Origin: Nitrospinota bacterium
GTDB taxonomy: Bacteria > Nitrospinota_A > UBA7883 > JACRGQ01
Assembly: GCA_016217735.1 (NCBI GenBank)
Contig: JACRGQ010000026.1
Span: 1-33,642, forward strand
DNA: 33,642 nt
Reading direction: 5' to 3'
The stretch's first letter is position 1. Every line of letters begins with the position of its first letter. Below the pieces are notes generated by a model, which worked only from the letters and a program-made list of their open reading frames with translations, searched no databases and was not told the DNA's origin. A program made the translations under genes and the position numbers. Positions 1 to 33,642 of this stretch are shown here, piece by piece.

Positions 1-10
1 ATGAATGCGC

Positions 11-54
11 CCAGTGGTTATCCAGTGGTTACATTTTAGGGGTATTTTAGGGAT
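11..54. repeat. Two tandem direct-repeat pairs resembling integrase arm sites
   Basis: CCAGTGGTTA occurs at 11-20 and again at 22-31. An 11-base unit (ATTTTAGGGGT, then ATTTTAGGGAT) follows at 33-43 and 44-54 with one mismatch. Short tandem repeats beside a tRNA or tmRNA 3' end are typical of arm-type binding sites of tyrosine integrases. The integrase assignment is inference, since no integrase gene lies in the window. Confidence 0.45.
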
Positions 55-93
55 GTTATTGCCGCAGTCAGCGGCATAAATTATTGAAAATTA

Positions 94-125
94 TGGTGGA
101 GCTGGGGGGAATCGAACCCCCGGCC
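94..125 (-). other. Orphan 3' end of tmRNA (ssrA) or a tRNA-like gene; probable attachment site
   Basis: On the minus strand a T-arm (GGGGG, loop TTCGATT, CCCCC) is followed by CAGCTCCACCA, the characteristic 3' end of tmRNA and similar to tRNA-Ala. No matching 5' acceptor strand, D-arm or anticodon arm lies upstream: within about 100 bases the sequence becomes the 3' end of thrC. A 13-base inverted repeat, TGAATGCCATTCA on the plus strand, lies just 5' of the T-arm. This is therefore a 3' fragment rather than a working gene. Integrative elements that use ssrA leave such copies. A split tmRNA or a decayed tRNA-Ala is possible but less likely. Confidence 0.55.
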
Positions 126-223
126 TCTTGAATGCCATTCATGCTGTCATAACTTTTACCACATTTCCGGGGTAAAAGAGGATACCGGCGGAGGTTCGCA
201 TCCCCCCGCCGCGTGACGGCGGT

Positions 224-1570
<1,347 letters not shown>

Positions 1571-1587
1571 TCATTCTCCCACTTTTG

Positions 1588-3207
1588 TCAGGCGTTTTCC
1601 GCCATCTGTTTCTTGTGCCACTCAACGTACAGCTTATCGAAATATTTTTCATCCTCAAGCATATTCGGCATGATGGTGAATTCCCCGCTTTCATGCATGT
1701 AGTTGAGCGCCGCCGCAGAAGCCAGAAGCTTTTTCAGGGCATCCGCCACCTGCATGCCGCGTTCTTTGGCGTAATTCTCCGCATATTTTATGGCCGGATC
1801 GGTAAAACGAAGCGTGATGCCGTAGTCGCTCTTGAAGCGCTGTATAAAATCGGCGAACGGCGAGCGCTGCATCAGTTGCAACAGCGCATCCTGCGGCGCG
1901 CGGCAGATGTCGCCGCTCACGGTGAACTGCGAAAAATTCGTTCCCGGCAGCTCGAACTGGAAATCGGTGAGCACGTTCTCCCACTCCCCCACCAACGCGC
2001 GCGCGCCGGTCTTTTTTTTCTCGGCGCGCTGGGCGATTTCCTCCACCGCGTCGTCGGTGAAATCGAGATCCACCCCGAACAGCTTGAACTCCAGCTTGTA
2101 CTGGTTCAGGATGCTATCCTCCGTTTTCGTCATTATGCGGATGAGGTCGTTTTTGGAAAGCGGGTTCACATAGGCGCGGATCGGGGCGCGCCCCACCAGC
2201 TCCGGGATGATGCCGAAGCGGATGTAATCGTCTTCCGTCGCGTCCTTGTAGTAATTGCGGTACTTGTCCTTCTTCGAGTCCCCCTCCTCAACGCCGAAGC
2301 CGGCGATGGTGAGTGAGCCGTCCTCCTTCAAGCGGCCGAACTTGCTGTCGAGCCGCTTTTTCACAATGTGCTCCATGCCATCGTGCGCGCGCTGGAATGA
2401 GCCGCCGAGGATGAAGAGGATGTTTTCGGTGTTGATCATGGATTTTTTGCTGCCGGGCGAACCGCCCCGCTGCTGGTTGATGAGGTCCTGTATCTGCTGG
2501 GCCGGGCTGTTGGGGTCTTCAATCGAGACCAGCTTGCGCTCCACCAGCTTGAGCACCGCGCGCTGAAACCCCTCGCGCGAAACGTCGATGCCGATCCCCT
2601 GCCCTTCCTTCGCCTTCTTGTCGATCTCGTCGACGAAGATAAGGCCGCCGTAGCGGTTGATGAACTCCGCCTTTTCCTGCTTGTTTTCGCCGGGAGCCAT
2701 GCTGATGAGTTCCCGCACCATGTCCTCGGCGTTTTTCCCCACATAGCCCGCCTCGGTGTAATCGGTGGCATCCACAATGTGCACCGGCACGTTCAGCAGG
2801 TCGCCCAGCACCTCGGCGCAATAGGTCTTGCCGCTGCCGCTGGGGCCGGCGATAAGGGTATTCTTCTTGCGAAACCGCTTAACCTCGAATTTGGACAACA
2901 CCCCTTCATTGGTGAACCGCGCTTTTACCATCACGAAGTGGTAGGCGGCGGCGATGGCCAGGCGCTTTTTATAATCTTCCTGGCCGATGACAAACTTGTC
3001 GAGATGATCCTTGATCTGGCGAGGGGTATAGACGACGCCGAGTTTCTGCTTATCCATCGCCGCCCCGTTCGCGCCGAGCAATTCCTTGATGGTGTCGGTG
3101 AACGCGCTTTCGGCCTTGAGCCACGCGTTAAGGGCCTCCTCGTAGCTGCAGCCGTACTCCTGGGCGATTTTTTCAACCGTCTCGCGCGGTATGGCTTTCT
3201 GAACCAT
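1588..3207 (-). CDS. Divergent ClpX-like AAA+ unfoldase without zinc-binding domain
   Basis: A 539-residue AAA+ ATPase of the ClpX/HslU clade. Seen directly: Walker A GPSGSGKT (121-128), a GYVG pore loop in TEAGYVGKNAEDMV (154-157), Walker B LIFVDEID (189-196), the ClpX-type box IIPELVGRAP with R340, and the sensor-2 motif GARAL (R403). The four-Cys zinc domain of ClpX is absent; residues 1-55 are instead a short helical region. A segment rich in G, S, Q and N lies near 232-256. About 120 residues follow sensor 2, longer than in ClpX. IAGFG (301-305) lies where ClpX has its IGF ClpP-docking loop, so ClpP pairing is conceivable but unproven. It lies downstream of lon, clpX and clpP on the same strand. 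I assign no substrate or partner. Confidence 0.85.
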   Translation of the reverse strand: MVQKAIPRETVEKIAQEYGCSYEEALNAWLKAESAFTDTIKELLGANGAAMDKQKLGVVYTPRQIKDHLDKFVIGQEDYKKRLAIAAAYHFVMVKARFTNEGVLSKFEVKRFRKKNTLIAGPSGSGKTYCAEVLGDLLNVPVHIVDATDYTEAGYVGKNAEDMVRELISMAPGENKQEKAEFINRYGGLIFVDEIDKKAKEGQGIGIDVSREGFQRAVLKLVERKLVSIEDPNSPAQQIQDLINQQRGGSPGSKKSMINTENILFILGGSFQRAHDGMEHIVKKRLDSKFGRLKEDGSLTIAGFGVEEGDSKKDKYRNYYKDATEDDYIRFGIIPELVGRAPIRAYVNPLSKNDLIRIMTKTEDSILNQYKLEFKLFGVDLDFTDDAVEEIAQRAEKKKTGARALVGEWENVLTDFQFELPGTNFSQFTVSGDICRAPQDALLQLMQRSPFADFIQRFKSDYGITLRFTDPAIKYAENYAKERGMQVADALKKLLASAAALNYMHESGEFTIMPNMLEDEKYFDKLYVEWHKKQMAENA

Positions 3208-3270
3208 GTGTCCCGTTTACCCCTCTATTCCGCCGTTACGCCGCGCGGCGGCCTTCCACGGCGCGGTGCG

Positions 3271-5697
3271 TCAGTTTATTTCAACCACCGGGGACTCCAA
3301 CCCGCCGACGGGCGGCCGCTTTTCGGAACCGCGTTTGCGCAGTTTTTTTGCGCCCTTGAACACGGAAGCGGCCATCACCGCCTTGAGCACGTCATCCATC
3401 GTTTCCACCGGGATGAATTTAAGTTCCTTGCGCAGCGGCTTGGGTATCTCCTCAAGGTCTTTCACGTTCTCTTTCGGTATCACCACATTGCGGATGCCGG
3501 CGCGCCGCGCGGCCAGCGCCTTTTCCTTGAGGCCGCCGATCGGAAGCACTTTGCCGCGGAGGGTGATCTCGCCGGTCATGGCGGTATCATGCCGCACGGG
3601 AATCCGCGTGAACGCGCTCACCATCGCGCTGGCCATCGTGATGCCGGCGGAAGGGCCGTCCTTCGGGATCGCCCCTTCGGGCGCGTGGATGTGAATATCG
3701 TACCGGGAATAAAAATCGGCGGGCAGGCCAAGCGCTTCCGCGCGGGAGCGGATATAGGTCACCGCGGCCTGGCCCGATTCCTTCATCACGTCTCCCAGCT
3801 TGCCGGTGAGCGTCAGCTTCCCCTTGCCGGGGACAACGGTTACTTCGATGTGCATCAACTCGCCCCCCACTTCCGTCCAGGCAAGGCCATTGGCGAAACC
3901 GGGGTCGGCGTACGCCGCCGCCTCTTCACTCCGGAACTTGGCGATACCAAGCATTTTTTCCAGGTCGGCGGCCTTGAGGCGCGGGGCGTACTTCTTGTGC
4001 TCCACCACGTTACGGGCCACCTTGCGGCAAACCTTGGCGATGGTCCGCTCCAGATTGCGCACCCCCGCCTCACGGGTGTAGTTGCGGACGATTTTCGTCA
4101 GCATCTCGTCAGTCAGTTCCAACGCATCCGCTTTGATGCCATTTTCCTTCATCTGCTTCGGCACCAGATAGCCGGAGGCGATTTTCACTTTTTCCTCTTC
4201 CATGTAGCCGGAAAGACGGATCACCTCCATCCGGTCCAACAGCGGGGCCGGAATCGAATGCATCACGTTGGCGGTGGCGATGAACATCACCTGCGAAAGA
4301 TCGTAGTCCAATTCAATGTAGTGATCGCTGAAATGTTTGTTCTGCTCGGGGTCCAGCACCTCCAGCAGGGCGCTCGACGGGTCGCCGCGGAAATCGGCGG
4401 TCATTTTGTCGATTTCGTCCAGCATCATCACCGGATTGACGGTTCCCGCCTTTTTCATGGACTGGATGATGCGCCCCGGCAGCGCGCCAATGTAGGTGCG
4501 GCGGTGGCCGCGGACTTCGGCTTCGTCGCGCACGCCGCCGAGCGATACCCGGACGAACTTCCGCCCCATTGCGCGGGCAACCGATTTCCCCAGCGAGGTT
4601 TTGCCCACGCCGGGCGGCCCCACGAGGCAGAGGATGGTTCCCTTGGGGCTTTCGGACAACTGTTTAACGGCGAGAAAATCGAGGATGCGCTCCTTGACCT
4701 CCTCAATGCCGTAGTGATCTTCGTCCAGTATTTTCTTGGCGTTGCGCGTGCTAAGGTCGTCTTCGGTCCGCTGGCTCCAGGGGATGTCGGCAAGCCATTC
4801 GATGTAATTGCGCACGACGGTGCTTTCGGCGCTCATCGGCGCCATCTGCTCCAGCTTGTTGATCTCTTTCATGGCCTTCGCCTCGGCCTCGGCCGGCATA
4901 CCGGACTTTTTAATCCTGTCACGCAACTCGTCCAGTTCCGAACGGTGGTCGCCGCGGCCCAGTTCTTTCTGGATCGCCTTCATCTGCTCGTTGAGGTAGT
5001 ATTCGCGCTGGCTCTGGTCCATCTGTTTTTTCACGCGCCCTTCAAGCCGCTTTTCGATCTGGATGACCTCGATCTCCCGCTCAAGGAGTTCCATTATCAT
5101 CTCCATGCGGCGCTTGACGTCCATTTCGGCCAGTACCTGCTGCCGCTCGTCCGTCTTGAGCGGAAAATGGCCCATGATGAGATCGGCCAGTTCTTCGGCG
5201 TCCCCGGTTTCGTTGATCGGCGCCAAAGCCTGCGACGGCAAGCGGTTGCTGGTTTTCACATAGCGGTCAAACAAGAGGCGCAGGCCGCGCATCATGGCCT
5301 CCATCCGCGCGCCGCGCTCCGGAACGCGGGCAACGCCCAGCCCCCGCACGGCGACACGGTAGAACGGATTTTGAGCCACGAACGCGTCAATGGCGGCGCG
5401 GCGGATACCCTCCACCATGATCTTGACGGTGCCGTCGGGCAGCCGCAACACCTGCATGATCTCACCCACACAGCCGATGGGGTAGATGTCCTTCGGGTCC
5501 GGCTCCTCGTTGTTCGCTTTTTTTTGGGCGCACAGCATGATGAAATTTCCCTGCGCCATCGCCTGATCCACGGCGCGGACCGATTTTTCGCGTCCCACGA
5601 ACAGCGGCACGAGCATCCGGGGAAAAACGACGATGTCGCGCAACGGGATGAGCGGCAACTCGGCCGGCAGGATTACTTTGGCGCGGGTGGTATCCAT
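3271..5697 (-). CDS. lon: ATP-dependent Lon protease
   Basis: Lon is a cytoplasmic homohexamer that degrades misfolded and regulatory proteins. The 808-residue protein has the standard layout. An N-terminal substrate-binding domain starts at [13 protein letters not shown], followed by a coiled-coil region with the Lon signature [17 protein letters not shown]. The AAA+ module has Walker A GPPGVGKT and Walker [10 protein letters not shown]. The C-terminal Ser-Lys protease domain has the catalytic Ser in [10 protein letters not shown] and the Lys in [14 protein letters not shown]. The ATG at 5697 has GGAAGGG just upstream. The gene follows clpX by about 15 bases. Its C-terminus ends in a short basic tail that is probably variable. 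Confidence 0.97.
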
Positions 5698-5712
5698 GGT
5701 GTCCCTTCCGGC

Positions 5713-6951
5713 CTAGCCGGCCTTTTTCTTCAGCGTGACGATGGGTTGCGCCGAGTGGCGGATTGCCTCCTCGTTGACAACCACTTCCTCGATTTCCGGA
5801 TTGCCCGGCACTTCATACATGATGTTCAACATTGCCCGTTCGAGAATGGAGCGCAGCCCGCGGGCGCCGAGCTTGCGGGCAATCGCCTCCTGGGCGATGG
5901 CCTTGATCGCGCCGTCGGTAAACTTCAGGTTGACATTGTCCAACCCGAAAAGCTTCTTGTACTGCTTGATGATGGCGTTCTTCGGCACCAGCAAAATGTC
6001 GGTCAGCGATTTCTCGTCCAAGTCGTCCAACACGGCGATCACCGGCACGCGGCCGATAAATTCCGGGATGAGGCCGAATTTGAGCAGGTCTTCCGGCTCC
6101 ACCTGATGCAGGAGATTTTCCCCCTTGCGGTCCTTCTTGCTCTTCACGGTGCCGCCGAAACCCATCGTCTGCTTGCCGATGCGGTAGTCGATGATTTTGT
6201 CCAGCCCCACGAAGGCGCCGCCGCAGATGAAAAGAATGTTGGTGGTGTTCACCTGCAAAAATTCCTGCTGCGGATGCTTGCGGCCGCCCTGCGGCGGCAC
6301 GTTGGCCACGGTTCCCTCTATAAGCTTCAGCAACGCCTGCTGCACACCTTCGCCCGATACGTCGCGGGTGATGGAAGGGTTGTCGCTCTTGCGGCTGATC
6401 TTGTCGATTTCATCGATATAGACGATCCCTTTTTCGGCCTTTTCAATGTCATACTCCGCCACCTGCAACAGGCGGTGGATGATGTTTTCCACATCTTCGC
6501 CCACATAGCCCGCCTCGGTCAGCGTGGTGGCGTCCACGATGGTGAACGGCACGTTGAGCATCCGCGCCAGCGTCTGGGCCAGCAGGGTTTTGCCGGTGCC
6601 GGTGGGGCCGATCAGCAGGACGTTATTCTTCTGCAGTTCCACGTCGTCGTTATTGGCGTTGGCCTCGATCCGCTTATAGTGGTTATGCACCGCGACGGAG
6701 AGTATCTTTTTCGATTCTTCCTGCCCGATGACATAGTCGTCCAGCACCGCCTTGATGTCCTTCGGCTTCGGCAGCGTGGCGAACGCCTGGCTCTTTTCCT
6801 GGTTCCACTCCTCGACGATGATCTCGTTGCACAGGTCGATGCACTCGTCGCAGATGTAGACCATCGGCCCGGCGATGAGCTTCTTCACCTCGCCCTGGCT
6901 CTTGCCGCAAAAGGAACAGCGCAAATCCTGGTTCGTCTCTTTCTTTGGCAT
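5713..6951 (-). CDS. clpX: ClpX, ATP-binding unfoldase subunit of ClpXP
   Basis: This AAA+ unfoldase feeds tagged and native substrates into ClpP. The 412-residue protein has all canonical elements: an N-terminal C4 zinc domain (CSFC and CDEC), Walker A GPTGTGKT, pore loop GYVG, Walker B IVYIDEID, a ClpP-docking loop containing MGFGG, the box [11 protein letters not shown], and sensor 2 GARGLRS. An in-frame TTG sits three bases upstream, but ATG at 6951 has AGGAGGG at good spacing and is preferred. It lies between clpP and lon in the classic tig-clpP-clpX-lon order. It is the reference paralog for the divergent ClpX-like gene 2.5 kb downstream. Confidence 0.97.
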
Positions 6952-6979
6952 CAACCCTCCTGTCCGCCTTGTCCGGTGG

Positions 6980-7588
6980 TCATTTCTCTTCCTTCACTTT
7001 TTTACGCAACTGGCGGGATTCGATTATTTCGTCAATCAGGCCGTACTCCTTGGCTTCCTGGGCGCTCATGAAAAAATCGCGGTCGGAGTCCTTCCGTATC
7101 TTTTCCAGCGAATGGCCGGTGTGTTTGGCGTAAATTCCCTCCAACGTGGTGCGCAAGCGGTTGATCTCGTCCACCTGGCGATGGATGTCGTCGGTGGTTC
7201 CCTGGTAACCGCCGGAGGGCTGGTGAATCATAATCCGGGTGTTGGGCAGCGCATGGCGTTTCCCCTTCGCGCCGGCGTTGAGCAGCAACGAGCCCATGCT
7301 GGATGCCTGCCCCAGGCAGATGGTCTGGATATCGGGGCGCACGAACTGCATGGTGTCGTAAATGGCAAGGCCCGCGGTCACAATGCCGCCGGGGCTGTTG
7401 ATGTAGAGATAAATGTCCTGATCCGGGTCTTCCGCTTCCAGAAACAGGAGCTGCGCGATCACCAGATTCGCCACATGGTCGTCCACCGCGGTACCCAGGA
7501 AAATGATCCGGTCCTTCAGCAGGCGCGAGAATATGTCGTACGCACGCTCCCCGCGCGCCGTTTGTTCAACAACCATAGGTACAAGCAT
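6980..7588 (-). CDS. clpP: ClpP, proteolytic subunit of Clp protease
   Basis: ClpP forms the tetradecameric serine-protease chamber used by ClpX and, in some bacteria, ClpA or ClpC. The 202-residue protein starts [19 protein letters not shown], near the usual mature N-terminus. The catalytic triad is visible: Ser in [11 protein letters not shown], His in [12 protein letters not shown] and Asp in the [13 protein letters not shown] segment. Its ATG shares one base with the tig stop codon (TAATG at 7590-7586), so translation is probably coupled. clpX follows 28 bases downstream. Confidence 0.97.
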
Positions 7589-8913
7589 TATTCGTTCTCC
7601 TTCGCTACACCTTCGACGATCTTGTCGTTTATTGTAATCTTTCCATAAATGAACTTAAACACGCTTTCCCGCAGCGCCTCCTTGATGGTGAAGACCGCGG
7701 CGTTGTAACGGGTGTCACGGTCGTCCGATTTGAGATACTCGGCGTATTCGCCCTGCAACCGCTCCAACGCCGCTTCGTCCGGCTGCAAGCCGGCGGCTTT
7801 GGCGATGTTTTCGATGATAACCTCATCGCGCGCCCAATCCTCGCCCTTCTCCAGGGAACTCTGCTTGAACTTTTCGCGGTCGAAATCGGGCTGCGCCGTA
7901 AGGTCGAGCCCCCATTCGCGGGTCTGCTGGATGAGCCGGTTGGCGTACATCTCGCCGTACTGCGCCAGCATTTTGGGAGGCAGCGGAAAGCTGGCGCTTT
8001 CGCGGAACTTCTTCATGATGTTACGGCGCAAACCGTCGTCGGCGCGCTGTTTTTCGCGCTCTTCGGCGCGCGCGCGCAGTTCCTTGCGCATCTCCTCCGC
8101 CCCGGTGTGCGGGGTGTGGGCGGCGACGAACTCGTCGTTCAGTTCCGGCAGCTTTTTTTCCTTCACGGCGGTCACCTTCACCTTGAAGGCGGCCCGTTTG
8201 TCGGCCAGCGCCGGGTCGGGATACTGCTTCGAGACGGACATGGCAAATTCCTTCTCTTCGCCCGCCTTCATCCCGGTCACATTGCGGTGAAATTCCACGA
8301 AGAGGGTCTCCTCCGCCGTGTTGACTATCATCTGTTGTCCCTTGCCGGAGAGCTTGGGCTCTTCCTTGCCGTCGACCACCGCGGCGTAATCCATGAACGC
8401 GAAATCGCCATCCTTGACGCCGCGGCCTTCAACCGGAACCAGTTCGGCGTGCGTGTCGCGCAGCTGGTTAAAAACCGCTTCGATCTCCTTGTCTTCCACC
8501 TTGCGGATCTCGCGGTCGAACGTCCAGCCGCCGCAGGACGGCACGTCGACCTGCGGGAATATCTCAATCACGGCGGAATAGGTCAGCGGTTTCCCCTTCT
8601 CGACCTTTACTTCCTCGAAGCTCGGACTGCCGAACACTTCCAGCTTGTGCTCCGTCACCGCGTCCTCATAGCTCTGGTGAATCAGCTTTTCGCCCACTTC
8701 GCCCAGCACCTGAACACCATACATTTTCTCCAGCACGGGGCGCGGCGCTTTGCCGGGGCGGAACCCCTGCACTTTGGCGGTTCGGGCCACATCGCGCCAT
8801 TTCTTCTCGGCCTCTTCGGCCACGCGGCTTGCCGGAATTTCGACTTTCAACTTCTTAACACACGGCTGAACATCGGCTATTTCAATCTTCAGTTCGCTTA
8901 ACGCGGTAGTCAC
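7588..8913 (-). CDS. tig: Trigger factor, ribosome-associated chaperone and prolyl isomerase
   Basis: Trigger factor binds the ribosomal exit tunnel and folds nascent chains. The 441-residue product has the family layout. The N-terminal ribosome-binding domain carries the signature [17 protein letters not shown] (family GFRxGKxP). A degenerate FKBP-type domain follows around residues 150-245, with DGDFAFMDY and [14 protein letters not shown], and then a helical C-terminal chaperone arm. The start is GTG at 8913 with GGAAGGAG seven to eight bases upstream. It is the first protein gene after tRNA-Leu and is translationally coupled to clpP. Confidence 0.95.
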
Positions 8914-8991
8914 AGTATCAGGCTCCTTCCAACATTAACGGTTATGCGCTTCATTCGTGCCATATGCTCCGCAACGACGCAATCAACACCT

Positions 8992-9075
8992 TGGTGCGAA
9001 GGGGGGGGTTCGAACCCCCATGGTTGCCCACCAGATCCTAAGTCTGGCGCGTCTGCCAGTTCCGCCACCTTCGCA
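8992..9075 (-). tRNA. tRNA-Leu (anticodon TAG)
   Basis: The minus strand reads GCGAAGGTGGCGGAACTGGC at the 5' end. The anticodon arm is CCAGA, loop CTTAGGA, TCTGG. A class II variable region (TGGGCAACCA) follows, then a T-arm with GGTTCGAACC, and an encoded CCA at 8994-8992. The TAG anticodon reads CUA-type leucine codons. It lies directly upstream of tig in the same orientation and could share a transcript with it. Confidence 0.95.
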
Positions 9076-9079
9076 TTAT

Positions 9080-9450
9080 TAGGCCAAGTTATTCAAATAT
9101 ATTATTTTTCGAGGGGAAATTAAAGCTATTTTTTCGGTAATACTTCGTATTGTTGGCGTAAAACCATTGTTTTAAAGGTTGTTACCTGTTGAAAAAGTGT
9201 GCCGAAATCGGTCACGCCGGCAATCGATCAACCGGCTCATCCCCAGAGGGCGGTTACCGGAACATTTAGAAAAGGTATCCCTAATCCCAAACGGTACCGC
9301 TACAGATAACGGCGGAGAAAAAACCCTTTGCCCGGAAAACGCGGGCCATCCGGTGGAACACGCCACGGCCAGCCGTCACGCGGTTGGTGCATGGCGGCAC
9401 AAAAAAACGCCGCGAAAAATATCACTCTTTGAAAATAATCTGAAAAGATA
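9080..9450. other. Intergenic region without a supported gene
   Basis: This separates divergent tRNA-Leu/tig (minus) from the tRNA-Glu/Lys pair (plus). It begins AT-rich, with a TATATT-like hexamer on the minus strand near 9100 that may belong to the tRNA-Leu promoter; I could not pair it with a convincing -35. The short ORFs here have no recognisable motif, no good ribosome-binding site and a composition unlike a protein. Confidence 0.6.
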
Positions 9451-9479
9451 TTGACAGTACCGGCTGCAATGGGTACACT
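9451..9479 (+). promoter_or_regulatory. Sigma-70 promoter for tRNA-Glu/tRNA-Lys
   Basis: A perfect -35 TTGACA (9451-9456), a 17-base spacer and TACACT (9474-9479; differs from TATAAT at two positions) lie 22 bases before tRNA-Glu. It is the best sigma-70 match seen in the window, as expected for a strongly expressed tRNA operon. Confidence 0.8.
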
Positions 9480-9501
9480 TTGCCGTCTAAAGACTTGGTT
9501 T

Positions 9502-9579
9502 GTCCCCATCGTCTAGCCCGGTCCAGGACGCCGCCCTTTCACGGCGAGAACAGGGGTTCAAATCCCCTTGGGGACACCA
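9502..9579 (+). tRNA. tRNA-Glu (anticodon TTC)
   Basis: It begins GTCCCCATCGTCTAG. The anticodon loop is CTTTCAC, between CCGCC and GGCG. The T-arm contains GGGGTTCAAATCCCC, and the acceptor pairs GTCCCC with GGGGAC before an encoded CCA (9577-9579). It lies downstream of the strong promoter at 9451 and 21 bases before tRNA-Lys. Confidence 0.95.
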
Positions 9580-9600
9580 TTATTTAGGTTTTTTTGGTGT

Positions 9601-9676
9601 GGGCCGCTAGCTCAGCTGGTAGAGCAACGCCCTTTTAAGGCGTGGGTCGCTGGTTCGAACCCAGCGCGGCTCACCA
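9601..9676 (+). tRNA. tRNA-Lys (anticodon TTT)
   Basis: It begins GGGCCGCTAGCTCAGCTGGT. The anticodon arm is CGCC, loop CTTTTAA, GGCG, which gives TTT. The T-arm is CTGGTTCGAACCCAG, and CCA is encoded at 9674-9676. It is the second gene of the tRNA-Glu/Lys unit and is followed by an intrinsic terminator. The AT-rich tract and transposase remnant downstream suggest its 3' side has received foreign DNA. Confidence 0.95.
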
Positions 9677-9683
9677 TTTAACT

Positions 9684-9712
9684 AACTGATAATTAAAGAG
9701 TTGTCAGTTTTT
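9684..9712 (+). terminator. Intrinsic terminator of the tRNA-Glu/Lys operon
   Basis: AACTGATAA (9684-9692) pairs with TTGTCAGTT (9701-9709) through nine pairs including one G-T, with an eight-base loop. It runs into five T residues (9708-9712). It starts eight bases after the tRNA-Lys CCA. Confidence 0.7.
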
Positions 9713-10190
9713 ATGCCCCAAAAAACCGCACCCAAACCGTATCCAAGTATAAGAAATGGAAACGGATCAACACCCGGAATCGGTGACAAATTCAGTGCAT
9801 TTTCATCCAACTGAATTGACCACGTATTGAAAGAAAGCCATTACTCAAGAACGTCGCAGGAGACGAGCAATGCATGCCGGGCGTGGCGGTTAACGACGTT
9901 AATGGTGAAGGAAGAAGATTGAGGCGCAAAAAATTATGCGGGCAGTGTTTGCGGAAAATTCATCGAAATACGTATAAATAAAAGCTTTTCGTGTCTATCT
10001 CAAGAAATCAGCACTTTAATTAAAAATTTAATGATCAAATTATGAATTTCTTGCGATTGCATAAACCCCGTTCTCCGGCTAAGGGATTTGTAAAAACCTG
10101 AAAATTTCCAATTACGCAATGAAGTCGCGGTTGTTGGCGGCACGGGGATTGCTCTATTTTTCACCCAATGGGTGTAAGAATGGAGGGGCG
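9713..10190. other. AT-rich intergenic tract between tRNA-Lys and the transposase remnant
   Basis: I see no gene here. Composition is clearly more AT-rich than the flanks. Just after the terminator there are imperfect repeats (CCGCACCCAA then ACCGTATCCAA, 9728-9750) of the kind found next to tRNA-integrated elements. With the decayed transposase that follows, this reads as an old insertion scar. I found no second copy of the tRNA-Lys 3' end. Confidence 0.5.
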
Positions 10191-10548
10191 ATGAAGATCA
10201 AGAGCCGCAAGCGGGGCCTTGCGGTATCCGCAATGGCGGAGAGCTTGTTCGCGTTGTGGGCCTCCGGGGGCGAACGGTGCGAGGATTTACAGCAGTTGCG
10301 CGGGGACGCGGCATTGGCCGCGCTGTTGAGATACGAGCTTCCCGCCCCGAACAAGGAAGGGCCGGTGGCGAGGAGATATCTTGCGATACGCATCAAGAAA
10401 AAGCAGGGTGTGTTGTTTGCGGACGGCGGCGACCGCAAACACTTCGCGGTGGTCACGAATCTCGACTGGGACGGAGACAAGATATTGGAGTGGCAACGGA
10501 AAAAGCCGGGACGGTTGAACATGTCCACGACGTGATGAAAAACGCGAT
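10191..10548 (+). pseudogene. Decayed IS1380-family transposase remnant
   Basis: The reading frame from ATG 10191 (GGAGGGG upstream) resembles two separate parts of IS1380-type transposases. One is an early segment, GERCEDLQQLRGDAALAALL, ending RYELPAP. The other is the late segment RRYLAIRIKKKQGVLFADGG, then HFAVVTN and an EWQR stretch. The long middle part, including the usual catalytic region, is missing between them. The late segment then leaves frame near an A-run at about 10500: the next frame reads EKAGTVEHVHDVMKN, the family's expected continuation, while the first frame stops at 10535. So it carries an internal deletion plus a frameshift and cannot be active. No terminal inverted repeats were identified. 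The family call is from memory of its motifs. Confidence 0.75.
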
Positions 10549-11084
10549 CAGAAGTCGAGTCCCTTTTGGGCGGGGATGCCCGCCTGATAGGGGTGCTTGA
10601 CGGATTCAATATCGCTCACCATGTCGGCCAGCGCAATCAGCTCCGGCGTCGCGCCACGCCCCGTGAGGATGAGGTGCATGGCGGGCGGTTTGGCGGCGAT
10701 AAGCCCCTTGATATCGTCAAATGAAACGAGGTTTTTTCCAAGCGCGTAAAGAATCTCGTCCAGCAGCAGGACTTTGCATTCCCCTTTTTCCAGCGCGGTT
10801 TTTGCCAGCGCCAGCCCCTCTTGCGCGGCCAGCCGGTGTTCCTCAGCGGCGTGTTCCTTAAGCCAGGTGAACCCCTTGCCGGTCTGCACGAATTCCAACT
10901 GCGGAGCCAGCCGCTCCGCCATCTTCAGTTCGCCGGTCTCGCGGTTTGCTTTTATGAACTGGATGACCATGCAGCGGTAGCCGTGCCCCAGTGCGCGGAA
11001 CACCACCCCCATCCCCGCGGAAGTTTTCCCCTTGCCGTTTCCGGTGAAGATAACCGTAAGTCCCCGTTCGCCGCTTTCATTCAT
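10548..11084 (-). CDS. cobO: Cob(I)yrinic acid a,c-diamide adenosyltransferase (CobO/CobA)
   Basis: This enzyme transfers the 5'-deoxyadenosyl group of ATP to reduced cobalt(I) corrinoid. The protein (178 residues from this start) has the CobA/CobO P-loop FTGNGKGKTSAGMG, followed by the conserved MVIQFIKA segment, LLLDEI, and the C-terminal AQKGLDF. An upstream in-frame extension of 12 residues is possible, but ATG at 11084 has a GGGAGGGAG Shine-Dalgarno and overlaps the cbiP stop by eight bases, matching the rest of the operon. It is the last gene of the cobalamin operon, abutting the transposase remnant on the opposite strand. Confidence 0.95.
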   Translation of the reverse strand: MNESGERGLTVIFTGNGKGKTSAGMGVVFRALGHGYRCMVIQFIKANRETGELKMAERLAPQLEFVQTGKGFTWLKEHAAEEHRLAAQEGLALAKTALEKGECKVLLLDEILYALGKNLVSFDDIKGLIAAKPPAMHLILTGRGATPELIALADMVSDIESVKHPYQAGIPAQKGLDF

Positions 11085-12597
11085 TGCGCCACTCCCTCCC
11101 GCCGAACCCGGCAATATCAAAGAGAAGTTTCAGGTTGAGATACCGCGAAAAATGCGCGGCCAACCGGTCATACTGCATTTCTTTATGCGCCGCCGCCGAG
11201 GGCATTTCCCCTCCCCCGCCCGCCTTGCCAAACCCTTTTATAAAATTATCGAGGAAGACCGGCTCGTCGAACAGGCCGTGCAGATAGGTTCCCATGATCT
11301 TTCCATCCGCCGACGATGCGCCGTCAGTGTGCGTCGTCCCCTCATCTTCAATGCTAATCAGCGGCTGGAGGCCGCTTCCCAATTCCGTCACCCCCATGTG
11401 TATCTCATACCCGGCAAGCGCGTCGCCGGTGGCAAGCCATTTTGCGCGCACCCGCGCCAGCCGTTTTTCGCGCGCCATCACGGTGCGCACGTCAAGCAGT
11501 CCCAGGCCCGGCGTACTCCCCGCCTCTTCCTCCACGCCATGCGGGTCGTCCACACCCATGCCGAGCATCTGATAGCCGCCGCAGATTCCCACTATGCGCC
11601 CGCCCCGTTCCGCGTAATCAAGAATCACATCGCGCCAACCGGAGCCGGCCAGCCAGCGCAGATCGGCCCGCACGTTTTTGCTGCCGGGAAGAATCAGCAG
11701 ATCGACCCCATCCAGCGGCGCGGGGCGATGCAACCACGCGAGGTTTACCGAAGGGTGACGCAGCAATGGCGCGGCATCGGTGAAATTGGAGACGTGCGGC
11801 AGCCGGACGGATGCGATGTTGATTTTACCCTCCACGGGACGAAGCCGGTGTGCCACCGCCGCGTCCAGCGAAAGGCTGTCCTCCGCGTCGATATCAAGCT
11901 CGCGGTCAAACGGCACCACGCCCAGCACCGGCAGCCCGGTTTTTTTCTCGATGAATTCCCGGCCATCCTCGAAAAGCGCGGCGTCCCCCCGGAAACGGTT
12001 GATGATGATTCCCTTCACCAACGCGCGTTCCCCTTCCTCCAGCAACGCCAGTGTGCCGATAACCTGCGCGAAAACGCCGCCCCGTTCGATGTCCGCCACC
12101 AGTATGACGGCGGCATCGCCCGCCAGCGCGGTGCGGAAGTTGGCGATATCCCATCCGCGCAGATTCACCTCCGCGCACGACCCGGCCCCTTCCATCACCA
12201 CCATTTCGTATGCGGCGCGCAGATGGTCCAGGCTTGCCTTCGTCTCGTCAAAATAGCGCGCGCGGAAATGGCGGAAATCGGCGGACGTTGCGTTGCCCAC
12301 CGCTTTGCCGCGCAGCACCACCTGCGATACATGGTTACCCGATGGCTTCAACAGCAGTGGATTCATATGAACGCTCGGTTCCAGCCGGGCGCACTCCGCC
12401 TGCACCGCCTGCGCGCGGCCTATCTCGCCCCCTTCGGCGGTGACGCACGAGTTGTTGGACATATTCTGCGCCTTGTACGGGGCCACGCGGATGCCGCTGT
12501 TACTGAAGATGCGGCAAAGCGCGGCGGCGACGATGCTCTTGCCCACATCGGAGCCGGTGCCGAACACCGCGATACACCGCGCCGGTTTTTCAGCCAT
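11077..12597 (-). CDS. cbiP: Cobyric acid synthase (CbiP/CobQ)
   Basis: This enzyme amidates the b, d, e and g carboxylates of adenosylcobyrinic acid a,c-diamide, using glutamine and ATP. The protein starts MAEKPARCIAVFGTGSDVGKS, with the nucleotide-binding motif of the dethiobiotin-synthetase-like domain, and then DVGGRW-like family blocks are replaced by the CobQ blocks NNSCVTAEGGEIGRAQ and MEGAGSCAEVNLR. The C-terminal glutaminase domain has the nucleophile in GICGGYQMLG and the late YLHGLFD motif. An open frame extends to 12684, but that N-terminus is unlike the family. ATG 12597 (or 12603) follows GGAAATGG and overlaps the cbiJ stop by eight bases. Confidence 0.95.
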   Translation of the reverse strand: MAEKPARCIAVFGTGSDVGKSIVAAALCRIFSNSGIRVAPYKAQNMSNNSCVTAEGGEIGRAQAVQAECARLEPSVHMNPLLLKPSGNHVSQVVLRGKAVGNATSADFRHFRARYFDETKASLDHLRAAYEMVVMEGAGSCAEVNLRGWDIANFRTALAGDAAVILVADIERGGVFAQVIGTLALLEEGERALVKGIIINRFRGDAALFEDGREFIEKKTGLPVLGVVPFDRELDIDAEDSLSLDAAVAHRLRPVEGKINIASVRLPHVSNFTDAAPLLRHPSVNLAWLHRPAPLDGVDLLILPGSKNVRADLRWLAGSGWRDVILDYAERGGRIVGICGGYQMLGMGVDDPHGVEEEAGSTPGLGLLDVRTVMAREKRLARVRAKWLATGDALAGYEIHMGVTELGSGLQPLISIEDEGTTHTDGASSADGKIMGTYLHGLFDEPVFLDNFIKGFGKAGGGGEMPSAAAHKEMQYDRLAAHFSRYLNLKLLFDIAGFGGREWRNE

Positions 12598-13402
12598 TGC
12601 CATTTCCGATGATGCGCCGGACGGCGTCCACCACTTCGTCCACGGTGCCGCAGGCATTTTCCGCCGACGGCTCAGGGCGGTCAACGATAACTACATGGCA
12701 TCCCTCGCGCCGCGCCGCCTCGATCTTCTCCGGCACACCGCCCGCATCGCCGCTTTCTTTGGTGACCAGCGTCCCGATGCCGTATTGGCGGATGACCGCT
12801 ATGTTTTCCTCAACCGTAAAGGGGCCGCGCCCCGTGATAACCTCTTCATCGGCCAGCCCCGCCGCCGCGCACGCCGCCGCCGATTCGGGATGCGGCAGCA
12901 CCCGCGCAACAAGCCGGATGCCGCTTTTGCTCCGCTCCCGCGCATAGGGGGCGAGGTTGCGCGAGCCGGTGGTGAGCAGCACGGGCTTGCCGAATGAGAA
13001 TGCGGTCACGGCCGCCTCGTCATGGGTTTTTACATAGTGGATACGTTCGTAGTTGTATGCATTCCCGGCGCGGAGGAACGAGATCAGCGGCAAGCCGGTA
13101 TCCTGCGCCACGGCGGCAATCATCCCCTTGGCCTCCCGCGCATAGGGGTGCGTGGCGTCGACGATGACCGTAACCCCCCGCTTCCGCGCAAGCGCTGCCA
13201 TCGCATCTTTCGCCATCCGGCCCATCCGCCGCTCTATCAGCGGATGGTTCCCCACATCCAGCGCGTTGTCGGTGGCGGTGGATACCAGCGTACGCCATCC
13301 GGCGGCGGCCAAGGCCGTCGCCAGCCCGGCCGTTTCACTGGTTCCGCCGAGGAGCAGTATCAAAACCTTTTTCCCTTGTAACCGCGCGGCGTCACCATCC
13401 AC
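12590..13402 (-). CDS. cbiJ: Precorrin-6A / cobalt-precorrin-6A reductase (CbiJ/CobK)
   Basis: This NAD(P)H-dependent enzyme reduces the C18-C19 double bond of (cobalt-)precorrin-6A. The family's N-terminal strand-loop KVLILLLGGTSETAGLA and the motif VIVDATHPYAREAKGM are clear, with ITGRGPFTVEENIAVI and LVTKESGDAGG later. The longest form starts at GTG 13402 (270 residues), overlapping cbiH by 43 bases. A TTG at 13363, overlapping the cbiH stop as TTGA and preceded by AAGGGAAAAAGG, would begin directly at ILLLGGTSE. It fits the four-base overlaps used elsewhere in this operon, so the start is undecided. Confidence 0.93.
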   Translation of the reverse strand: MDGDAARLQGKKVLILLLGGTSETAGLATALAAAGWRTLVSTATDNALDVGNHPLIERRMGRMAKDAMAALARKRGVTVIVDATHPYAREAKGMIAAVAQDTGLPLISFLRAGNAYNYERIHYVKTHDEAAVTAFSFGKPVLLTTGSRNLAPYARERSKSGIRLVARVLPHPESAAACAAAGLADEEVITGRGPFTVEENIAVIRQYGIGTLVTKESGDAGGVPEKIEAARREGCHVVIVDRPEPSAENACGTVDEVVDAVRRIIGNGNG

Positions 13403-14151
13403 GCCCCATCAAAGTAGGTTTCGCTGTTGCCGATAATGATGATGGTCATCATCCCTATCTCCTGTTCAAGAAAATGATCGAGGTTGGAGATGATGATCCT
13501 TTCTTCCCCCTCGTAACCAACACTGGTGCAGATGCCCACGGGGGTGGAGCCGGGGCGGTGCTTGCGGAATATATCGGCCGCCTCGGCCAGTTGTTCCACC
13601 CGTTTTTTGCTTTTTGGATTGTAGAGCGCGGTGACGAAATCGGCCGATGCGGCGGCCTCCAGCCGCTTGCGGATCAGTTCCCACGGCGTCAGCAGATCGC
13701 TGAGGCTGATGTTGGCATAATCGAGCATGAGCGGCGCGCCCAGTTGCGCGGCGGCGGCCATGGCGGCGGAAACGCCGGGGATCACCTCTATCCTCACCTT
13801 GATATTTTCTTCCTTCATCAGTTCCAGGGCCAGCCCCGCCATGCCGTAAATCCCCGCGTCGCCGGATGAAACCAGCGCCACCTTTTTTCCCGCCGCCGCC
13901 TTTTGCAGCGCGGCGCGGCAGCGGTCGGCCTCTTTTGTCATGCCGGAGGAAATGATTTCCTTCCCCGCCGTGAGGTCGCTCACGTTATCGAGGTAGCGGC
14001 TGTAACCAACCACCACGTCACACGAGGCGAGCGCGCGTTCCGCCCGGTGCGTCCGGTCATCGCGCCCGCCGGGGCCTATGCCAATGACGAAGAGCGTTCC
14101 CGCGCTATCGCCACCGTTATTCCCTTGAAGATTCTCTTTCGCAGTATTAAT
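13360..14151 (-). CDS. cbiH: Precorrin-3B / cobalt-factor III C17-methyltransferase (CbiH/CobJ)
   Basis: This SAM-dependent ring-contraction methyltransferase acts at C17. The coding frame contains the SAM-binding loop GIGPGGRDDRT (from 14082), then VVVGYSRYLD, VSSGDAGIYGMAGL, EVIPGVSAAMAAAAQLGAPL and LYNPKSKKR. The first ATG, GTG or TTG in frame is a GTG at 14016, after the SAM loop, so it would remove an essential part. Upstream to the previous in-frame stop there is no ATG, GTG or TTG. A perfect AAGGAGG (14163-14157) lies five bases before ATT at 14151, so I use that start (263 residues); a second ATT is at 14085. The frame is -1 relative to cbiG and overlaps it by 76 bases. A frameshift fusion with CbiG or a sequencing indel are alternatives. 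Confidence 0.85.
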   Translation of the reverse strand: MNTAKENLQGNNGGDSAGTLFVIGIGPGGRDDRTHRAERALASCDVVVGYSRYLDNVSDLTAGKEIISSGMTKEADRCRAALQKAAAGKKVALVSSGDAGIYGMAGLALELMKEENIKVRIEVIPGVSAAMAAAAQLGAPLMLDYANISLSDLLTPWELIRKRLEAAASADFVTALYNPKSKKRVEQLAEAADIFRKHRPGSTPVGICTSVGYEGEERIIISNLDHFLEQEIGMMTIIIIGNSETYFDGAWMVTPRGYKGKRF

Positions 14152-14858
14152 GATGTCCTCCTTCCCGCCAGCAGCGCGGCCGGTTCGGCCACCGCCGGCA
14201 GGTTTACACTTTGTTCCACGAATTCCGATTTTTCAAAATCGAGCGTTGATTCCCGTATTTCATCCGAGGCAATAAAACGCAGCGGCACGCCGAGCGCCCG
14301 CGCCGCCTCCATCAGCCCCGCTTCGTCCGCTTTCACATCCGCCGAGGCGATGCACCGCACCTGCCGCAATGCACAACCCGCATCGGCCAGGGCGGTTTTC
14401 ACCGCATCGATGATCCGCTCGGCTTCCACCCCGCGGCGGCACCCGATGCCGACGATGAGGTTTTTCGCCGCGTCGGTGGAAGTGGAAATCACCGGCTCGG
14501 CGCCGATGGCGTTGGCGACCGCGAATGCCAGTTCGTTAGCGCCCCCCTCGTGCCCGCTTAACAAACTCACCGCCCAACGCCCCCCCACATCCATCTGCAC
14601 CACGGCGGGGTCTTTCATTTTATCCCGCAGATGCGGTGCGATGGCGCGCACCACCGCGCCGGACGGGGCGATGTAAACCAGCCCTTCGTATTCACCAAAG
14701 ATGCGGGCGGTGAGGTCGGCCACGCGCGAGAACCGCTCAGCATTAACCACCCCTTCCACTTTTTCATGGAGAAAATAATCGGCGTCCGCGAACGTTTTGC
14801 GCAGTTCGCCGAAAAGGGCCGCCCCTTCCCGCGACAGGGTGATGAAGGCGATCTTCAC
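14076..14858 (-). CDS. cbiG: Cobalt-precorrin-5A hydrolase (CbiG)
   Basis: CbiG opens the delta-lactone and releases the C20 fragment as acetaldehyde in the anaerobic cobalamin route. The 260-residue protein shows the family segments in order: YIAPSGAVVRAIAPHLRDK, DPAVVQMDVGGRWAVSLLSGHEGGANELA, the C-terminal-domain start LIVGIGCRRGV, and the closing KRIFKGITVAIARE. It starts at GTG 14858, overlapping the cbiF stop by four bases (GTGA). Its last 25 codons overlap the probable start of cbiH. CbiG and CbiH are fused in some bacteria, and this junction looks like a split or slipped version of that. Confidence 0.95.
   Translation of the reverse strand: MKIAFITLSREGAALFGELRKTFADADYFLHEKVEGVVNAERFSRVADLTARIFGEYEGLVYIAPSGAVVRAIAPHLRDKMKDPAVVQMDVGGRWAVSLLSGHEGGANELAFAVANAIGAEPVISTSTDAAKNLIVGIGCRRGVEAERIIDAVKTALADAGCALRQVRCIASADVKADEAGLMEAARALGVPLRFIASDEIRESTLDFEKSEFVEQSVNLPAVAEPAALLAGRRTSLILRKRIFKGITVAIARERSSSLA
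14149..14163 (-). promoter_or_regulatory. Ribosome-binding site and candidate ATT start of cbiH
   Basis: AAGGAGG (14163-14157), five spacer bases, then ATT (14151-14149). It sits inside the cbiG coding region, where the same bases encode an Arg-Arg pair as AGG AGG. ATT is a rare initiator, known from infC in enterobacteria. No standard start codon exists in this frame before the conserved N-terminus. Confidence 0.5.
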
Positions 14859-15610
14859 CGCGAGGCCTTCCTGAACGCGTGCGTGAAAGATGCGTCATAC
14901 AGTTTGCTGGCAGTCTTGGCCCGCTCCATCGCCGGCCCCACGATAATGATCGCCGTGCTGATTATCTTTTCCTCCTTCACCTTTTCCGCGATGTCGGCCA
15001 GTGTGCCGGTGGTTATGCTTTGGTCCGGCCACGACGCGCGGTAGACCACCGCGACGGGACATTGCGCCCCGTAATGCGGCGTGAGCTTTTCCACCACTTC
15101 GTCTATCGCCTGCACCGAAAGGAACACGCAGATGGTGGCGCCGCTCTTTCCCAGTTGACCCAGTTCCTGCGCATCCGGCACCGGCGTGTGGCCGCCGTTG
15201 CGCGCCAAAATTACCGCCTGCGATTTTTCTGGAACCGTCAATTCTATTTTCAGCGCGGCGGCGGCGGCCTGGAACGAGCTGACTCCCGGCACCACTTCGT
15301 ATTCGATGCCGAGCACGTCCAACTCGTTCATCTGCTCCATGATCGCGCCGAACAGCGAGGGATCGCCGGTGTGCAACCGTATCACATCCATGCCGCGCGA
15401 TTGCGCGTCTTTGTAAACAGCAGTGATGTCGCCCAAACTCATCTCGGCGGAGTTGTGCAGTTCGGCGTTTTTGGGAGCCAGCGCCACCACTTGGTCGCTG
15501 ACCAGCGAACCGGCGTAGATGCAGCAGCGGCAGGATTCGAGTAACCGCTTGGCCTTGATCGTAAGCAGCTCCGGATCGCCCGGCCCCGCGCCGACAAACA
15601 GAACTTTCAT
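14855..15610 (-). CDS. cbiF: Precorrin-4 / cobalt-precorrin-4 C11-methyltransferase (CbiF/CobM)
   Basis: This SAM-dependent uroporphyrinogen-methyltransferase-fold enzyme methylates C11. The 251-residue protein begins MKVLFVGAGPGDPELLTIKA with the GxGPGD loop, followed by CIYAGSLV, RLHTGDPSLFGAI, the signature VVPGVSSFQAAAAALKIELTVPE, and PVAVVYRASWPDQ. The ATG overlaps the cbiL stop by four bases (ATGA at 15610-15607). It ends in the GTGA overlap with cbiG. Confidence 0.96.
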   Translation of the reverse strand: MKVLFVGAGPGDPELLTIKAKRLLESCRCCIYAGSLVSDQVVALAPKNAELHNSAEMSLGDITAVYKDAQSRGMDVIRLHTGDPSLFGAIMEQMNELDVLGIEYEVVPGVSSFQAAAAALKIELTVPEKSQAVILARNGGHTPVPDAQELGQLGKSGATICVFLSVQAIDEVVEKLTPHYGAQCPVAVVYRASWPDQSITTGTLADIAEKVKEEKIISTAIIIVGPAMERAKTASKLYDASFTHAFRKASR

Positions 15611-16329
15611 TTCTTCCTCCCGGTATGCACGATGATGGTGGAAAGATACCCGGTCTCCGGCCCCTCGTTGCGCAAACGGCGGAGGTCGGTCTCCAACCGT
15701 TCCCCCTCCTGCCCGGCATAGGCGGCGAACACGCCGTTATCGATAATTCCCTCTTCTTCCAGTATGTCCAAAATCCCCGGCATCCGCTTGCCAATTTTCA
15801 TGAGAACCACCGTCCCCTCCCCTTTCACCGCGCGCCGCACCGCGTCAAGATCGTCGGCGGCGGGGATGATGGTGACCGGCTCCTTCGCCTCGCCCACCGG
15901 CATATTGGTGAGCGCCGCGATGAGGCTGTACGCCGCGATGCCGGGCACGGTGCTGATGACCGCTTCGGGCATCGCTTTTTTCAAGGCGCGGATGAGGTAG
16001 ATGTACGTCGAATAGAGCAGCGCGTCCCCCAGCGTGAGGAAACAGGCGTCCTGGCCGGTGCGCAACACCGCCGCGATGGCCTGCGCCGATTCGTCCCACC
16101 GCAGTTCCAGTTCCGCCTTGTCGATGACCATCGGAAAGAGCAGTTCATGAACGGCGGTATCCGGCCCGATATAGCGGGCGGCGATATCACGCGCGAGGCT
16201 GTCGGTTTTCACCCGCGCCTTCGGGGCGAACACATGCTTTGCCTCGCGCAGCAGCCGCGCCCCTTTCACCGTTATCAGTTCCGGGTCGCCGGGTCCCACG
16301 CCAATGCCATACAACGTGCCGGATTTCAT
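15607..16329 (-). CDS. cbiL: Precorrin-2 / cobalt-factor II C20-methyltransferase (CbiL/CobI)
   Basis: This SAM-dependent enzyme methylates C20, the first peripheral methylation after cobalt insertion. The 240-residue protein starts MKSGTLYGIGVGPGDPELITVKG, with CFLTLGDALLYSTYIYL, STVPGIAAYSLIAALTNMPV and VVLMKIGKR as family landmarks. The ATG overlaps the cbiE stop by four bases (ATGA at 16329-16326). With a CbiX-type chelatase in the operon, the natural substrate is probably cobalt-factor II. Confidence 0.95.
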   Translation of the reverse strand: MKSGTLYGIGVGPGDPELITVKGARLLREAKHVFAPKARVKTDSLARDIAARYIGPDTAVHELLFPMVIDKAELELRWDESAQAIAAVLRTGQDACFLTLGDALLYSTYIYLIRALKKAMPEAVISTVPGIAAYSLIAALTNMPVGEAKEPVTIIPAADDLDAVRRAVKGEGTVVLMKIGKRMPGILDILEEEGIIDNGVFAAYAGQEGERLETDLRRLRNEGPETGYLSTIIVHTGRKK

Positions 16330-16967
16330 TCCAAAAGTTCCTTTCTCACGAGGAGGAAAACCGCCAGTGAGCCAATCGCTCCGCCGTCCAGTTCCTCCGG
16401 GTTCACCGCCGCCACCTTCTCTTCGGGAAGGCCGAGGTTTTCACAAACATACAACACACGCCCGCCGCCAAGCGATGCGGCAAGGCGGCGCATCCATGCC
16501 GCCGATTCCGTCCGCCCGCCCAGCACCGCGATTTTATCTTCATTAAGGTACGGAGAGAAATCCGCCGACGGGTCGGCGGCGTGGGCCGAGACAATCTTCG
16601 CGCCATACCAGTCCAGCCCCACCCGCGCGAAAGCAAGCTGCACCGAGCTGATGCCCGGCACCACGCGGCACGACGCGATGCCGAAATGGCGGATGACCGG
16701 ACGCGCCAAACTGCACATCCCCGGATCGCCGCTCACCAGCACCGCTATGTTCCCTTTGCCGCGCCGCGCCGCTATCTCGCGTATCACCTTTTCGATGTTG
16801 ACCCCTTCAACGATTTTTTCACCGCCGTGACGCGGGAAAAGATCGAGCAACCGTTGCGAGCCGATCATGATGTCGGCCCCGGCCGCGCACTGCCGCGCCT
16901 CTTCGGTAAGGTGGGCCGCCGAGCCGGGGCCACAACCGATTATCGTTATAGGTTTTTTTTCGTCCAT
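16326..16967 (-). CDS. cbiE: Cobalt-precorrin-7 C5-methyltransferase (CbiE)
   Basis: CbiE methylates C5. The 213-residue protein starts MDEKKPITIIGCGPGSAAHLTEEA, with the SAM loop GCGPGS, VLVSGDPGMCSL, the signature CRVVPGISSVQLAFARVGLDWYG and CENLGLPEEKV. It ends at residue 213, so the C-terminal CbiT-like decarboxylating C15-methyltransferase domain present in CobL fusions is absent. No separate cbiT is visible in the window. The gene overlaps the 3' end of cbiD by 22 bases, including an A8 run. Confidence 0.95.
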   Translation of the reverse strand: MDEKKPITIIGCGPGSAAHLTEEARQCAAGADIMIGSQRLLDLFPRHGGEKIVEGVNIEKVIREIAARRGKGNIAVLVSGDPGMCSLARPVIRHFGIASCRVVPGISSVQLAFARVGLDWYGAKIVSAHAADPSADFSPYLNEDKIAVLGGRTESAAWMRRLAASLGGGRVLYVCENLGLPEEKVAAVNPEELDGGAIGSLAVFLLVRKELLE

Positions 16968-18022
16968 CCGCCCAAATCACCGTATGCGCCGGTGACCTCC
17001 CCCTTCATATTCACCAACGCAACGGAAACCGCAAAGCGTCCCTTCGTCCGTTCCGCGACAGCCGCCGCGACTTTTTCCGCAAGTGCGCTTGCAAGCTTCG
17101 TCCGCGCCGCGCCGGTATAATTTTCAATTATTTCTTCAACGGTATTTGCGTTTTCCAGATCGGCCCCCATTACCTCCCGCGCGGTTTGGCGCACATAGGG
17201 AATGGCGCTGGCGGAACGGGAGGAATGGGTATCCCACTCGCCTGCTGGAAGTTTGGCAAGCTTGCCGGGATGGCCCACTACCAGCAACGCGTCGATATCG
17301 TGCCGTTCGAGGCAATCGAGCATGAAGCCCCACTCGTTGCTTACCTCGATGACGGCGTCCTTCATAATGCCGAGCGATTTCATCGCCACGTTGGTGCCGA
17401 TATTCCCGGCGGTGAACACCATGCGCCGAAGGCCGCCGCCGAGCGCCACATCAAGCGTGCATTTGAGCGATTCGCGCAGCGCGGGGTGGCTATAGGGGCG
17501 GACGATGCCGGTGGTGCCGAGCACGCTCAGGCCGCCGACGATGCCGAGGCGCGGATTGAACGTCCGCGCCGCCAGCAGATCGCCGCCCGGGATGGAAAGT
17601 TCCACATGCACCGGGCGGCCCGTAACCTCGCGCACGGCGGCGCGTATCATCGTGCGTGGGCCGGGATTGATGGCCGGTTCACCGGGGGGAATGCTCAATC
17701 CTTTTTTTGTCACCGTCCCCACCCCCTCGCCCGCCGCAAAGATGATGTCGCCATCCGTCATCCACGAGACGGCAGCGGTGACCGTTGCGCCGTTGGTGAT
17801 ATCCGGGTCGTCGCCGGAGTCTTTCACCACCGAGGCGAAAGCGGTATCGGCGCGTACCCCCGCGCCATTGACGGCAAATGCGGCCCTGCCGCCGTTGCGC
17901 AACGGTATGTCCACGGTTTCAGGCAAAGGTTCATCGCACAGCAAGATCGTAGCGGCCTTTGCCGCCGCCGCCGCGCACGCGCCGGTGGTAAACCCTTCGC
18001 GCAGATTGTCAGTTTTGTTCAT
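16946..18022 (-). CDS. cbiD: Cobalt-precorrin-5B C1-methyltransferase (CbiD)
   Basis: CbiD methylates C1 and is a marker of the anaerobic, early-cobalt pathway. The 358-residue protein has the typical start LREGFTTGACAAAAAKAA, followed by VVKDSGDDPDITNG, ARTFNPRLGIVGGLSVLGTTGIV, VFTAGNIGTNVA and VVGHPGKLAKLPAGEWDTHS. Length and motif order match the family. It overlaps cbiO upstream by 14 bases and cbiE downstream by 22. CbiD together with CbiG establishes the cobalt-early route for this operon. Confidence 0.97.
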   Translation of the reverse strand: MNKTDNLREGFTTGACAAAAAKAATILLCDEPLPETVDIPLRNGGRAAFAVNGAGVRADTAFASVVKDSGDDPDITNGATVTAAVSWMTDGDIIFAAGEGVGTVTKKGLSIPPGEPAINPGPRTMIRAAVREVTGRPVHVELSIPGGDLLAARTFNPRLGIVGGLSVLGTTGIVRPYSHPALRESLKCTLDVALGGGLRRMVFTAGNIGTNVAMKSLGIMKDAVIEVSNEWGFMLDCLERHDIDALLVVGHPGKLAKLPAGEWDTHSSRSASAIPYVRQTAREVMGADLENANTVEEIIENYTGAARTKLASALAEKVAAAVAERTKGRFAVSVALVNMKGEVTGAYGDLGGWTKKNL

Positions 18023-18878
18023 CGCCGCCGGGCCTCGAAAAAACTTCGTCCGGTATCAATTCCAAAAACCGCTTGCGCGCCTCGCCGATGGTGAGCGGCA
18101 GGCCGTTAATCGGCAAGCCGTCGCCCGTCTTCATCTCGTGCAGCAAGGATGATATGTACGGCAGGCGCAGCCCCGCGCCGTGCATCACGGCGTGATCGGA
18201 AAGTATTTCCCGCGCGCTTCCCCGCTGGAGCACCCGGCCATTTTTGAAAATGTATATCTCATCGGCAAACAGCGGCAGGAGATCGACGGAGTGCGTCGCC
18301 ATCACCACCGTCACGCCGTGCAGCCGGTTGAGGTTGCCGATCAGCCGCATCATATCCGCTTCGCCGGCCGGATCGAGACTCGCCGTCGGCTCATCCAACA
18401 AAAGCAGGCGGGGCCGCATGGCCAGCACGCCGGCCAGCGCGACCTTCTTTTTTTCGCCGAAACTCAGGTGATGCACCGAGCGGCCCGCCGCATGGAGCAT
18501 CCCCACCGCATCAAGCGATTCATTCACCCGTTCGCCCACGGTCTTTTCATCCAGCCCCATGTTGCGCGGGCCGAAGGCCACATCATCCGCCGCCGTTGGG
18601 GCAAAAAGCTGGTCGTCCGGATTTTGAAAAACAACGCCGATGGCGCCATACAGTCTTTTTGGGGAAAGGGTGGAAAGCGGTTCGCCATCCAGCGTGATGC
18701 CGCCGCTGACGGGCGTAAGCAACCCGGCGATCAGTTTTATCAGCGTTGTTTTGCCTGAACCGTTGCTGGCGAGCAGCGCGGTGAACGAACCGGCGCGCAC
18801 CTCCATATCAACGCCATCCAGCGCGAGGCTTCCTTCCGGATAGCGGAACGATACATCGCGCAGATCAACCAATCCCAT
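18009..18878 (-). CDS. cbiO: Cobalt ECF-type ABC transporter ATP-binding protein (CbiO)
   Basis: This is the ATPase of the CbiMQO cobalt importer, on the cytoplasmic face of the inner membrane. Starting at ATG 18878 (two bases after the cbiQ stop) the product is 289 residues and begins MGLVDLRDVSFRYPEGS. It has a Walker A variant ASNGSGKTTLIKL (usually GPNGSGKT), a Q-loop in VFQNPDDQLFAPT, the signature LSFGEKKKVALAGVLAM, Walker B LLLLDEPTASLD and the switch His in MATHSVDLL. An in-frame extension to 18935 overlaps cbiQ and lacks homology. The C-terminal 60 residues are a family-typical tail. Confidence 0.96.
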   Translation of the reverse strand: MGLVDLRDVSFRYPEGSLALDGVDMEVRAGSFTALLASNGSGKTTLIKLIAGLLTPVSGGITLDGEPLSTLSPKRLYGAIGVVFQNPDDQLFAPTAADDVAFGPRNMGLDEKTVGERVNESLDAVGMLHAAGRSVHHLSFGEKKKVALAGVLAMRPRLLLLDEPTASLDPAGEADMMRLIGNLNRLHGVTVVMATHSVDLLPLFADEIYIFKNGRVLQRGSAREILSDHAVMHGAGLRLPYISSLLHEMKTGDGLPINGLPLTIGEARKRFLELIPDEVFSRPGGDEQN

Positions 18879-18880
18879 CG

Positions 18881-19657
18881 CTATATCCCCATGCTCCAAA
18901 CAGCGCCAAGCGCGGACAAAATGCATACGGCCCACACAATGGCGGCGGCCGCATCGGCCTTCACCAACCGGGGGAGCGGCCCCATCACCAAGGTGCCGGT
19001 ATAGCCTCGCGCCACCATCGCTTCATGCGTGCGGGCCGCCTGCTCCAGCGAGCGGAGCAGCACGCTCCCCACAAGCACCCCGGATGATTCGAGTGAGCGC
19101 CGTGCGCCGATGTACCCCAAGCGGACACGCTGCGCATAGTACATGTCGGACGCCGTATCTATCAGCGTGAACGTATGCCGGTAGATGGAGATGGCCAGTT
19201 CCACCCAGCTTTCCGGCGCACCGAACCACCGGAGCGCCGCGAAGATGCGGTGCGCGGGGGTGGTGAAGCCGAGAAAAAGCAGCACACCGGTAGCCCCCAT
19301 CACCCGTGAAGCAAGAAACATCCCCTGATGCAGTCCTTCCTTCATAAAATCCAAATGCCATTTACCAACGGGAATGCTGATAAAGGGAGTGTGCCCTGAA
19401 AGCAACGTATTCACCACCAGCAACACGCCCGCCATCATCAGCGGAGAAAGTATCCGCCCCGCAATCATCCTGCCCCCCACGCCCGCGGATAATAACGCGG
19501 CGACACTCAACGCCAATATCATTATCGGCAACACCGGCCCCGGCGCGGCGATGACGGCGGCCAGCGTAACGGCGGCGGCAAACAGCTTTGCGCGCGCATC
19601 CATGCGGGTGAACCTGTTATTGCGATCCGCGTAAATATCGGAAAACAGCTCAAACAT
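18881..19657 (-). CDS. cbiQ: Cobalt ECF transporter transmembrane protein (CbiQ)
   Basis: CbiQ is the integral-membrane coupling subunit linking CbiM to CbiO. The 258-residue protein has several hydrophobic segments (near 28-62, 72-86, 112-132 and 235-252). It carries the coupling-helix motif EAMVARGYTG near residue 212, the A-R-G motif of ECF T-components. The N-terminus, with DIYADRNNRFTRMDARAKL, is typical. Its ATG overlaps the cbiM stop by eight bases. Confidence 0.95.
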   Translation of the reverse strand: MFELFSDIYADRNNRFTRMDARAKLFAAAVTLAAVIAAPGPVLPIMILALSVAALLSAGVGGRMIAGRILSPLMMAGVLLVVNTLLSGHTPFISIPVGKWHLDFMKEGLHQGMFLASRVMGATGVLLFLGFTTPAHRIFAALRWFGAPESWVELAISIYRHTFTLIDTASDMYYAQRVRLGYIGARRSLESSGVLVGSVLLRSLEQAARTHEAMVARGYTGTLVMGPLPRLVKADAAAAIVWAVCILSALGAVWSMGI

Positions 19658-20687
19658 CCGTCAACGCCTTTTCTTCTTTTTTGATTGAAAGCGAGCGGTA
19701 GAAATAACCGCAGGCAAACCCGCCCGCCGCGCCCGCGATAAGGAACAGGAACAGCCCCATATCGCCTTCAACATCCACCAACGGCGGCGAGGCTTTCCTT
19801 CCATTTTCAGCGGCGACTTTTTCAACCACCGCTTCATCCACCCCCACGTACCCCCCCGCCGATGCGGCGGTGGAGAGCGCGGCAAGGGCCAGGAATACAG
19901 CGAGGACAATCGGTACGGCCTTTGACCGTTCTTTTCGCGCATCGCGGGCGAACGGGAAATCGACCCACCGCTCCGAGAGAAACCGAAGCGCATAGGCGGT
20001 TACAAACCCTTCCATGATTCCCAGCGGCAACTGCGTGGGAACGAACGCCGTCAGAATGGCGAGAAACAGCGAGGACACCGAACCATCGCCGTGCAACGCG
20101 AGGGCCAACTCGGCCGACGTTGTGGCATACGTTGCCCAATCGGAAATCACCCCGGCGAGGAATGCCGATGCGAAGAGCGAAAGGCCGGCCCACCGCGCGG
20201 CGCGGAATACCGCATACCCCGAAAACGCCCCCGCAATTCCCATGCTGACGATGTTTCCCCCAAGCGTGGTGAGACCGCCATGCGCGAGAAAGAGCGCCTG
20301 AAGCAGCAGTGCGATGCTGCTGATTGCGGCGGTGAGCCACGGTCCCAGCAGAATGGCGGCGAGACCCGTGCCGGTGGGATGCGAGCACGTTCCCGTAAAA
20401 GGAACCGGGATCGGCATGCAGGAAATGACAAATACGGCCGCCCCCACCAAGCCCGCCAACGGGCGGAAGCGGGGGGAGCGCTCACTTTCGCGCCGGTAGG
20501 TCCGCAGCCCCATCGCCACCGCCGGTATCGCAAGCAGATACCAGAGGGCCGCCCATTGCATCGGTAAAATGCCGTCGGCAATGTGCATGGCGTGGGCGGG
20601 CGGCGGGAAGGCCGCACAGGCCAACACAAAGGTAAAAAGGGAAATGACCGCTTTCATCGTAATTCCTTTCATCGGCATTTCCCTCAT
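19650..20687 (-). CDS. cbiM: Cobalt transport protein CbiM with fused CbiN/PDGLE-like C-terminal domain
   Basis: CbiM is the substrate-binding membrane subunit that coordinates Co2+ through its mature N-terminus. A signal peptide ending PPPAHA precedes MHIADGILP, which leaves the metal-binding Met-His at the new N-terminus after cleavage. CSHPTGTGLAAILLGPW and GGNIVSMGIAGAFSGYAVF are CbiM landmarks. After residue 250 there is an additional segment, with a hydrophobic stretch, a loop and a final membrane helix (FLFLIAGAAGGFACGYFY), like the fused CbiN or PDGLE domain. Starts at 20687 (TGATG overlap with cbiX), 20672 and 20654 (AAAGGA upstream) are all possible, and all keep the signal peptide. 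Confidence 0.93.
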   Translation of the reverse strand: MREMPMKGITMKAVISLFTFVLACAAFPPPAHAMHIADGILPMQWAALWYLLAIPAVAMGLRTYRRESERSPRFRPLAGLVGAAVFVISCMPIPVPFTGTCSHPTGTGLAAILLGPWLTAAISSIALLLQALFLAHGGLTTLGGNIVSMGIAGAFSGYAVFRAARWAGLSLFASAFLAGVISDWATYATTSAELALALHGDGSVSSLFLAILTAFVPTQLPLGIMEGFVTAYALRFLSERWVDFPFARDARKERSKAVPIVLAVFLALAALSTAASAGGYVGVDEAVVEKVAAENGRKASPPLVDVEGDMGLFLFLIAGAAGGFACGYFYRSLSIKKEEKALTDV

Positions 20688-21211
20688 CAGTGATCGTGGT
20701 GATGGTCGTGATCGCCGTGTTTTTCTTTATACTCCGCCGCCTCATTCTGGCTCATGGTCACAAACACAGGAGCTTCGGGCGGCAGCGGATACTTTTCGCG
20801 CTCCTGCGGCTCGATCTTCCGCACATCGGGAAGCTGGCGCGATTCGCCGATCCTTTTTTTCACCAGTTGCAGCAGCAGGTCGTCATAACCAAGATTCTTT
20901 CCGAACACCAATGTGATGTCGGGATATTTTTCCGCTTCGTGCCGCATCATGTTTGGAATGTCAACGCGGGTATGCAGTCCCCTGTGCAGAAAATACGGGA
21001 TGAGCACCACCCGCTTCGCGCCACCGGCCACGCACTTCGCCAAGGCCTCGTCAAACCGGGGGCCTTGCCGCTCCATGTAGCAGACTTCGACGATGCCGCA
21101 AAACCCCGTCTCTTTCAGAATCCGCGCCACCGCCTCCATCCCCTGCCCGGCTTCCGGCACACGGCTGCCATGGCCCATCAGGATCACCGCTTCACTGTTG
21201 CTACCGTTCAT
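20687..21211 (-). CDS. cbiX: Sirohydrochlorin cobaltochelatase, short CbiX type, with His-rich tail
   Basis: It inserts cobalt into sirohydrochlorin, the first committed step of the anaerobic pathway. The 174-residue protein begins with the chelatase motif AVILMGHGSRVPEAGQGM (active-site His in GHGS). The second conserved block, VLIPYFLHRGLHTRVDIP, carries the other metal-site residues. It is the short CbiX type, though with a linker extending to 174 residues. It ends in HGDHDHHHDH, a His/Asp tail likely to bind or store metal. It is immediately upstream of and overlaps cbiM, pairing chelation with cobalt import. Confidence 0.93.
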   Translation of the reverse strand: MNGSNSEAVILMGHGSRVPEAGQGMEAVARILKETGFCGIVEVCYMERQGPRFDEALAKCVAGGAKRVVLIPYFLHRGLHTRVDIPNMMRHEAEKYPDITLVFGKNLGYDDLLLQLVKKRIGESRQLPDVRKIEPQEREKYPLPPEAPVFVTMSQNEAAEYKEKHGDHDHHHDH

Positions 21212-21215
21212 CCTG

Positions 21216-21902
21216 TTATTCCTTTTGATCCAACGCGATGATGCTGAGCGAATGAATCACACTCACGGCCAAGGGGCTGCCGCCGCGCCGCCCCGCCAGC
21301 GCGATGTACGGAACGCCGAGCGACATCAGCTCTTCCTTGCTTTCGACCACGTGCACGAAACCGACCGGCATGGCGATCACCGCCGCCGGGCGCACCCCCT
21401 CTTCCATAATCATCCGGTTGAGCTCCAGCAACGCCACCGGCGCGTTGCCGAACAGGGCAATACCACCCTCCAATGCCTTCTTTGCCTTGCGCACGGCGAA
21501 GAGCGACCGGGGAAGCCCCGCCTTTTTGCACTCTTCGGCAACATCCTTGTCCGCCACATGGCAATGAATGTTCTCCGGGCCGTACCCCGGAAAAACCTTC
21601 CGCAGCCGCTCCAGCGAAATGCCGCCGCGTATCATGTTGGAATCGACGTAGATGTCCGCGCCGCGCTTGAGCGCCGCAACCGCCGAACTGATGGCGTCCG
21701 GCGAAAAGCGAATGTCGGCCCGCAGATCGAAGCTGGCGGTGGTGTGGATCATCCGCCGCAACACGATCCACTCTTCCGGCTTCAGGCCGTGGCTGCCCGC
21801 TTCCTCTTCGATGCACTTGAAGGAAAGCTGCTCTATCTCCTCCGGCTTTATCGGGTTTTCGTACAGTGCCCGCACCAGCGGGCGTTGTTGCTTAACTTCC
21901 AT
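21216..21902 (-). CDS. cbiC: Precorrin-8X / cobalt-precorrin-8 methylmutase (CbiC/CobH)
   Basis: CbiC moves the C11 methyl to C12, giving (cobyrinic) hydrogenobyrinic acid. The 228-residue protein carries the catalytic His in RRMIHTTASFD, followed by the family blocks IYVDSNMIRGGIS, ALFGNAPVALLELNRMI and AAVIAMPVGFVHVVESKEEL. The C-terminal GRRGGSPLAVSVIHSL is also standard. The ATG at 21902 has AGAGG upstream. It lies 18 bases after cbiA and four before cbiX. Confidence 0.96.
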   Translation of the reverse strand: MEVKQQRPLVRALYENPIKPEEIEQLSFKCIEEEAGSHGLKPEEWIVLRRMIHTTASFDLRADIRFSPDAISSAVAALKRGADIYVDSNMIRGGISLERLRKVFPGYGPENIHCHVADKDVAEECKKAGLPRSLFAVRKAKKALEGGIALFGNAPVALLELNRMIMEEGVRPAAVIAMPVGFVHVVESKEELMSLGVPYIALAGRRGGSPLAVSVIHSLSIIALDQKE

Positions 21903-21920
21903 TGTCCACCTCTCTTATAC

Positions 21921-23303
21921 TTATACATGCGCCGCCGCGCGGCACCGGTTCACAAAACTTTCAGCGGCGCGGGGATGCGAAGCGAGGTGGGCGTGCAAAT
22001 ACGTGGCAAGCACATTTTTCACGCTCAACCCCTCCGGCGTTTCAACGCCCTTGCGCCGCACCGTATACGCCGCGCTCCACCCTTCGCAGCCAAGCGGATC
22101 ATCCACCAACTCGGAATAATGAAACATATGTCCTTTGACCGATTCCCCGGTTTTTCCCAGCAGCGTATCGCGGGTAAAAACCGCCTCGGCATACCCCAGC
22201 GATTTATAACTGTTCCGCATCCGCGCCCACACCGGCAGGATGCCCGCAAAAGGATAGCGCGCGCCATCCACCGCTTCAACGCCACGCGAAAGATAGATGA
22301 GGCCGCCGCATTCGGCGTAGACCGGACGTCCCACACCGGCGAATTCAACGATGGAGCGGATCATCCCGGCATTTTGGGAGATCGCCGGCGCGTGTTCCTC
22401 CGGGTAGCCGCCGCCGAGGTAGAGTCCGTCCAACCCTTCCGGCAACGCGGCATCCCGCACCGGCGAGAACCTGACCAACTCCGCACCCGCGCGTTCGAGC
22501 GCTTCAAGCGAATCGTGATAATAAAAATGAAATGCCTCATCCATCGCCAACCCGATGCGCGCTTTTGGGGTGGCTGGCGCGGGCGCCGTTTCCGCTTTGC
22601 GCATGACCGTTGATGCGGCGGCGACGATGAGCGCGTCAATATCGGCGTGAGCTTCCATCGCATCGGCAAGCTGCTGTATGGTTTGCGCGGTGAGCGTGCG
22701 GGCATCGGCGCTCACCAACCCCAAATGGCGCGAGGTAAGCTCCGGCAGCGCCCCTTTCGGAATCGCCGCCATGAGCGGCGGCAGGTTGACGCTTGCCAGC
22801 GCATCGCGCAGGATGCCTGCGTGGCGTTCGCCGCCGCAAAAATTCGCCGCCACACCCGCGATGAGCGCGCCGCGCTCGAATTCGCAAAACCCTTTCACCA
22901 CGGCGGCCAAACTGCGCGCCGCGCCGCGCGCGTTCACCACCAGCAACACCGGCGCGCCGAGCAGCGCGGCAACATCCGCCGTGCTGCCGAGCGAATGCGC
23001 CGCGTCCGCTCCGTCGTACATCCCCATCACCCCTTCCACCACGGCAATATCGGCGTCCGCCGTCTTGCGCGCATAGAGGCCTTTGGCATAGTCCGCGCCG
23101 CACATCCAAGTGTCGAGGTTGTAGCTGGTGCGCCCCGAAGCCAGGGCCAGATAACCGGGGTCGAGAAAATCCGGCCCCACCTTAAACGTCCGGACGCGCA
23201 TACCGCGCCGGGCCAAAGCGGCGGCAAGACCAAGCGTTACCGAAGTCTTACCCACGCCGCTGGCCGCGCCAGCCACAACGATGGCGGGACACGCGCCGGT
23301 CAT
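21921..23303 (-). CDS. cbiA: Cobyrinic acid a,c-diamide synthase (CbiA/CobB)
   Basis: It amidates the a and c side chains of cobyrinate, using ATP and glutamine. The 460-residue protein has the P-loop VVAGAASGVGKTSVTLGLA in its synthetase domain and VVEGVMGMYDGAD, typical of CbiA. The C-terminal glutaminase-like domain has the nucleophile in VYAECGGLIYLSRG, and YLGGGYPEEHA is the family landmark before it. The ATG overlaps the bluB stop by four bases (ATGA at 23303-23300). The usual C-terminal LHAHLASHP motif is intact. Confidence 0.96.
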   Translation of the reverse strand: MTGACPAIVVAGAASGVGKTSVTLGLAAALARRGMRVRTFKVGPDFLDPGYLALASGRTSYNLDTWMCGADYAKGLYARKTADADIAVVEGVMGMYDGADAAHSLGSTADVAALLGAPVLLVVNARGAARSLAAVVKGFCEFERGALIAGVAANFCGGERHAGILRDALASVNLPPLMAAIPKGALPELTSRHLGLVSADARTLTAQTIQQLADAMEAHADIDALIVAAASTVMRKAETAPAPATPKARIGLAMDEAFHFYYHDSLEALERAGAELVRFSPVRDAALPEGLDGLYLGGGYPEEHAPAISQNAGMIRSIVEFAGVGRPVYAECGGLIYLSRGVEAVDGARYPFAGILPVWARMRNSYKSLGYAEAVFTRDTLLGKTGESVKGHMFHYSELVDDPLGCEGWSAAYTVRRKGVETPEGLSVKNVLATYLHAHLASHPRAAESFVNRCRAAAHV

Positions 23304-23980
23304 CGCGTCATATCCTTCGGCGGCCCGTCGATCTTGCGCGTGCCCCAGGCATCGAAAAACACCAGATCGTCAAGGGGGATGCGTTCCGCCCACCCAGCCG
23401 TTTCCAGCTCCGGTTGCGGAAAAAATTCTTTCGGGATGCCTACGCAAAGATACGCAATGGGCGTAACGTGCGCCGGGATGCCCAACGCCTCCCGCAACGT
23501 TTCAAGGCGGAGAATGCTTACCCACCCGACGCCCAATCCCTCCGCGCGGGCCGCAAGCCAGAGGTTTTGCACGGCGCAGCAGACGCTGTAGATGTCGGTT
23601 TCGGGGATGCTGTTGCGCCCCAGCACATGGGTGCCGCCGCGCGTGTGGTCGCAGGTAACGCAGATGCCGACCGGTGATTCCATGATTCCTTCCAGCTTGA
23701 GGGTGCGGTACGTTTCCCGGCGCACCCCGTCGTAGTTCTCCTCGGCGGCGGCGTTTTCACGCAGAAATGATTCCTTCACCTTCCTCTTTATGTCGGGATC
23801 GCGAATGATGATAAAATTCCACGGCTGCATGAAACCCACCGACGGGGCGTGGTGGGCCGCGCCAAGCAGGCGGCGCACCTGTTCGTCGGGAATGTCGGTT
23901 GTTTCAAATCTGCGGACATCGCGCCGCTTGCGGATCACCTCGTAAATGGCATCTACCGCTCCACGCCTAAACTGCCGCAT
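23300..23980 (-). CDS. bluB: 5,6-dimethylbenzimidazole synthase (BluB)
   Basis: BluB cleaves reduced FMN with O2 to make the lower ligand of cobalamin. The 226-residue nitroreductase-fold protein has VIRKRRDVRRFE (FMN phosphate contacts), HHAPSVGFMQPWNFIIIRD, CVTCDHTRGG and the C-terminal EGLGVGWVSIL block; SVGFMQPW distinguishes BluB from general nitroreductases. ATG 23980 has AGGAGGGG immediately upstream; a GTG three bases earlier is in frame. It is the first gene after the cobalamin riboswitch. O2 dependence alongside the anaerobic Cbi route implies a microaerobic or facultative lifestyle. Confidence 0.93.
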   Translation of the reverse strand: MRQFRRGAVDAIYEVIRKRRDVRRFETTDIPDEQVRRLLGAAHHAPSVGFMQPWNFIIIRDPDIKRKVKESFLRENAAAEENYDGVRRETYRTLKLEGIMESPVGICVTCDHTRGGTHVLGRNSIPETDIYSVCCAVQNLWLAARAEGLGVGWVSILRLETLREALGIPAHVTPIAYLCVGIPKEFFPQPELETAGWAERIPLDDLVFFDAWGTRKIDGPPKDMTR

Positions 23981-24112
23981 CACCCCTCCTTTTTTTGCCC
24001 GGTTGCGGTGGCCGAACGATTATTCATCCAACGGACACAATGCCGCGCGCGGAGGATGCGTATCGGCGGAATGAAAAAAGAAAGAATAACGTGATTCATC
24101 ACCTACACCCCG

Positions 24113-24291
24113 TGGCATTGTTCCTGTTGGGCAGGTCTCCTGACTCGCGGCATACTCATCAGCGCCTTCCCATCCCTATTACCGGGACAGTGGCTTAGTG
24201 CTGGAGCTGCGCCGCATACAGTGGCGGGGGCCGTACCGGCATTTAACCGGGTTTCCCTTTTACAACCGACAATCGGTTACCCAATGTGCCA
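24113..24291 (-). ncRNA. Cobalamin riboswitch upstream of bluB and the cbi operon
   Basis: On the minus strand the AdoCbl-riboswitch blocks occur in order. AAAGGGAA is followed by ACCCGGT, then CCGCCACTGT, CCACTGTCCC, a GGGAAGG element, and the B12 box AGTCAGGAGACCTGCC at 24145-24130. TGGCACATTG (24291-24282) can pair with CAATGCCA (24120-24113) as closing stem P1 with a bulge. It lies 130 bases before bluB in the same orientation, so high cobalamin should reduce expression. A T-rich tract (24089-24074) follows without a strong GC stem. CCTCC near 24055 could instead mask the bluB GGAGG site. Confidence 0.95.
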
Positions 24292-24292
24292 A

Positions 24293-24321
24293 TAGATAAC
24301 ATATGTATCCGTTGATGTAAA
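24293..24321 (-). promoter_or_regulatory. Possible promoter of the cobalamin operon
   Basis: TTTACA (24321-24316; five of six matches to TTGACA) is followed, 17 bases on, by TATCTA (24298-24293), a weak -10. It lies just upstream of the riboswitch P1 strand. If -10 is correct, transcription would start within the first bases of the riboswitch. Confidence 0.35.
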
Positions 24322-24398
24322 GCTCGCCGCCGCGCGCGGAAAAACGCCCGCGATATTACCGCCCAACCTGTTTCCCCCTTTTCCCGAATTGCCCTATT

Positions 24399-24423
24399 AT
24401 TACCCCTCCCCTTATGGGGTAAT
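24399..24423 (+). repeat. Inverted repeat before the YaiO-like gene
   Basis: ATTACCCC (24399-24406) and GGGGTAAT (24416-24423) form a perfect eight-base inverted repeat with a nine-base centre. It ends nine bases before the ATG at 24433, over the expected ribosome-binding region. It may be an operator or an mRNA hairpin limiting translation. Confidence 0.45.
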
Positions 24424-24432
24424 ATTGGGGCC

Positions 24433-25245
24433 ATGACTCCTTTGATCCGCTTCTTTGCCGTCCTGATAACGGCGCTGGCCGCCGCGGCCGGCGTGGCGGG
24501 CGCCGATGACGGCATCCTTCCCAAAACCCCGGCGGGAATTCCGTCCGCGCTTAAAGGGCTGCAACTGGAGGCCGGCCATGGACGGGAGCAATTGGACAAG
24601 AGCTACTATACCGACTGGCTTAACACATATGTAACGGCCGAAAACCGGCTGGATTCGGGCGTGGTGGTATATGGCACCGCGCGCCAAGTGGAGCGCTACA
24701 GCCTGACCGACCAGGAATATCTGCTTGGCTCTTATCTGCCCGTGGCGGAGCGCACATTTCTGCTGGTGGAAGGGAATATGAGTCCCGCCTATAACGTCCT
24801 GCCGCGCTGGTCCACGCTGCTGGAGCTCAACCGCCTCTTCGACGGCGGCTGGGGAGGCGGCATCGGGGTGCGGCGGACGGAATATTCCATGACGCAATTT
24901 TGGATGGGCATCGCGCGGATAGAACGGTATCTCGGCCCGTGGTACGGATCGTACACCTTGCGCCAGGTCAGCGTGGATACCGTCGGCGATGCATCGTCCC
25001 ACTCGCTGAAGCTGAGCTACTATTACGGCGGCAAAAGTTTCGCCGGCGCCGGCTACAGCATCGGCAGGGAACTTGAAAGCGCGGGCACGGCCGGCACCCT
25101 TGTTTCGGACATCACCGAATACCTCATCGCCGGCAGGCACTGGCTTTCCGAACAATGGGGCATGAGTTGGGAAGCCGGTTCCCATATGCAAGGCGCGTAT
25201 TACACACGGAGATGGATCAGCATCGGAATCCGCAGGGAATTCTGA
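24433..25245 (+). CDS. YaiO-family outer-membrane beta-barrel protein
   Basis: The 270-residue protein has a Sec signal peptide (hydrophobic core LIRFFAVLITALAAAAGV, cleavage near VAGA-DD). The rest is rich in alternating aromatic and polar residues and ends in IGIRREF with C-terminal Phe, as outer-membrane barrels do. The order LEAGHGREQLD, VYGTARQVERYSLTDQEYLLGSY, AYNVLPRW, LKLSYYYGGKSFAGAGYS and YTRRWISIGIRREF matches the YaiO family as I know it. Function is unknown. In some lineages YaiO proteins accompany surface-polysaccharide glycosyltransferases, and a GT2 enzyme follows here after 95 bases. Confidence 0.8.
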   Translation: MTPLIRFFAVLITALAAAAGVAGADDGILPKTPAGIPSALKGLQLEAGHGREQLDKSYYTDWLNTYVTAENRLDSGVVVYGTARQVERYSLTDQEYLLGSYLPVAERTFLLVEGNMSPAYNVLPRWSTLLELNRLFDGGWGGGIGVRRTEYSMTQFWMGIARIERYLGPWYGSYTLRQVSVDTVGDASSHSLKLSYYYGGKSFAGAGYSIGRELESAGTAGTLVSDITEYLIAGRHWLSEQWGMSWEAGSHMQGAYYTRRWISIGIRREF

Positions 25246-25340
25246 ACCAACGGAGACCTTTACTCCGCCCGATCTGCGTCCGCTACAACCACGCCCATTT
25301 TTTCCCGTGCCAAACGGGTGAAAAACTGGGAAAATGACGC

Positions 25341-26321
25341 ATGCCGAAAATAAGCGTGGTGGTGCCGGTCTATAACGAGGAGGGGAATCTCCCCCGCCTT
25401 CTGGATGAGGTGGAGCAGGCGCTGGCCCCGCTTGATTACGAGGTGGTCTTTGTCGATGACGGCAGCGCCGACCGGAGCGAATCGATCATCCGTGAACGGA
25501 TGCGCGGCAACCCGCGCCTGCGGCTGGTGCAGTTCAGCTACAACTTCGGCCAACAGGCGGCTTTTGCCGCGGGGTACCAGGCGGCGGGCGGGGAGATCAT
25601 CGTCACCCTTGACGCCGACCTTCAGAACGACCCGAAATACATCCCCCAGTTCGTCGAGAAGATCGAAAAGGAAGGCGATGCCGCCGTTTTCGGCTGGCGG
25701 GTGAACCGCGAAAACGATCTTTTCCTGCGCCAGCTTCCATCGCGGCTCTTCAACCTCATCCGGAACAGCTTCCTGCAACGTCCGCTGCACGATTACGGCT
25801 GCGCGCTCACCGCGTTCCGCCGCGGATTTGTGGACGAACTGCGCGACAGCCCGGAATACCTCAAGCACATCACCACCTACATCGCGTCGCGCCGGGTGAA
25901 GTACTCGGAGATACAGATCGTCGAACGCCCGCGGCTTTCCGGCCGCTCGCACTACAACTTCCTGCGCCTGCTACAGCTCGCGATGGACCTTATGATCCTG
26001 ATGTCGAACAAACCGGTGGCCACCATGCTGCTGGTCGGCGCGGGCGCCGTTTCATCCCTGCTGTTCCTCGTAAGCATGGCGGCCGCGGTCGCGGGCATGC
26101 TTGACCGGGGCCTGGAGGCGCTTTGGCTGCTGACGGTTCCGTTCCTCTTCCTGATGATGGCGCTTTTCAGCGCGGTGCTGATGCTTATCAACGAGCGGGT
26201 ATCCAGCCTTATCCGCAACGTCTACCGGCGCCCGCCCTACATCATAAAGGGGACATCCGGCGCCGCAGCGGCTGAAAACATCCATCACCCCACCGCGGAA
26301 GACGAGGAGTTCCGCCGGTAA
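25341..26321 (+). CDS. GT2 glycosyltransferase with C-terminal membrane helices (ArnC/GtrB/DPM1-like)
   Basis: It probably transfers a sugar from a nucleotide donor to polyprenyl phosphate at the inner face of the membrane. The 326-residue protein starts ISVVVPVYNEEGNLPRLLDE. Donor-binding acidic motifs are VVFVDDGSADRSE and VTLDADLQNDP. The polyprenyl-phosphate-type block DYGCALTAFRRGFVDEL is also seen, with a later segment ending RPRLSGRSHYNFLRLLQLAMD. Two hydrophobic helices follow (near 217-242 and 252-278). It is next to the YaiO-like barrel, suggesting a cell-surface glycan role; the sugar cannot be told. ATG 25341 follows GGGAAAATG. Confidence 0.9.
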   Translation: MPKISVVVPVYNEEGNLPRLLDEVEQALAPLDYEVVFVDDGSADRSESIIRERMRGNPRLRLVQFSYNFGQQAAFAAGYQAAGGEIIVTLDADLQNDPKYIPQFVEKIEKEGDAAVFGWRVNRENDLFLRQLPSRLFNLIRNSFLQRPLHDYGCALTAFRRGFVDELRDSPEYLKHITTYIASRRVKYSEIQIVERPRLSGRSHYNFLRLLQLAMDLMILMSNKPVATMLLVGAGAVSSLLFLVSMAAAVAGMLDRGLEALWLLTVPFLFLMMALFSAVLMLINERVSSLIRNVYRRPPYIIKGTSGAAAAENIHHPTAEDEEFRR

Positions 26322-26464
26322 AAACCGCGCGGGATTTGCGCGATTCCAGGCTTTTGCATAGCCTTTCCGTGGATGAATTATTGGAAAAATGGTGGCGGTG
26401 CAGGGAATCGCCTCCTTCGTCGAAAACATCACGTTTTCTCCCGCGTAGGCTCCCCTCGCCCGCT

Positions 26465-26488
26465 ATCATGGACATCCCTGTCCATGAT
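26465..26488. repeat. Perfect palindrome within the tRNA-end insert
   Basis: ATCATGGACA, a TCCC loop and TGTCCATGAT form a 10-base perfect stem. A smaller stem GAAAAC/GTTTTC lies about 40 bases to the left and a terminator 65 bases to the right, so the insert is made mainly of hairpins. Confidence 0.6.
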
Positions 26489-26551
26489 GCGCTCCCTTAT
26501 CGGTCGCGCCGCTCGCTCGCTTCGACTCCCCGTCGTCCATCACTCGTAAAT

Positions 26552-26587
26552 AAAAAAAGCCCTTCCTTAACGGAAGGGCTTTTTTTT
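26552..26587. terminator. Bidirectional intrinsic terminator
   Basis: A7 (26552-26558), then GCCCTTCC, loop TTAAC, GGAAGGGC, then T8 (26580-26587). The eight-base GC-containing stem with A and T tracts on both sides can stop transcription in both directions: leftward from the minus-strand tRNA and rightward from the glycosyltransferase. Confidence 0.9.
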
Positions 26588-26592
26588 ATTTA

Positions 26593-26669
26593 TGGTGGCG
26601 GTGCAGGGAATCGAACCCCGGACACTGCGAATATGAGTCGCATGCTCTAACCAGCTGAGCTACACCGCC
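26593..26669 (-). tRNA. tRNA with anticodon CAT (elongator Met or Ile2)
   Basis: The minus strand begins GGCGGTGTAGCTCAGCTGGT. The anticodon arm is TGCGA, loop CTCATAT, TCGCA. The T-arm contains GGGGTTCGATTCCC, and CCA is encoded at 26595-26593. CAT serves both elongator Met and, after lysidine modification, Ile (AUA), and I cannot separate these by eye. It is not the initiator type, since the anticodon stem lacks three G-C pairs. Its 3' end is duplicated 204 bases away. Confidence 0.92.
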
Positions 26670-26672
26670 GGA

Positions 26673-26870
26673 TCACTCTTTTTTCGGCTTCTCCCGTTTT
26701 CCGGTCTCGTCCTTTTTGGCAACGTCCTTATCGGGAACGTCTTCTTCGGCCGGCCCAAACGCGAGGTCGCGCGTAAACTCCTTGCAGTACAAGCCCGAAG
26801 ACTCATACGAAAATTTTATTTTGCACTCGGCGCGCCAAGCGCAAACCGCGCATTCAGTTACTTTTTTCAC
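26673..26870 (-). CDS. Small four-cysteine protein with charged tail
   Basis: This is a 65-residue product from GTG 26870. The N-terminal half has Cys at 7, 10, 16 and 29 (pattern CAVCAWRAECKIKFS, then GLYCKEFTRDL), spacing suited to zinc or an iron-sulfur cluster. The second half is a low-complexity Lys/Glu/Asp tail. I recognise no named family. It lies only four bases from the tRNA-CAT 5' end on the same strand. Coding is supported by the compact cysteine pattern and the start position; there is no strong ribosome-binding site. Confidence 0.6.
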   Translation of the reverse strand: MKKVTECAVCAWRAECKIKFSYESSGLYCKEFTRDLAFGPAEEDVPDKDVAKKDETGKREKPKKE

Positions 26871-26983
26871 GTTAAATTAAAGAAGCACATTATGCGGGGT
26901 GGGCGAAGCCGTGTCAAGGCGCGAATAAGGAAAATGGGATGCAAAAGACCGGGCGCCAAAATGGGCTTCGAACGGCAAACCGG

Positions 26984-27847
26984 TCACTCGGCAATGACGA
27001 AACCGAGCTCCCGCAGAATCACCGGCATCGGCTGCCGCGTGTGGATTTGCAGGAACCGGGCGATGTCCATTTCAAAGCGGTTGATGGCGCCGCTCCGCAG
27101 CAATTTGCGTATCCTGGAACCGTCGAAAAAGTTGAAAAAGTGGCGCATGGAAAGCTTCATCGAGCGGCCTTCGCGCGCCATCTTGTCGAGCAGAGTACGG
27201 GCAAGCCCCTGATTGATATTCCGCAGGGAACGCACGGCGGCGCAGGCAATCTTCACCTCGCCATGCCGCACATATTTTTCCAAAATGAGGATCGATTCCT
27301 GGTCGCCGATGAGTCCCAGACAATAAAGAATCTCTTCCGCCACCGCAACCGCGGCACACGGGAGATGGCCGCGAAGCAAAGGAAAAGCGCCGGCCCCAAA
27401 ACAGTGGGTAAGCGCCCTGGCGGCCTCCCTCACCACAAACTCGTTTTGCGATTCTTCAAAACGGAGCTTCAACTCATCGAAGGAGAGTTTCAACAATAAC
27501 GGATCAAGTGTGGCGAATTCATCCTTCCGCATGGTGCGGCGCTGTTTCCGGTCAGTATTGCGGGCATAGCCAGCCGCCTCTTTCCGGCTATTGCCAAAAA
27601 TGCTGCCCAGTTTTTCGTATATTAAGGCGGAAGCTTTCTTTTTCTGCGGTACAGGCTTGATACCTAATGACTTATAGTGCTTTAAAATGTGATTGTACGC
27701 TTTTACAACCTCTTTGAATTTTTCAGGATCGCCTATGCCGCCATTGGCATCGGGATGATAGAGATGGACTGAGCGGCGGTATGCCTTTTTGATTTCGCTG
27801 AGGTCGGCCCCTTCATTTACATTTAATAGAGCGTAATTTTTTTTCAT
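26984..27847 (-). CDS. J-domain protein with C-terminal helical (HEAT-like) repeats
   Basis: The 287-residue protein starts with a DnaJ domain: NYALLNVNEGADLSEIKKAY, the HPD tripeptide at 31-33 in LYHPDANGG, and FKEVVKAYNHILKHY. The HPD motif predicts stimulation of a DnaK-type Hsp70. After a basic linker (70-110), residues 120-287 form repeated alpha-helical units such as VVREAARALTHCFGAGAFPLL, VAEEILYCLGLIGDQESI and IACAAVRSLRNINQ, resembling HEAT repeats. It has no Gly/Phe region or Cys-rich zinc domain, so it is not classical DnaJ. Substrate is unknown. It is lower in GC than the cobalamin operon. Confidence 0.85.
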   Translation of the reverse strand: MKKNYALLNVNEGADLSEIKKAYRRSVHLYHPDANGGIGDPEKFKEVVKAYNHILKHYKSLGIKPVPQKKKASALIYEKLGSIFGNSRKEAAGYARNTDRKQRRTMRKDEFATLDPLLLKLSFDELKLRFEESQNEFVVREAARALTHCFGAGAFPLLRGHLPCAAVAVAEEILYCLGLIGDQESILILEKYVRHGEVKIACAAVRSLRNINQGLARTLLDKMAREGRSMKLSMRHFFNFFDGSRIRKLLRSGAINRFEMDIARFLQIHTRQPMPVILRELGFVIAE

Positions 27848-27915
27848 TTAACCTGATTTACCCCCAAGTTTTGCCAAATTATAACAAATTAGACGTAAAT
27901 TGGCAACTAAAAAAA

Positions 27916-27944
27916 TAACTATTTCATCATCTTTGAAATAGTTA
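27916..27944. repeat. Perfect 11-base inverted repeat in the divergent intergenic region
   Basis: TAACTATTTCA (27916-27926) and TGAAATAGTTA (27934-27944) are perfect inverted copies separated by seven bases. On the minus strand the repeat is followed by T7, giving a terminator-like form in the leader of the J-domain gene. It lies between that gene and the S24 repressor, transcribed the other way, so an operator role is equally possible. Confidence 0.5.
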
Positions 27945-28110
27945 ACTTACCGCCTAAAATATCGGCATTGCAGGGCCTATTACTTTAGCAAATATTACGG
28001 ACGCACCCTTCCGGACACATGCGCGAAAAACAACTCCTCATCAATTCGGCTTTCCAAATTTTATCCCCGATCCTGAAAAAGTGGCATTTATTATTGGCGG
28101 TGGGCGGCGG

Positions 28111-28140
28111 TTGATTGTTTCTGGCGCTTCTGATTATAAT
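28111..28140 (+). promoter_or_regulatory. Promoter of the S24 repressor gene, probably leaderless
   Basis: TTGATT (28111-28116), an 18-base spacer and a perfect TATAAT (28135-28140). The ATG at 28147 lies seven bases after the -10, where transcription should start, so the message would have little or no 5' leader. The lambda cI maintenance transcript is a known leaderless case. Confidence 0.65.
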
Positions 28141-28146
28141 GTGCGC

Positions 28147-28869
28147 ATGAGCACACAGCCGGAGAAAAAAGTGGACGGTCTGCCTGAACGGATATGCACA
28201 TCACTTAACAAGAATGCTATAGCTCAAAGAATCAGGGAGATAAGGGGCACAAAAACACTTTCTGAATTCGGTAAAAAACTGGGGGTGGCCCACACAACCG
28301 TAAAGCGGTACGAAGAAGGGATGATCCCCTCCCCCGAAATCCTTCTGGCAATCGCCGCGCTTGCCGGGAAAAAAATGGAGTGGCTCCTCACCGGCGAAGA
28401 ACGGCGGGAAACATCGCCGCCGCTTCCGCCAAACCGGCTTTCGGAAGACGAATACCTCTCGATACCGCTCATCGAAGGAAAAATCGCGGCCGGAGAGCCG
28501 ATCATCCCGATGGAAGAGATTGTGGAGTGGGTGGTGCTGCATATGCGCCCCGTCAAGAAGGCGGCCGGCTCGAAGAAGGATCTCGTCGCCTGCCGCATCT
28601 TGGGAGATTCGATGTACCCGTACCTCGCCAGCGGCGACATTGTGGTGATCGACCGCGGTATCGACAAAAGCCGCCCCCAGGAAAAAAAGATTTATGCCGT
28701 CTGGACCGATGACGGCATCACGGCAAAAATGGTGCAACAGGAAGGGCATACAATGTTCCTCCTGCCGCTTAACCCGGCCGAAAAAGTGCGAACCATCGAC
28801 CTCCGGGAAAACTCTTCCCCCATCGTGGGGCTGGTAATCGGCGCATGGAAGGATTTTGGACGGCTATGA
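28147..28869 (+). CDS. LexA/CI-like transcriptional repressor (HTH plus S24 peptidase domain)
   Basis: From ATG 28147 the product is 240 residues. Residues 24-80 form an XRE-type helix-turn-helix (IAQRIREIRGTKTLSEFGKK, then VAHTTVKRYEEGMIPSPE). The C-terminal S24 domain has the catalytic Ser155 in GDSMYPYLASGDIV and Lys194 in ITAKMV. An Ala-Gly pair (115-116, KIAAGEPI) lies at the expected self-cleavage site in the linker. RecA-stimulated autocleavage is therefore likely. An upstream GTG (28081) is in frame but precedes the promoter. The stop overlaps the next gene as ATGA. No phage genes are nearby, so it may be a domesticated repressor. Confidence 0.88.
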   Translation: MSTQPEKKVDGLPERICTSLNKNAIAQRIREIRGTKTLSEFGKKLGVAHTTVKRYEEGMIPSPEILLAIAALAGKKMEWLLTGEERRETSPPLPPNRLSEDEYLSIPLIEGKIAAGEPIIPMEEIVEWVVLHMRPVKKAAGSKKDLVACRILGDSMYPYLASGDIVVIDRGIDKSRPQEKKIYAVWTDDGITAKMVQQEGHTMFLLPLNPAEKVRTIDLRENSSPIVGLVIGAWKDFGRL

Positions 28870-29495
28870 TCTACATCAAAAAACTCCTGAAGATCGCGGC
28901 GGCGATCACCGCCGCCGTTGTTCTTCTTGCGGCGCTGTTCCACACGCCCCTGTTAAACGCCCTCGCCGGCTCGCTTGTGCGCAACGATGCCCTGCGCAGA
29001 GCCGATGCCATCGTGGTACTGACCGGTGACCGTAATGGCGACCGGATGGCGGAGGGTATCCGTCTGTACAAAGAAGGCTTGGGGGCGTACATTGTTTTTT
29101 GGGGCGGGCAGATATACTGGAAATACAATTACGCCGACCTGCTGTTAGGGCAGTTGAAAGAATCCGGTATTGGATCAGAGCATGTGGCCTATTCCACGCG
29201 GGAGATCATGCCATACAGTTCGGAGGGAGAAGCGCGCGAGAACATCCGCACGCTGAAAAGCCGCGGGGCAAAGTCATTCATCCTCGTCACATCGCACTAT
29301 CACACCGCCCGCGCGGGAAGGGTCTACGACCGGCTTGCGGCGGAGAGCGGCATGGCTGTCATCGTCCACCCCGCCGATGACAGCCTCGTGCATATCCACG
29401 GCTGGTGGAAAGACCACGACAGCGCGAAAATGATATATCTGGAACTGCAAAAAGCGCTTTGGTACCGCCTTGCGGGCCTGTTCGGCGGCGGATGA
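28866..29495 (+). CDS. YdcF/SanA/ElyC-type DUF218 membrane-anchored protein
   Basis: The 209-residue protein has one N-terminal membrane helix (LLKIAAAITAAVVLLAALF) and then a DUF218 domain: DAIVVLTGDRNGDRMAEGIRLYKEG, WGGQIYW, the central SSEGEARENIRTLKSRGAKSFILVTSHYHTARAGRVYDRL (given here as family landmarks EGEARENIRTL and VTSHYHTARA). Members ElyC and SanA act in envelope integrity and vancomycin tolerance in enterobacteria; the biochemical role is unsettled. The ATG overlaps the repressor stop by four bases, so the two are co-translated and the repressor probably controls this gene. This pairing is unusual. Confidence 0.85.
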   Translation: MIYIKKLLKIAAAITAAVVLLAALFHTPLLNALAGSLVRNDALRRADAIVVLTGDRNGDRMAEGIRLYKEGLGAYIVFWGGQIYWKYNYADLLLGQLKESGIGSEHVAYSTREIMPYSSEGEARENIRTLKSRGAKSFILVTSHYHTARAGRVYDRLAAESGMAVIVHPADDSLVHIHGWWKDHDSAKMIYLELQKALWYRLAGLFGGG

Positions 29496-29555
29496 CCGGG
29501 CTTTTCCCCATCTTCGTGGTGGCGCTTGCTCCGCCTGGAATGGTAAATTTACGCG

Positions 29556-30608
29556 ATGCTGAATAAAGTAATGAAGTGGCGGGGAAAAGGCGCGAAACCC
29601 CGCCGCTGGAGCGGGTGGGAACGGCGGATGGCATTCTCGCTGCTGCTGGTATTAACCGCGATGGGAGCCGGCGTGGCCGGCTACATGGCGATTGAGGGAT
29701 GGAATTTCCGCGACTCGCTCTTCATGACGGTGATCACGCTGGCCACCATCGGCTACGGGGAAACGCATCCGCTGTCGAACGACGGGCGCGATTTCACCAT
29801 CATCCTGATCTTCCTCGGCGTCGGAACGATGGCGTATGTCGTGAACAACGCCGTCCGGGTGATTTTTGAAGGGGAGTGGCAAAAAACTTTCGGGAGGAGA
29901 AAATTGGAAAACAGGCTGGATAAGATGAGCGGCCATATCATCATCTGCGGCTACGGCCGGATGGGCCGCGTGGTCTCCAACGAACTGCTGGCGAAAAAGT
30001 TGCCGCACGTCATCATAGAGCAATCGCCGATGGATTCGGACGCCGATGGCGCAGTCCCCGTCATCATGGGGGACGCCACGCAGGACGAGATACTTAAGCT
30101 CGCCGGCATCGACCGCGCCGTGGGGATCATATCGGTTCTGAGCACCGACGCGCACAACCTCTACCTCGTGCTTTCCGCACGCGGCATGAATCCGAACATC
30201 AGGATCGTGGCCCGCGCCGGCGAGGAAGGGGCCGAGCAGAAATTGCTGCGCGCCGGGGCCGACCGGGTGGTCTCCCCCTACCAATACGGCGGCGTCTGGA
30301 TGGCGAACATGATCGTGAAGCCGGCCGTGGTGAACTTCCTCGAATTCGCCACCCGCATCGGCAATCAGGAATTCCAGATAGAAGAAGTGCTGGTGGGGGA
30401 AGGTTCTTCACTCGACGGAAAAAGCATCATGGAAAGCGCCGTCAACACAAAGCTGGGGGTGATCGTCGCCGCCATCAAAACGCAAGGGGCCGCCGAAATG
30501 AAATTCAACCCCTCGATGAACACGGTGGTGAAGTCCGGCGACATTCTGGTGGTGATCGGCGACAGCAAAAAACTTGCCCAGTTGGAAACGCTCGCGAAAA
30601 AGCGGTAG
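29556..30608 (+). CDS. Two-helix potassium channel with RCK (TrkA-N/TrkA-C) domains
   Basis: The 350-residue protein has TM1 (about 25-46), a pore loop with the K+ selectivity filter TIGYG at 64-68, and TM2 (about 80-100). A cytoplasmic RCK domain follows, with the Rossmann nucleotide motif HIIICGYGRMGRVV near 127 and an acidic end to the second strand. A TrkA-C domain occupies about residues 265-345. This matches MthK/Kch-type ligand-gated channels. Start codon ATG 29556 has no clear Shine-Dalgarno; a second ATG five codons on is possible. It is 60 bases after the DUF218 gene on the same strand and could be co-transcribed. Confidence 0.93.
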   Translation: MLNKVMKWRGKGAKPRRWSGWERRMAFSLLLVLTAMGAGVAGYMAIEGWNFRDSLFMTVITLATIGYGETHPLSNDGRDFTIILIFLGVGTMAYVVNNAVRVIFEGEWQKTFGRRKLENRLDKMSGHIIICGYGRMGRVVSNELLAKKLPHVIIEQSPMDSDADGAVPVIMGDATQDEILKLAGIDRAVGIISVLSTDAHNLYLVLSARGMNPNIRIVARAGEEGAEQKLLRAGADRVVSPYQYGGVWMANMIVKPAVVNFLEFATRIGNQEFQIEEVLVGEGSSLDGKSIMESAVNTKLGVIVAAIKTQGAAEMKFNPSMNTVVKSGDILVVIGDSKKLAQLETLAKKR

Positions 30609-30950
30609 GGAAAAAACCCGGCCGCTTCTTGAGGGTGGTTGTTTGATCCCCCCCCCTCCTTTACGCCGTCAATTTGCATCTTATCGTTACGAAATAACCG
30701 GCCTTGGCGGTTTTCGCGCTTTTCTTCTTCCATTTCTTCCAAAAACACCCAAAAACACCGGTTGCGTCAAATCCTCCAGATACTCCAAAGCGCGCTAACC
30801 ACTCCATTTCTTCCAATTCCGCCAACTGTCCTTGCCCGGAACGCACACATCGGGGGTGAAACCTGCACACATCCATTACTTGCCACCAGTGGAGTACGGG
30901 GTTATATTGCAAGACAAGGCAGAAAATAAAAACTATGGAAATCAAGGATA
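30609..30950. other. Intergenic stretch without a supported gene
   Basis: It contains a C9 run (30648-30656), tandem AAAAACACC-type repeats near 30742-30760 and several short ORFs with no family motif. I found no clear terminator for the channel gene. Composition is irregular, suggesting decayed DNA. Confidence 0.5.
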
Positions 30951-30959
30951 AGAAATTTG

Positions 30960-31079
30960 ATAGGCCAACGGCCCTATTTGGGCGGCAACGCGCCCATGCT
31001 GGCGAAGGATACCGCCGAACAGGTCGCCGAAAACATCGCCAAGCTTATCGGCAATGAAATGAAAAAGTTGGTGATGTAG
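30960..31079 (+). pseudogene. C-terminal fragment of an unidentified protein
   Basis: The frame from 30960 reads IGQRPYLGGNAPMLAKDTAE and continues through QVAENIAKLIGNEM to a TAG at 31077. It looks like the amphipathic helical end of a real protein but has no start codon or upstream coding sequence. I do not recognise the parent family. Confidence 0.35.
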
Positions 31080-31138
31080 GTTCCGGCGGCGGCGCACCCC
31101 GTCTTTTTTCAGCGTGACCAAATTAAAAACGTAAAACG

Positions 31139-31786
31139 ATGATATCGCAAATTTTCAAGATAGCCGCGCTCACGATAATTTTGGTTTCCAATATTGCACA
31201 CACAACGGAGATAACTTTAACGGTGGAGCAGCAGCGAATATTGCTGCTGGCTTTCAAAGAAGGAAAGCGTTTTGGTTTTGAGCGTACCATGCAATCATTA
31301 GCGTTCACCGAAACGGCGGCGGGCCGGTACAACATCGGGGATACAGACCAAAAAATGGGAGAGCGCGCATACGGCGTGGGCCAGATAAAACTGAGCACCG
31401 CAAGGGAAGTCCTGGCCAAACACCGCCGATTTAGAACGCACCCAAAATACGGCGTTCTCAAATACAATGAACAATTGATAACGGCGTTGATGTCCGATGA
31501 AGAATTTAATATCGGGGTGGCCGCCTACCATTTGCATGACTTGTATAAAAAGTTCAAAGAAGACGGGGAACCGGATAAGCGGGCCCTGGACTTGGCAATT
31601 AAAGCATATAACTGTGGAATGATGAGAATCTGCGATAACGACAAGTATCTGGAAAAAGTCCGGCTTTTAAGAAATACCTTGGTGAAAAAATTCAATCGAT
31701 TGGTGGCCGCCGGTGAAATCAACCCCGACAACCTTGCCGAGCTAACGCTGGTGTACGAAGACGGCAAGAGTCCCGCCAAACATTAA
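31139..31786 (+). CDS. Secreted lytic-transglycosylase-like (SLT/goose-lysozyme fold) protein
   Basis: The 215-residue protein has an N-terminal hydrophobic signal (IFKIAALTIILVSNIAHT). The domain has the SLT hallmarks: a probable catalytic Glu58 in SLAFTETAAGRY, AYGVGQIKLSTAREVL (family G-x-x-Q), and AIKAYNCGMM. It would cleave peptidoglycan glycan strands in the periplasm. It is more AT-rich than its neighbours and is flanked by a gene fragment, suggesting horizontal origin; similar small enzymes occur in phages and conjugative elements. It converges on hldE, with a hairpin in between. Confidence 0.7.
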   Translation: MISQIFKIAALTIILVSNIAHTTEITLTVEQQRILLLAFKEGKRFGFERTMQSLAFTETAAGRYNIGDTDQKMGERAYGVGQIKLSTAREVLAKHRRFRTHPKYGVLKYNEQLITALMSDEEFNIGVAAYHLHDLYKKFKEDGEPDKRALDLAIKAYNCGMMRICDNDKYLEKVRLLRNTLVKKFNRLVAAGEINPDNLAELTLVYEDGKSPAKH

Positions 31787-31797
31787 CATCCCCCGGT

Positions 31798-31822
31798 GGG
31801 TACATGCTGAGAGCATGTACCT
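31798..31822. repeat. Strong hairpin between convergent genes
   Basis: GGTACATGCT (31799-31808), loop GAG and AGCATGTACC form a perfect 10-base stem that extends by two wobble pairs. It lies between the ends of the SLT gene and hldE. Neither side has a T-tract, so it is not a standard intrinsic terminator, though it may block read-through or protect 3' ends. Confidence 0.5.
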
Positions 31823-31878
31823 GCACGGGAAAAAGGAGAGCTTGGGAAACATTTCCATCACACCGGGGCCGGCCGGTT

Positions 31879-33345
31879 CTACTTGTGGGAGCGGACGATC
31901 TTTTTGATGATGCCGGTGGAAGAAGAGCCTTCGATGTACTTGATGGTCTTCACCCCCCCCCCCCAGCTTTGCACTTCCTTGTGGCCCACTATCCCTTCGA
32001 TGGTGTAGTCGCCCCCTTTCACCAGAATGTCCGGCTTCACCGCCTTGATGAGCTTGAGCGGGGTTTCTTCGCCGAAAACGATCACCTGGTCGATGCAATC
32101 CAGCGCGGCCATGATGTGGGCGCGGTCGTGCTCGTTCACCACCGGGCGGGAGGGGCCTTTCAGCCTGCGCACCGACGCGTCGGAGTTGAGGCCGAGGAAC
32201 AGGCGGTCCCCCAGCGCGCGCGCTTTTTGCAAATACTGGATGTGGCCGTAGTGAAGAAGATCGAAACAGCCGTTGGTGAAAACAACCTTGTGTTTTTTCT
32301 TGCGGAGATTTTCGGCGAGCGCGGCGGCGGTTTTGGCGTCGACGATTTTGCTTTCGCCCAAGCCCGCTTCGGTTCCCAGCGCATGACGGATTTCATCCAA
32401 CCCCACCCCTTCGGCCCCCAAATGAGCCACTTGCAGCCCGCCCGCGTAGTTGGCCAGCCGTGCAGCCTCTTCGGGTAAAAAGCCGCCCAGCCACGCGGCG
32501 GTGAACACCGCCACGACGGTATCCCCCGCGCCGGTTACATCAAACACTTCCTTCGCCACCGTCGGAAAAAACTTCCCCGCCGCTTTCCCTTCAAACAACG
32601 CCATGCCGTCGGCGCTCAACGTGGCCAACACCGATCCGATGCGGTGCTCCCTGATAAGCGCGCGGGCCGCCCTTTCGATGCCCGCTTTATCGGGGCAGTG
32701 CGTCCGCGCCGCTTTTTCCAGCTCGTGCCGGTTCGGGGTGATGAAGCTGGCCCCCCGGTATTTGGCGAAGCTGTCCCCTTTCGGGTCGACCACCGCCGGC
32801 TTGCCGTTTTTACGCGCCCAACCGATGATGTCGGCCAGCAGGGCGTTTGTAAGCAGCCCTTTGTTGTAATCCGAAATAACGATGCCGTGCGCCTTCGCGG
32901 CGATTTTTTTGAAGTGGGCGAAGAACCGCGCTTCCATCTCTTTTGAAATGGGGTGGCGCTTCTCGCGGTCGATGCGCAATAGCTGCTGGTGCTGCGCCAT
33001 CACGCGGCTTTTTTTGATGGTCGGTCTGTCGGCGGAGGCGACGAGGCCGCGCGAGGAAATGCCCTTTTGTTTCAGCAGCCGTTTGAGGCGCTGCGCGTCC
33101 GGATCAGCGCCGGTGACGCCCACCAGTTCCACTTGGCAGTTCATCTTGCGGAAGTTCGCCGCCACATTTGCCGCGCCCCCCAGCTTCAGGTCGTCATGTG
33201 TGCAGTCCAACACGCCGACGGGGGCTTCGGGGGAAATACGCGAAAAATCCCCACTGAGGTATTCGTCCAATATCACGTCCCCCACCACCACCACGGTGAC
33301 GGGCTTGAGTTCTTTCAACCGCCGATAGAGTTCCGCTTCCAGCAC
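31879..33345 (-). CDS. hldE: Bifunctional D-glycero-beta-D-manno-heptose-7-phosphate kinase / heptose-1-phosphate adenylyltransferase
   Basis: HldE makes ADP-heptose precursors for LPS inner core. The kinase domain (ribokinase fold) has VVVVGDVILDEYLSGD, GGAANVAANFRKMN, VDPKGDSFAKYRGASFITPN and the catalytic GAGDTVV. The C-terminal nucleotidyltransferase has FTNGCFDLLHYGHIQYL (HxGH) and the late SSSTGIIKKI. I start at GTG 33345, with AAAGGAG upstream, giving 488 residues, close to the family length of about 477; the open frame reaches 33447 without homology. A 12-base G tract lies about 28 codons before the stop, encoding WGGGV. It is adjacent to radC and an inverted-repeat element. Confidence 0.96.
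   Translation of the reverse strand: MLEAELYRRLKELKPVTVVVVGDVILDEYLSGDFSRISPEAPVGVLDCTHDDLKLGGAANVAANFRKMNCQVELVGVTGADPDAQRLKRLLKQKGISSRGLVASADRPTIKKSRVMAQHQQLLRIDREKRHPISKEMEARFFAHFKKIAAKAHGIVISDYNKGLLTNALLADIIGWARKNGKPAVVDPKGDSFAKYRGASFITPNRHELEKAARTHCPDKAGIERAARALIREHRIGSVLATLSADGMALFEGKAAGKFFPTVAKEVFDVTGAGDTVVAVFTAAWLGGFLPEEAARLANYAGGLQVAHLGAEGVGLDEIRHALGTEAGLGESKIVDAKTAAALAENLRKKKHKVVFTNGCFDLLHYGHIQYLQKARALGDRLFLGLNSDASVRRLKGPSRPVVNEHDRAHIMAALDCIDQVIVFGEETPLKLIKAVKPDILVKGGDYTIEGIVGHKEVQSWGGGVKTIKYIEGSSSTGIIKKIVRSHK
31953..31964 (-). repeat. Poly-G12 tract inside hldE
   Basis: Twelve C on the plus strand (G on the coding strand) read TGG GGG GGG GGG GTG. With 11 G the next codon would be TGA, an immediate stop. 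With 13 G the reading continues in another frame past the normal stop. It is a candidate slippage site. Confidence 0.85.
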
Positions 33346-33393
33346 CCTGTTCTCCTTTAAATGTCGTAACGCCCCCGCATTATATACGGCCCC

Positions 33394-33571
33394 TGTCATT
33401 CTGAGCCTGGCGAAGAATCCCTTTCCGGAATTAACCACGAAGGACACGAATAATTAAAACAAAATTCTTTCCCTGTCTTCCATTTTCCCATTTCGTGCTA
33501 TTCGTGTTATTCGTGGTTCAAAATCTTTTTCCGGAAAGAGATTCTTCGTCGCTCCGCTCCTCAGAATGACA
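33394..33571. mobile_element. MITE-like long inverted-repeat element
   Basis: The ends are TGTCATTCTGAG (33394-33405) and CTCAGAATGACA (33560-33571), perfect inverted copies. Inside, GAAGAATCCCTTTCCGGAA (33412-33430) pairs imperfectly with TTCCGGAAAGAGATTCTTC (33529-33547). AACCACGAAGGACACGAATA (33433-33452) pairs with TATTCGTGTTATTCGTGGTT (33499-33518), also imperfectly. No ORF lies inside. At 178 bases it fits a miniature inverted-repeat element between hldE and radC. Confidence 0.75.
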
Positions 33572-33579
33572 CACGCAGC

Positions 33580-33642
33580 TCACAGCAGCAGCTTGTCGCA
33601 AAAACTGAAATAGCCTTTTTTGCCGATGATGATGTGGTCAAG
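33580..33642 (-). CDS. radC: DNA repair protein RadC, C-terminal end (truncated by window)
   Basis: The last 20 codons read LDHIIIGKKGYFSFCDKLLL before a TGA at 33582-33580. LDHIIIG followed by GYFSF is the characteristic C-terminus of RadC/JAB-domain proteins. The rest of the gene continues beyond the right edge, so the catalytic motif cannot be assessed. Confidence 0.85.
   Translation of the reverse strand, partial: LDHIIIGKKGYFSFCDKLLL

Follow-up and report, generated by a model that had tools for sequence, protein, structure and literature searches.

Conserved Shine-Dalgarno sequence and ATT codon within cbiG point to AUU initiation of cbiH in Nitrospinota

Introduction

Switches of start codons to AUU are extremely rare according to a survey of start-codon evolution (PMC5622118), and the described cases of non-standard initiation differ considerably in their context. 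The infC gene, encoding IF3, starts with AUU, AUC, or AUA behind a Shine-Dalgarno (SD) sequence, is evolutionarily conserved in this respect, and is autoregulated by its own product. For Escherichia coli, pcnB was described as the second gene of the chromosome to start with AUU (Binns and Masters 2002, cited in PMC13009471). In Staphylococcus aureus, cvfC1 (AUU) and ccpN (AUA) combine a non-standard start with a strong SD sequence, and for cvfC1 both features were reported to be conserved among staphylococci (PMC13009471). Furthermore, sigR of Streptomyces starts with GTC, which had been missed by annotation and is under IF3 control (PMC5472188).

Here, we describe cbiH of Nitrospinota, which resembles infC in its conserved, non-standard AUN codon with an SD sequence. 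The same pattern is seen in infC of this phylum itself, where ATG is missing in several genomes and ATT, ATC, or ATA is found instead (L119-L140); in the genus of the window, the open frame of infC reaches further upstream. In contrast to infC, cbiH codes for a metabolic enzyme and its start would lie inside another gene. With pcnB, it shares the AUU start of a protein-coding gene, but gene and phylum differ, and no overlap constraint is mentioned for pcnB in the text citing it. The likeness to cvfC1 and ccpN consists of AUU or AUA with a strong SD sequence; however, their starts were shown by ribosome profiling and reporters, whereas that of cbiH is proposed here from sequence comparison, and cvfC1 is the first gene of its operon, while cbiH starts within cbiG. 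The likeness to sigR lies in the non-standard start, which may likewise escape annotation and be subject to IF3; the codon differs, and the role of sigR initiation is to balance SigR against RsrA. In the open-access literature, to which our search was confined, no report of cbiH with an AUU start was found.

The cbiG/cbiH junction

The window, i.e., the whole stretch of 33,642 nucleotides that was analyzed, carries cbiG and cbiH on its minus strand (Table 1). CbiG is complete, since a domain search matched both CbiG_N and CbiG_C to their ends, with the match extending to residue 252 (codon 14105). The CbiH/CobJ model TIGR01466 was matched over its full profile (1-239 of 239) with 319.9 bits, compared to a curated cut-off of 246.35, and dN/dS values of 0.08-0.12 indicate purifying selection on cbiH. 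As TIGR01466 matches the open frame from its residue 47 (codon 14094) onward, translation of cbiH must begin at or before approximately 14094. However, the frame, which opens after a TGA at 14235-14233, contains no ATG, GTG, or TTG before a GTG located beyond the SAM-binding loop. The alignment to the solved CobJ/CbiH chains starts just before the first beta-strand of CbiH, and initiation at this GTG would delete both that strand and the GIGPGG loop; it is therefore too late for a complete enzyme.

Within cbiG, AAGGAGG is followed by ACATC and ATT, and the predicted accessibility of SD sequence and ATT is moderate to good. Approximately 17 flexible residues of CbiH would lie between the AUU and the first beta-strand. 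Thus, the earlier note on this DNA was right about the missing standard start ahead of the SAM loop, about the AAGGAGG five bases before an ATT within cbiG, and about the -1 frame of cbiH relative to cbiG. The corresponding anti-SD sequence at the 16S end, GGATCACCTCCTT, was found in 4 of the relatives; no 16S 3' end was found in the window's own assembly, probably because rRNA is absent from that assembly. We also considered ATTAATACT as a promoter -10 element and rejected it, as this would provide cbiH with no start codon and codon 2 varies. Elsewhere in the window, a cobalamin riboswitch (RF00174, 112 bits) is located at 24113-24299 on the minus strand, upstream of the B12 gene cluster.

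Table 1. Features of the cbiG/cbiH junction, in positions of the window.
Feature	Position	Strand	Basis or remark
cbiG	14076..14858	-	GTG start at 14858, TAG stop 14078-14076; 260 aa
cbiH, as read from AUU	13360..14151	-	263 aa; open frame, TIGR01466 match, and conservation in relatives
ATT, proposed cbiH start codon	14149..14151	-	same in 12/12 element-bearing genomes
Shine-Dalgarno sequence AAGGAGG	14157..14163	-	5 nt before ATT; AAGGAG in 12/12 genomes, final G in 11/12; synonymous constraint in cbiG
cbiG/cbiH overlap, 76 nt	14076..14151	-	cbiH in -1 frame relative to cbiG
GIGPGG SAM-binding loop of CbiH	14065..14082	-	translation; alignment to solved CbiH/CobJ chains 2zvb and 3nut
First standard start (GTG) in cbiH frame	14014..14016	-	too late for complete enzyme

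Conservation across Nitrospinota

The junction was compared among 24 Nitrospinota genomes, 15 of which yielded a strong cbiH match, including 14 from the class of the window. An element of the form AAGGAG(G/A)-AC-NNN-ATT was found at the same cbiG/cbiH place in 12 of these 14 genomes, which represent 8 genera and 3 families. Searched for with 0-1 mismatch, it occurs exactly once in each of the 12 genomes, always at this junction. The overlap shows the same frame relation in all of them, and the TAG of cbiG always ends after exactly 25 nt of the CbiH core. Read in the cbiH frame, the codons AAG, GAG, and ATT are unchanged in 12/12 genomes, as is their spacing, whereas the codon preceding ATT varies (ATC, GTC, AAC, GAC, or AAA) and the CbiH linker varies freely after codon 3. 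None of the other near-cognate codons between the SD sequence and the CbiH core is invariant in the 12 genomes. Of the 12 genomes with the element, 9 likewise have no in-frame ATG, GTG, or TTG upstream of the CbiH domain; the remaining 3 contain extra ATG or TTG codons that are not common to the group. Two genomes, G016 and G022 (L012 and L015), have an extra in-frame ATG 21 nt downstream of ATT, preceded by AAGGAAG. A Cys codon of CbiG permits this ATG, which could be a start there, possibly a second one.

In the window's whole genome, AAGGAGG-N5-7-ATT occurs at 13 sites, and only at cbiH does a long frame (263 codons) follow in which a standard start is missing. Together with the recurrence in 12 genomes, this means that the arrangement at cbiH exceeds chance. 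The 12 genomes are related, and the tree leaves room for one origin of AUU as well as for several. One of the loci, L005 (G018:C318), belongs to a genome placed in another family, yet its cbiG and cbiH are 77% and 82% identical to those of the window, while genomes of other genera from the window's family reach only about 65% and 70%. This closeness may reflect either horizontal transfer or misplacement of the genome.

The comparison also bears on a one-base error in the sequence, a suggestion that the earlier note had raised. Arising in sequencing or assembly, such an error might conceal a normal start or a fused gene. The window does stem from a draft assembly of 76 contigs; however, no homopolymer of 5 or more is found near its junction, and both frame relation and element recur in 12 genomes that span cbiH identities of 63 to 100 percent, including one assembled into 4 contigs (G011). 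This recurrence refutes the suggestion, and the probability that we leave to it is practically negligible.

Constraint on the cbiG codons

The strongest synonymous-constraint window of the whole cbiG gene is GGA AGG AGG ACA TCA TTA, which is precisely the SD/ATT stretch (codon identity 0.88 vs 0.27 expected, z 4.3). A second peak in the cbiG tail, where it overlaps the CbiH core, is as expected from double coding. At the ATT, cbiG uses the Leu codon TTA in 12/12 genomes, although TTA accounts for 4% of Leu codons in these genes. Furthermore, the base following ATT (+4, position 14148 of the window) is A in 12/12 genomes, with cbiG having TTA and never the commoner TTG, so the constraint extends past the start codon itself. 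In a synonymous-codon simulation, the probability of AAGGAG plus ATT given the CbiG peptide was 3e-3 to 6e-6 per genome; the relatedness of the 12 genomes does not permit these values to be multiplied. At the level of sequence, SD sequence and ATT are shown to be conserved beyond the coding needs of CbiG, and the comparison of relatives lends strong support to initiation at the ATT, as one of the options in the earlier note had it.

Frameshifting and re-initiation as alternatives

It is known, e.g., from dnaX, that an SD-like sequence can stimulate frameshifting in bacteria. Programmed -1 frameshifting, another option in the earlier note, could be promoted by the internal AAGGAGG close to where cbiG ends, giving rise to a CbiG-CbiH fusion besides CbiG. 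This would be in line with the -1 relation in all 12 genomes and with both frames being open from before the SD sequence to the TAG of cbiG. However, no conserved slippery heptamer was found in this shared open stretch in the 12 genomes: a single XXXYYYZ heptamer is in phase, in one genome and upstream of the SD sequence, and candidates for slippage in the A site only differ from genome to genome. Slippage directly after the SD sequence would cost CbiG its conserved C-terminal strand. Since the CbiG match reaches 14105 and the CbiH match begins at 14094, a complete fusion would require slippage within a few codons, and these offer no suitable slip site. The constraint described above rests on SD sequence and ATT instead of a slip site, and frameshifting leaves unexplained both the invariant ATT behind a variable codon and the loss of the element exactly where an ATG is present (G014, G012, and L036; see below). 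In genes with programmed -1 frameshifting, the downstream frame would also be expected to have no separate start among relatives; these three, however, have an ATG. We therefore regard programmed frameshifting as very unlikely.

The earlier note had added that some bacteria have the two genes as a fusion. We could not confirm this, as no such fusion was found among the loci read and the literature search yielded nothing usable in its support. A single frame of 543 codons in locus L016 (1462-3090) was considered as a candidate and rejected, since CbiH is joined there to a second tetrapyrrole methylase, which resembles CbiL.

Termination-reinitiation is common in operons, and ribosomes might re-initiate at a non-standard codon near the cbiG stop, either at ATT 14085, which the earlier note had listed as a second candidate, or at ATA 14079, which overlaps TAG as ATAG and thereby resembles the usual ATGA overlap. 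However, the codon at 14085 is ATT in 1 of the 12 genomes and GTT in the other 11, the codon at 14079 is GTA in 2, and the conservation of ATA/GTA at the latter position follows from the TAG stop of cbiG. Moreover, both codons lie inside the stretch formed by the first beta-strand and the GIGPGG loop, so that a start at 14085 would cut into that strand. This makes re-initiation even less probable than frameshifting, and ATT 14085 is not upheld as a start.

An AUU start probably imposed by the overlap

Taken together, cbiH is very likely translated from the AUU at 14151, driven by the perfect SD sequence, and AUU is probably used instead of AUG because the site is double-coding and the Leu of CbiG leaves no room for NTG. 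We infer that ribosomes initiate at this AUU, that they do so more weakly than at AUG, and that coding constraint and not regulation has fixed the codon. According to the proposed mechanism, AAGGAGG would select the AUU five bases downstream; both belong to the 3' end of cbiG, and the product would be a CbiH of 263 residues. When two genes overlap in the -1 frame, the TG of an NTG start opens a TGN codon in the upstream gene, so that cbiG would have to encode Cys or Trp or to stop with TGA at this point. CbiG has a conserved Leu at the SD-proximal place, where TTA following a codon that ends in A yields ATT, presumably the only near-cognate start available there.

Synonymous recoding of cbiG agrees with this rule: a standard start between ATT and the CbiH core is impossible in 10 of the 12 genomes, and the 2 exceptions have a Cys in CbiG. 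Relatives with an ATG serve as natural controls. In G014 and G012, cbiH is present and the element absent; an ATG overlaps the TGA stop of cbiG (ATGA), and CbiG contains the similar peptides TRATLIL and KRTELIL, encoded by different codons. In L036, which groups with the class in the CbiH tree, the long overlap is kept, and an ATG is found two codons upstream of the ATT position. All three follow the TGN rule, with TGA in G014 and G012 and the Cys codon TGC in L036.

While AUU initiation itself may be real, the codon could have been kept for regulation, i.e., for a low, IF3-dependent output of CbiH, and not because of the overlap. In S. aureus, starting with AUU or AUA reduces expression and can depend on conditions (PMC13009471), and IF3 represses non-standard starts (PMC5472188). 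However, the use of ATG for cbiH in G014, G012, and L036 indicates that low output is not required in general, and the overlap rule by itself predicts which codon is possible. As it explains the identity of the codon, regulation need not be invoked, and we consider it a rather improbable reason for the AUU, although clearly less so than the other alternatives.

Discussion

Documented AUU-initiated bacterial genes are few, and cbiH could be traced across eight genera together with ATG-bearing natural controls. AUU starts as such were already known; cbiH is a new and unusually well conserved case, with the overlap constraint as an unusual twist. This constraint, exerted by the coding needs of an overlapping gene, provides a testable reason for a non-standard start, and the proposed cause may be more general than cbiH. 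Arguments seem to us evenly balanced as to whether an upstream protein that forbids every NTG has fixed the start as AUU in much of the class, which would represent a general, predictable route to the gain and retention of non-standard starts.

If this is true, genes with starts forced by an overlap would be truncated or missed by gene callers that accept only ATG, GTG, and TTG. In annotations of Nitrospinota, a phylum that includes marine nitrite oxidisers, cbiH may be shortened or overlooked, with consequences for what is concluded about B12 synthesis in these bacteria.
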